Shown here piece after piece: positions 1-48,902 of a stretch of 48,902 bases of DNA. The translations under genes were made by a program, and so were the position numbers. The number at the start of each line of letters is the position of its first letter. The first letter of the stretch is position 1. Source of the stretch: Chloroflexota bacterium (lineage in GTDB: Bacteria; Chloroflexota; UBA11872; VXOZ01). Location of the stretch: positions 1 to 48,902 of the forward strand of contig JAPOQA010000047.1 in NCBI GenBank assembly GCA_026710945.1, written 5' to 3'. The notes under the pieces are model-generated. The model made no database searches and was not told the origin of the DNA. It was given only the letters and a program-made list of their open reading frames with translations.

Positions 1-252
1 AATTCGTTGACAGAATTCTCTCCCAAATTGGCAGTGTTGACAGATCATGTCATTCCGAGCGGAGCGAGGAATCTAGGGCCCATGCAACGTGTCGCCCAAT
101 AGGCTCAACATCTTAGATTCCTCTCTTCGCTGCGCTCCGTTCGGAATGACATGTATTCAGGCAAGAGCAGAGTTTTACTCCCATGAGTCTTCTATCAAAT
201 CTGTCAACGAGTTAACTGACTCTTACAATTCCCGCGAAAGCGGGAATCTATC
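1..252. repeat. Intergenic inverted-repeat element (family A), cut by window edge
   Basis: Positions 46-75 and 114-153 are inverted copies of each other (CATTCCGAGCGGAGCGAGGA and its imperfect complement). They are flanked by AATTCGTTGACAGA at 1-14 and its near complement at about 199-213. Nearly the same block recurs at 22.6-23.5 kb. A further short palindrome, CCCGCGAAAGCGGG, lies at 231-244. No credible protein is encoded here; open frames across the block are repeat-derived. The arrangement resembles a MITE or a composite palindromic repeat. The left end probably continues outside the window. Confidence 0.75.
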
Positions 253-351
253 CGATCTTCTCCGGTCGCACATGCCGTCGAGTGCGGGTCTCCCAGCTTG
301 CGACTCTCGGCTTCTCCTCCGGCTTAGATGACCTACGCAATGAGAGTGCTT

Positions 352-783
352 TTAACCCGGCACTACATCGAGCTCAGTGAGAATTGTCGGGCCGCCCTCA
401 AGCGTGCGGTGCACCGGGCAGCGCTCGGAGATTTGCAGGAGCCGCTTGGCCTGGGCTTCGTCAATTGCGCCGGAGACGACGATGTAGCGCCGGATGAGGT
501 CGATTTTGGAACTGCCTTCTTGCTCGCACTCCGCGCAGTCGCGGGCGTGTACGCGTTCGTGGCTGAGTTCCACCCGCACTGAACCCAAGTCCCACGCTTT
601 CCTGTCGGCATACAGCCGCAGCGTCATGGCCGTTCAGGTGCCGAGCGCGGCCAGCAGGAGTTCATAGGGATTGGGACCGAGATTCTCGCCCTCCGGCGGC
701 GGCTCGTCCGCGACGAGTGCGTGTGAGTCGGTGACCACGACGTGCTGGAGCCGTTCGTGGCTCTTTACCGTGACTGTCTGCAT
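352..783 (-). CDS. OsmC-family redox protein, probable selenoprotein (in-frame TGA at 634-636 = Sec50)
   Basis: Read through one TGA, this frame gives 143 residues that look like a complete OsmC/Ohr-type thiol-dependent peroxidase or redox protein. The ATG at 783 is preceded by GGAGG eight bases upstream. The N-terminal half ends LGPNPYELLLAALGT, then TGA, then TAMTLRLYADRK. In this family the residue at the TGA is the invariant reactive cysteine (ALGxCTAMTLR). The second conserved cysteine is present at C122 in RCPVHRTL. The frame is open on both sides of the TGA over the whole family length, and a hairpin begins 12 nt after it, as expected of a bacterial SECIS. I infer that UGA is read as selenocysteine, giving a U50-C122 selenenylsulfide pair that reduces organic hydroperoxides. 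The alternative is a point-nonsense pseudogene, less likely given the exact codon hit. Automated callers will report only a truncated 91-residue C-terminal piece (627-352). No selA, selB, selC or selD gene lies in this window. Confidence 0.8.
602..621 (-). promoter_or_regulatory. SECIS-like hairpin within the OsmC selenoprotein gene
   Basis: On the minus strand, starting 12 nt after the in-frame UGA, CUG-CGGC pairs with GCCG-A-CAG around a five-base loop, UGUAU. This is a 7-bp stem with one bulged A. The loop starts 20 nt after the UGA and has G as its second base. This fits the general bacterial SECIS pattern: apical loop roughly 16-37 nt after UGA, with a G among its first two loop bases. 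Folding was done by eye, so pairing energy and SelB binding are not shown. Confidence 0.6.
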
Positions 784-870
784 CTAATTGCCTCCATTCA
801 GCATAGAAGGATCCTCAACGAAACATCTAGATACCTTGCCTGAAAAGGTATGCATCTTGCTCACCAAGCA

Positions 871-894
871 GCGGGGGACAAGCCCCCGCGCTAC
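871..894. repeat. 24-bp palindromic dispersed repeat (family C), copy 1
   Basis: GCGGGGGACAAGCCCCCGCG followed by CTAC is an almost perfect hairpin (GCGGGGG / CCCCCGC). The same 24 bases occur in reverse complement at 26060-26083. It sits in the 194-base gap between the OsmC gene and the DNA glycosylase gene, where nothing else is recognisable. Confidence 0.7.
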
Positions 895-977
895 TATCTG
901 CATCGGAATCCCTCCGGGTCTCCGAGAAGTGCCCCGCGGCGTATGGTTGCTAGAGTCTGGTATGGAGTCTCGTTGGC

Positions 978-2246
978 TTACATTGCAGCCATGAGTTTTG
1001 TGCCAAACTCCGTGGGGTCGCTGCGTTCGATTACAAGGTCCGTCGCGTCGTGAAAGCGCATGAAGTCGCGCATGGCGCGGGCGACGGAGGCCGCCAGCCG
1101 GTCGCTCGGCTTCACGCCGGATTCAAGGTGAAGCGCCTTCAGCCGGAGCAGGCCGGTCTTTCGTTCCAGCTTTGGATCAAAGCGGCCGACCAGGCGTCTC
1201 TTGTTCAAGATTGGCAGACAGAAGTATCCCCACTTCCGCTCGGGCGCAGGCACATAGCACTCCAACTTCTGATGGAAATTCCACATGGCGCGGTCACGGC
1301 CTCTGGCCCAGAAGAGACTATCGAAGGGATTGAGAAACGTCGTCCGGCGGACGCGAAGGGAGCCATCTGCCGCGGCATCCAGCAGCGGCAGGTTTTCGCG
1401 ATGCACGAGGAGATCGTGCGTTCCACCATCTGCGAGCTGGGCCTGAACAGTGGCGAACGTGCCATCTTCCATCAGCCCTCTCACCAGGGGCCGAGCCTCG
1501 CTGGCCTTGAGCTTGAAGTAGTTACCGACTTGCTCCGGCGTGCAGACCCCAAATGCCCGCATGGAAATCTCCAGCAAGTGCTTTAGCGCCTTTTCCTCCG
1601 TTGGCTCTTCTCTATTGACCCAGGACGGCAGCACACGATCACGAATGTCGTAAATACGCTGGAAGTTTACGCGGTTGGCGATTGCGAGTTCGCCAATGTT
1701 GTAGAGATGTTCCAGTGAGACCTTTGCATCGTCCCAGTTCCACCATGTTCCCGGTGCGCGCTTCTCGGTGCGAAAGTCTGCCGCGCGGGAGCCCCCGCTT
1801 TCCCGCACCGCTGCGTAGACATCTTTCACAAATTGCTGTTTCTCAGCATTGGCCAGCCAATTCCGGTACGACTTGTTATCGCCCTCCCGGTAGCTGCGCA
1901 TGCGCGGCAGCAAATACGGGTAGAGGGTCAAGGGGATGATGCAGGCGGCGTGCGCCCAGTACTCGAACAGTCTCCGATTGTTGGTGGGCGATGCATTGCC
2001 GTCGTCAAAGAGGAGTCTATCCAGAAGCGAGGTGTCGTAGCTGCCCAGCCTGCTCCAAAGTGTGACGTAGTGCGCGCGGTTGACGACCTGGAGCGTATCG
2101 ATCTGCACCCAGCCCACGCGCTCAATCGCCGCGTAGACATCCTCGATGCCGGGTCGTGAGATCGCGCCCAGCGACCTCCCCAGACCTTGGGCATGCAATG
2201 CCAACGTCAGAACGGCATACAGTGGATAGGGCGACCGCGCGCTCAT
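978..2246 (-). CDS. YcaQ/AlkX-like winged-helix DNA glycosylase (DUF1006 family)
   Basis: The 422-residue protein matches the winged-helix crosslink-repair glycosylase family (HTH_42/DUF1006), whose members unhook interstrand crosslinks and remove bulky alkylpurines. The N-terminal stretch holds the family motif VQIDTLQVV; Q48 and D50 form the QxD catalytic motif typical of the YcaQ-like branch rather than the QxQ of AlkZ. Further family features are the RLFEYWAHAACIIPL segment (about residues 92-106) and the C-terminal LNPFDSLFWARGRDR segment with its acidic, basic-rich tail. The ATG overlaps the stop of the upstream dehydratase gene as ATGA, implying translational coupling. Length is normal for the family. 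No toxin biosynthesis gene is nearby, so a general repair role is more likely than self-resistance. Confidence 0.85.
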   Translation of the reverse strand: MSARSPYPLYAVLTLALHAQGLGRSLGAISRPGIEDVYAAIERVGWVQIDTLQVVNRAHYVTLWSRLGSYDTSLLDRLLFDDGNASPTNNRRLFEYWAHAACIIPLTLYPYLLPRMRSYREGDNKSYRNWLANAEKQQFVKDVYAAVRESGGSRAADFRTEKRAPGTWWNWDDAKVSLEHLYNIGELAIANRVNFQRIYDIRDRVLPSWVNREEPTEEKALKHLLEISMRAFGVCTPEQVGNYFKLKASEARPLVRGLMEDGTFATVQAQLADGGTHDLLVHRENLPLLDAAADGSLRVRRTTFLNPFDSLFWARGRDRAMWNFHQKLECYVPAPERKWGYFCLPILNKRRLVGRFDPKLERKTGLLRLKALHLESGVKPSDRLAASVARAMRDFMRFHDATDLVIERSDPTEFGTKLMAAM

Positions 2247-4003
2247 GGGCGTGGGGTTGATTCTGCCTGTGGGCGTGCTGTGACACTTGCCGGCAAACCG
2301 TTTGTGGAGGTAACAGACTCGCGCCTATAGAGCGAAAGCACGCCGGACTCGTGCGCAAGCGCGGGCGCCTGCCAGCGGCTGCGGCGCTCCGAAAGGATCT
2401 GCTCAACTTCCTCCGGCGACCGCCGCTCACCTTTTACGCCCACAATTGCCAACGAGCGCGCGGGCACGTCAATTTCGATAAGGTCGTCCTTTTCCACGAG
2501 AGCAAGCGGGCCGCCCAGAGCGGCTTCCGGCATCACATGGCCGATGGCCGGGCCTTTGGCGGCGCCGGAATAGCGGCCGTCGGTGATGATGGCGGTGCTT
2601 GCTTCCAGATCGGGACGCGCTGAGATGACGGTAGTACAGAAGTACATTTCCGGCATGCCGGAGGCACGCAACCCCTCGTACCGGATGACCATCACGTCGC
2701 CGGGTTTGATCTCGTCGTTTGTGACGCCTTCAATCGCATCCTCTTCGCGGTCGTAGGGCACGGCACGTCCCGTCATCTGGTGCGTGCGCGGGTCGGCGGC
2801 GACGTGCTTCATCACCGCTCCCTCCGGCGCCAGGTTGCCGGTAAGCACGGCAATCGTGCCGCCCGATTTGTAGGGCTTCTCAATCGGATAGAGCACTTCT
2901 TCCCTGCGGACGCCGTGGTTGTCCAGATATCCTGCGATCTCCTCGAACCAGCCGGACTCTGCCAGGTCGTCCAGATTCTCGCCGATGGACTTACCGGTCA
3001 CCGTAAGGCAGTCGAGGTGCAGGAATTCCTTGACCTCATTCATCAGGGCCGGCACGCCGCCGCAGTACCAGATGTACTCCACCGGATGGGTGCCGTAGGT
3101 CTTCACGTCGGTCAGCACCGGCACTTTTCTGCCAATCTCGTCAAACTGCTGCGGACGGATCTCGATGCCGACCTCCGCGGCGATGGCAGGCAGGTGGATG
3201 AGAAGGTTGGTTGAGCCTCCGACGGCGGCGTGGAGCACAAGCGCGTTATGGAACGCCTCCGGCGTCAGAATGTCGCGGGGCCGGATATTTTTTTCCAGCA
3301 ATGTCATCACCTGCTCGCCGGCGTCGCGGGCCATGCGGGTGAGCTCGCGGAGCGCGGCCGGTATGAGCGCGCTGCCCGGCAATGCGAGGCCCAGCGCCTC
3401 GGCGATCACTTGATTGCTGCTGGCAGTGCCCATGAACTGGCACGCGCCGGGCGTGGGACAGGCGTGCTTCTGCTTGGCGATCAGCTCTTCCTCGGTGATC
3501 TGCCCTTTGTCGCGCATGATGCCGAGCGGGTACATGAGCTCCGACGACATGTTGCAAGGGCCGTTCGTCTGGGTGCCGCCGGGAATGTGGATGGCCGGGA
3601 GGTTCACGCGCGCCATGGCCATCAGGTGGCCGGGCACAGCCTTGTCGGCAGTGGAAATGCACACCATGGCGTCATGGGGATGCGCCAGGGCGTGGATCTC
3701 CGTCATGTAGCTGATAATGTCCCGCGAGGGCAGGCTATAGCTCATGCCGGCATGGGCTTGCGCCACGCCGTCGCAGATGTCGGTGCAGTAAAACTCGGCG
3801 GGCTTGCCGCCGCGCGTGTAGACGCCGAACTTGGCCTGTTCAACCAGGTCGCCGAGATGCACGCTGGACGGGTGGGAACAGCCGGTCACACTCTCCACCA
3901 GCACCTGCGGCTTGCCCAAATCGTCAACTGTCCAGTCCATGCCCATGCGCAGGGCATCGCCTTGGCGGTTGAGGTCTCGTAGCTTTTGGCTTCGCAGCGC
4001 CAT
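2243..4003 (-). CDS. IlvD/Edd-family dehydratase (dihydroxy-acid or sugar-acid dehydratase-like)
   Basis: The 586-residue protein belongs to the Fe-S and Mg-dependent IlvD/Edd dehydratases, which dehydrate 2,3-dihydroxy acids or aldonic acids to 2-keto acids. Recognisable pieces are [14 protein letters not shown] (C42), [20 protein letters not shown] (Mg ligand D78), [12 protein letters not shown] (K121, expected carbamylated Mg ligand), [12 protein letters not shown], and the C-terminal [11 protein letters not shown] with the catalytic Ser. Oddly, the Cys normally before Asp-Lys (CDK), one of three cluster ligands, is Ala here, although C115 lies four residues earlier. The start at 4003 is chosen because GGGAGG sits 8 bases upstream; an in-frame start 90 bases further up lacks such a site. 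The protein is clearly outside canonical IlvD, so the substrate (branched-chain intermediate or sugar acid) is open. It is co-transcribed with the downstream glycosylase gene. Confidence 0.85.
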
Positions 4004-4321
4004 TCCCCAAACCTCCCTCGATCTCACGTCGTGTTGTCCGCTGCCGTATTGCTCTCTATTGTACAGAAAGGAGGCAAGGTGCACCTTGATCATGAGTTGA
4101 CAGTGGGCGGGATTGAGATGCAGGCTAAGGTGTACGGCACAGAGACGAGCGGCCTAGCAGGCAAGTCTGCTGGCGGCTGTTCGTTTCACTTCCTTCTTTA
4201 TCAGCGCTTTACCGCGCGGACAGCTTGTTGACGCTTTGCTTCCCTTGCACAACGAAGTGACAACACTCGTCTAGAGCACTGCCAAGCAACAGGCAGTTCC
4301 CCCCGATGAAAGTACGGCACT
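4004..4321. other. Divergent intergenic region, dehydratase (-) / methyltransferase (+)
   Basis: This 318-base gap separates divergent genes and must hold both promoters. A Shine-Dalgarno GGGAGG for the minus-strand gene is visible just above 4003. I found no convincing paired -35/-10 boxes, palindromic operator, RNA gene or small gene. Confidence 0.5.
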
Positions 4322-5467
4322 ATGACGGCAGAGGACCTGGTGCGCGCGGCGATCGCGAAAAAGGGCAGGATAACATTTGCGGAGTATATGGAGACCGCGC
4401 TCTATGCGCCGGGAGTGGGTTACTACACTGCATCCCCAGGTCACCGTGATGCGAGCGAAGAGCCCGCTGACAGACATTCACACTCCGGTGGGAGTCCTGT
4501 GTCTGAGCTTCACGCCGGCCCGCCGCATGACTACTACACGTCCCCGCAGCTTCACGCGGTCTTTGGCGCATATCTTGCCCGTCACGTGGCGCGGGTCTGG
4601 CAAGAACTTGGCGAACCCCAGCACTTTGACGTGGTGGAGATGGGAGCGGGACGGGGTATCCTGGCGTGGGACATTCTCAATGGGTTGCGCAATGAGATGC
4701 CGCGGTGTTGGGAGAGTACACGCTACCAGTTGGTTGACCGTGGTCCCGGTCCAAACGTCGCACAGCGGGAGGCGCTCGCCGCGGTTGCCGCGCAACCCAT
4801 TGACATAAGCCATGCCCCTTCGGCGCCAGTATACGGCATCGTGCTATCCAACGAGTTTCTGGACGCCTTGCCGGTACATCGGGTACGAGTTAAGGGCGGT
4901 GCGTTGCAGGAACTTTACGTGACAGTGCGCGAAGGTCGGCTCTACGAAGTGCATGACGCTCCGTCCTGCCCGGAACTTGGAGCTTACGTGGAGCGACTGG
5001 GTCGGCCGCCGGAAGGTTGGCAGGGCGAGATTTGCCTGGCGGCTTTGGCGCGGTGGCAAACCCTTGCACAGGTCTTGAATCAGGGCACGGTGCTCACTAT
5101 AGACTATGGCGCTACGTGGCAGGAGCTGTGCAGCGCACGCTGGGTCGATGGCACACTCGCCTGCTACCACCGCCATCGTGTCGGCAAGAACCCCTATGAC
5201 CGCATCGGCTCCCAGGACATCACCGCCCACGTAAACTTTTCCGCGCTTGTGGAGTATGGTGAGGCATTCGGCCTGGGTACGGTCAGTTTGCAGTCTCAAG
5301 CGGAGTACCTCATGGGACTTGGCATTGGCGAGGAGTTGGCCGCGCTGGCGGTCCGGCCTGCCACGGCAGAGACGCAGCGCGCCAAGCGCGCCATCACCGA
5401 CCTGATCTGGCCCGATGGTTTGGGTGGTTTTCGGGTATTGGTGCAGGAGAAGATTGCGGAACACTAG
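4322..5467 (+). CDS. MidA-family SAM-dependent methyltransferase (COG1565)
   Basis: The 381-residue protein resembles the MidA/NDUFAF7 class I methyltransferases (DUF185), which in mitochondria methylate an arginine of a complex I subunit. The family start is visible: ITFAEYMETALYAPGVGYYT (about residues 18-37), then DYYTSPQLHAVFGAYLARHV and the SAM-binding loop EMGAGRGILAWDIL (about residues 109-122). Downstream it has LSNEFLDALPVHRV, a strongly conserved family segment. Residues 40-60 form an insertion rich in Ser, His and Pro before the DYYTSPQ block. Length is within the usual range. The ATG at 4322 has only a weak ribosome site. The next gene begins 158 bases downstream. The bacterial target is unknown; complex I assembly is an inference from the family. 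Confidence 0.85.
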   Translation: MTAEDLVRAAIAKKGRITFAEYMETALYAPGVGYYTASPGHRDASEEPADRHSHSGGSPVSELHAGPPHDYYTSPQLHAVFGAYLARHVARVWQELGEPQHFDVVEMGAGRGILAWDILNGLRNEMPRCWESTRYQLVDRGPGPNVAQREALAAVAAQPIDISHAPSAPVYGIVLSNEFLDALPVHRVRVKGGALQELYVTVREGRLYEVHDAPSCPELGAYVERLGRPPEGWQGEICLAALARWQTLAQVLNQGTVLTIDYGATWQELCSARWVDGTLACYHRHRVGKNPYDRIGSQDITAHVNFSALVEYGEAFGLGTVSLQSQAEYLMGLGIGEELAALAVRPATAETQRAKRAITDLIWPDGLGGFRVLVQEKIAEH

Positions 5468-5625
5468 CCAAAACTTGCTTTTGGATTGAGTCCTTCGTCA
5501 GAATCAAGGAGTTCGGACAAAACCTCCAATGACCTTCTGACGTACTTTGTCCGTGTGGCGGCAGGCCAGCCTGCCAGGTGCGTAACTACCATCAGCCCTG
5601 ATAAACACATGAGGATGACCCATAC

Positions 5626-6918
5626 ATGGGAAAACTTGCATTGACCGGTGGAACGCCAATCGTTGACGTGCCGCTCGCTATAGCCTGGCCGGTACACGAT
5701 GAGCGCGACGAGCGAGCGCTGATGGAAGTCTTGCAGAGCGGGGCATGGACGCGCTCCAAGTCGCAGGGCGCGGAATCGTGGGTGTGGCGATTTGAAGACG
5801 CCTTTGCCGCGTTTCAAGACGCGCGGCACGGCGTAGCGGTCGCTACGGGGTCGATAGGTATGGAACTGGCCCTGAAGGCAGTAGGCGTCGAGCCCGGCGA
5901 TGAGGTCATCATCCCGGCCGCCACGTGGATAACTGTGCCCACGGCGGTAATTGCTGTGGGCGGGGTGCCTGTTTTCGTGGACATTGAACCCGGCACGTAC
6001 AACATCGATGCCGGCAAGTGCGACGCCGCCGTTACGCCCAAGACACGGGCGGTCATGTGTGTCCACAATGGGGGCATGCCGGCCGATTTGGACGCGTTGC
6101 GCTCACTGGCAGACAAACATGGCATTACGCTCGTTGGCGACTGTGCCCATGCCCACGGCAGCCAGTGGCGAGGCCGCGGCGTGGGCGCGATCGAGGACGC
6201 TGGGGCTTTCAGCTTTCAGGGTAGTAAGGTGTTGCCTTTAGGTGAAGGCGGCATGGTGCTAACCGACCGGGACGATCTCCGCGCGCGGCTGTACGGTTTT
6301 CACCACGTGAACGGCATTGTGGGACGCCCGAAACCGGCGCAATCGTTGCCAGCCACCAATTTGCGCATGTCGGAATGGATCGGAGCGCTGGGGCTTGTCA
6401 GCCTGGAGCGTCTGCCAAAGCAGATTGCGACCCGAGAAGAAAACGTCCGCTATCTGATACGGGGATTGGCTGAGGTCCCTGGTGTGGATAGTTTGGTGTG
6501 GGACCCTCGAGTGACGCGGTGGAGCTTCTATATCTGGCATTGGCGTTTCTTGGGCGCGGAATTCGAGGATATTCAACGCGACACCTTTCTGGCCGCGCTG
6601 AAGGCTGAAGGTGTTCCAACGAGCACGGGCCAGACTGCGCCGCTTTACAAGAACCCGGCGCTTACCGAAATGAACTGCGGACGAACCAACTTCCCATTCA
6701 ATGCGCAGGTGTATGGGCGAAAGATGGACTATGCCGGCGTCACGTGTCCGGAAACGGAGCGCATTGCTGAAACTGAAGCGCTCGCTTTCTCGCACACGCT
6801 CTTCTTGGGTTCGCGGCAACGGATGGATGAAATCCTTGACGCCGTGCGCAAGATTCGGGAGAATGTCGCTGAACTGCACGCCTGGGAGCGTGCCCACGGC
6901 AGCAGTTCCCCCGCGTGA
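5626..6918 (+). CDS. DegT/DnrJ/EryC1/StrS-family PLP aminotransferase
   Basis: The 430-residue protein is a fold-type I PLP enzyme of the sugar/cyclitol aminotransferase family, which transfers an amino group from glutamate or glutamine to a keto sugar or related keto compound. It opens with LALTGGTPIV and carries GDEVIIPAATW (91-101), VDIEPGTYNID, the PLP-ring Asp in GDCAHAHGS (D172), and the Schiff-base Lys in FQGSKVLPLGEGG (K201). GAGGA lies about 10 bases before the ATG. It stands alone between a methyltransferase and topA with no nucleotide-sugar genes beside it, so the substrate cannot be read from context. The LALTGGTPIV opening is like AHBA-synthase and scyllo-inosose aminotransferase relatives. 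A regulatory-type relative is less likely, as all catalytic residues are present. Confidence 0.85.
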   Translation: MGKLALTGGTPIVDVPLAIAWPVHDERDERALMEVLQSGAWTRSKSQGAESWVWRFEDAFAAFQDARHGVAVATGSIGMELALKAVGVEPGDEVIIPAATWITVPTAVIAVGGVPVFVDIEPGTYNIDAGKCDAAVTPKTRAVMCVHNGGMPADLDALRSLADKHGITLVGDCAHAHGSQWRGRGVGAIEDAGAFSFQGSKVLPLGEGGMVLTDRDDLRARLYGFHHVNGIVGRPKPAQSLPATNLRMSEWIGALGLVSLERLPKQIATREENVRYLIRGLAEVPGVDSLVWDPRVTRWSFYIWHWRFLGAEFEDIQRDTFLAALKAEGVPTSTGQTAPLYKNPALTEMNCGRTNFPFNAQVYGRKMDYAGVTCPETERIAETEALAFSHTLFLGSRQRMDEILDAVRKIRENVAELHAWERAHGSSSPA

Positions 6919-7076
6919 CAGCGCGTAGGGTCTTGTTGTAGAGTGTACGACTTGGGTGGAGAGGCAGGATGGGCGGCGGTCGGTTCCCCGGTCCTCGTGT
7001 GGAAAGTTCCTTTTCTCTTGCCGTAGCGCATAGTGTAATATAGGCGTGCTCGTAGCAAATCATATAGGTGAAAACA

Positions 7077-9170
7077 TTGGCAAAACGGAAACTCATCGTC
7101 GTTGAGTCGCCGACTAAGGCGCGCACAATCAAGAAGTTCCTCGGCCGCAACTATGCGGTCGAGTCGTCAATGGGACACGTCCGGGACCTTCCCAAGAGCA
7201 AACTTGGCGTAGAAGTCGACAACGACTTTGCGCCCTCCTACGTGGTGCCCCGTGACAAGAGCGCTACGGTCAAGAAGCTTACGGAGCAGGCAAAGAAAGC
7301 AAGTGAAATCTTGCTCGCCACCGACCCGGACCGGGAAGGGGAGGCGATAGCGTGGCACCTGCTCGAAGCGCTCAAGCGCAAGACGAAGAACCAGGACCTA
7401 AGCGCCAAGCGCGTGGTTTTCCACGAGATAACCAAGAGTGCCGTGCAGCACGCTCTGGAGGAACCGCGCGAAATCAATGCGGACCTTGTGGACGCACAGC
7501 AAGCGCGGCGGGTGCTGGATCGATTGGTCGGTTACAAGATGAGCCCGTTTCTCTGGCGCAAAGTCCAACGGGGTTTATCGGCGGGGAGGGTGCAATCGGT
7601 TGCGCTCCGCCTCATCGTGGACCGCGAGCGGGAGATCGAGGCGTTCGATCCCCAAGAGTACTGGTCGATTCACGCCACGCTCGCGAAGAGACCCGGCAAG
7701 CCCGCGCTGACTTCGTCAAAGACGCAGGATGAGTTCGACGCCGAGCTCGTGCAAGTACACGGCAAGAAGCCCGACATTAGCGATGCGGATACGGCACAGG
7801 GCATCCTCGCGGAATTGGACAGCGCTGATTGGACCGTGCAGAAGATATCTGTACGAGAGCGGCGGCGGCGGCCGAGCGCTCCGTACACGACGAGCACCTT
7901 GCAGCAAGATGCCTCCGGCCGCTTGGGCTATGGCGCCGCGCGCACTATGCGTCTCGCCCAGCAATTGTATGAGGGCATTGAGATTGGCGGGGGAGGCCAA
8001 GTGGGCCTCATCACCTACATGCGTACGGACTCCGTGCAGGTGAGCGGCGAAGCGATTGCACAGGTGCGGCAGTTCATCGATCAGACATACGGCGCGGATG
8101 AAGTACCCGAAGAACCAAATCGCTATACATCGCGGGTTAAGAATGCCCAGGAAGCCCACGAAGCAATCCGCCCCACCAGCGCGATGCGGACGCCGGACCA
8201 AATGCGAGAGTTTCTGGACGCCAACCAGCTCAAGCTCTATACGCTCATCTGGCAGCGGTTCGTTGCCAGCCAGATGCGCCCGGCCTTGTTGCAGACTACA
8301 TCGGTAGACATCGTGCCGCAGCGGGATGGCTCAAGCCTGGCGTATCGCTTCCGCGCGTCCGCTACCAAAGTGAAGTTTCCCGGTTTCTATCGGATCTACC
8401 GAGCGGACGAGGAGGCAGATGACGAGAAGAAGTCGCTGCCCCCATTGGGAGAAGGCGAGGAAGTAGACCTGCGCAAGGTTTGGCCGGATCAGCACTTCAC
8501 CCAGCCGCCCGCACGCTTTACCGAGGCAAGCCTCATCCGGGCACTGGAAGAGGAGGGCATCGGCCGGCCGAGCACGTACGCGCCTATCCTATCGGTAATT
8601 CAGGAGCGCACCTACGTTGAGCGAGAACGACGCAGCCTTAAGCCCACAGAACTGGGAATGGTGGTGCGAGACATTTTGGTCAAGCACTTCCCCGACATCA
8701 TCAAACCTGAGTTTACGGCGGGGATGGAAGAAGACCTGGATGCCATATCCCGTGGAGAGAAGCAGTGGACACCGGTCCTCAAGGAATTCTACGGTGGCTT
8801 CGATGCCGCGTTAGAGAAGGCCGACCAGGAGGCGGAGCGCGTCAGACCCCCCGTGGAAGAAACCGGCGAGAGTTGTGAAGAGTGCGGCAAGCCTCTTCTC
8901 CTTCGCAATGGGCGGTTCGGCAAGTTCATTGGGTGCAGCGGCTTTCCGCAGTGCAAGAACACGAAACCCTACATGGATACCATTGGCGTGGATTGCCCGA
9001 AGTGCGGTGAAGGGGACGTGGTGCGCAAACTCAACAAGCGGCGGAGCGTCTTCTATAGCTGCTCCCGGTATCCAGACTGCGACTTTGCAAGTTCGCGTCC
9101 TCCTACCCCTCAAACCGGTGCTGTAGAGGACAAGGCCGTCAAGGAACCAGCGGAAGTTGCCGGTGGCTAG
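7077..9170 (+). CDS. topA: DNA topoisomerase I (type IA)
   Basis: Topoisomerase I relaxes negative supercoils by transient cleavage of one strand through a 5'-phosphotyrosine. The Toprim domain shows LIVVESPTKARTIKKFLG at the N-terminus and DPDREGEAIAWHL with its acidic triad. The central domain has RVQSVALRLIVDRE, and the active-site Tyr sits in GLITYMRTDS (about residue 314). EEGIGRPSTYAPI, also conserved, follows. Two C-terminal zinc ribbons are present (CEEC-x-GRFGKFIGC-FPQC and CPKC-x-FYSC-YPDC). I chose TTG at 7077 because AGGTG lies six bases upstream; GTG at 7068 would add three residues but lacks a site. About 700 residues is normal. It is convergent with the kinase gene that follows; the 204-base gap holds no obvious terminator. 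Confidence 0.97.
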   Translation: MAKRKLIVVESPTKARTIKKFLGRNYAVESSMGHVRDLPKSKLGVEVDNDFAPSYVVPRDKSATVKKLTEQAKKASEILLATDPDREGEAIAWHLLEALKRKTKNQDLSAKRVVFHEITKSAVQHALEEPREINADLVDAQQARRVLDRLVGYKMSPFLWRKVQRGLSAGRVQSVALRLIVDREREIEAFDPQEYWSIHATLAKRPGKPALTSSKTQDEFDAELVQVHGKKPDISDADTAQGILAELDSADWTVQKISVRERRRRPSAPYTTSTLQQDASGRLGYGAARTMRLAQQLYEGIEIGGGGQVGLITYMRTDSVQVSGEAIAQVRQFIDQTYGADEVPEEPNRYTSRVKNAQEAHEAIRPTSAMRTPDQMREFLDANQLKLYTLIWQRFVASQMRPALLQTTSVDIVPQRDGSSLAYRFRASATKVKFPGFYRIYRADEEADDEKKSLPPLGEGEEVDLRKVWPDQHFTQPPARFTEASLIRALEEEGIGRPSTYAPILSVIQERTYVERERRSLKPTELGMVVRDILVKHFPDIIKPEFTAGMEEDLDAISRGEKQWTPVLKEFYGGFDAALEKADQEAERVRPPVEETGESCEECGKPLLLRNGRFGKFIGCSGFPQCKNTKPYMDTIGVDCPKCGEGDVVRKLNKRRSVFYSCSRYPDCDFASSRPPTPQTGAVEDKAVKEPAEVAGG

Positions 9171-9374
9171 CCCCCTGATCCACAGGGCGTTGAGGTTCGC
9201 CAGGGGATCCCGCGCTAGAGGGCTGGGTCTCCAACCGGTGTGCTCTGGCAGATGCCCCGCAGAGTAGGCGAAATTGCCGATCTCGACTGGGTCCTATGCC
9301 GCAGTGGAGGAAACCCCTGCCCCCTTCGTTCGAGCTAGCCGAGGACTGCTCCACTTGGAGTCAGTCACCAAGTC

Positions 9375-10724
9375 CTAGGAAACCGGGATGGAGATTGTCA
9401 TCTCCGTGAATTCACCGGGTTCGGACGTGGGCGCAATGGAGCCGCCGTGCTGTCGCACGATGTCATTCGAGAGACTGAGGCCTAGGCCGGTGCCCTTGTC
9501 GGCCGGCTTTGTCGTGAAGAACGGGTTGAACACCTTTTCCATGACGTCCGCCGGAATACCGGTGCCGTTGTCTCGAATGCGGATTTCGACTGCGTCTGCT
9601 ACTTTCTTTGTCCGAATCCAAAGAGTCGGCGTGTAAGATTCACCTTGGGCTTCGCGCAGTCGTCGCTTTTCGTCCGTTGCATAACACGCGTTTCCGACCA
9701 TATTCAGGAAAACGCGCCCCAGGTTTTCTGAGATTACGGGCACTCGACCTGCATCTTGGTCGAGCTCTTCTTCGATGTCTAAGCGGAAATCCGGCTCCAG
9801 GGCGCAAGCACTGTGGAAGGCAAGCATTGTATGTTCTTTGAGCAAGTCATTAATGTCCACGAGCTGCATCGCGCCGCCGCCGCGGCCGAGCATCAGCATG
9901 TCGCGCACAATGCGGTTCGCGCGATCGCCATGGGAACGAATGCGTTCCAAGTTTTCGGCTAAGCTCTGACAAATGTCATCGATGAGCTGCCGGTTAGCTT
10001 GATCCAGCTCTGCGGCGTTATGATCGAGCGTCACTTTTAGCTCGGCAAGCAGTTCATCCGACGCTTCTGAAAAGTTCTTCATGAAATTAAGCGGATTCCT
10101 GATCTCGTGCGCGACTCCGGCAGTTAGCTCGCCAAGCTCAGCGAGCTTTTCGCGAAGGATTATTTGCTCCTGCGTCTGCTGAAGCTCAGTCAAGACGCGC
10201 TCCAGTTCCTGGTTCTTGCGTTCCAGGTCTTCCGAGAGCTCTTTTACAAGATCCAGTTGCATGGCTTTGATGGAACGTTGCCTGAGCTCCTCGAGGGCCC
10301 GCGCCGATTCAGCGAGTTCGTCGTTGCCTTCTATCTCAACTTTGTACTCCAGGTCGCCTGCTCCCATGCGGCGAATCCAGACCTCCAAAGCTACGGTGCG
10401 CACGCCGGCAGTGACAAACGTGAACATGATAAATGCCAAGACGAGCGCGATTACGATGCCTACGGCCAGCGCCTGCAGTAACCCCGTGGATAGCTGCTGC
10501 AAAGTCTCGATTGGCACGGCAATCGCGGGAGCGGCGGCCCCTTCCGTACGGGCGAGCGCGGCAGGATCAGCTTGCAGCAACTCCCGGATACTCGTAAAGG
10601 CAAAATAGATGGCAATGCTGCCCCAAACGGCCAGCAGAATTAACAGGAATACAAGCAGAATCAGCTGATTGAATCTACGGCGCAAACTGAAGACGGGTAG
10701 AGTGAATTCTTCCTTGTTATTCAC
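9375..10724 (-). CDS. Membrane-bound sensor histidine kinase (orphan)
   Basis: The 449-residue protein is a class I histidine kinase. Two membrane segments (about residues 18-44 and 82-106) enclose a short extracytoplasmic part of roughly 40 residues. A HAMP-like stretch (GAGDLEYKVEIEGNDELAES) and a long coiled coil (about 140-195) lead to the H-box GELTAGVAHEIRNPLNFMKN, with phospho-acceptor H206. The ATPase domain has the N-box VFLNMVGNACYAT, G1 DNGTGIPADV, F-box NPFFTTKP and G2 GTGLGLSLS. The start is GTG at 10724, with GAGGT about 12 bases upstream. The extracytoplasmic domain is too small to resemble a known ligand-binding domain, so membrane state or a partner protein may be sensed. No response regulator lies nearby, so the output is unknown. 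Confidence 0.92.
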   Translation of the reverse strand: MNNKEEFTLPVFSLRRRFNQLILLVFLLILLAVWGSIAIYFAFTSIRELLQADPAALARTEGAAAPAIAVPIETLQQLSTGLLQALAVGIVIALVLAFIMFTFVTAGVRTVALEVWIRRMGAGDLEYKVEIEGNDELAESARALEELRQRSIKAMQLDLVKELSEDLERKNQELERVLTELQQTQEQIILREKLAELGELTAGVAHEIRNPLNFMKNFSEASDELLAELKVTLDHNAAELDQANRQLIDDICQSLAENLERIRSHGDRANRIVRDMLMLGRGGGAMQLVDINDLLKEHTMLAFHSACALEPDFRLDIEEELDQDAGRVPVISENLGRVFLNMVGNACYATDEKRRLREAQGESYTPTLWIRTKKVADAVEIRIRDNGTGIPADVMEKVFNPFFTTKPADKGTGLGLSLSNDIVRQHGGSIAPTSEPGEFTEMTISIPVS

Positions 10725-10988
10725 AGGACGCGCTTACCTCGTTACGCATGTCGAGTAGAGGTCTGCCGTTTATGAGTATAATCTCCCCGGCGTGCACTTC
10801 CAATTGAGGCTGACAAAACCGCCTGCGATTGACGTGAGGGGAAACAAGCAATCCTCTGCGAAAGTCCACGGCGAGCGGGTTTACAGAGGAAGCAGAGGCA
10901 GGTGCAGGATCCTGGGGGAGTTGGAAACTAGCTCAAGGCAGAGTCACCTCGAGTACCGGCGGCAGTTCAGGAATATCCCTTGATCCAG
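10725..10988. other. Intergenic segment with no recognised feature
   Basis: Upstream region of the sensor kinase gene, before the repeat block at 10989-11455. I see no RNA gene, promoter pair or credible small gene. The remaining part between the repeats and the M42 peptidase gene (11456-11604) is likewise featureless. Confidence 0.4.
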
Positions 10989-11041
10989 AACCGTTCGTGC
11001 TGAGGCGGCTTCGACAAGGACTTGTCGAAGTACGAACGGTT
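10989..11041. repeat. Palindromic dispersed repeat (family B), copy 1
   Basis: AACCGTTCGT at 10989-10998 pairs with ACGAACGGTT at 11032-11041. Inside it, CTTCGACAAG (11009-11018) pairs with CTTGTCGAAG (11021-11030). Related cores with CTTCGACAGGCTCAG occur at 11371-11413, 22772-22830 and 47011-47060. This is an intergenic palindromic repeat of a type seen widely in bacterial genomes. Confidence 0.7.
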
Positions 11042-11140
11042 CTTGCCGGCATCGCTAACACCTTCTAAGATCGGCACGTCCCGGCGCACACCGCTTTCGC
11101 ATTCAGTCGAAAAGAACCGAGTGGTTGGACAACTTTGCGG

Positions 11141-11240
11141 TGATGGATAGGCGCGCCGGTAGAAGGGCAAAAACTCCGGTAGATGGGTAGGAACTTCCGT
11201 AGAAGACTATGAACTCCCGTAGATGGAAAGGAGCTCCGGT
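11141..11240. repeat. 20-bp tandem array, five units
   Basis: Five consecutive units of exactly 20 bases follow the approximate consensus AGATGGGTAGGAACTCCGGT, starting at 11141, 11161, 11181, 11201 and 11221. The related element at 42223-42432 has only two such units (42246-42285). Units are directly abutting without spacers, so this is a minisatellite and not a CRISPR array. Confidence 0.8.
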
Positions 11241-11370
11241 AGCACAGGTTACAAACCTGTGCCCTGCCTCTCGGTTTGGTGTGCTCGACCCGTGCTACGA
11301 CAAGATGGCGCAGGGTCTGCCCCGTGCGTGATACGGGGTTGCAAACGAGTCCTGAGCACTGCGGCAGGCC

Positions 11371-11413
11371 TGTGCTGAGCACTTCGACAGGCTCAGCACA
11401 GACCCTGTCGAAG
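11371..11413. repeat. Palindromic dispersed repeat (family B), copy 2
   Basis: TGTGCTGAGC (11371-11380) pairs with GCTCAGCACA (11391-11400), and CTTCGACAGG pairs with CCTGTCGAAG. The repeat is nested inside the MITE-like element at 11120-11455 and absent from the other copy of that element, so it probably inserted later. Confidence 0.65.
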
Positions 11414-11604
11414 CGACTAAGCTACACAGCAATTCAGTCGTGTCGGACCACTTGCGACAGAAATTGGAAAAAGCCAAAGCCTGTCGAGCGGTGCGGCCCA
11501 CTGGAAGCTGAGCTCTTTGGTGTTGGGTGAGGTCCGGCCCGGGGACACGTCCGGTCAATCCTTGGCCGTTGGACGCAGCCGGCCGGTCGCATTGCCCAGT
11601 ACGT

Positions 11605-12642
11605 TCACTCCCAGCTAAGGTCGATCTCGTGAGCGGTCTCGATGAAGCGCCGCACCAGATCTACCGTGGCGGCTACGTCTTGTTTGTTCACCATCTCATT
11701 GACCGTGTGGACGTAGCGGGTGGGCGTAGAGATCGTGATCGCGGGCACACCGTCCCGCGTCCGCTGAATGGCGCCGCCGTCGGTCCCGCCGCGCGGCAGA
11801 ATCTCCATCTGGTGGGGGATATCCTCTTCACTGCAGATCTTGCGGCAGTGTTCCACCAAGCGCGGATCGCAAATCAGCGACGAGTCCATGATTTTGATGG
11901 CGGTGCCGTCGCCGAGTTTCGATACGCGGTCCGTTTCGGTGCTTCCGGGAATGTCTACTGCCAACGTCGAGTCGAGCGCTAGTCCGATATCGGGTTCCAC
12001 GCCAAAGGCCGCGACCGTCGCACCGCGTAATCCGACCTCTTCTTGCGAAGATGCGACGGCGTATACCTCAGCCGCATGCTCGCCCAAACCGCGGATTGCC
12101 TCGATCATGACGTAAACGCTGACTCTGTCGTCCATCGCAGGGGACACCATTACGTCGCCAAGATCGTTGCACGTGCGGTCGAATGTGATGGGCGTGCCGA
12201 GAGGGACAAGTTCTTTCGCTCGCTCGCCCGATAGGCCAACGTCAACGAACAGGTCGTCGAGCTGCAACGCCTTGCCCCGTTCGGATTCGTCCAGGAGATG
12301 CGTTGGCTTGGTCGCGGGCATAAGCACGCCGGGCAAGTCTTCCTTGCCGTGCACGCGTACCCGTTGGGCTACCAGGGTACGGGGGTCAAAGCCGCCTACG
12401 GGCTGCAGCCGAATGAAGCCGTTGTCGTCTACATGCCGCGCCATGAACCCGATCTGGTCCATATGTGCGGCGATCATGACTTTGGGGCCGCCCTGTCCCT
12501 GGCGATAGGCGATCAAATTGCCCAAGGCGTCAACTTTGACTGTGGTCGCCAGTGGCTCCAGTTCAGCGCGGATGACACTGCGAATTGGCTCTTCTCGGCT
12601 GGGAATGCCCGGGGTCTCGCATAGCCGCTGCAAAAGCTCCAT
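11605..12642 (-). CDS. M42-family metallopeptidase (glutamyl aminopeptidase/endoglucanase-like)
   Basis: The 345-residue protein belongs to the M42 dinuclear-metal aminopeptidases (FrvX/CelM/PepA-like, TET peptidases), which trim short peptides in the cytoplasm. Metal ligands and catalytic residues are visible: AAHMDQIGF (H60, D62), AMDDRVS (bridging Asp), ASSQEEVGLRGA (catalytic Glu and ligand Glu), GLALDSTLAVD (Asp) and the C-terminal PTRYVHTVNE (His). The glycine-rich RGGTDGGAIQRT is also family-typical. AAGGAG sits nine bases before the ATG at 12642. Length fits the family. No operon partner is evident. Some M42 proteins were annotated as endoglucanases; the peptidase role is better supported. 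Confidence 0.9.
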   Translation of the reverse strand: MELLQRLCETPGIPSREEPIRSVIRAELEPLATTVKVDALGNLIAYRQGQGGPKVMIAAHMDQIGFMARHVDDNGFIRLQPVGGFDPRTLVAQRVRVHGKEDLPGVLMPATKPTHLLDESERGKALQLDDLFVDVGLSGERAKELVPLGTPITFDRTCNDLGDVMVSPAMDDRVSVYVMIEAIRGLGEHAAEVYAVASSQEEVGLRGATVAAFGVEPDIGLALDSTLAVDIPGSTETDRVSKLGDGTAIKIMDSSLICDPRLVEHCRKICSEEDIPHQMEILPRGGTDGGAIQRTRDGVPAITISTPTRYVHTVNEMVNKQDVAATVDLVRRFIETAHEIDLSWE

Positions 12643-13044
12643 CGTGTTGCGCTCCTTGCAATAAAGTCTTGGGATGAGTCAGTTGACAGTCGATTTCATT
12701 CTGTAGTGTAACCGTGTTCTCGGACAACTGCCAGGCATCCTAGGCTGTCGTCAGCAGCACCGTCATGCGAAATCCGCTCCGCGCGAACAATTTCACCATG
12801 AACCGAATGCAGTTTGGGTGTAAGTTTTGCAGCCGCGCGAGCGATTGCCCAGTGTGGGTGTGAGAGTAAAGGAGAGTCAATACCGCAGGCAACAGCGCGG
12901 TTCGCGGAGCGTGAGACCTATTCGGTATGATAGTGAGGTAAATCTTCGCACGAGACGAGTGACATCATCATCGACCCCGCAAATGCCTCCCCGGTTGAAC
13001 CGAACGACGTAGCAGAAGGCACAGCTTCCACTTTCTGGCGGCGG
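12643..13044. other. Divergent intergenic region, M42 peptidase (-) / flippase-like gene (+)
   Basis: A TTGACA hexamer at 12683-12688 and a TATGAT hexamer at 12926-12931 are visible on the plus strand, but neither has a well-spaced partner. The frame of the downstream membrane protein is open back to 12937 without a standard start codon. I see no repeat or RNA gene. Confidence 0.4.
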
Positions 13045-13974
13045 TTGTTGAGTCCACGGACTCTCTTCTCCTTCTTCATTGCCGTGGCGCTCTTGTTCGC
13101 GCTATGGCGAGTGGTTGGCCTGGATTGGCGTGGGGTCTGGTCGGAAATACGGCAAGTAGACGTGCGGCTTTATGTGGTCGCGCTGCTGGTGTATTACACC
13201 ACGCTCGTGCCCCGGGCGCTGCGTTGGCGGCGCATGCTGCACAATCTGGGCCATCGGTTTCCACTGCGCTTGCTGGGTGAAGTGATCTTCCTCTCCTGGT
13301 TCATCAACCACCTCATTCCCGCCAAGATGGGGGACTTGTATCGCGGGCTAGTCTTGCGCCGCAGGGAGAAGATCTCCTTTTCTCTCGCCACCGGCAGTGT
13401 GATTGCGGAGCGTGTCGTTGACATTCTTGCGCTTCTTGTAATCGCAATTGGCACCGCACTCGTCTTTGTGCGTGGCGAATTGCTCACCGAGATGCGGGGA
13501 GTGCTGCTGGCTGCAAGCATCTTGATTGTGATTATGGCGGGTGGCTTGTTTGTCTTTTGGCGCCTGGACAGTACGATGTTGGAGCGTTTCCCTCTCAGTT
13601 TGGGACAACGATTTGAGCGGCTCCAGCGCGGTGTTTTTAAGTCTGTCCAGCCATTGTGGCTCGTCGCCCTGTTGACAGGATTGGCGTGGGCTGCGGAAGC
13701 AGGGCGCTTCCTGCTGGTGGCAAACGCATTGGGTGTGTCCCTGACATTGCCGCAATTGCTCTTTGTCTTTGCGGCCGGTGCGTTGTTGCTTGCGGCTCCC
13801 ACACCCGGCGGCCTCGGCGCAGTGGAAGGGGGAATGGTGGGGGTCATGCTGCTGCTCGACGTACCGGTTGACCTGGCGGCGGCGGTGGCATTCCTTGACC
13901 GGCTCATCAGTTACTGGCTGGTGCTCATTCCGGGTGCAGGCTACTATTTTACCCACGCCCGTCTGAGACTCTAG
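13045..13974 (+). CDS. Flippase-like integral membrane protein (LPG synthase TM domain / UPF0104 family)
   Basis: The 309-residue protein has about seven or eight hydrophobic helices and the hallmarks of the lysylphosphatidylglycerol-synthase transmembrane family. These include LRALRWRRML-like basic loops (VPRALRWRRML), the segment LSWFINHLIPAKMGDLYRGLVLRR, SVIAERVVDILALL, and the Gly-rich APTPGGLGAVEGGMVGVMLLL. Members lacking the synthase domain, as here, are thought to act in lipid or polysaccharide export. It heads a run of envelope glycan genes, which suits such a role. The start is uncertain: TTG at 13045 is the first usable codon, no good ribosome site precedes it, and the frame stays open upstream to 12937. 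Confidence 0.85.
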   Translation: MLSPRTLFSFFIAVALLFALWRVVGLDWRGVWSEIRQVDVRLYVVALLVYYTTLVPRALRWRRMLHNLGHRFPLRLLGEVIFLSWFINHLIPAKMGDLYRGLVLRRREKISFSLATGSVIAERVVDILALLVIAIGTALVFVRGELLTEMRGVLLAASILIVIMAGGLFVFWRLDSTMLERFPLSLGQRFERLQRGVFKSVQPLWLVALLTGLAWAAEAGRFLLVANALGVSLTLPQLLFVFAAGALLLAAPTPGGLGAVEGGMVGVMLLLDVPVDLAAAVAFLDRLISYWLVLIPGAGYYFTHARLRL

Positions 13975-14129
13975 CCCCGGTTGCAATGAGTGCGCGTTCA
14001 AGATATGCACAGCCGGATTGAGGCACGGACAAGTGTACCGTGATTACGCATGACATGACGCTTGGACGTACTTAAGTATCTAGGATTCTGAAATCGGGTG
14101 GAAATTAGTAGCGTGGCTCTCTGTTGGCT

Positions 14130-15263
14130 ATGAAGGTAGGCATCGACTTTACGTCAGCGGCGCAACCGGCCGGCATTGGTCGATATACGCGCTCGCTTGT
14201 CGGGGCGCTCGCCGCTCAAAACCCCTCCGATCGTTTCTCGCTCTTGACACCTAGGCAATCCTCACAAGCGCTCCAACCGCTTCTCAGCCTACCTAACGTA
14301 ACGCGCAGAGAACTACCCGTATCAGAGCGCATATTGGCACGTATCTGGCATAGGTTGCGGCTACCACTTTTTGCCGATCTTCTCGTCGGAGGGGCGGATG
14401 TCTTCTACGCGCCGGACTTTACCCTGCCACCCCTGTGGCACGCTCCGGGCGTCATCACCGTACACGATCTTTCGTACCGCCTTTTTCCAGATTCATATCC
14501 GGATTCCTTGCGCACGTACTTGGAAACCGTTGTGCCGCACAGCGTAGCGAGGGCAGAGCTGGTCTTAGTTGATTCAGCGGCGACGCAGCAGGACCTGTTC
14601 GCGGCATATCAGGTTGATCCGGCGAAAGTCAGCGTGCTTTACTGTGGCGTCGCCCCGGTCTTTCGTCCTCAAGATTCGCAGGCTGCGCGTCAGGCCGTAC
14701 GCCAACGCTACGGCATTGAGCATCCGTACTTCCTTTCGGTGGGGACGATTCAACCACGCAAGAACATTGCGCGCACGATAGCGGCTATGCAAGGAGTCGT
14801 CGAGTCCGGTCTTCCGCATCATCTGGTGCACGTGGGACGTCCGGGGTGGCTCCATGAGGAAATCCTCGATGCGCCGCGTGAACACCGCGTCTCCGACCGC
14901 GTGCACTTCCTGACCGGAGTAGATTCTGACGACGACCTCGCGACGCTGTATTGCGGGGCGAGTGCGTTCGTCTTTCCGAGCCTGTACGAGGGCTTCGGCA
15001 TACCGGTGCTCGAGGCCATGGCCTGCGGGACGCCGGTGATAACCGGTAACATTTCATCCCTGCCGGAGGTTGCAGGCGATGCGGCAATCCTCGTAGAGCC
15101 ATCGGACGTGAATGCAATTGGCGAGGCGCTGGTGCGCCTCGCTTCATGCGAGAGCACACGGGAGCAGCTTATCGCTGGTGGAAAGAAGCGCGCCGCTCGC
15201 TTCACTTGGAAGCGAGCGGCGGAAGAGCTGCGCACACACTTGGCGAGTGTTGCCAAGAGCTAG
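14130..15263 (+). CDS. GT4-family glycosyltransferase 1
   Basis: The 377-residue protein is a GT-B fold retaining glycosyltransferase. The N-terminal KVGIDFTSAAQPAGIGRYTRSL carries the Gly loop that contacts acceptor and donor. The C-terminal half has FLSVGTIQPRKNI and the nucleotide-sugar EX7E motif in SLYEGFGIPVLEAMACGTPVI, followed by SSLPEVAGDAAILVEP. No signal peptide is seen, so it is cytoplasmic or membrane-peripheral. I take ATG 14130; a TTG two codons earlier is possible. With the flanking flippase-like gene, the glycosidase and two more GT4 genes, it probably builds an exopolysaccharide or glycolipid. Donor sugar cannot be read from sequence; mannose or glucose is typical of the family. 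Confidence 0.88.
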   Translation: MKVGIDFTSAAQPAGIGRYTRSLVGALAAQNPSDRFSLLTPRQSSQALQPLLSLPNVTRRELPVSERILARIWHRLRLPLFADLLVGGADVFYAPDFTLPPLWHAPGVITVHDLSYRLFPDSYPDSLRTYLETVVPHSVARAELVLVDSAATQQDLFAAYQVDPAKVSVLYCGVAPVFRPQDSQAARQAVRQRYGIEHPYFLSVGTIQPRKNIARTIAAMQGVVESGLPHHLVHVGRPGWLHEEILDAPREHRVSDRVHFLTGVDSDDDLATLYCGASAFVFPSLYEGFGIPVLEAMACGTPVITGNISSLPEVAGDAAILVEPSDVNAIGEALVRLASCESTREQLIAGGKKRAARFTWKRAAEELRTHLASVAKS

Positions 15264-15546
15264 TTCTTGGCAAGAAACCGGAAGACTCTTGAGCCTAATC
15301 GTGGTCAATGTAAAGGGAAGAGGATAATACAATGAAACTTGAGGTGGAAGGTAAAGAGGAGTACGTGAATCTGCTATAATGTGGCAGTGTGAATGCTATT
15401 TCGCGATCACCCCATGCACAGCGCGCGTGAAGTTCCTGTGACCACATCGTCTGCATTCGCAGAATCCCACCACGGCGAAAGACCCAGCCTGAATAGCGCT
15501 TGTGCAAGAGTCATACCTACCAATTAGTGCATCTAGAGGGAAGAGA

Positions 15547-17289
15547 TTGAGCACAATGGGTAGCGGTGAACTACGACGGTGGCAGGTTCGATTGCTGCTC
15601 GTAATTTGGTGTCTCACACTCCTTCCTGCACCTCTCATCGCGAGTACGGAGGCGAGTCGCTCCGCTGCCAATGACCCCGTCGTGCAGGGCGCTATGCACC
15701 GCTACTTTGAGCAGATGGGGGGCCAAGCCGTGCTCGGTGCCCCGCTGACGAATGAGCAGCAAGAAGACGGCCTAGTCGTTCAGTATTTCGAAAACGCTCG
15801 GTTGGAGTGGTGGTCGGGGCGCGACCAGGTGCGTCTCAGTCCCATCGGCCGCTTGCTCTATCCGCACTGGCGTTTCTTTGCCAGGGAGGAAGCGGTAGAG
15901 CAGACGTCGGCGCAGCGTCACTTTCCGGAGACCGGGCACACGGTGCGCTTTGCGTTTCTTCAGTTCTTCCAAGCGCACGGCGGAGTCAAGACGTTTGGAC
16001 TGCCAATCTCCGGTATGTTGCCTGCAGACGACGACTGGCGTCATCCGGTTCAATACTTCGAGCGGGCGGTCTTTCGCTACGATCCCGCGAAAGCCGGTAC
16101 TCCCGAGGAAGTTAAGCTTGCCCCGCTTGGACGCGAGTTTCTCGCCCTACGCGATCCATCTCGGCAAACGCCCATTCAAAACGACCAAACCGGCCGATCC
16201 GATGGGCCAAAGCTTTTTGCACAGGTGGGGCTCTTCTATGACCCGAACATCAATCGCGTACTCGCATTAGCAAAGGCCGCCGGGTTTACCGGCATTAAGC
16301 AGCAGGTACCATGGAAGGCAATTGAGATCGCTCCCGGGGGGTACACCTGGGGCCAGGTGGACCGCATCGTCGAGGCGGCAAATCGGCACGGGTTGGACGT
16401 ATTGCTAAGCGTGTACGCGGCGCCTGCGTGGTTGCGCCGGGTGCAGGCCCGCGGCAGCCGAGTTGACGTGCCGGAGACCGACCGCACAGAGTCACTCCAA
16501 GAGTGGTGGGACCGATTCAAGGAATTCCACGAGGGTCCGCCAGCGAACTTCGCAGACTACGGGCACTTCATGGAGCTGATAGCCAGTCGCTATGGTGACA
16601 AAGTGCAAGCCTATGAACTGTGGAATGAACCGAACCTGGCCGCCAACTGGGATGCCAGTGTGTCACCGGAAGAGTTTGTGGAGCTAATCGCTGTGGGCTA
16701 CCGGGGCGTAAAGCGTGGAAACCCAAGTGCCACGGTAATTGCCGGCGGCCTGGCGCCCACTGGCGTGAACCTCGAGGGAGTCGCTATGGATGACGTGCGC
16801 TACCTCGAAGCCATGTACCAGTATCGCGATGGGATGATTCGCGATTACTTCGATGTACTTGGCGTGCACTCTTATGGCTACAATAATGCCCCTAACGATA
16901 CTCCGGAAAATTACACGACCTCGAGCACCACGTACAAGGACCACTGGTCATTCTTCTTCCGCCGCTTTGAACAACACTGGGACGTGCTGCAGAGGTATGA
17001 TGACACGAGCAAGCGGATTTGGATGACTGAGATGGGATGGACCACGTACAACTACCACCCTGACTTTGCTTTTGGGGCCGATGTCTCAGAAGAGGATCAG
17101 GCACGGTATCTTGTTGAGGCATATCAGCTGGTCAAGGAACGGTTTTGGTACGTAGAGGGATTGGTGGTCTTTAATTTGAACTTTGCCAATCACGTCGTGC
17201 CGAGAGACAGTGCGTATTCATTCTCCATCTTGGATAAGAACCTACAACCGCGCCCAGCGTACCTGGCGCTGCGTGCACTAGAGAAATAG
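15547..17289 (+). CDS. Secreted glycoside hydrolase (GH-A clan, GH39/GH5-like) with N-terminal LGFP-like repeats
   Basis: The 580-residue protein has an N-terminal hydrophobic segment (RLLLVIWCLTLLPAPLIAS) fitting a signal peptide or anchor. Two LGFP-like repeats follow: GGQAVLGAPLTNE...VVQYFENARLEWW and GGVKTFGLPISGM...PVQYFERAVFRYD. The catalytic TIM barrel follows, with acid/base Glu in YELWNEPNLA (E361) and probable nucleophile in RIWMTEMGWTTY (E495). The second half resembles beta-xylosidase or cellulase-like GH39/GH5 enzymes. TTG at 15547 is chosen as start because AGAGGG lies six bases upstream; ATG 15556 is the alternative. Placed among three glycosyltransferases, it may trim or release the polysaccharide they make. 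Substrate is unknown. Confidence 0.85.
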   Translation: MSTMGSGELRRWQVRLLLVIWCLTLLPAPLIASTEASRSAANDPVVQGAMHRYFEQMGGQAVLGAPLTNEQQEDGLVVQYFENARLEWWSGRDQVRLSPIGRLLYPHWRFFAREEAVEQTSAQRHFPETGHTVRFAFLQFFQAHGGVKTFGLPISGMLPADDDWRHPVQYFERAVFRYDPAKAGTPEEVKLAPLGREFLALRDPSRQTPIQNDQTGRSDGPKLFAQVGLFYDPNINRVLALAKAAGFTGIKQQVPWKAIEIAPGGYTWGQVDRIVEAANRHGLDVLLSVYAAPAWLRRVQARGSRVDVPETDRTESLQEWWDRFKEFHEGPPANFADYGHFMELIASRYGDKVQAYELWNEPNLAANWDASVSPEEFVELIAVGYRGVKRGNPSATVIAGGLAPTGVNLEGVAMDDVRYLEAMYQYRDGMIRDYFDVLGVHSYGYNNAPNDTPENYTTSSTTYKDHWSFFFRRFEQHWDVLQRYDDTSKRIWMTEMGWTTYNYHPDFAFGADVSEEDQARYLVEAYQLVKERFWYVEGLVVFNLNFANHVVPRDSAYSFSILDKNLQPRPAYLALRALEK

Positions 17290-17300
17290 CCATTGCACCT

Positions 17301-18431
17301 ATGGAAGTCGCCGTTAATGGGTATTTCCTCAATGTGCACCATACCGGCAGCGGCCAGTATGCGTACCATCTGCTGCGGGCTCTACAGAAGCGCAACGGCA
17401 ACCATCGCTTGACGGTGCAAGTGCCCTACTTCTCGCGTGATACGATGCGTCCGGTAGGCGGCATTCGTGCACATGCGCCACTGGCTGGTCTCCTTCGCAG
17501 CGGGAACCTGGCAAAGCTTTGGTGGGAACAGGTAACGTGGCCGCGACAGACGGCAAAACTGGGTGATGGTGTGGTGGGGCACGTGCCGTATTTTGCGCCG
17601 CCGCACTACCACAGCTTTCCGCTGGTAGCTACTATTCACGATCTGATTCCGGTAGTCTTGCCGGAGTATCGGGGTAACTTCCTCGTAAGACTCTACACGA
17701 GCCTCGTTATGGCAGCGGCGCACAAGGCAGATGCCATCATTGCGGACTCTGAAGCTGCGAAGCGCGAAATGGTCGAGCACCTCAAGGTGAGCGAAGACGA
17801 CGTGCATGTTGTCCATCTGGCCGCGGACTCACGTTTCTCGCCAGACATACCGGTCGAGGATGTCCAGGCCGTCCGGCGACGTTACGATCTGCCGGAGCGC
17901 TTTCTCTTCTACCTCGGCGGGGTGGACGTGCGCAAGAACATTGGGACACTCTTCGCGGCGCTGACCAAGCTGCCGGAAGACGTCTCGCTTGTGGTTGCGG
18001 GTCGTACCCGACACGGCAAGGCGGCCCTGTTTCCCGATTGGGTGCGCCAAGCGACTGAATCCGATGTTGGGCATCGCGTGCGCTTCCTGGGCGGCGTTCC
18101 CGAAGCGGATAAACCTCTCTTGTACCGCGCCGCGACAGTTTTCACTTTTCCTTCACGGTACGAAGGCTTTGGCTTGGATCCCTTGGAAGCCATGGCCTGC
18201 GGCACGCCGGTCGTGTGCAGCGATACCACGTCGCTCCCTGAGGTGGTGGCAGACGGTGGCATCCTCGTCGCACCTGAAGACGCAGACGCCTGGGCGGCGG
18301 CGATTGGACGGCTCTGGGAATCCGCTCAGGAGCGGGGGCACTATGCAGAGCGGGCCTTGACGCGGGCGCGGTCGTTCTCGTGGGAACGCACTGCCGCACA
18401 GACGATTGCGGTGTATGAGCAGGTGAGCTGA
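17301..18431 (+). CDS. GT4-family glycosyltransferase 2
   Basis: The 376-residue protein is a GT-B retaining glycosyltransferase starting 11 bases after the glycosidase gene. It shows GYFLNVHHTGSGQYAYHLL at the N-terminus, FLFYLGGVDVRKNIGTL at the start of the donor domain, and the EX7E motif in SRYEGFGLDPLEAMACGTPVV. It resembles glycosyltransferase 1 in layout, suggesting old duplication. The stop overlaps the next ATG by one base, so these two are translationally coupled and probably act on the same glycan. Donor and acceptor are unknown. Confidence 0.88.
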   Translation: MEVAVNGYFLNVHHTGSGQYAYHLLRALQKRNGNHRLTVQVPYFSRDTMRPVGGIRAHAPLAGLLRSGNLAKLWWEQVTWPRQTAKLGDGVVGHVPYFAPPHYHSFPLVATIHDLIPVVLPEYRGNFLVRLYTSLVMAAAHKADAIIADSEAAKREMVEHLKVSEDDVHVVHLAADSRFSPDIPVEDVQAVRRRYDLPERFLFYLGGVDVRKNIGTLFAALTKLPEDVSLVVAGRTRHGKAALFPDWVRQATESDVGHRVRFLGGVPEADKPLLYRAATVFTFPSRYEGFGLDPLEAMACGTPVVCSDTTSLPEVVADGGILVAPEDADAWAAAIGRLWESAQERGHYAERALTRARSFSWERTAAQTIAVYEQVS

Positions 18432-19588
18432 TGCGAGTTCTCTACATTTCTAAAGCCCTCGTGGTGGGCACGTACCAGCGCAAGATGGAAGAGATCGCCA
18501 AGTTCCCGGATGTTGAGTTGCGGGCCATCGTGCCTCCCTATTGGCGCGAAGGTGAACATCGCCAGGTATTGGAACGCCGCTACACGTCCGGGTACGAGTT
18601 GGTAGCGGAGCATATGCGCTTCAACGGACACTATCACGCGCACTACTATCCAAACCTCCGGCGTCATCTTCTCGAGTGGCGACCCGACGTGGTGCACGTG
18701 GATGAGGAACCGTGCAATTTTGCTACTGCGCACGCCATCTGGCACGCGCGACGAGTCGGCGCCAAAGCGATCTTCTTTGCGTGGCAGAACATCTACCGCG
18801 TTTACCCCCCGCCATTCTACTTTTTCGAGCTCTTTTCTCTGCTTAAGTCACACGCAGCGCAGGCGGGCACCCGCCAGGCTCAGGAAGTGCTGCGACGAAA
18901 GCGCTTTTCATACCCCTCGGCGGTTTTCCCGCAGTTTGGGGTGGATGCAGAGCTCTTTACCCCGGCCCCGCAACCCGCAAACCGTGATGAGGTCTTTAGG
19001 ATTGGCTTTGTAGGTCGGCTCGTGCCGGAAAAAGGCATACACGTGCTGCTCAACGCTGCTTCGCGGCTTAGTTTTCCCTACCGTGTGCAGCTCATTGGCA
19101 CCGGTTCCGCCGAACGAGCGCTCCGTGCGCAGGCTGAGTCTCTCGGCATCCAAGATCATGTAGAATTCCTCGGCCCCGTTTCCAACAGCGCAATGCCCGT
19201 CCACTACCGAGCACTGCACGTCTGCGTATTGCCTTCCCTCACTATGCCGAATTGGAAGGAGCAATTTGGGCGCGTACTCATCGAAGCAATGTCATGTGGT
19301 GTGCCTGTGGTCGGCTCGGAGTCCGGTGAAATCCCTGAAATCATCGGCGACGACGCTGGCGAGCGATCCGGCGTGACATTCCCGGAGGGCGACGTGGATG
19401 CGCTTACCACGTCTCTGACCGCCTTATATCAGGAACCCGCCCTGCGACACGAATTCGGCGTACAGGGACGAAAGCGGGTACTGCGTGAGTTTACCCAGGA
19501 GCGCATCGCCGCAAAGACCGTGCTCATGTATCGCCAGTTGACCCACGGCTTGATGTACAGCGCACAGCGACAGGCGTCCCAATCCTAG
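18431..19588 (+). CDS. GT4-family glycosyltransferase 3
   Basis: The 385-residue protein is a GT-B fold transferase. The acceptor-domain part has RPDVVHVDEEPCNFATAHAI; the donor domain has IGFVGRLVPEKGIHVLL and the EX7E-containing EQFGRVLIEAMSCGVPVVGS, then SGEIPEIIGD. It diverges from the two upstream transferases in the N-terminal half, where it is more like the WcaI/PimB type, so a different acceptor is expected. It overlaps the previous gene by one base and ends the polysaccharide block. Specificity is not evident. Confidence 0.88.
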   Translation: MRVLYISKALVVGTYQRKMEEIAKFPDVELRAIVPPYWREGEHRQVLERRYTSGYELVAEHMRFNGHYHAHYYPNLRRHLLEWRPDVVHVDEEPCNFATAHAIWHARRVGAKAIFFAWQNIYRVYPPPFYFFELFSLLKSHAAQAGTRQAQEVLRRKRFSYPSAVFPQFGVDAELFTPAPQPANRDEVFRIGFVGRLVPEKGIHVLLNAASRLSFPYRVQLIGTGSAERALRAQAESLGIQDHVEFLGPVSNSAMPVHYRALHVCVLPSLTMPNWKEQFGRVLIEAMSCGVPVVGSESGEIPEIIGDDAGERSGVTFPEGDVDALTTSLTALYQEPALRHEFGVQGRKRVLREFTQERIAAKTVLMYRQLTHGLMYSAQRQASQS

Positions 19589-19961
19589 CGCCTTGCCGCG
19601 AATCCAGATGACTAGTGGCGGGGTCTCCCCCTTGGCTCCCGTCAGCCGGGCGTGCGGTCAGCGGGAGAATTTGGCGAGGTGAGGGCGGTATCCGGTGTGG
19701 AGTTCTCCGCCGCACTCTTGTTGTCATTGCGACCGAGACTTGCTTGAGAGCAAGGTCGAGGCGCCGAACTCTTCGCGCGGCTGGCTGCGGTATAATCGAA
19801 CCGCTACGGGTTTCATATAGCGTCAGAGTCGACGGAGTACCCCTAGGTAATGTCCTGAAGCCTTGACAGTAATGGGTTCCACTTTGGCGCGTCTGTCACG
19901 GTGGCAGACAGCCGAATTGGTTTAATCCACCTCAAGAAACACCAGAGATAGGCATACGGCC
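19589..19961. other. Intergenic region before nadK, no firm feature
   Basis: The 373 bases contain a TATAAT at 19791-19796 and a TTGACA at 19863-19868, but neither has a matching partner at normal spacing. No terminator-like hairpin, RNA gene or credible protein was recognised. Its one open frame has no family resemblance. Confidence 0.4.
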
Positions 19962-20789
19962 GTGAACATTGGATTGCTTTACCATCCTGGTCGCCAGCAG
20001 GCGCATGCGCTTGCTACCGTTCTGCACACCGTCATTCAGAAGGAAGGACATAAGGCGTGGCACGTGCCGGTGGAAGCGGAATCTGAGTGGCATGAATTGG
20101 TACCCGCCACCGATCTTCTCTTTACATTGGGAGGCGACGGGAGCATCTTGCGGGCGGCGCCGCTCTGCGCGCAGAATGATGTTCCCATTGTCGGCGTAAA
20201 GTTTGGCAGGCTCGGCTTTTTGTCGGAGTTGCTGCCGAAAGAGGCAATCCAGATGTTGCCGCGCTTCTTGAATGAGGAATACTGGATAGAAGAGCGTTCG
20301 ATGCTAGACTGCCAAATCGAGGGTGAGGCACAGAAAACCGTAGCGCTCAATGAAGCTGTGATCAGCCAAGGGCATGTGCGGGGCGTATTGGATATTAAAG
20401 TTTGGATTGATGATGCTTTTCTCGCCGACTACGTTGCGGACGGCTTGATGATCTCCACGGCGACCGGGTCAACGGCCTATTCTATGGTGGCGGGAGGGCC
20501 GATTCTGCATCCCGAGGTGCGGAACATGCTCATCACGCCCATGTTCGTGCTGCGAGGACCGACGACGGCTTTTGTCTTGCGCCAGTCCGCGCGCTTGCGG
20601 TTGCAGGTCTTCCACCAACACGAAGCAGTGGTCACCATTGACGGGCTGCCAGTAGGCGACTTGGCCAATGAAGGGATGATGCACCTGACCACCGCAACGC
20701 AATCCTGCAAATTTGCCCGCGTACAGGAGCGCACATACTTCTACGAGACGCTCGTGCAAAAACTCCGGATTCCCCTCGAAAGTTCCTAG
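19962..20789 (+). CDS. nadK: NAD kinase
   Basis: NAD kinase phosphorylates NAD to NADP using ATP or polyphosphate. The 275-residue protein shows the diagnostic GGDG motif (LLFTLGGDGSILRAA, residues 57-60), then GVKFGRLGFLSEL, the NE motif (ALNEAVIS), and the C-terminal-domain segment VADGLMISTATGSTAYSMVAGGPILHP, read as two conserved blocks. The start is GTG at 19962. Nine bases separate its stop from recN, a neighbour pair seen in many bacteria, so the two are probably co-transcribed. Confidence 0.96.
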   Translation: MNIGLLYHPGRQQAHALATVLHTVIQKEGHKAWHVPVEAESEWHELVPATDLLFTLGGDGSILRAAPLCAQNDVPIVGVKFGRLGFLSELLPKEAIQMLPRFLNEEYWIEERSMLDCQIEGEAQKTVALNEAVISQGHVRGVLDIKVWIDDAFLADYVADGLMISTATGSTAYSMVAGGPILHPEVRNMLITPMFVLRGPTTAFVLRQSARLRLQVFHQHEAVVTIDGLPVGDLANEGMMHLTTATQSCKFARVQERTYFYETLVQKLRIPLESS

Positions 20790-20797
20790 GGCCCGCC

Positions 20798-22558
20798 ATG
20801 CTGGAGCGCTTGGAAATCCAAAACTTCGCTCTCATAGACGAAGTCCGGGTCGAGTTTGGCGCTGGGTTCAATGTCCTTACTGGCGAGACCGGCGCCGGCA
20901 AGTCGATCATCATCGATGCCATCGGCGCACTGCTCGGCAACCGCGTGGGCGCTGCCGAGGTGCGCAGCGGCGCCCGTACCGCCCGGATCGAGGGCGCCTT
21001 TGCGCTGCCTAACGTCCCCCCGGACCTCGCAGAGGTGCTGCAAGAGTTCGACATCAGCATGGACGATGAGGATCGATTGCGGCTCTCGCGGGAGATCGCA
21101 GCCTCCGGTCGCACAACCGCCCGCATTCAGGGCCGCGCAACTCCTGTGGGCGTTTTGCAGCAGGTGGCCGGCCAGCTTGTTGACATTCACGGTCAGGGTG
21201 AGAACCTTTCGCTGCTTCGCTCCAAGCTACAGCTCGACTTCCTGGACCGCTTCGCCGGTCTGGGCAATCTGCGGCAGCGTGTGGCGCAATCCTTCCGCAT
21301 GTTGCGAGCGGTGCAGTCCGAGGTGCGGCATCTCCGGCAGGACAAACGAGAGTTGGCGCAACGCGCCGACCTGCTTGCCTTTCAAGTTCAGGAGATATCC
21401 GAGGCGGGCCTTGCCCCTGGCGAAGAGGAAGCGCTGCGCGCCGAGTATCGGCGACTACGACATAGTGCGGAGATAGTAGACTTGACGGGCGCCGTGCTCG
21501 GTGCGCTGAGTGATGCCGCTGAACCGGCGCGGCCCGCCAGCGATTGGCTGGGTGATGCGGTCAAGGATCTCGAGCGCCTGTCTGAACTCGATCCCGACGC
21601 GGAGCAGTTTCTCAAAGCCGGACAGGAAGTCTCGGCGCAATTAGAGGAACTGGTTGCAGACGTCCGGCGCTATACCACCGGCCTGGAGCAGGAGCCGGGA
21701 CGCATGCTGGAGGTGGAGGCGCGATTAGACATTGTTGAGAGTCTGAAACGCAAGTATGGCGATTCCATCGCAGACGTCCTGGGGTATGCGGATGAAGCAG
21801 CGGCAGAGCTGGCGCGCATTCAATCAAGTGAAGACCGCGTAGCGGACCTCGCGCAGCAGGAACAGCAACTTGCCGGAGAGCTTGCCGGTTGCGCCGCCGA
21901 ACTCTCGGGGAAACGGAAGTCCGCCGTGAAGGAACTGGTGGCGGCCGTGCATAGTGAACTAGCGCTGTTGGGGATGCCAAACATGGTGTTCGACGTGGCC
22001 GTGACACAAGAGGAAGTGCCGCAAGGACTCCTCATTGAGACCGAAGAAGGTCCCCGGGCGCTGCAGTGTGGACCAACAGGCATCGATACCGTCGAGTTTC
22101 TCATCAGCCCAAATCAGGGCGAACCACTGAAACTCCTGGCAACCATCGCATCCGGCGGCGAGGCGTCCCGCCTCTTGCTTGCCCTCAAGTCTGCCTTGGC
22201 CCACGCCGACGAAACGCCGGTGCTCGTGTTCGATGAAATCGAGATCGGTGTCGGTGGTCGCAGCGGGGCCGTGTTGGGTGAAAAGATGTGGAGCCTTGTC
22301 GAGAATCATCAGGTGATTTGTGTTACGCACCTCCCGCAGGTGGCTGCGTATGCCGATCACCACTACTTCATCCATAAGGCCGCTGAAAGCAGCCGCACGT
22401 TTACCCACGTCGATAGGCTTGAAGCGGACCGGCAGGTAGATGAGCTGGTAGCAATGAGTGGCGCCGTAGGTGCGGCGGCAGAGCGGGGCATTCGTGAGCT
22501 CCTCACCCGCGCACAGCGCTGGAAGCTGGAACGGGAGGGCTCCCTCATGCAACGTTGA
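20798..22558 (+). CDS. recN: DNA repair protein RecN
   Basis: RecN is an SMC-like ATPase that acts early in double-strand break repair. The 586-residue protein starts MLERLEIQNFALIDEVRVEF and has Walker A GETGAGKS (29-36). A coiled-coil middle (about 160-400) contains many Glu, Ala and Arg heptads and a central hinge-like part. The C-terminal lobe has the signature ASGGEASRLLLALKSAL and Walker B TPVLVFDEIEIGVGGRSG, then VICVTHLPQVAAYADHHY. The usual signature begins LSGGE; here it is ASGGE. It follows nadK by nine bases. No SOS (LexA) box is evident upstream. Confidence 0.96.
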   Translation: MLERLEIQNFALIDEVRVEFGAGFNVLTGETGAGKSIIIDAIGALLGNRVGAAEVRSGARTARIEGAFALPNVPPDLAEVLQEFDISMDDEDRLRLSREIAASGRTTARIQGRATPVGVLQQVAGQLVDIHGQGENLSLLRSKLQLDFLDRFAGLGNLRQRVAQSFRMLRAVQSEVRHLRQDKRELAQRADLLAFQVQEISEAGLAPGEEEALRAEYRRLRHSAEIVDLTGAVLGALSDAAEPARPASDWLGDAVKDLERLSELDPDAEQFLKAGQEVSAQLEELVADVRRYTTGLEQEPGRMLEVEARLDIVESLKRKYGDSIADVLGYADEAAAELARIQSSEDRVADLAQQEQQLAGELAGCAAELSGKRKSAVKELVAAVHSELALLGMPNMVFDVAVTQEEVPQGLLIETEEGPRALQCGPTGIDTVEFLISPNQGEPLKLLATIASGGEASRLLLALKSALAHADETPVLVFDEIEIGVGGRSGAVLGEKMWSLVENHQVICVTHLPQVAAYADHHYFIHKAAESSRTFTHVDRLEADRQVDELVAMSGAVGAAAERGIRELLTRAQRWKLEREGSLMQR

Positions 22559-22644
22559 GGGATATCGTGACGCTGGAAACGTGCGATCTCTCCAGAATAC
22601 CTAGACTTGGACTTAATCCCTTTGTTGAGCAGAATTGCGTGTCA

Positions 22645-23456
22645 TTCCAGTAAGTGTTGAGTATTTCGCTGACAGAATCCTCTCCCCAATTGTCAGTGTT
22701 GACAGATCATGTCATTCCGAGCGCAGCGAGTAATCTGGAACCCTGTGACACGAGATTCTTCGGCGCAGAATTCATTCTGAGCCTTTCGGCAGGCTCAAGA
22801 CAGGCTTGTCGAAGAACTCCCCAGAATGACAGGCATAGGGAGCCGGGTTGCGCCTGGGTTAGCAGAATGCCTCTTCCCGTGAGAGGTCCTGAGTTCAAAG
22901 CTTCTCGCAGCGCACTATTCTGCTCCCGATGATTGTAAGTGTTGAGCAATTCGTTGACAGAATTCGCATTACCGAAGAGAGCGCTGCAAGGCCTTGTGAT
23001 TCCTGTATGTGTTGAGTAATTCGCTGATAAAAGCTTCTACTCACTGAACTGTGTCGAACGTACATGTCATTCCGAGCGAAGCGAGGAATCTAGGGTCCAT
23101 GCTTGACAAAGTACACTGGCTTCAGCACTCTAGATTCCTCACTTCGCTGCGCTCCGTTCGGAATGACATGCATGCAGGCAAGCGCAGAGTTTTGCTCCCG
23201 TGATTCTTCTATCAAATCTGTCAGCGAATTACCTGACTCTTACAATTCCGAGCGTAGCGTCGAACCCTGTTTGAGGAATCCAGGGTCCCTGCTCAACGCA
23301 CTTTGACGGCTTTTGCACTCTAGATTCCGCGCTAAGAGCGACACTCCGTTCGGAATGACACGTATTCATGCCGTTCGGAATGACATTTATGCAGGCGAGC
23401 GCAGAGTTTCGCTACAAGGATTCTTCCACAAAGTCTGTCAACGAATTACTCAATAC
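22645..23456. mobile_element. Cluster of family A MITE-like repeats (about three nested or tandem copies)
   Basis: Left ends resembling GTTGAGTAATTCGTTGACAG occur near 22657, 22940 and 23011. Opposite-facing ends lie near 23213-23226 and 23434-23454. Thus 23011-23030 and 23434-23454 form an approximately 20-bp terminal inverted repeat. Inside, CATGTCATTCCGAGCGAAGC (23063-23082) and its near complement (23130-23170) repeat the inner palindrome seen at 1-252; partial copies lie at 22708-22737 and 23240-23365. No transposase or protein gene is present in this 1-kb gap between recN and hsp20. Open frames here are repeat-derived. Confidence 0.7.
22772..22830. repeat. Family B palindromic repeat, copy 3
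   Basis: Contains ATTCTGAGCC, GGCAGGCTCAAGACAGGC and TTGTCGAAG with a closing CAGAATGAC. This is a degenerate relative of the CTTCGACAGGCTCAG repeats at 10989, 11371 and 47011. It is nested within the family A cluster. Confidence 0.55.
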
Positions 23457-23503
23457 CAGCAGGAATCACGGAATTCCAGCTGCATTCCGGTCATGTAATG
23501 CAA

Positions 23504-23535
23504 GACGCCCACAGGAGCAAATTCCTGTGGGCGTC
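23504..23535 (-). terminator. Terminator-like hairpin downstream of hsp20
   Basis: GACGCCCACAGGA (23504-23516) pairs perfectly with TCCTGTGGGCGTC (23523-23535) around a six-base loop: 13 bp without mismatch. It lies 33 bases past the hsp20 stop. On the minus strand it is followed by TTGCATTAC, only a weak T-tract, so termination efficiency is uncertain. Confidence 0.65.
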
Positions 23536-23567
23536 AGTTGCCGTCTGTGGCGCAGGCGAAACGGCGC

Positions 23568-24020
23568 CTATTCCCCGACGCGGATCTTGAGCCGCTTCGA
23601 CTTCGCCTTCTCCTCCTTGGGCAAGTGCACCTTGAAGATGCCATTCGACCAGGAAACCGCGGCCTCGTCGGCGTAGACGGCGCTCGGGAGCGTGTAGGCA
23701 ATCTCGAACTCGCCTTCAGGCAAGTTGCGCCAGATGCTGGTACCCGTCTCGGTCTCGGGACGCTCGTAGCGGCCTTTGATGATCAGGCTGCCCTTGCTCA
23801 GGGTCATCTCGATGTCATCGGGATTCACGCCCGGGATTGCCAACTCCAGCACATAGGCTTCATCGGTCTCCCAAAGGTTGGCAGGGAAGCCTCGGTTTAC
23901 CGGGGTTGTGGCGCCGTTGCTAAAGAGACCAGGGCCAAAGAGCGACCGATCGAAGAGCCGGTCGAAGACATCCTGCACCGTCGCGTAGGTGTGGGGCTCG
24001 TAGCGCTTGAGTTCAGCCAT
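23568..24020 (-). CDS. Hsp20/alpha-crystallin small heat-shock protein
   Basis: The 150-residue protein is an ATP-independent holdase that binds unfolding proteins. The alpha-crystallin domain runs from about residue 47 to 140: ETDEAYVLELAIPGVNPDDI opens it, and VSWSNGIFKVHLPKEEKAK contains the conserved A/S-x-x-x-N-G-hydrophobic signature. The N-terminal arm has LFDRSLFGPGLF. Start at 24020 is fixed by AGGAGGAATTGCA directly before ATG; longer frames upstream lack such a site. It has its own promoter (24070-24098) and a downstream hairpin, so it is monocistronic. Confidence 0.95.
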   Translation of the reverse strand: MAELKRYEPHTYATVQDVFDRLFDRSLFGPGLFSNGATTPVNRGFPANLWETDEAYVLELAIPGVNPDDIEMTLSKGSLIIKGRYERPETETGTSIWRNLPEGEFEIAYTLPSAVYADEAAVSWSNGIFKVHLPKEEKAKSKRLKIRVGE

Positions 24021-24069
24021 TGCAATTCCTCCTCTTACTTTACTGTTGATGAACCAAGCCTCTGCTAGT

Positions 24070-24098
24070 ATTCTAAAACATGCGTCGCTCTGTGTCAA
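24070..24098 (-). promoter_or_regulatory. Vegetative-type (sigma-70) promoter of hsp20
   Basis: On the minus strand, TTGACA (24093-24098) and TAGAAT (24070-24075) are separated by exactly 17 bases, about 50 bases before the start codon. The -35 box is a perfect consensus. No CIRCE (HrcA) inverted repeat is seen around it, so control differs from classical HrcA regulation or uses another operator. Confidence 0.75.
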
Positions 24099-24275
24099 GT
24101 ATCTTTAGTAAGATTATTTAACTTTATTGATGCCAATAACGAACATCCTCTTAAGCCGGCGGAGTGAAGGTGTGATTTTAGGCAAAGGGAGTGGGTCTCG
24201 GTCTATGGCGCTTTTGACCCGAGGCTGCGGCGATTGCTATCCTGCTACCGGGTTGAGCGTGGAGAGGAACAAAAC

Positions 24276-25985
24276 ATGGCCGTTCAAGTGTTGCCTGCCG
24301 CGCTCGCGGCAAAGATTGCGGCGGGAGAGGTGGTGGAACGTCCCGCTTCGGTGGTCAAGGAGTTGTGTGAAAACGCGCTTGACGCGCAAGCAACCTCCAT
24401 CGCAGTAGTCATCGAGCAGGGCGGGCTGCGCCGTCTATGCGTCGAAGACGACGGAGTGGGAATTGCCGCGAACGATCTTCCGCTCACGGTGCGCCGCTAT
24501 GCCACCAGCAAGATTGGCAGCGTGGACGACCTCGCGGCCATTCGCACGCTGGGATTTCGTGGCGAGGCGCTGGCTTCCATCGCGGCGGTATCGCATCTGG
24601 ACATCCGTTCCCGCACAGCCCAAGACCGCGCCGCCCAACAGCTTAAGACCGCCGGCGGCGATGACCCCAAGGTGACGGCGACCTCCGGCCCGGTTGGCAC
24701 TGCCGTGGACGTGCGGCAGCTCTTTTTCAACGTGCCGGCGCGGCTGGCTTTCTGCAAGAGCCCGCAGGCGGAAACACAACGCGTCACGCAATGCGTGCAG
24801 CACCTGGCCCTGAGTCGCCCCGCCGTGCGTTTCTCCCTCACGGTAAGCGGGCGTGAAGTCTTTGCGTCCGCCGGCAGTGGGCGCATCGAGGACGTTTTCA
24901 TCGCCATGCACGGCCACGAGCTTGCCGAACAGTTGATCCCGGTGGACGATCCGTTGGTGCAGGGCGTGCTCGTGCAGCCCACGGTGAACCGCGGCAACCG
25001 CACCGGCGTCTCCCTCTTCGTAAATAACCGTTGGGTACAGCAGCGGGCGCTTCTCTATGCGCTCACGGACGTGTATGCGGAACTCATGCCTGACGGACGA
25101 TACCCGCTGGCGGCCCTCAACGTCTCGCTTCCTTGGGAAGAGGTTGACGTAAATGTGCATCCGCAAAAGTCGGACATTCGACTAAGGGACTCGGCCCGCG
25201 TCGTACGGCAGATGCGTCATATACTGCGCTCGGTACTCTCGCAGCACGTGGCCGTGCAGCCCATGCGCCAACGTTTCCAAACGGCGGACACGTGGCGCAA
25301 CCCCGAGGCGCAGGCAAGTCCGGGCCAGAGCGCTCGAGCGGTCGATCTCTTTCGTCCGGTGGGCGCGGAAGGGCTTGCGCCGGACAACGGAGCGCTGCAA
25401 GCCGCGCCCACCGCGCCGTCGGAGTTGCGGGTACTTGGGCAGATCAATGCCATGTACCTGATTGCCGAAGGCATAGATGGCATGTATCTCATCGATCAAC
25501 ACTCGGCGCACGAGCGCGTACTCTACGAAGCCGTCCTCAAGCGGCTGCCCGAAGCGCAGAGACAACAGTTGCTCCAACCGCAACCTCTGTCGCTGGCGCC
25601 GCCGCACCTGCAATGGCTGGAGGGGTACGCAGAGGACCTGCAGCGCATGGGTTTTGAAGTGGAACCGTTTGGCAGCGGCGCATGGCTCTTGCGGGCGGTT
25701 CCCACGTTTCTGGCAGAGAAGGGTCATGACTGGGGGCAATTCGTGGCGACGGTGATCGAGCAGAAGGATAACCCGGACTATCGCGGCGATCCGCTTGAGC
25801 GGCTCCGGTGGATAATTGCGTGCCACGGCGCGGTAAAGGCGGGGGACACGCTTTCCCACGAGCAGATAACAGCGCTGCTTAGCGCGTTGGAAAGGTGCGA
25901 TCTGGCGCGAACGTGTCCGCATGGACGTCCGACGATGGTGCGGCTTTCGCATGCGCAACTGGCGCGGGAATTTGGACGCACGTAA
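24276..25985 (+). CDS. mutL: DNA mismatch repair protein MutL with endonuclease motifs
   Basis: MutL links MutS mismatch recognition to strand excision. The 569-residue protein has the GHKL ATPase with KIAAGEVVERPASVVKELCE, ENALDAQAT, DDGVGI and TLGFRGEALASIA. The transducer domain carries FVNNRWVQQRAL and NVHPQKSDIRL. A Pro/Ala-rich linker (about residues 340-385) leads to the C-terminal domain with the metal-binding endonuclease motif LIDQHSAHERVLYE (DQHA variant with Ser), ACHGAVKAGD and CPHGRPT. It should therefore nick DNA, as in bacteria lacking Dam/MutH. ATG 24276 is preceded by GGAGAGG; an upstream ATG at 24234 is less likely. No mutS is present in this window. Confidence 0.96.
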   Translation: MAVQVLPAALAAKIAAGEVVERPASVVKELCENALDAQATSIAVVIEQGGLRRLCVEDDGVGIAANDLPLTVRRYATSKIGSVDDLAAIRTLGFRGEALASIAAVSHLDIRSRTAQDRAAQQLKTAGGDDPKVTATSGPVGTAVDVRQLFFNVPARLAFCKSPQAETQRVTQCVQHLALSRPAVRFSLTVSGREVFASAGSGRIEDVFIAMHGHELAEQLIPVDDPLVQGVLVQPTVNRGNRTGVSLFVNNRWVQQRALLYALTDVYAELMPDGRYPLAALNVSLPWEEVDVNVHPQKSDIRLRDSARVVRQMRHILRSVLSQHVAVQPMRQRFQTADTWRNPEAQASPGQSARAVDLFRPVGAEGLAPDNGALQAAPTAPSELRVLGQINAMYLIAEGIDGMYLIDQHSAHERVLYEAVLKRLPEAQRQQLLQPQPLSLAPPHLQWLEGYAEDLQRMGFEVEPFGSGAWLLRAVPTFLAEKGHDWGQFVATVIEQKDNPDYRGDPLERLRWIIACHGAVKAGDTLSHEQITALLSALERCDLARTCPHGRPTMVRLSHAQLAREFGRT

Positions 25986-26059
25986 GCGGGGCCAATCCCA
26001 TTGTGTGGTAGGGTTCAGTTGCAGTGTCGCAGCAAGACTGCGCGGATAGCCGTTAAGTC

Positions 26060-26083
26060 GTAGCGCGGGGGCTTGTCCCCCGC
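26060..26083. repeat. 24-bp palindromic dispersed repeat (family C), copy 2
   Basis: These 24 bases are the exact reverse complement of 871-894 (hairpin core GCGGGGG / CCCCCGC). The repeat sits in the short gap between mutL and the small unknown gene. Confidence 0.7.
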
Positions 26084-26129
26084 TCTGTTCACAAATGGCC
26101 GGTTTACCTAACAGGGGCAGACGAGAAGC

Positions 26130-26573
26130 ATGGCAGGCAATAACCGAGAGGCGCGGGCGGCTGCGGACCTCATCTCCCGCCAGGAGAAGCGTGAGCAATG
26201 GAATTGCGACGCGTATCTCTCGCTGGCGCCCGAGGACATGGATTCGGCGGGAGATGATGCCGCGTACCGCCGTGCGGTAAGCGTCGCCAACGTAATCGTC
26301 ATGCCGTTAGACGAGCCGTCGATCGCCTATTGGCATGAGCTCGACGATGCCGCGCGCAGAGGGCGCATTATGCCCTTTGCTGAGTTCTTGCGTGGCCGCT
26401 ACCCGCGTGCGCAAGTTCTGGTCTTCTTCGTTGCCGACAACCTGGTGGTTGGGCGGGCGGTTTGGCTCCCCACTAATCCGTCGCCCGACATTACAGTCTT
26501 ACACGAGGCGCTGCCGCTGGAAGAAATCGAGCCGGAGGTGCTTGCGGGCCTGCCGCTCGATCAACAAGATTAG
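26130..26573 (+). CDS. Hypothetical protein, 147 residues
   Basis: I do not recognise a family. The predicted soluble, acidic protein starts MAGNNREARAAADLISRQEK and has a hydrophobic strand pattern in the middle and C-terminal half (VANVIVMPL, AQVLVFFVADNLVVGRAVWLP), suggesting a compact alpha/beta domain. No Cys pair, metal motif, signal peptide or membrane segment is evident; there is one Cys near residue 26. The codon bias resembles its neighbours, and a purine-rich AGGGGCAGACGAGAAGC precedes the ATG, so it is probably a real gene. It lies between mutL and a repeat, with no operon partner. Confidence 0.6.
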   Translation: MAGNNREARAAADLISRQEKREQWNCDAYLSLAPEDMDSAGDDAAYRRAVSVANVIVMPLDEPSIAYWHELDDAARRGRIMPFAEFLRGRYPRAQVLVFFVADNLVVGRAVWLPTNPSPDITVLHEALPLEEIEPEVLAGLPLDQQD

Positions 26574-26983
26574 ACTCACGGAGACAGTGGAACGATGAGT
26601 GACGGATCGATTGCGGGCGGTGCGGTCAGCTATTCCATACCAGGCAAATAGGTGGATGTTCATCTCAGTCATTCCGGCGCAAGCCGGAATCCATCTTCGC
26701 TTCACACTAGGACTCCGGCTTGCGCTGGAGTGACGATGCGCGCGCTGCCCGCCATATCCATTGCATGGTACGAATTGACGCGGCACGTAGCGGGCCAACC
26801 TAATGTGTGTCGCTGCCAATAGGTGGCAATCCTACGTGCCGGTTGACGATTCCATTCTGACAGCGGAAAATCTGACTCTCACTGAGCGTGACGAATCAAG
26901 CTGCATAGGCCGCTTTGCGGCCACTCTTTCAAACGAACTGCCCTTGCTAATCCTCAGAAGCAAATTCTCATTCACCACACGGT
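26574..26983. other. Intergenic region, repeat-bearing
   Basis: The 410 bases between convergent genes hold the inverted repeat at 26668-26734, listed separately. The rest shows no RNA gene, terminator with T-tract, or credible protein. Confidence 0.4.
26668..26734. repeat. Inverted repeat of the ATTCCGGCGCAAGCCGGAAT type
   Basis: GTCATTCCGGCGCAAGCCGG with GAATCC (26668-26692) faces GGACTCCGGC...GGAGTGAC (26710-26734). Each arm is itself a short palindrome (CCGGCGCAAGCCGG; CTCCGGCTTGCGCTGGAG). It resembles a REP/BIME-like unit and is related in style to 219-250. Confidence 0.6.
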
Positions 26984-28201
26984 CTAATTGCTGTTGAGAT
27001 AAGACAAGGTAGCTTCCACCGCCACTTGCAGCGCATGCCCGATCGAGGCTTCGTCGAGATCGTAGAGGCTGTGGTGCAGGGGGTACGTGATGCCGCGGTC
27101 GGCGTTGCCAGAGCCAAAGAGCCAGTAGACACTGGGGACACCCTCGGCCAGGAAGCAGAACGTGTCGCCGATGAGCAGCGGGGCGTCCATCATCACGGCG
27201 TTGTCAGTGCCAAGAACTCCGGCCGCGGTAGCGTGCACGAGTGACGCCAAAGCGGGGTCATTCACCACTGGCGGGTTGCCCTGCGTAAGTGAGAATTCCG
27301 CAGTACAATCCGCACTCTCAGCGGCGGACTCTACCAGGGCTGCCAAGCGCTCGCCCAGTCCCGCGCGCGTGTCAAGATCGCCGCAGCGTACGGAGCCCTT
27401 CATTCTGACTGTCGATGGAATCAGGTTGTAGTCCTTGCCGCCCTCGATGAGGCCGACGTTCAGGGAGTACACCTGATTGTTTGGCGCCACGCGGGAGCCG
27501 ACGCCGTAGAGTGTTTGGATGACGTGGCTCGCTGCCAGAATGGCGTCTTTTCCTTGGTGTCTGCGCGCGGCGTGGGTCTCTTTTCCGGTGATCTCCAGTG
27601 AGAACATGTCGTATCCCGTAAAGATGACGCCGGGGCGCAACCACACTTGGCCTACCGGGATTTCAGGCAGGTTGTGGAATCCCATCAAGGCGTCCACCTT
27701 CGGGTTATCCAGCACACCGGCAGCCCGCAGGGCTTTGGGTCCGCACGGCGGGCCGCCCAAGGCTTCGGACGCGCCGCCCGTCTCTTCTGCCGGATCGAAG
27801 AGCAGCTTGACCGTCCCTGCAAACTGATCGCGCATGTTCGCGAGGATCGCGGCAATGCCGATGCCGATGGCCGTGTGGGCGTCATGGCCGCACGCGTGCA
27901 TCACGTCGGGAGTCTGTGACGCGTAGGGAACCTGCTTCCAATCGGGGAACGGCAGGGCGTCCATATCCGGTCGAATAGCCAGCACCTTGCCGGGACGGCT
28001 GCCGTGCAGAATGCCGACCACTCCTTGCCCGCCAACGTCAGTCTCCACCTCCCAGCCGGCGGCTGCGAGTTTCTCGGCGACAATGCGTGGCGTTTTATCC
28101 AGTTCGAAGGCGACTTCAGGGTGTCGGTGGATCTCTCGCCGAATTGCCACGAGTTCCGGTTCCAGTTCGCGGACGCGTGTTTGAACCTCTGCAGTGCTCA
28201 T
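26984..28201 (-). CDS. M20-family amidohydrolase/peptidase (hippurate hydrolase/IAA-amino acid hydrolase-like)
   Basis: The 405-residue protein belongs to the M20D amidohydrolases, which cleave N-acyl amino acids or related amides with a dinuclear metal centre. Visible motifs are REIHRHPEVAFEL, RPDMDALPF (catalytic Asp region), MHACGHDAHTAIG (C104, H106, H109), DPAEETGGA (catalytic Glu and ligand), and FHNLPEIPVGQV. The dimerisation lid follows with EITGKETHAARRHQGKDAI, where the family usually has SHA. The Gly-Lys-Glu-Thr change is notable but common in variation. GAGGAAGCA precedes ATG 28201. It is the last gene of a compact minus-strand operon. Substrate is unknown. Confidence 0.9.
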   Translation of the reverse strand: MSTAEVQTRVRELEPELVAIRREIHRHPEVAFELDKTPRIVAEKLAAAGWEVETDVGGQGVVGILHGSRPGKVLAIRPDMDALPFPDWKQVPYASQTPDVMHACGHDAHTAIGIGIAAILANMRDQFAGTVKLLFDPAEETGGASEALGGPPCGPKALRAAGVLDNPKVDALMGFHNLPEIPVGQVWLRPGVIFTGYDMFSLEITGKETHAARRHQGKDAILAASHVIQTLYGVGSRVAPNNQVYSLNVGLIEGGKDYNLIPSTVRMKGSVRCGDLDTRAGLGERLAALVESAAESADCTAEFSLTQGNPPVVNDPALASLVHATAAGVLGTDNAVMMDAPLLIGDTFCFLAEGVPSVYWLFGSGNADRGITYPLHHSLYDLDEASIGHALQVAVEATLSYLNSN

Positions 28202-28208
28202 TGCTTCC

Positions 28209-28868
28209 TCACGTCAGAATTGCTGCCAAAATGCCCACCAGGAAGATACCATCAAAGCCCCCCGCCCCGCCAATGCTGACCACGTGGGCTCCCAGACGGT
28301 GGATGCGCGGTAGATTGAGGATGTCTGCGCCGATGAGCGTGCCCATTGCGCCGGAGATGTACGCGACGGCGGTGCGTCCCGCCGGATCGGATACGAGAAG
28401 GTACGCCAACAGTGCGGCAATGATTGGCGGGATCAACGCGGGAATTGTTATGCCAACGCCCTCTCGCGGACGCGCGAGCGCGAAACACACGACACTCACC
28501 GTCGCGGTCGCCACGAGTACTTTGGCCAACGGCGCGTTCGGCAAGACATAGAGAGCCAGCAATACGGGGATCACCGCGCCACCTACGTTTATGGCGAGGA
28601 CCTGTTCTTTCACGCGCGGCGGGTAGCGGAAGAGCGGAAACGGGAAGGGCAGGGGCAGCAAGGATTTACCCTCAATTCGTACCTTTCTCCGTGAAACCGG
28701 GATGTTGACGAAACTGCCGATGAGAGAGAGGTAGAAGATTATGATGACCAGCGTGGGCGACAGACCCAGGTTCGCGAAAGCGAGTGAGACTGCTTGGACT
28801 TGCAGTAAGACTACGAGCAGAGGCAGTAGAACAAAGGAGAAAAGGAGAGGCAGGAGAGGGCCGAGCAT
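28209..28868 (-). CDS. DUF1614 multi-pass membrane protein
   Basis: The 219-residue protein has about six hydrophobic helices and the features of the DUF1614 family: an N-terminal Leu-rich helix pair, INVGGAVIPVLLALYVL, ITIPALIPPIIAALLAYLL, and the strongly conserved end GTLIGADILNLPRI followed by VSIGGAGGFDGIFLVGI. No function is established for the family. It lies seven bases from each neighbour, between a metallophosphoesterase and an M20 hydrolase, so a shared transcript is near certain. A membrane transport or anchoring role is only a guess. Confidence 0.85.
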   Translation of the reverse strand: MLGPLLPLLFSFVLLPLLVVLLQVQAVSLAFANLGLSPTLVIIIFYLSLIGSFVNIPVSRRKVRIEGKSLLPLPFPFPLFRYPPRVKEQVLAINVGGAVIPVLLALYVLPNAPLAKVLVATATVSVVCFALARPREGVGITIPALIPPIIAALLAYLLVSDPAGRTAVAYISGAMGTLIGADILNLPRIHRLGAHVVSIGGAGGFDGIFLVGILAAILT

Positions 28869-28875
28869 GAGTCTT

Positions 28876-29772
28876 TTACACAGCGGGTGAAGTGTGGGGA
28901 TCGTCCTGCTTTGCCGCCACGAGCTCGATCCAACCTACCTCGGGCGGACAGTTGAGGCGGATGGGCAGCATGGAAACGCCAACTCCTGCAGAGCAGTAGA
29001 TTAGGTGGCCACCAACCTGCATCAGACCGGCGTTGCGCGGCAACGGTACACGCGTGTTCGTATGCCAGACTATGTTCTCAGCCAAGCGAACTTGCCCGCC
29101 GTGCGTGTGGCCGCAGAGGATGAGATCGAATCGTTCGGTGTGCAATGTGCGAACAACGTCGGGGGTGTGGGCGAGCAGCAGACGTGTGGTGTCGTCGGGT
29201 GCGCCGTTCGTCGCGCGCCGGATATCGTCCAGCCAGGTGAAGGGGTCGTCGACGCCAACGAGGGTCAGTGGCTGACCGTTTACGGTAACGTTGGCATGCG
29301 CATTCGTGAGCACGTGGACTTGCTGGGATTCGAGCGTGTGGACGAGCTTGGTCGTATCGTGAAAGCGGTGCGGCTGCCCGAACCAACTCTTGATGCGATG
29401 GCGGTGTACGTGGTCGTGGTTGCCGAGCACGGCAAAGACCCCATGGCGCGCATGGATGGGCGCGAGCGCTTCGAGAACTGTCTCAATCTCGGCGTCAGGA
29501 TTACGTCCTCCATGGATGAGGTCGCCGGTTAGTAGTAGGAGGTCGGGTTCCAGGTACGCGAGCTGCTGAAGCATGCGTACGCGTCGCTTGTCTTCGGCGC
29601 GCATGTGCAGATCGGTAATGTGGAGAATGCGAACTGTAGCGTCCGGTGAATTGAGGGATGGTATCGGCAGGCGGATTCGCCGCACGCGCAGCCGGTAGGG
29701 CTCTATAAAGTAGCCGTAGGCGCCAACGGCAAATATCCCGAGGGCGGAAAGTGAAATTAGCAAGCGAATCAC
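28876..29772 (-). CDS. Membrane-anchored metallophosphoesterase (YkuE-like)
   Basis: The 298-residue calcineurin-fold phosphoesterase has an N-terminal membrane anchor (LLISLSALGIFAVGAYGYFI) followed by the catalytic domain. Its five motifs are intact: HITDLHMR, LLTGDLIHGG, VLGNHDHVHRH, LLAHTPDVV and LCGHTHGGQVRL. Members of this branch include UDP-diacylglucosamine-type lipid phosphoesterases and YkuE/YpbG-like proteins, so a membrane-lipid substrate is plausible. The start is GTG at 29772 with no clear ribosome site. It lies in the operon with a DUF1614 gene and a second phosphoesterase. Confidence 0.9.
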   Translation of the reverse strand: MIRLLISLSALGIFAVGAYGYFIEPYRLRVRRIRLPIPSLNSPDATVRILHITDLHMRAEDKRRVRMLQQLAYLEPDLLLLTGDLIHGGRNPDAEIETVLEALAPIHARHGVFAVLGNHDHVHRHRIKSWFGQPHRFHDTTKLVHTLESQQVHVLTNAHANVTVNGQPLTLVGVDDPFTWLDDIRRATNGAPDDTTRLLLAHTPDVVRTLHTERFDLILCGHTHGGQVRLAENIVWHTNTRVPLPRNAGLMQVGGHLIYCSAGVGVSMLPIRLNCPPEVGWIELVAAKQDDPHTSPAV

Positions 29773-29796
29773 GTGTGCGTGGCATTCATGCTGCGG

Positions 29797-31263
29797 TTAA
29801 ACCGATGCAGCCAGGGCTGTGGCCCCGGTGATACTGTACCGCTCGTCAAGAGTGCCCTCCAGTACCCCCTTCTCGCGCACGTAGGCCTCCACAGGGTTAT
29901 CCAAGCTCAGGTCCTCTCTGCTGCGGGCATCCTTGAGCATGGTGAATGCCGAGCCGCCTCTGGCGTGGAAGGCATCCATCGCTACCCGGTACGTAGCTTC
30001 AGGTAGCAACGGCTTGTCGTCCACGCGAATTTCCCGCACGCGCTCACCGGTCGGCTTCGTCAAGTCAACCTGCACCTGCATGCCCGATTGGTGGAGAAAG
30101 TTGCATCCCGGCAGAGCCGACGCAGATTCTAGTTGTGTCACCAGTTCATCGCGGCGATCCGGCGGCAGGAAGGCATAGGATTGATCCGCAACGCTGTGTT
30201 CGACGGCTTGCTGAACCTGACTGCCTGTCAGAGTGAGCATTTTCGATAAAGGAAATCCTCTGACGCAGAGCTGGATATCCCAACTCGTAAGCGCATGGCC
30301 GGGGGCGAAGAGAGGTGTGATGAAGGTCGCCTTCGTCCAAGCGATGTCGGCGCCTGTTGCTTCCCGCCAAATGTCTGTAACGGTGTTACCCAGCCCATTG
30401 CTTGATAAGTAGCCCTGGCCCACGTTTTCCCCGGCAGTACCGATTGTGCGCAGCTTGTCGGGATCACTCCGCCGGCCTTGTAGCCGGAGCAGTCGTTCCA
30501 TTACCGGGTCTTCCGGGGTCGTCGCATCTATGGTGTGCAGAGTGGACTCGATGAGCGGGTTGCCATCCGTTGGGGTGATATCCACCTGGCCGAGGAACAT
30601 ACCGTTAAGGCCGGCCTGTACGATCTTCGTCTTGCCAACGCAAATTGGTCTCAGTGTCGGGTGGTGGCAATGGCCGCTGAGAATGAGATCGATCTCCGGT
30701 ATCAACTCAGCGAGCAGGATGTCCTGGGCCATGCCGGAATGCGAGAGCACGATGACCATGTCCACCCGGTCGCGGTAAGCGTTGACCAGGCTTGCCGTCT
30801 TTGCCGCCGACCGCCGTGCGGAAGGGTAGAAATTGTTCGCAGGCGTCGATAGGTCCCAGTGGCTGTCTTCCGTGCAGACTCCGATGAACAAGATTCGAAT
30901 ACCATCCAGCGTAAGCACGCGATAGGGCCGGCACGAGGCCGGGAGACGCGCGTTGAAACCGCTGGTGCAGAGCATCGTGCCGCAGTTTTGGGCAATCAAG
31001 AAGTCCAAGTGCCAGGGATCGAAGCGTGAGAGTTCGGCATTCCCCGGCGTCACAACATCGTACTCAAGTGTCCGCAGCGTCCAGGCGGTGACGCGATCGT
31101 CATCTTGTGGCCGCCGGTGGCGCTTGAGGCGGAAGTAGTCGCCAACGTCTACAAAGAGTACATTGTCGATTTGCGCGCGCTTGTCCCGCACGCTCTGCGC
31201 CAAACGCGGCGTGGAGCGCACAAAGCCATGCAGGTCGTTGGTATGTAGAATGGTGAAGCCCAC
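29797..31263 (-). CDS. 5'-nucleotidase/UshA-like metallophosphatase with altered GNHE motif
   Basis: The 488-residue protein has the two-domain layout of the 5'-nucleotidase family: an N-terminal metallophosphatase (about 1-260) and a C-terminal nucleotide-binding domain (about 290-460; SFTI-type contacts include ATFITPLFAPGHALTSWDI and a GGSAF end). The metal motifs HTNDLHG, FVDVGDYF, VLSHSGMAQD and LSGHCHHP are present. The canonical GNHE motif is GNAE here (VTPGNAELSRFD, about residues 73-84), so the conserved transition-state His is Ala. No signal peptide is seen at GTG 31263, unlike secreted UshA, so it appears cytoplasmic. It is the first gene of the four-gene minus-strand operon. Activity may be reduced or specialised. 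Confidence 0.85.
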   Translation of the reverse strand: MGFTILHTNDLHGFVRSTPRLAQSVRDKRAQIDNVLFVDVGDYFRLKRHRRPQDDDRVTAWTLRTLEYDVVTPGNAELSRFDPWHLDFLIAQNCGTMLCTSGFNARLPASCRPYRVLTLDGIRILFIGVCTEDSHWDLSTPANNFYPSARRSAAKTASLVNAYRDRVDMVIVLSHSGMAQDILLAELIPEIDLILSGHCHHPTLRPICVGKTKIVQAGLNGMFLGQVDITPTDGNPLIESTLHTIDATTPEDPVMERLLRLQGRRSDPDKLRTIGTAGENVGQGYLSSNGLGNTVTDIWREATGADIAWTKATFITPLFAPGHALTSWDIQLCVRGFPLSKMLTLTGSQVQQAVEHSVADQSYAFLPPDRRDELVTQLESASALPGCNFLHQSGMQVQVDLTKPTGERVREIRVDDKPLLPEATYRVAMDAFHARGGSAFTMLKDARSREDLSLDNPVEAYVREKGVLEGTLDERYSITGATALAASV

Positions 31264-31583
31264 GTGCTCATTCAGCTCTAGCGGTACGGAGTTCGCACGT
31301 ATCCTCGGAGAATCTGACGGCCAATCTCCTTCTTTCTTACAATACTAGACGGAAGGCATGTTTCACAATGCGTTCCGCGACATAGGCGAAATTCATACCA
31401 GGGCATGTAAAGAATTCGGCACTTTGGCTGCCCGGCGAATTGTATCATTCACAATCATATTGTCCCGCTTGCAATTTACTCTGCGTGCAAAGAGTTTACT
31501 GGTCTATACTAACTTCAATAGAGTATACTCAAGGGCAAGTAACACGCTCATTCTAGATAGTGTTTATCACAGGAGTGCAGATT
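31264..31583. other. AT-richer divergent intergenic region
   Basis: The 320 bases between the phosphatase operon (-) and the nitrilase-family gene (+) are AT-richer than the surroundings. They contain two TATACT hexamers (31505-31510, 31524-31529), the second within a perfect 10-bp palindrome GAGTATACTC (31521-31530). Neither hexamer has a good -35 partner. Promoter activity and a possible operator are suspected but not demonstrated. Confidence 0.4.
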
Positions 31584-32525
31584 ATGCCGCGCAAAGCCTT
31601 AGTAGCCACTGCCTGTGTCGGCCACATAGGCGGACGTCCTACGATTGCCGCAAATCACGAATTGGCGGTTGAGTTGCTCGACCAGATGGGCGGCTTGGGC
31701 GCTGATCTGGCGTGCTTGCCGGAGGAGTTTACCCTTTTGGGCTTGCCGCAAGATGAGGAAGAGCGCGCCAAGATTTGGGAGCCAATTCCCGGTCCAACTT
31801 CAGACCTATTCGCCGAGAAAGCGCGCCAACACGGCATGTACGTGGTGGCGGGCATGTGCGAGGAGCGCGGCAATACACGCATAAACACCAGTGTGCTCTT
31901 TGGCCGCCAGGGTGAAATCGTGGGTCAATATGACAAGATCCACCCCACGCTGGGAGAACTCGAGGCAGGCACGGTGCCTGGTGTCTATGCCGACGTGCCG
32001 GTGTTCGAGACTGACTTCGGCAAGCTGGGTATGCTGATTTGTTTCGATGTAGATTACCCGGATGAGTGGGCGCGCATTGGAGAGGCGGGGGCCGAGCTTG
32101 TGGTCTTCCCCAGTATGTGCGATGGTGGCTTGCGGCTGCGCGCGTACGCTTGGCTGCACAGTTACATCATCGCGTCTTCGGTGAGCGGTGGACGCTCGCG
32201 CATCATCAACAAACTCGGCGACGAGGTCGCCGCCAGCGGCTTGGGCGTGCACGTGGCCCACAGCACCGTAGATCTCGAGGCCGAGGTGTTCCATTACGAT
32301 ATGCAATACCAACAGATTCGCCAGATGCAAACGGACTTTGGCAATAGAGTTACTATTGTCGGCACGCGAGATGATGGCGTGTTCATGGTGGAATCCAATG
32401 ATGACGCCTGGCCGATCTCCCGCATGAAAAGCGTATACGGCCTTGAAAACTGGCAGGAATACCATGATCGCTCGGTCCGTGAAGCGGAGCGCGTGATTGC
32501 ACAGCAATCCGTAGTAGTTGGTTAG
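31584..32525 (+). CDS. Carbon-nitrogen hydrolase (nitrilase superfamily)
   Basis: The 313-residue protein belongs to the nitrilase superfamily, which hydrolyses amides, carbamoyl groups or nitriles with a Glu-Lys-Cys triad. All three are visible: CLPEEFTLLG (E48), GQYDKIHPTLGE (K118) and MLICFDVDYPDEW (C153). It lacks a signal peptide. ATG 31584 is chosen because AGGAG lies eight bases upstream; an upstream GTG has no site. The neighbouring amino-acid importer suggests amide or omega-amidase-type nitrogen release, but the substrate is not evident. Confidence 0.9.
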   Translation: MPRKALVATACVGHIGGRPTIAANHELAVELLDQMGGLGADLACLPEEFTLLGLPQDEEERAKIWEPIPGPTSDLFAEKARQHGMYVVAGMCEERGNTRINTSVLFGRQGEIVGQYDKIHPTLGELEAGTVPGVYADVPVFETDFGKLGMLICFDVDYPDEWARIGEAGAELVVFPSMCDGGLRLRAYAWLHSYIIASSVSGGRSRIINKLGDEVAASGLGVHVAHSTVDLEAEVFHYDMQYQQIRQMQTDFGNRVTIVGTRDDGVFMVESNDDAWPISRMKSVYGLENWQEYHDRSVREAERVIAQQSVVVG

Positions 32526-32677
32526 CCCTAGATTCGAGTTGTTCCGGCACCGCAGTTACGTGATTTGCGATTGAAAGGAGGCCCAGGAAACATCTCTTTA
32601 TGCCCGCAAGTCAAGCTGTGCTTGGCAACGAGGCTAGATGCCGCCGGCAAGTCGATGCAATTGGGGCAGTTTCTTGG

Positions 32678-32706
32678 TTGCAAAAGGACAGTGTGGTCAA
32701 TATAAT
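32678..32706 (+). promoter_or_regulatory. Promoter of the first amino-acid-binding lipoprotein gene
   Basis: TTGCAA (32678-32683) and a perfect TATAAT (32701-32706) are separated by 17 bases. Transcription would start near 32713, giving a leader of about 40 bases that contains AGGGAGG before ATG 32755. This placement excludes the in-frame ATG at 32638 as the start codon. Confidence 0.75.
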
Positions 32707-32754
32707 GGTTCGCAATATCGAAGCACGAAGAAGTGCTATGAGGGAGGAATGAAG

Positions 32755-33882
32755 ATGAGACAGGTTTGTAAGCTCCTAATCGCTCTTAGCGTAATGCTCG
32801 CGCTGCTTTTCAGCGTAGCGTGCGCTACTGAAGAGGCGGATACGGGAGAGATGGCAGAAGAGACCGAGGCCAAGACCGAGATGGTGGAGGCGCCGGCCAT
32901 GACTTCGCGGCTGGACACCGTGCGTGAACGGGGTCATGTCATCTGCGCCAGCCGTAATGACGTACCCGGCTACGGTTCCGTAGACGCGGACGGCAATAAC
33001 GTTGGCTTCGACATTGACCTTTGCCGCGCCGTGGCTGCGGCAGTGCTGGGTGACCCGGATGCGTTCGAAATCCGGTTGATTACGGCCGCTGAGCGTGGGC
33101 CTACCATTCAGTCAGGCGAAGTTGACCTGCTGGTGCGTACCGTGACGTGGACGACTTCTCGTGACGCCGCCTGGGGCAACTACGCCCAGACGATGTTCTA
33201 CGACGGCCAGGGCTTCATGGTTCCCAAGAGCCTCGGCGTCACAAGCGCGCTGGAATTGGCCGGCGCTGCGGTCTGTGTGACCAGTGGTACGACTACCGAG
33301 TTGAACATGGCTGACTTCTTCCGCCAGAACAACTTGGAGTACAACCCGAAGGTCTACGAAGATACGGACGTGGTCTTGGAAGCGTACAAGAGTGGCGCCT
33401 GCGAGGTCTTCACGAATGACCGCTCGCAGCTTGCCGCGCTGAGAACGGCTCTGCCGAATCCGGACGACCATGTCATTCTGCCGGAGACGATTTCCGAGGA
33501 GCCGCTAGGACCAGTGGTGCCGCACGGTGACGAGCAGTGGTTCGACCTTGTGAAGACCGTGATGGGCCTCCTGATCTATGCCGAGGCGTATGGCATCAAC
33601 TCCACCAACGTTGATGACATGGCCGTTGGCGAAAACGTCAAGGCGAAGCGTCTGCTTGGCACTGAGGGTTCATTCGGTCAGGAAGAGCTAGGTCTTGATC
33701 AGAACGTGGGTCAGACCATCATCAAGGCGGTCGGGAACTACGGCGAGATTTATGCGCGCAACTTGGACAACCCCGATGGCGTCCAACTGCCGCGTGAAGG
33801 CTCCCGCAATGCTTTGTGGTCGAATGCGCCGTGTACTGACTGCCCGAAGGGCGGCCAGATCTATTCTCAGCCATTGCGCTAA
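32755..33882 (+). CDS. Amino-acid ABC transporter substrate-binding lipoprotein 1 (AapJ/BztA-like)
   Basis: The 375-residue protein resembles the general L-amino-acid-binding proteins AapJ/BztA of PAAT-type importers. The N-terminal KLLIALSVMLALLFSVAC is a signal with a lipobox-like end (C23). An acidic Glu/Ala-rich spacer follows, then the binding domain with SRLDTVRERGHVICASRND, NVGFDIDLCRAVAAAVLGD, MFYDGQGFMVPKSLGVTSA and TTTELNMADFF. It has its own promoter and is followed by a strong terminator, so it is separated transcriptionally from the permease genes. It is closely related to the next gene over almost its whole length. Its function is probably periplasmic (extracytoplasmic) capture of amino acids. 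Confidence 0.92.
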   Translation: MRQVCKLLIALSVMLALLFSVACATEEADTGEMAEETEAKTEMVEAPAMTSRLDTVRERGHVICASRNDVPGYGSVDADGNNVGFDIDLCRAVAAAVLGDPDAFEIRLITAAERGPTIQSGEVDLLVRTVTWTTSRDAAWGNYAQTMFYDGQGFMVPKSLGVTSALELAGAAVCVTSGTTTELNMADFFRQNNLEYNPKVYEDTDVVLEAYKSGACEVFTNDRSQLAALRTALPNPDDHVILPETISEEPLGPVVPHGDEQWFDLVKTVMGLLIYAEAYGINSTNVDDMAVGENVKAKRLLGTEGSFGQEELGLDQNVGQTIIKAVGNYGEIYARNLDNPDGVQLPREGSRNALWSNAPCTDCPKGGQIYSQPLR

Positions 33883-33901
33883 TTCGTAGTCGCTGACTAT
33901 T

Positions 33902-33942
33902 GTCGCGTCGGCCCGGACCATTTCCGGGTCGGCGCGACTTTT
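33902..33942 (+). terminator. Rho-independent terminator after binding protein 1
   Basis: GTCGCGTCGGCCCGGA pairs with TCCGGGTCGGCGCGAC through about 16 pairs (two G-T wobbles) around a short loop, followed by TTTT at 33939-33942. It lies 20 bases after the stop codon of binding protein 1. Confidence 0.85.
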
Positions 33943-34070
33943 GATATAAGGATGGCTCGCTTGGCCTACAATAGGGGCAAGCCATTCGAGTGCAAAGGGG
34001 CTGGCAGTATGCCGTGGCAAGTGAATCACCGGAAACCAACCAATCATACTGCTATCAGCGGGGAGGCAAT

Positions 34071-35207
34071 ATGAGTGGACGTGGGAGTTTGGCAAGAAAG
34101 CTAGCTGCCGGATTAGCGCTGGCATTCGCACTGCTCCTGGGTGCGGCATGCGCCACCACTGCAGAACCGGCACTCGAGGAGGCGGCTGCTGATACCGAGG
34201 CCGCTACCGTGGCTCCGCCGGCGGTAAGTTCGCGGCTTGAAACTGTGCAAGAGCGGGGTCGTCTCATTTGCGCCAGCCTCAACGACACGCCGGGGTTTGG
34301 CTATGTGGACGAAGCCGGTAACAATGTTGGTTTTGACATCGATCTCTGCCGCGCCGTCGCGGCGGCAGTGCTTGGCGATCCCGATGCCGTCGAAATCCGT
34401 CTCATAACGGCTGCTGAGCGTGGACCTGTGATGCAATCGGGCGAGGTGGACTTACTCGTGTATGTCACCACGTGGACCACGTCCCGCGACGCCAATTGGG
34501 GCAATTTCGTGCAAACGATGTTCTATGACGGTCAAGGTTTCATGGTACCCAAGAGCCTGGGAGTAACAAGCGCGTACCAGTTGGCCGGTGCGGCCGTCTG
34601 CGTGAATACCGGTACGACCTCTGAGCTCAACATGGCCGATTTCTTCCGCCAGAACGGGATGGAGTATAGTCCCAAGACATTCGAAGAGGCGCAGGTGGCT
34701 TTCGAGGCCTACAAGAGCGGGGCCTGCGAGGTGTTCACTACCGACCGGTCGGCGCTGACGGCGCTGCGCAGTTCGCTTGAAAATCCCGAAGAACACATCA
34801 TTCTGCCTGAGACGATTTCCGAGGAGCCGCTTGGACCCATGGTGCCCCACGGCGATGAGCAGTGGTTCGACCTCGTAAAGGCCGTGATGGGTATCCTGAT
34901 CTACGCCGAGGCGTACGGCATCAACTCCGTTAATGTGGACGAAGTCGCCGCTGGCGACAACGTGAAAGCAAAGCGTTTGCTGGGAACGGAGGGTTCATTC
35001 GGGCAGGAAGAACTTGGCCTCGAACAGACCGTGGGTCAAACCGTAATCAAGTCGGTGGGCAACTACGGTGAGATATACGACCGCAATTTGGGGCCTGGTA
35101 CTGGCATAGACTTGCCGCGAGAAGGCTCCCGCAACGCGCTGTGGTCAAATGCGCCGTGTGCTGATTGCCCCAAGGGCGGGCAGATTTACTCTCAGCCGCT
35201 GCGTTAA
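34071..35207 (+). CDS. Amino-acid ABC transporter substrate-binding lipoprotein 2 (AapJ/BztA-like)
   Basis: The 378-residue paralogue of the preceding binding protein has the same spacer-and-domain layout: signal LALAFALLLGAAC with lipobox Cys (C27), then SRLETVQERGRLICASLND, NVGFDIDLCRAVAAAVLGD, TAAERGPVMQSGEVDLLVYV and LEQTVGQTVIKSVGNYGEIYDR. ATG 34071 follows GGGAGG at four-base spacing. It directly precedes the two permeases and the ATPase, so this copy is likely the main partner of the importer. Sequence differences are concentrated in the spacer, the signal, and a few binding-domain loops, which may alter amino-acid preference. Confidence 0.92.
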   Translation: MSGRGSLARKLAAGLALAFALLLGAACATTAEPALEEAAADTEAATVAPPAVSSRLETVQERGRLICASLNDTPGFGYVDEAGNNVGFDIDLCRAVAAAVLGDPDAVEIRLITAAERGPVMQSGEVDLLVYVTTWTTSRDANWGNFVQTMFYDGQGFMVPKSLGVTSAYQLAGAAVCVNTGTTSELNMADFFRQNGMEYSPKTFEEAQVAFEAYKSGACEVFTTDRSALTALRSSLENPEEHIILPETISEEPLGPMVPHGDEQWFDLVKAVMGILIYAEAYGINSVNVDEVAAGDNVKAKRLLGTEGSFGQEELGLEQTVGQTVIKSVGNYGEIYDRNLGPGTGIDLPREGSRNALWSNAPCADCPKGGQIYSQPLR

Positions 35208-35283
35208 TGGCTCTGCGAACGAATTGGTGTATACTGCTGTCAGCATGAATCGCCAATAGTGTAAGCGCTAGGAATTAAAGCCG

Positions 35284-36477
35284 GTGCGACTTTCGTTGAC
35301 ATACCAAGGCATTCCTATTTGGCGGCACTCCCGCATCTTGAGTTGGACTGCGCAGATCGTGTCGGGCATCTTGGTCGTGGCGGCGGTCGCATTCTTCTTT
35401 TCCAATGTCACCTCCGCCATGGTGCAGCGCGACATTCCCTTTGGCTTTTCCTTCCTCAATCGGGAGTATTCCACTCCTATTAGCGAGCACCTGCTGCCCT
35501 ATCAAGAGAGCGATACCTTCGCTTACGCCTTTCTCGTTGCCGCGACCAACACCCTCATGGTCTCTGTGGTGGGCGTCATCCTCGCTACGACCCTGGGAAT
35601 CATCGTGGGCGCGTTGCAGCTATCCGGCAACTGGGTAATTGGCAAAGTAGCCACGGTATTCGTGGAAGTCTTCCGCAACGTGCCCTTATTGGTGCAGTTG
35701 TTCTTTTGGTATATCTTGCTGCTGGGACTGCCATCGGTTCAGCAGGGCGGGTTTGTCTTGTTCGAAGCTATCTACCTCAACAACAATGCCGGGCTGTCGT
35801 TTCCGTGGCCGGAGGGGCAGCAGCAACCGGGGCTCTGGTTGCTCTGTGTCGTATTGGCCGTGGTGGTGGGGATCGTAACGAAGATACTCCTGGAGCGCCG
35901 CGAGGAGCGCACCGGCCGTCCGTCGTATCCCTGGCTGGGAGCGAGCGGCGTTTTCATCGCGGGATCATGCGTAGCCTGGCTGGTGTGGGTCGCGATTGGC
36001 GATGCCCCCTATGTCATGAGCGTGCCGCACCCTGAGGGCCGCTTCGGTCACCCTGTGGGCGGCTACACCATATCCATCGAATTGACGGCTTTACTGGTCG
36101 GGCTGATCATCTACACGGCGGCCTTCATTGCGGAGATTGTCCGCGGCGGTCTGCAATCCGTGTCGCGGGGTCAGAGCGAGGCATCCCGCTCTTTGGGTTT
36201 GGGCACGATGCAGACGCTGCGCTTTGTGACCTTCCCCCAAGCGTTGCGTGTCATCGTTCCACCCCTCATCAGCCAGTATCTCAATCTAACGAAGAACAGC
36301 AGTCTTGCGCTTGCTATCGGGTACGCAGACTTGACCAGCGTCGCCAAGACTATGACTCAGACTGCGCCGGCGGTCACCATCTTCTTGATAATCATGGGCA
36401 TCTACTTGCTGTACAGTCTCACATACTCCCTGATCGGCAATCTCTACAACCGGCACATCCAGTTCACGGGAGGCTAG
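35284..36477 (+). CDS. General L-amino-acid ABC transporter permease (AapQ/BztB-like)
   Basis: The 397-residue integral membrane protein matches the long-loop AapQ/BztB permeases (usual length about 400). Helices lie near residues 22-45, 77-105, 115-145, 180-200, 220-240 and in the C-terminal half. The ATPase-contacting EAA loop is visible as RGGLQSVSRGQSEASRSLGL (about residues 281-300). Start is GTG 35284 with AGGA about ten bases upstream. It lies between binding protein 2 and the second permease and forms the heteromeric channel with it. Confidence 0.92.
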   Translation: MRLSLTYQGIPIWRHSRILSWTAQIVSGILVVAAVAFFFSNVTSAMVQRDIPFGFSFLNREYSTPISEHLLPYQESDTFAYAFLVAATNTLMVSVVGVILATTLGIIVGALQLSGNWVIGKVATVFVEVFRNVPLLVQLFFWYILLLGLPSVQQGGFVLFEAIYLNNNAGLSFPWPEGQQQPGLWLLCVVLAVVVGIVTKILLERREERTGRPSYPWLGASGVFIAGSCVAWLVWVAIGDAPYVMSVPHPEGRFGHPVGGYTISIELTALLVGLIIYTAAFIAEIVRGGLQSVSRGQSEASRSLGLGTMQTLRFVTFPQALRVIVPPLISQYLNLTKNSSLALAIGYADLTSVAKTMTQTAPAVTIFLIIMGIYLLYSLTYSLIGNLYNRHIQFTGG

Positions 36478-36484
36478 TCGGATA

Positions 36485-37723
36485 ATGGCTACTGCGGAAA
36501 CGTGGCAACCGGCGCCTTCACTGCCGCCGCCACGTACAGAAACTGGCTGGATCGGTTGGGCGCGAGCCAACTTATTTGGCAACTGGCTCAGTGGCTTGGT
36601 GACTGTCGTCACCGTGCCAGTAATACTCTGGGCCGCTTGGCGTATGTTGGGTTGGCTATTTGGCACCGCGGACTGGACGCTTATTGCCAGCCGACCGCAG
36701 CAGTACCTTATCGGCCTTTACCCCACGGAACTCGCTTGGCGCCCTTTAACGGGCTGGCTGCTGGTTTCTATCCTCTTCGGCATGGCCGCCGCCATGTGGG
36801 GTGGCGCCGCGCGGCGCATAGCCATTGGCTACGGCGCGGTTACGGTGTTGCTGGGAGTTCTGCCCTACGGATTGTTCCATGAGGGCGTGATCATGCCCTG
36901 GTGGGTGCGCGCGCTCATTCTGGCTAACGTGTTGACCATCGGCTTAGGCTACGGCTTGGGCAGCAATCCAAGAACCGCGAAACCGCGCACGTTCGTGCTC
37001 GGCGGCATTGCGATCTACGTGTTCCTGCTACTATTGCTCACCGGATTGCCGGGTTTCCCTGGCATGGAAGAGGTGGCGCCGCGGAAGTGGGGCGGCTTGA
37101 TGCTCAACCTGATCCTGGCGGTTTCCGGCATCTTCTTTGCTTTTCCGATTGGTGTATTGCTGGCGCTAGGGCGGCGCAGCAATCTGCCGGTGGTCAAGAT
37201 CCTCTGTGTCGTATTCATCGAAGTCTTTCGTGGTGTGCCGTTAATCACGCTCTTGTTCATGTCGCAAGTGCTGGTGCCGCTGGCATTACCGGCAAACTTC
37301 CCCGTCGATTCCGTGACGCGGGCAGCCATTGTGATTACGCTCTTCTCGGCGGCGTACACGGCCGAGAACATTCGCGGCGGCTTGCAGGGTTTGCATCCGG
37401 GTCAAGCCGAGGCAGCGCGAGCCTTGGGCCTGCCGGGCTGGCAAGTCACCATGCTGATACAGTTGCCGCAGGCGATCCGCAACGTGATTCCCGCAATCGT
37501 GGGACAATTCATTGCGCTTTTCAAGGATACAAGTCTGGTCTACATCGTCGGTATGTTGGATATCTTGGAGATGGGACGCTCCATCGTGCAGGGCAACGTG
37601 CAATTCGCTGACAATGCACGAGAGCTCTTCATTTTCGTGGCGGCAGTGTTCTGGGTCTTTACCTACACGATGTCGTTTGTGAGCCGCCGGGTGGAGCGGC
37701 ACCTCGGCGTCGGCCGACGTTAG
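36485..37723 (+). CDS. General L-amino-acid ABC transporter permease (AapM/BztC-like)
   Basis: The 412-residue second permease has an extended N-terminal set of helices (about 45-190) before the core PAAT permease domain. The core has PIGVLLALGRRSNLPVVKI, EVFRGVPLITLLFMSQV and the EAA loop RGGLQGLHPGQAEAARALGL (about residues 300-319). Length is near the AapM/BztC norm. Its ATG is seven bases after the first permease gene, with GGAGG upstream. It works with the AapQ-like permease and the ATPase below. Confidence 0.92.
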   Translation: MATAETWQPAPSLPPPRTETGWIGWARANLFGNWLSGLVTVVTVPVILWAAWRMLGWLFGTADWTLIASRPQQYLIGLYPTELAWRPLTGWLLVSILFGMAAAMWGGAARRIAIGYGAVTVLLGVLPYGLFHEGVIMPWWVRALILANVLTIGLGYGLGSNPRTAKPRTFVLGGIAIYVFLLLLLTGLPGFPGMEEVAPRKWGGLMLNLILAVSGIFFAFPIGVLLALGRRSNLPVVKILCVVFIEVFRGVPLITLLFMSQVLVPLALPANFPVDSVTRAAIVITLFSAAYTAENIRGGLQGLHPGQAEAARALGLPGWQVTMLIQLPQAIRNVIPAIVGQFIALFKDTSLVYIVGMLDILEMGRSIVQGNVQFADNARELFIFVAAVFWVFTYTMSFVSRRVERHLGVGRR

Positions 37724-37798
37724 GCTGCGTTCGATGCGACGAAAACCGAGAATAGCTGATTGATTGCGGCGGGGCGCCGAAATCATACGGAGGTAAAC

Positions 37799-38575
37799 GT
37801 GGCAACAGAAGTGGCAGTAGCAGCAGAACAGACTCCTGAACAAGACGACATCATAGTGGCCCGCGACGTGCATAAGTGGTTCGGCGACTTTCATGCGCTG
37901 CGTGGGGTGACCACGACCATCGGTCGGGGTGAAGTGGTGGTTGTCATCGGCCCGTCCGGCTCGGGCAAGTCTACCTTCATTCGCACGATAAACCGCCTGG
38001 AGCAGCACCAGCGCGGCGACATCATCGTGGATGGTGTCGAAATGACCGATGACGTGCGCAACATCGACGCCATCCGCCGCGAAGTGGGCATGGTGTTTCA
38101 ATCGTTCAACCTCTTTCCCCATCTGTCGGTTTTGCGTAACATCACCCTAGCGCCGACGAAAGTGCGCAAGACCCCAGTGGATGATGCGGAGGCCAGCGCG
38201 CGGCAGCTTCTGGAGCGCGTGGGTATCCCGGAGCAGGCCGAAAAGTTTCCAGGCGAACTCTCCGGCGGACAGCAGCAGCGCGTCGCCATCGCCCGCGCGT
38301 TGGCCATGAACCCGAAAATCATGCTCTTCGATGAGCCTACGTCTGCGCTTGATCCGGAGATGATCAAGGAAGTCCTGGAAGTCATGAAAGAACTGGCTGC
38401 TTCGCACCAAATGACGATTGTGGCGATTACCCATGAGTTGGGCTTTGCCCGCGAGGTTGCCGACCGGATCGTTATGTTCGATGAAGGCCAGATCGTCGAA
38501 GACCTTCCCCCGGATGAATTCTTCAACAATCCGCGCCATGAGCGCGTGCGGCGCTTCCTTTCCCAAATTCTCTAG
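37799..38575 (+). CDS. General L-amino-acid ABC transporter ATP-binding protein (AapP/BztD-like)
   Basis: The 258-residue ATPase of the importer has Walker A GPSGSGKST (51-59), Q-loop VGMVFQSFNLFPHL, signature LSGGQQQRVAIARAL, Walker B IMLFDEPTSALDP and the H-loop VAITHELGFA. GGAGG lies six bases before the GTG start at 37799; longer frames upstream lack such a site. AapP-type proteins are 255-260 residues, matching. It closes the aapJ(2)-Q-M-P gene order and is followed by an unrelated binding protein gene. Confidence 0.95.
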   Translation: MATEVAVAAEQTPEQDDIIVARDVHKWFGDFHALRGVTTTIGRGEVVVVIGPSGSGKSTFIRTINRLEQHQRGDIIVDGVEMTDDVRNIDAIRREVGMVFQSFNLFPHLSVLRNITLAPTKVRKTPVDDAEASARQLLERVGIPEQAEKFPGELSGGQQQRVAIARALAMNPKIMLFDEPTSALDPEMIKEVLEVMKELAASHQMTIVAITHELGFAREVADRIVMFDEGQIVEDLPPDEFFNNPRHERVRRFLSQIL

Positions 38576-38862
38576 CCTTTCTCTCCTGGGCACGTAGCGG
38601 AACGCCAACTATGGTTCCGTCCCTGCCCGTGCAGTCCTTCAGCGTATGTCACCGGGTGTATGCTAGACATATGCTTCACATGGTGGTAAAAGACAACTGA
38701 GCAGTTTGCCCATTGGCGGTACCCCTCGCGCTAGAGGAAGGGAGGCATGGTTCCGAAGGACACCGCAGCGACGCTAAACCCCACGTAGACGGCGCGCGTT
38801 GTCGTGGGACACGCTCAATTTGCTGAAGGACTACTGGAGCATAATGTGTGGGAGGAAATGCA

Positions 38863-40290
38863 ATGAGTCCAAATTCGACACGGATTTCACGCCGCATGAC
38901 CATGGCAGGGCTTGGTAGCACGCTGGCGGTTTTGGGTCTTGCCGCCTGTGGTGCTGTGCCCGCAGCAACCATGGCTGAGGAAGAGCAAGCGGAAGCGCCG
39001 CAGGCAGAGGCCGTGCCTCCTGAAAAGGAGACCGTGTACGTCTTGTTTGCCACGCATCCCTACTTCAAGTTCCAGGAAGCTGAGGGCGTTTCCGCCGAAC
39101 TGGTCGCTGAGTTCCGCGCAGAGCATCCCGATATCGAGTTTGACGTCAATCCGCCGTCGACGAGTTCGAGCGAACGGTACGCCGCGTTTCGCACGGCGTT
39201 TGCCGCCAACTCACCACATGATCTCAGTTCCTGGGGCGAGTGGCACGCCATCGAGTTGGGCGCGCTCGGCCAGGCGCGGGGCCTCAATGACGTCGTCAAG
39301 AGCTCCAACATCGACATGGAGGACATTTGGACAAGCCTGACCGAAAACATGGTCTGGAGCAAGGACGGTCAACTTTATGGCTTTCCGTATGGCCCCGACC
39401 TTCGTGTGCTCTACATGCACGACGGCATCTTCTTGGAGAACGGCCTAGACCCGGATAACGGCCCCGAATCTTGGGACGACCTGGAAGCGGTTGTCCAGAA
39501 GACCATGCGCAAGGACACGGCCGGTAATCTGGTGGTTGCCGGGTTCCCGCCTGAATGGGGCAGCGGCGGCAGGTACCAGTGGATTACACCGCTCTTGCAA
39601 CTTGGCGGGCAGCGAGTCAGCGACGACCTGAGCAAAGCGGCGCTCAATAGCCCGGAAGGGATTGAAGCGCTCACGTGGGTCAAGAAAGTAAACGACCTGC
39701 AAGGTGGCTGGGACGCCCTTGCCGCGCTCAATCAGACGGCTCGGCCCTCCGGTTCGCCGCGGGGCGCCGCCCTCGTCAACGACTTTACCGCCACGATGTA
39801 CGCGACGTACTCAACGCGCAAGGCGGAAATCTACCCCATCGATGAGAGTTTCGAGTTCAGTATCATCGAGCATCCAAAGCCGCCCAACGCGGTACGGCAG
39901 GTAAGTTGGAGCGGGCACCACATCTGGATCATGTCGTCGTGGACGACCGTGCCCGAAGAGGCATTTGCCTGGATCGAGTTCGTGTCCCGACCCGAGAACA
40001 ACCTCCGTTGGGCAAAGGCGTGGGACCGCGTGCCGATTCGGCTATCGGTCGCCAATTCGTCGGAGTTCACCGAGGGTGACCCGTTCCTCGAGCACCAGAG
40101 CTACCAGATCCCGTTCCGCGCGTCCCACTCGTTGCCAATCCCTGGCGCCGACGAGATGCGCACGGCCCTGTCACAATTCTTGCCCGACGTCATGGCAGGC
40201 AACATTACCATCCAAGAGGGCCTGGCAAACGTCGATCAGGAGTGGAACAATATCATCGCCAAGTGGCAGGAGCTTGTGGGCGGCTGGTAG
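38863..40290 (+). CDS. Orphan family-1 extracellular solute-binding lipoprotein (Tat-like signal)
   Basis: The 475-residue protein is a family-1 (sugar/oligosaccharide-type) binding protein. The N-terminus has a twin-arginine-like SRRMTMAGL (R10, R11) followed by a hydrophobic core and lipobox LAAC (C29), so export may be by Tat with lipid anchoring. An acidic spacer precedes the binding domain, which has the MalE/UgpB-like pattern: LVAEFRAEHPDIEFDV, FAANSPHDLSSWGEWHAI, DGQLYGFPYGPDLRVLYMHD and PESWDDLEAVVQK. GGGAGG lies seven bases before ATG 38863. No permease or ATPase for this class is adjacent; it would need distant partners. It precedes three amidohydrolase genes. Confidence 0.9.
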   Translation: MSPNSTRISRRMTMAGLGSTLAVLGLAACGAVPAATMAEEEQAEAPQAEAVPPEKETVYVLFATHPYFKFQEAEGVSAELVAEFRAEHPDIEFDVNPPSTSSSERYAAFRTAFAANSPHDLSSWGEWHAIELGALGQARGLNDVVKSSNIDMEDIWTSLTENMVWSKDGQLYGFPYGPDLRVLYMHDGIFLENGLDPDNGPESWDDLEAVVQKTMRKDTAGNLVVAGFPPEWGSGGRYQWITPLLQLGGQRVSDDLSKAALNSPEGIEALTWVKKVNDLQGGWDALAALNQTARPSGSPRGAALVNDFTATMYATYSTRKAEIYPIDESFEFSIIEHPKPPNAVRQVSWSGHHIWIMSSWTTVPEEAFAWIEFVSRPENNLRWAKAWDRVPIRLSVANSSEFTEGDPFLEHQSYQIPFRASHSLPIPGADEMRTALSQFLPDVMAGNITIQEGLANVDQEWNNIIAKWQELVGGW

Positions 40291-40299
40291 AGCGCGTAA

Positions 40300-40331
40300 G
40301 TTGGCTAAGCGGCTACGGCCGCTTAGCCAAC
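40300..40331 (+). terminator. Perfect hairpin with UACG tetraloop after the orphan binding protein
   Basis: GTTGGCTAAGCGGC (40300-40313) pairs perfectly with GCCGCTTAGCCAAC (40318-40331) around TACG, closed by a C-G pair. C(UACG)G is one of the most stable RNA tetraloops. No T-tract follows, so this may be a Rho-type end, an attenuator, or an RNA-stabilising hairpin rather than a classical terminator. Confidence 0.6.
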
Positions 40332-40480
40332 ACGGCACTCGTGTAAAGCCATGCTCTCGGCCCGGCTGCCCGGGACTGCGGCGTGGAGCGACTATTGAGT
40401 ACTACGGGCGATAATTGGCATGTGCAAGTGTCTGGATACGCAGCAGCCCGGTTTGCGGAACGTGAGAAAGCGCTAGTGCC

Positions 40481-41281
40481 GTGATTATTGACGTCCACGT
40501 GCACCCGCACGTATCTCGCCGCTTGGACGACTTTGCCGATTTGATTGCCATTGCCGAGCAATTCGATGTGCAACTCGTCACATATTCCGTCCGCCCGGTC
40601 ACGGCCGCCAACAACCATGAGTACCCGTCGCCGGAGAACATTCGCGCTTGTAACGATCAGACGCGCATTTTGATGGAGCGCTATCCTGACCGCGTGCACG
40701 GGTTTGCCTACGTCAATCCCGGTCACGCGCAGGAGGCATGCGAGGAACTCGATTTCCGGCTGCGAGAGCAACACTTCGTGGGCCTCAAGCTGTGGGTGGC
40801 GGTGCCGTGCATTGACCCGCGTCTCGATGAACTCATGGAAATCTGCGCCCACTACCGCGTGCCTGCGCTCCAGCACACGTGGCAGAAGGTGAACGGACAG
40901 AAGACAGGGGAATCGCCACCAGCCATGGTGGCCGCGCTGGCCGAGCGCCATCCGCGCACGACGATCATCGCGGCCCATGCCGGTGGCGACTACGAATATG
41001 GGGCGAAGGTCTTTCGCTCGTGCGAGAATGTCTTGCTCGATATCGGCGGCAACGAGTGCAACGCGGGCTATGTGGAAATTCTGGTGAATCACGTCGGCGC
41101 CGACCGTGTGATCTTTGGCACCGACATGCCCGGCAGATCATTTACTTCGCAATTGGCCAAGGTACTGGGCACTGAATTGTCGGAAGCGGACAAAGAGAAG
41201 ATTCTCTTTGGCAACATGGCGCGCGTCCTGGCGGAAACGAAAACGATTGGTGATCCATCGTACTTTGCAGCGTATAGTTAA
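40481..41281 (+). CDS. Amidohydrolase_2-family protein 1
   Basis: The 266-residue TIM-barrel metal-dependent hydrolase belongs to the amidohydrolase_2 (ACMSD-like) family. The HxH pair is present at the N-terminus (DVHVHPH; H6, H8). Later motifs are VPALQHTWQKV, IIAAHAGGDYEYGAKVF (metal His), NVLLDIGGNECN and VIFGTDMPGRSF (catalytic Asp). Start is GTG 40481. Protein 2 downstream is a close paralogue. Possible reactions are hydrolysis or decarboxylation of a small organic acid or lactone; the substrate is not readable. Confidence 0.88.
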   Translation: MIIDVHVHPHVSRRLDDFADLIAIAEQFDVQLVTYSVRPVTAANNHEYPSPENIRACNDQTRILMERYPDRVHGFAYVNPGHAQEACEELDFRLREQHFVGLKLWVAVPCIDPRLDELMEICAHYRVPALQHTWQKVNGQKTGESPPAMVAALAERHPRTTIIAAHAGGDYEYGAKVFRSCENVLLDIGGNECNAGYVEILVNHVGADRVIFGTDMPGRSFTSQLAKVLGTELSEADKEKILFGNMARVLAETKTIGDPSYFAAYS

Positions 41282-41371
41282 CCTTGGTGCTGTGGGATTC
41301 TCTACCACGAGAATGCAGCCAGTCAGCCTGGCAATTCGCCAAGCAGAAGGCCGTGAAGAAGAGCTCAAGTA

Positions 41372-41402
41372 CCCTAGATTTCTCGCTGCGCTCGAAATGA
41401 CA
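41372..41402. repeat. Family A half-palindrome
   Basis: CCTAGATTTCTCGCTGCGCT followed by CGAAATGACA matches one arm of the inner palindrome of the family A element. It lies alone between two amidohydrolase genes, probably a solo fragment. Confidence 0.5.
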
Positions 41403-41440
41403 TAGAGAGCAAATGTAGGGATCTAAGTCGGAATACTCAA

Positions 41441-42226
41441 ATGCCAATCATCGACGTGCATGTCCACACCGACGTCGGCAAGTCGCTGGCCGACTTTGCG
41501 GTACAGATCGCGATAGCGGAGCAATTCGATGCTGTGCTCGTGACGTATGCGATTCGTCCGGTGGCAGACGCTTCCCGCTACTCGTTCCCGACTGCGGAGT
41601 TCTGCGCACGGTCCAACGACGAAACGTACGAGCTCATGCAGCGCTATCCTGAGCGTGTGCGCGGTTTCTGCTACGTGAATCCTTGCCACGCTGATGCCGC
41701 GGCGGCGGAATTGGAGAGGCGGCTTGATACACAAGGTTTTGTAGGACTAAAGCTGTGGCACGCGGTGCCGTGCGACGATCCGCGGGTTGACCGTCTGGTG
41801 GAAATCTGCGCGCACTATCGTGTTCCCGCGCTGCAGCACACGTGGCTGAAGGCGGGCGGCCTGGGCTATGGAGAATCGCCGCCGGAAATGGTGGCGGACC
41901 TTGCCCGTCGGCATCCGCAGGCCACCATCATCGCGGCCCACGCCGGTGGTGACTACGAGTACGGCGCCAAAGTCTTTCGCAGTACGCCAAACGTCCTGCT
42001 CGATATTGCCGGAAACGAGTGCAATGCTGACGGTGTGCATATACTTGTCGACCACGTTGGGGCAGAGCGCGTGATCTTTGGTACCGATATGCCGGGCCGC
42101 TCCTTTCCATCGCAGCTTGCGAAAGTACTGGGCACACGGCTGTCGAGTAAGGACAAAGAGAAGATTCTCTACGGGAACATGGCGCGTGTGTTGGCGCAGT
42201 GCAAGACGACGCGGCATGGAGCCTAG
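41441..42226 (+). CDS. Amidohydrolase_2-family protein 2
   Basis: The 261-residue paralogue of protein 1 keeps the metal-site motifs: IIDVHVHTDVG (HxH), VPALQHTWLKA, TIIAAHAGGDYEYGAKVF and VIFGTDMPGRSF. The two are alike along the entire length, indicating recent tandem duplication with a repeat fragment left between them. Its TAG stop at 42224-42226 lies within the terminal repeat of the MITE-like element at 42223-42432, so the C-terminal end of the gene may have been reset by that insertion. Substrate unknown; same class as its paralogue. Confidence 0.88.
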   Translation: MPIIDVHVHTDVGKSLADFAVQIAIAEQFDAVLVTYAIRPVADASRYSFPTAEFCARSNDETYELMQRYPERVRGFCYVNPCHADAAAAELERRLDTQGFVGLKLWHAVPCDDPRVDRLVEICAHYRVPALQHTWLKAGGLGYGESPPEMVADLARRHPQATIIAAHAGGDYEYGAKVFRSTPNVLLDIAGNECNADGVHILVDHVGAERVIFGTDMPGRSFPSQLAKVLGTRLSSKDKEKILYGNMARVLAQCKTTRHGA

Positions 42227-42432
42227 TGGTTCGACATCTTTGCAGTGATGGGTAGGAGCGCCGGTGGATGGTTAGGAACTCCGGTAGCACAGGTTTGCAA
42301 CCTGTGCCTAGCATTTCGGCTCGGCGTGCTCGCCCAACGCTACGGCAAGATGGCGCAGAGCCTCCTGCCCCGTACGTGATACGGGGTTGCAAACCTACGC
42401 TACCCATCAATACAATCGTGTCGAACCACTAG
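42223..42432. mobile_element. MITE-like element (family D), short copy with perfect terminal inverted repeats
   Basis: CTAGTGGTTCGACA (42223-42236) and TGTCGAACCACTAG (42419-42432) are perfect 14-bp inverted repeats. Inward, TGATGGGTAG on the left is matched by CTACCCATCA on the right (42400-42409). The interior holds two 20-bp units (42246-42285), the hairpin GCACAGGTT / AACCTGTGC, and the same blocks as 11120-11455. No transposase is encoded. The TAG of the left end is also the stop codon of amidohydrolase 2. The following 60 bases (42433-42493) contain a CCCTCTCC...GGAGAGGG palindrome. Confidence 0.75.
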
Positions 42433-42493
42433 ACGGCGTTTCCCTCTCCCACAGGAGAGGGAGTTAGACACGTGAAGCGAGGGACGATGCGAC

Positions 42494-43264
42494 ATGATCG
42501 ATAGCAACGCCTACGTCGGCGAGTGGCCGTTTCGCCGCCTGCCGCACTCCCAGCCGGACAACCTGCTGCGTAAGATGGACTCACTCGGCATTGAGAAGGC
42601 CGTGGTTTCGCGTTTGGAGAACGTCTTCTTTAAAGATCTGCTCGTCGGCAACCGCGAACTGCACGAGATTGCACAGGCGCATCCGGACCGTTTCATCCCG
42701 GCGTACACTATCAACCCGGGGTATCCGGGGTGGGATGAAGACCTGGAGATTTGCCTTGATGAACTCAGCGCCAAGAACCTGCGTCTGCACCCCAATTACC
42801 ATGGCTACGAACTGTTGGGGCAGGAGAACTTGCGCTTGCTGGAGATCGCGCGCGAACACGACTTGCTTGTGATGATCGCAATTGGCTTGGAGGACGTGCG
42901 GCATCACCACCGGCTCGTAGTAGTCCCGGACGTGGGGGCCGGGGACATTGCGCAGACCGTCAACGCTTTCCCGCAGGTGCGTTTTCTCGTCACTGGCGGG
43001 CGATTTGGAGAGGTTACGAGCATTTGGCGGAGCGTCGACAAGCGCGAAAGTTTGTATGTAGAAAACAGTCGCGTGCAGGGGCCCATCCACGACGTGGCGA
43101 AGCTTTGTAGCACCATTGGCCCAGACCATGTGCTGTTTGGCTCCAACTCACCTCTGCACTACCATGAGTCTGCGAAGCTTAGCATCGAGACCGAATCGCA
43201 GATTGTGGACGCGGTCAAGCAGAAGCTATTTCACGAAAATGCGGCGGGGCTGTTCGGCGCGTGA
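42494..43264 (+). CDS. Amidohydrolase_2-like protein 3, lacking metal ligands
   Basis: The 256-residue protein has the amidohydrolase_2 barrel pattern but at the N-terminus reads MIDSNAYVGEWPFRRL, with no HxH, and at the C-terminal motif FGSNSPLHYHE in place of FGTDMP, so the catalytic Asp is replaced. This NAY-x-WPFR lineage of degenerate amidohydrolases is, to my knowledge, recurrent. It may be metal-independent, bind a different metal through other residues, or be non-catalytic. It follows proteins 1 and 2 on the same strand, across the MITE-like insertion. A regulatory or partner role with them is possible. Confidence 0.82.
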   Translation: MIDSNAYVGEWPFRRLPHSQPDNLLRKMDSLGIEKAVVSRLENVFFKDLLVGNRELHEIAQAHPDRFIPAYTINPGYPGWDEDLEICLDELSAKNLRLHPNYHGYELLGQENLRLLEIAREHDLLVMIAIGLEDVRHHHRLVVVPDVGAGDIAQTVNAFPQVRFLVTGGRFGEVTSIWRSVDKRESLYVENSRVQGPIHDVAKLCSTIGPDHVLFGSNSPLHYHESAKLSIETESQIVDAVKQKLFHENAAGLFGA

Positions 43265-43315
43265 TATTGCCTCGGTGGGAGACAGGAACGGGAGCATATT
43301 ACCAGCTACGTAGTC

Positions 43316-43732
43316 CCGGTAGCGCAGGTTTGTAACCTGCGACCACCTTGCCCGTGCAAGACTCTTGGGTATTGAGTATCGGACACGTGGGAATGGGCTG
43401 AAACTTTGGGGGGATTACCCCTCACCCCGGCCCTCTCCCCAGGGAGAGGGAGTAATCTCGTCCGCCCAACGGGATCGCGGGACTGTCAAAGTGAAGGAGA
43501 GAAGTCCGGTAGCGCAGGTTTGCAACCTGCGACCACCTGGCCCGAGCAAGACTTTTGGGTATTGAGTATCGGACACGGGGAAATAGGCTGAAGCAGCGAG
43601 GTATTCCCCTCACCCCGGTCCTCTCCCCAGGGAGAGGGAGTAATCTCGTCCGCCCAACGGGATCGCGGGAATGTCAACGTGAAGGAGAGAAGTCCGGTAG
43701 CGCAGGTTTGCAACCTGCGACCACCTTGCCAA
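43316..43732. repeat. Tandem intergenic repeat, period 188-190 bp, two full and one partial copy
   Basis: CCGGTAGCGCAGGTTTG begins at 43316, 43506 and 43694. Each full unit has a GCGCAGGTT / AACCTGCG hairpin, a GTATTGAGTATCGGACACG block, and a CTCACCCCGGCCCTCTCCCC hairpin with GGGAGAGGG. The third copy is cut after about 38 bases. This fills most of the 605-base gap between amidohydrolase 3 and the first DUF3604 gene. The rest (43733-43869) shows only the ribosome site of the next gene. Units differ by point changes, consistent with an old duplication. Confidence 0.8.
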
Positions 43733-43869
43733 TGGGCAAGTGCGAGATAGTCCCGGAGCCTAAAGTTTGTAGTCTAGGTGGGTGGATGGCAAAGAGGCGG
43801 TGGACAATCCCCCGCGCAACGGAACAACGATAGGTCATCGGGCTGCACTCGTTGCACAGGAGCGCAGTA

Positions 43870-45885
43870 GTGAGCAAAAATTTGAAGTCGGCGCCACCAG
43901 CATCTCAAGACCAGGGTGTTACCCATGGCGTGCAGGTAACGGCGGAAGAAACGCAAGTAACTTTGCAGGCTGAGCTTGGCACGTGTGCGCTGAGTCCGGC
44001 CGATCCGGTCGTTGCAGGTGCGTTTGGCACGTGGACACTCACGTATACGGCGGGGTGTGCCGGCATCGCGCCTGGCGGGGGTATCGCGGTGGCGCCGCCC
44101 TGCGTACATAGTGTACGGTGGCGTCTCGGTCACGTTACGGCGACCACGAGCGGTCGCTGCGGCGTCGCTGTGCAGGTCCGCAACGGCTATCCGCTCAAGT
44201 ACCATCACTCGCAGTTCCCCTGTGTGTTCGTGACGGTGGAAGGCGCAGCGCTGCTACCGGGCGAAGAGATCGCGGTGACGATCGGTGATGCCGGATCGTT
44301 CATACCGGGCTTCTACGAGCGTGCACGCGCGCAGGAAGTCGCCATGCACGAGATGTACTTTCAGGTGCTTGTGGACGTCCTGGGCAATGCCAGCTATAGC
44401 AATCCGCGCTATCCCGGCGGCGATCCGAAAGGCTATCGGCTGCTGCCGGAGTTGCCGGTTGTGGATGTCGTCGCGGGACCGCCTGCGCACCTCGGTGTGA
44501 TTGCCCCTGCCACGGTTGCTGCTGGTGAAGAGTTCACAGTACTGGTGCGGGTTGAAGATGCGTATGGCAATGTCTGTACGGACTTCGCAGGAGAAGTCGC
44601 TCTGGGTGCAAAGCCGGGCGGCATCAGTGGACTTGCGCCTTTCGCCCTTGCGGCGGGCGATGGCGGCACGGCGCGGATTGGCCCGTTTATTGCCGCCAGG
44701 AATGCGGCAGGCCCGATCACGGTTACGGCTGCGGCCTGGGAGGCTGGGATTTCCGGCGTTAGCAATCCGATCGACGTTGTTGGAACTGGCAGCGACCGCA
44801 TCTTCTTTGGCGATCTGCACACCCATGCGCCCCGCGCGCTTGATCCCGGTCACCGACCCCACGGGCCCTTCATGGCGCACGGCGTTGGGACGTATGCTGA
44901 GGCGTTTCGCTATGCCCGGGACGTTTCCGGTCTCGACTGCGTCGGCGTGGCGTGGTTTCCGCCGCCGCAGAATATCGAGGCCATCTGGTCTGTGCCGCGG
45001 GCGGACGACTGGGAAGAGTATCAGGCGATCATTGCGCAGTTCCATGCAGCCGGACAGTTCGTGCCGCTGGTGGCCGTCGAATTGAGCGATCCGAGCGCAG
45101 GACACCGGGTAATTCTCTATCCTGATGAAGGAAAGCGCATTACGACCAGCACAATCGAGGAAATCTGGCCGGCGTTGGAGGGCACCGGCGCCGTGGTGGT
45201 ACCGCATCACATCAACGTCACCTCAGAGGGCGGCTGGCAGAACTGGCAGGTGCAGGACTGGCAGCGGCACAATCCTGAGTACCAGACTGTTTTGGAGATA
45301 GCGCAAAACCGCGGCGCGTTCGAGACGGATGAACCCGGCGGTGCGACCGTGATTGGCGGCGGTGGCGCTTCCGCCCAGGACGCTCTGGCCATGGGACACC
45401 GCCTCGGCTTTGTGGGCGGCACGGATAGCCATCACGCCCAGCCCGGCAGGAACACCTGCTCCATGGCCGGCGTTGATTTTCACGACCACGTCACCGGCGG
45501 CTTGACTGCTGTGATTGCGCCGGAACTTACGCGTGAAGCGATTATCGAGGCTCTCAGGAAACGCCGCTGCTATGCCACCACCGGCGCACGCATTGTGCTG
45601 GATTTTCGTGTGGACGGCCACGGTATGGGTGAGGAGTTCACCGCAGCCGCGCCGCAGGTGGCGGCGGCGGCGCGCGTACTTGGCACCGCCCAGCTCGCAT
45701 ATTTGGAAGTTGTCTGCAACGGTAGTGTTGCATTCGCGCAATCCGGCGACGGTCGCGTGGCTGAGATCGCCGAGACGCTCCCTCTTACAGGTGATCAGAC
45801 CTCTTACTTCTACTTGCGCGCGACTCAGGCCGACGGCCATGTCGCCTGGTCGAGTCCGGTCTGGGTGTCACCGCCTCAGAAGTAA
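43870..45885 (+). CDS. DUF3604/PHP-like protein 1 with long N-terminal beta-domains
   Basis: The 671-residue protein begins at GTG 43870, with AGGAG seven bases upstream. Residues about 1-310 are unique and beta-rich, with a probable Ig-like segment (GVIAPATVAAGEEFTVLVRV...DAYGNVCTDF). From about residue 320 the DUF3604/PHP-like hydrolase domain has FFGDLHTHAPRALDPG, VVVPHHINVT and GFVGGTDSHHAQPG. The LDFxALTDH block typical of the fold reads LDCVGVAWFPPP here, so one metal-site His is lost. The C-terminal end (YFYLRATQADGHVAWSSPVWV) is shared with the second DUF3604 gene. No signal peptide is evident. Substrate is unknown. Confidence 0.82.
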   Translation: MSKNLKSAPPASQDQGVTHGVQVTAEETQVTLQAELGTCALSPADPVVAGAFGTWTLTYTAGCAGIAPGGGIAVAPPCVHSVRWRLGHVTATTSGRCGVAVQVRNGYPLKYHHSQFPCVFVTVEGAALLPGEEIAVTIGDAGSFIPGFYERARAQEVAMHEMYFQVLVDVLGNASYSNPRYPGGDPKGYRLLPELPVVDVVAGPPAHLGVIAPATVAAGEEFTVLVRVEDAYGNVCTDFAGEVALGAKPGGISGLAPFALAAGDGGTARIGPFIAARNAAGPITVTAAAWEAGISGVSNPIDVVGTGSDRIFFGDLHTHAPRALDPGHRPHGPFMAHGVGTYAEAFRYARDVSGLDCVGVAWFPPPQNIEAIWSVPRADDWEEYQAIIAQFHAAGQFVPLVAVELSDPSAGHRVILYPDEGKRITTSTIEEIWPALEGTGAVVVPHHINVTSEGGWQNWQVQDWQRHNPEYQTVLEIAQNRGAFETDEPGGATVIGGGGASAQDALAMGHRLGFVGGTDSHHAQPGRNTCSMAGVDFHDHVTGGLTAVIAPELTREAIIEALRKRRCYATTGARIVLDFRVDGHGMGEEFTAAAPQVAAAARVLGTAQLAYLEVVCNGSVAFAQSGDGRVAEIAETLPLTGDQTSYFYLRATQADGHVAWSSPVWVSPPQK

Positions 45886-45969
45886 AGCTGAGCGCATGCG
45901 AATGCCTGTCAAACTGAACATCATAGGCAACGGCGATTGGCGTAGGCGCGTGGTAAGATAGGGAGCAAC

Positions 45970-46455
45970 GTGACGGTTCAGGGTACCGAATTAGCATTGC
46001 GACGGGCTGTCGAAGCGGACCGAGAGTCCCTCATCAAGCTCTTCGTACTCGCATATGAGGACGTGCGCGCGCAGCAGCCTGGTGACATTCTCGATCGCAT
46101 CTGGGAAGAGTGGAAGGACGATCTCAGGCAGGAAATTGACATAACCAAGGTCATAATTGCCGAGATTAATGGCGAGGCTGTGGGCTTTGCGAGCTACAAG
46201 CTAGACGACGCCACTCGTATCGGGACTGTGGATGACAATGCTGTACTGCCGCACTATCGTGGTCGCGGCATTGGCGGGCAAATGCTCGCACGAGTGCTTG
46301 AAATCATTGCGGCGGCCGGCATGGAGTTTGCCCAGGTCACGACCGGTCTAGAAGACCCGTCCGCGCCCGCCCGCCGTATGTACGAGCGGCAGGGATTCAC
46401 GCCGTATTTCCGTAGCATTTGCTACATGAAAAAGCTCGCGCAGGACACCCCATGA
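45970..46455 (+). CDS. GNAT-family N-acetyltransferase 1
   Basis: The 161-residue protein has the GNAT acetyl-CoA fold: N-terminal LRRAVEADRESLIKLF, the central VIIAEINGEAVGFASY, the CoA-binding motif A LPHYRGRGIGGQMLARVLE (Q/RxxGxG/A), and the C-terminal RRMYERQGFTPYF. The start is GTG 45970 with GGGAG just upstream. It overlaps the next gene by four bases (ATGA), so the two acetyltransferases are coupled. Acceptor amine is not evident. Confidence 0.88.
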   Translation: MTVQGTELALRRAVEADRESLIKLFVLAYEDVRAQQPGDILDRIWEEWKDDLRQEIDITKVIIAEINGEAVGFASYKLDDATRIGTVDDNAVLPHYRGRGIGGQMLARVLEIIAAAGMEFAQVTTGLEDPSAPARRMYERQGFTPYFRSICYMKKLAQDTP

Positions 46456-46961
46456 CCATGAGTGCGACAGACGTGACAATCCGGCGCGCTGTTGAGGCAG
46501 ACCGCGGGACGCTCATCGAGCTCATCGTGCGCGGGTTCGCGGAAGTTACCGTCAATCGCTGGCGCGAAGAGCGCTACGGCATCATCGGCGGGCGTACGTG
46601 GGACGAGTGGAAAGCCGACGACATGCGCACGATTGACATCAACAACGTGGTGATTGCCGAAGTTGATGGCAAGGCGGTGGGCTTTGCCACCTATCACGTC
46701 AACGAAGAGACGCGCATCGGGACGGTGGGCAACAATGCCGTGTTGCCGGAGTATCGTGGGCGCGGCATTGGCGGGCGGCTAGACGCACGCGTTTTGGAAC
46801 TCATCGCGGAAGCGGGGATGGAGTTTGCTCAAGTGTCAACCGGGCTGGAAGACTGCTACGAGCCCGCCCGCCGCATGTACGAGCGGCAAGGGTTCGAGCC
46901 GCTCAACCGCAGCATTGTCTACATGATGAGACTGAGCGAGCGTTCGGAGCCTTCACAATAG
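46452..46961 (+). CDS. GNAT-family N-acetyltransferase 2
   Basis: The 169-residue paralogue of the preceding protein keeps the same blocks: IRRAVEADRGTLIELI, VVIAEVDGKAVGFATY, LPEYRGRGIGGRLDARVLE and RRMYERQGFEPLNRS. It starts at the ATG overlapping the previous stop. The pair presumably arose by tandem duplication and may acetylate related small molecules. Both sit between two DUF3604 genes. Confidence 0.88.
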   Translation: MTMSATDVTIRRAVEADRGTLIELIVRGFAEVTVNRWREERYGIIGGRTWDEWKADDMRTIDINNVVIAEVDGKAVGFATYHVNEETRIGTVGNNAVLPEYRGRGIGGRLDARVLELIAEAGMEFAQVSTGLEDCYEPARRMYERQGFEPLNRSIVYMMRLSERSEPSQ

Positions 46962-47010
46962 CCGTTGGCGGCGAGAAGACCTGGTAGGGCACTTGTCCCG
47001 AGCTATGCAT

Positions 47011-47060
47011 GCCCTTCGACCCTTCGATAAGCTCAGGACAGGCAGGCTCAGGGCGAACGG
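47011..47060. repeat. Family B palindromic repeat, copy 4
   Basis: CCCTTCGACCCTTCGATAAG and GCTCAGGACAGGCAGGCTCA match the CTTCGACAGGCTCAG core seen at 10989, 11371 and 22772. It lies just before the second DUF3604 gene; open frames running through it are artefacts. Confidence 0.6.
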
Positions 47061-47127
47061 ACATCCAATCCTAATTGATAGAAGATTAGCGAACACGTTC
47101 TTAGACGGAGAGGATAGAAGCGACGGA

Positions 47128-48630
47128 ATGGATTACAAGATTCTCTGGGGCGACATTCACAACCACAATACCGTAGGCCTGTTTCATTACACGAAAGGCA
47201 CGTTGGAACGTGCCATCGACATGGCGCAGAGTCATTTGGACTTCTTTGCGTTTACCGGCCACGCGCAGTGGCACGACATGCCGGAGATGCCCAACAACCG
47301 GCACGAACAGTGGCAAGAAGGCTTTGACCGCCACAGGGAAGTCTGGCCCAGAACCAAGCAATTGATCAAGGATGCCACCGCCCCGGGGCGCTTCGAGGCG
47401 TTTCTGGGCTATGAGTGGCATTCCGCCGGCTTTGGCGACCATTGCGTGATCTACAAAGAAGACGGCCCGTTGCAATTCGCCAACCATGTGCGGGAGATCC
47501 AGGAACACGCTCGCCGCAGCGGCGCGTTGCTGGTGCCGCACCATCCGGGGTACATGCGTGGCTTCCGGGGCGCGAACTGGGACTGGCTCGATGAATCGGT
47601 GTCACCAATCGTGGAGATTATTTCCGAGCACGGCGGTGCGGAGCGCGACCGCGGCCGGTTTGCCTATACGCGGCACGGTCTCGGTCCGCGCGTCACCATC
47701 AATACTATCCAGCATGCGCTCGCGTTGGGTCACCACGTAGGCTTTACGGGTTCTTCCGACGACCATCAGGCCCATCCGGGCGCGTACAACGAGGGACAGG
47801 TGGCGGTCTTGGTGCCGGAGTTTACGCGGGAGGCGATTTGGGAAGCGCTTTGGAGCCGACGCTGCTACGCCGCTTCCGGCGATAAGATTGAGTTGGACTT
47901 CCGCATCAACGGTCACCCCATGGGATCGATCCTTCCTCCCGCCCACGAGCGCGCGATTGCCGCGAACGTCCGCGGCTGGGACGAAATCGAGAAGGTTGAA
48001 GTCATCAAGAACAACCGTGTCATCCACCGGCACTTCCCGGCTGATAGCGAGCCGGCAGAAGGGTACCCTTGGTCGCGGCGGCATCGCTGCCGTGTCGAGG
48101 TCGGTTGGGGCCCGTGGTCGGCATTCGGCAAGCCCCGCATCGCCGAGTGGGACCTGACCGTGTCGGTGGACGGCGCCCGCATCAATCAGGCGATGCCGTG
48201 CTTCCAACCGGGACCGTTCCACGAGGAGAAGCGCAGTCGCATTTTGGAATCAACTGCCACGGCGTGCAGATTCCAGACGTACACATCGCTGGCTGAGTGT
48301 CTCAACGATTGCCCGCAGAATTCGGTGGTCTTGGATGTCGAAGGCCCGCCAAATGCCACGGTGACGCTCGCCTTTACCAAGCCGATGCAGCGCACGGAAA
48401 CGTACACGCTGGAGGAAGCGTCGCAGAACGCTATAACAGATCTGACCACCGGCTTTCCTTCTGACTCGTTTCTGATTCATCGTCTCGTGCCGGACGAATT
48501 GGCCCGTGCGTCGTATGACTTCGCCGATTCTCCCAGCACAGATCGCGCGGAAGACTATTACTATCTGCGCGTAACGCAGGAGAACGGGCAGGTCGCGTGG
48601 TCGAGTCCGATATGGGTAGCGAATTCATGA
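47128..48630 (+). CDS. DUF3604/PHP-like protein 2
   Basis: The 500-residue protein starts at ATG 47128; the frame further upstream crosses a family B repeat and has no usable start close by. Metal-site motifs are intact: ILWGDIHNHNTVG, LDFFAFTGHAQWHDMPE, LLVPHHPGYM, EIISEHGG and GFTGSSDDHQAHPG. The C-terminal half is a second beta-domain ending YYYLRVTQENGQVAWSSPIWV, nearly the same end as the first DUF3604 protein. DUF3604 members are PHP-fold putative phosphoesterases or hydrolases. Unlike the first protein, all residues expected for metal binding appear present. No signal peptide is seen. Confidence 0.85.
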   Translation: MDYKILWGDIHNHNTVGLFHYTKGTLERAIDMAQSHLDFFAFTGHAQWHDMPEMPNNRHEQWQEGFDRHREVWPRTKQLIKDATAPGRFEAFLGYEWHSAGFGDHCVIYKEDGPLQFANHVREIQEHARRSGALLVPHHPGYMRGFRGANWDWLDESVSPIVEIISEHGGAERDRGRFAYTRHGLGPRVTINTIQHALALGHHVGFTGSSDDHQAHPGAYNEGQVAVLVPEFTREAIWEALWSRRCYAASGDKIELDFRINGHPMGSILPPAHERAIAANVRGWDEIEKVEVIKNNRVIHRHFPADSEPAEGYPWSRRHRCRVEVGWGPWSAFGKPRIAEWDLTVSVDGARINQAMPCFQPGPFHEEKRSRILESTATACRFQTYTSLAECLNDCPQNSVVLDVEGPPNATVTLAFTKPMQRTETYTLEEASQNAITDLTTGFPSDSFLIHRLVPDELARASYDFADSPSTDRAEDYYYLRVTQENGQVAWSSPIWVANS

Positions 48631-48684
48631 AAGAGGAAATCCTAACCGTGCCAAGTCCGTGGGAGTGAGCTGGATAGCGAAAAT

Positions 48685-48770
48685 TCACCCTCACCCCGGC
48701 CCTCTCTCTCGAGGAGACCTTTGCATAACCCCACTTTCAAGCAGGGGCACTCCCTCTCCTGGGGAGGTTG
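48685..48770. repeat. CCCTCACCCCGGCCCTCTC-type palindromic repeat
   Basis: CCCTCACCCCGGCCCTCTCT and, further on, CTCCCTCTCCTGGGGAGG repeat the motifs inside the 188-190-bp units at 43316-43732 and the fragment at 42433-42493. The final part of the window (48771-48902) shows no gene that I can support. Confidence 0.55.
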
Positions 48771-48902
48771 TCTCAATATTCTGGTGCGGGGCACGGAGAA
48801 TGGGGAGAGAAGGACAGACAGATGGCGGGTGGGATGAACAAGACGGTGCCAGTGTCGGGTCTGTCCTTGGGGCGACGCTGGGCTAGACCCAGACCGCCAC
48901 AG

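Follow-up and report, generated by a model that had tools for sequence, protein, structure and literature searches.

A predicted selenoprotein on a second branch of OsmC proteins in Chloroflexota

OsmC selenoproteins and a second OsmC branch

The OsmC and Ohr proteins assayed so far reduce organic hydroperoxides, a reaction in which a first cysteine residue attacks the peroxide and a second one resolves. OsmC-like selenoproteins with a UxxT motif have been reported from the Sargasso Sea in 2005 (PMC1088965) and from GOS in 2008 (PMC2398784), and they are listed in reviews of 2022 (PMC9312934) and 2026 (PMC13188914). The class is thus a known one (PMC1088965; PMC2398784; PMC13188914), as had been suspected in the initial annotation of the locus described here. 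That OsmC selenoproteins are common in Chloroflexota had not been foreseen; among 400 genomes of this phylum, 25 of the 26 matches above the cut-off of the curated NCBI model NF041052 (OsmC_like_Se) have a TGA.

The gene considered here is located on contig 47 of a Chloroflexota MAG, an assembly of 3.52 Mb with a completeness of 98%, whose nearest relatives are Chloroflexota MAGs. The window, that is, the whole stretch of DNA analysed, corresponds to this contig and spans 48,902 nucleotides. This gene is predicted to encode a further OsmC selenoprotein; its kind is known, but it belongs to a second branch of OsmC, a position that the initial annotation had not foreseen. The placement is based on its UTAMT motif, on its score against NF041052 (40.2 bits, below the cut-off of 95) and on three further Sec members of its subfamily that were scored, which also fall below this cut-off with 39-46 bits. 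In the phylogenetic tree, a branch with 100/99 support splits the subfamily from the NF041052 family. Both have an OsmC domain with Sec at the first redox Cys, and NF041052 is widespread in the same phylum. NF041052 proteins contain the motif ULLTQ (FULLTQ) instead of UTAMT, in which U-T-A-M does not match UxxT, and their second Cys lies within ACHAAQ, CYTMQ or similar motifs instead of CPVHRTL.

Closer to the window protein are the Cys-containing OsmC proteins of the CTAMTLRMYADRK...CPVHRTL type, including those annotated as bifunctional alpha/beta hydrolase/OsmC, which belong to the same subfamily with ~38-57% identity. They possess both redox positions and often the same DCxxC motif, but have Cys in place of Sec and are in some cases part of longer fused proteins. 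Among PDB entries, the closest in sequence is 9wo1 (E 1.6e-35), a protein of 400 aa named "Osmotically inducible protein C", which is matched in its C-terminal part and also has Cys at the Sec50 site. With the OsmC/Ohr peroxiredoxins (TIGR03562, TIGR03561), the fold and the two redox residues are in common, although Sec would replace the first Cys and the score against TIGR03562 is 18 bits for a cut-off of 85.8. An AlphaFold model of the window protein (mean pLDDT 86) was matched by Foldseek to OsmC/Ohr structures with E-values down to 6e-9. In the open-licence literature, this branch was not found among published or catalogued selenoproteins.

The gene, its in-frame TGA and the downstream hairpin

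The features of the locus are as follows:

352-783, minus strand, including the stop codon: gene for a predicted OsmC selenoprotein of 143 aa that carries Sec50 and Cys122 (PF02566 match; frame kept in six species; dN/dS ~0.1 before as well as after the TGA)
634-636, minus strand: in-frame TGA, codon 50, predicted Sec (invariant-Cys column; TGA in eight distinct relatives including the window gene, TGC or TGT in the others)
602-621, minus strand: bSECIS-like hairpin CUGCGGC[UGUAU]GCCGaCAG (loop 19 nt past the TGA; shape kept with altered stem pairs; low synonymous divergence)
418-420, minus strand: TGC codon of Cys122 in RCPVHRTL, predicted resolving cysteine (invariant column)
791-795, minus strand: GGAGG ribosome-binding site, 7 nt 5' of the ATG (from the sequence)
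978-2246, minus strand: AlkZ-like DNA glycosylase, upstream neighbour, context only (PF06224, E 1.8e-54)

Read from the ATG (783-781) to the TAA (354-352), the read-through protein matches the Pfam family OsmC (PF02566) with an E-value of 5.9e-20 and 72 bits over profile positions 1-97 of 100, the gathering score being 27.5 bits, and no other PF02566 match with an E-value of 1e-6 or lower occurs in the genome. In the subfamily alignment, the TGA of codon 50 is located on one of 12 invariant columns, that of C50, the first redox cysteine, and both redox positions, Sec50 and Cys122, are invariant when Sec is counted as Cys. The ORF that starts downstream of the TGA, at Met53, would encode 91 aa. 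The initial annotation had thus correctly delineated an OsmC frame broken only by the TGA at the position of the reactive cysteine; the partner cysteine in RCPVHRTL (C122), the GGAGG at 795-791, the hairpin after the TGA and the 91-residue product expected from gene callers were likewise recovered.

Two further observations can be made on this region. An extra DCxxC motif (C83, C86; HARDCAECE, residues 83-86, ~526-537 on the minus strand) is shared by many members of the subfamily and absent from the Sec proteins of Bacterium HR23, G290 and G326 and from the Cys proteins of Bacteroidota. The contig itself starts in a MITE-like repeat (window 1-213), whose ends are inverted over 17 nt and which contains a palindrome around CATTCCGAGCGGAGCGAGGAATCTA. 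This repeat is also found at window 22665-22736, 23063-23230 and 23371-23447; 45 full or partial matches occur genome-wide, several of them at contig ends.

The OsmC gene is present in all six species of the genus, codon 50 being TGA in five of them and TGC in one (G038, locus L038), and no further stop or frameshift was found in this gene in any of the six. Where contigs reach, the gene order consists of a SAM-dependent methyltransferase, a gene of dihydroxy-acid-dehydratase type, the AlkZ-like glycosylase and OsmC. Across the six species, dN/dS amounts to 0.07 before the TGA and 0.10 after it, and the latter value indicates that the part past the TGA is translated. More broadly, the subfamily is found in 20 of the 400 Chloroflexota genomes. 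Outside the genus, TGA occurs in G290, in G326 and, from another collection, in Bacterium HR23, while the remaining members have Cys; no other stops were observed. Plasmid-borne relatives are all <60% identical, some being annotated as alpha/beta hydrolase-OsmC, and the phage and viral collections contained no Sec relative, the matches consisting of two distant Ohr sequences from phages and a partial contig of viral origin.

Bacterial SECIS elements have been modeled as a 4-16 bp stem with a loop of 3-9 nt, a G in the first two loop positions and a distance of 16-37 nt from the UGA (PMC13188914). The hairpin at 602-621, which consists of a 7-bp stem with one bulge and a UGUAU loop after a 12-nt spacer from the TGA, falls within these bounds, and its shape is retained in all eight Sec genes compared. 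Its folding energy is unremarkable (z -1.0, with 7 of 150 synonymous shuffles folding equally well), and it is therefore conservation, and not folding strength, that constitutes the evidence for this element. When synonymous divergence is followed along the gene in windows of 13 codons, it is lowest around the TGA and the hairpin (pS 0.08-0.16 versus a median of 0.47). Furthermore, a stem of seven or more pairs closed by a UGUAY loop at nt 19-20 can form in 8/8 Sec genes versus 1/28 Cys homologues, these counts ignoring shared ancestry. In HR23 and G290 the stem is CUCCUCA/UGAGGAG and in G326 it is CUCCUGC/GCA-c-GGAG, so that different bases, encoding partly different amino acids, form the same hairpin as in the window gene. 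In the Cys-containing sister L038, an AGG to UGG change is present and the lower stem pairs are broken. An Rfam search of positions 1-3000 returned nothing relevant.

The one Cys homologue with such a bSECIS-like structure is the OsmC gene L068 (TGT codon; G211:C31:51487-51873), with an 8-bp stem and a UGUAC loop at nt 19. The genome concerned carries selA and tRNA-Sec, and this hairpin may be left over from an ancestral gene with Sec or have arisen by chance.

Decoding machinery and competing readings of the TGA

The initial annotation had implied a Sec-decoding organism, and the complete set of genes searched for was indeed identified in the host genome: a tRNA-Sec with the anticodon TCA (RF01852), selA (559 bits), a full-length selB (623 aa, 360 bits) and selD (380 bits). 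The latter has its own in-frame TGA in the motif SCAGUAGK, at the position of an active-site Sec, and is a second selenoprotein gene of the same genome (G000:C41:80333-81262, minus strand, in L172). Another "selB" match, on C61, corresponds to a 400-aa EF-Tu-like protein and is thus not SelB. In a metagenome-type bin, the gene and the Sec machinery could in principle derive from different organisms; the same combination is found in the sister genomes. Collectively, there is little doubt that 783-352 on the minus strand represents a genuine selenoprotein gene, which would encode an OsmC fold with Sec at the position of the peroxidatic cysteine. Coding, conservation, the hairpin and the decoding machinery all point to Sec insertion at the UGA 634-636.

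Because TGA differs by a single base from both TGC and TGT, and because TGC is found in one sister species, a nonsense mutation giving rise to a pseudogene or a sequencing error at a TGC or TGT codon has to be considered. The same TGA, however, recurs in separate assemblies for five members of the genus, as well as in three genomes from further afield, the codon being otherwise a plain Cys codon, and the gene shows no other lesion, is under purifying selection past the TGA (dN/dS ~0.1) and coexists with the full Sec machinery. A chance mutation, already judged unlikely in the initial annotation, and a sequencing error are ruled out by this recurrence and by the selection acting downstream, leaving them a vanishingly small probability. 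Reading of TGA as another amino acid throughout the genome, by a change of the code to Trp or Gly, would account for the open frame and for nothing more. Since TGA terminates 8 of the 29 long ORFs of the window taken as genes, it is not reassigned genome-wide; in addition, tRNA-Sec, SelA, SelB and SelD are present and the codon aligns with Cys, not with Trp or Gly, so that such recoding is effectively excluded.

It could also be envisioned that translation stops at the TGA and that a separate, Sec-free protein of 91 aa starts at Met53, the ATG of codon 53 being found in the genus. In the AlphaFold model, two such products would sever the OsmC fold and its catalytic centre inside the helix formed by residues 39-61. 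Moreover, codon 50 is a Cys codon in one genus member and in most relatives, Met53 is replaced by Ile in HR23, G290 and G326, and both halves evolve under purifying selection as one frame. On these grounds this possibility was rejected and is regarded as very improbable.

Proposed function and exchange of cysteine and selenocysteine

Granted that the window protein is a selenoprotein, it would probably act as a peroxidase, in which Sec50 is expected to be peroxidatic and Cys122 resolving. According to this mechanism, the SelA, SelB, tRNA-Sec and SelD of the host would insert Sec at UGA 634-636 under the direction of the stem-loop located just downstream. Sec50 would then attack an organic or hydrogen peroxide to form a selenenic acid, which Cys122 would resolve into a selenenyl-sulfide; regeneration of the enzyme would finally depend on a thiol reductant of the cell. 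Alternatively, a true selenoprotein might catalyze another thiol/selenol redox reaction, for example on disulfides or persulfides, or act with a partner hydrolase. Such a role has to be considered since the closest relative of solved structure forms the C-terminal portion of a protein of 400 aa, and since alpha/beta hydrolase-OsmC annotations occur among the plasmid relatives; the additional cysteines C83 and C86, found in many members, are also consistent with it. Against it stand the hydroperoxide reductase activity of the OsmC/Ohr proteins assayed and the invariance of both redox residues, and it is considered rather unlikely, the peroxidase function of the window protein being preferred.

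Reversion of Sec to Cys without loss of the Sec system is of a kind already described (PMC1794560). The L038 gene, which encodes Cys, nests within the Sec clade of the genus (support 95/89), and its genome retains selA and tRNA-Sec; a Sec-to-Cys reversion with the Sec system kept would thus be the simplest reading. The Sec genes of HR23, G290 and G326 are located apart from the genus in the tree, and one common origin of Sec is not rejected (AU p 0.26).

Other OsmC genes with a TGA were observed in genomes of the same taxonomic class. L166 (G023:C20) and L167 (G020:C8) belong to another OsmC branch, in which the first cysteine is replaced by TGA (AAAGULTGT). For L166, PF02566 gives a match, whereas no NCBIfam model scores above its cut-off. 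L168 (G026:C11:181825-182109, minus strand) is an OsmC ORF (PF02566, 39.7 bits with TGA read as Cys) in which the TGA is located at the second conserved cysteine (DRUPLYRAV versus RCPVHRTL) while the first cysteine is kept, and which possibly has Sec at the resolving position. It can be tentatively proposed that Sec has been recruited to OsmC several separate times in Chloroflexota, namely in the window genus, in HR23/G290/G326, in NF041052 and in G020/G023, and in G026 even at the resolving cysteine.

The window gene adds a predicted selenoprotein, backed by comparative evidence, on an OsmC branch outside the curated NCBI model. Since this model fails to flag the branch, annotation pipelines likely truncate the gene or miss its catalytic residue. 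In other respects the finding is in line with the existing picture of bacterial selenoproteins and overturns nothing. Within a single genus, the occurrence of Sec (the window gene and L036) versus Cys (L038), with Sec machinery in the Cys species, provides a clean system to understand why Sec is kept or lost. If Sec has indeed been recruited repeatedly, the OsmC proteins of this phylum would represent a natural experiment in the exchange of Cys and Sec.
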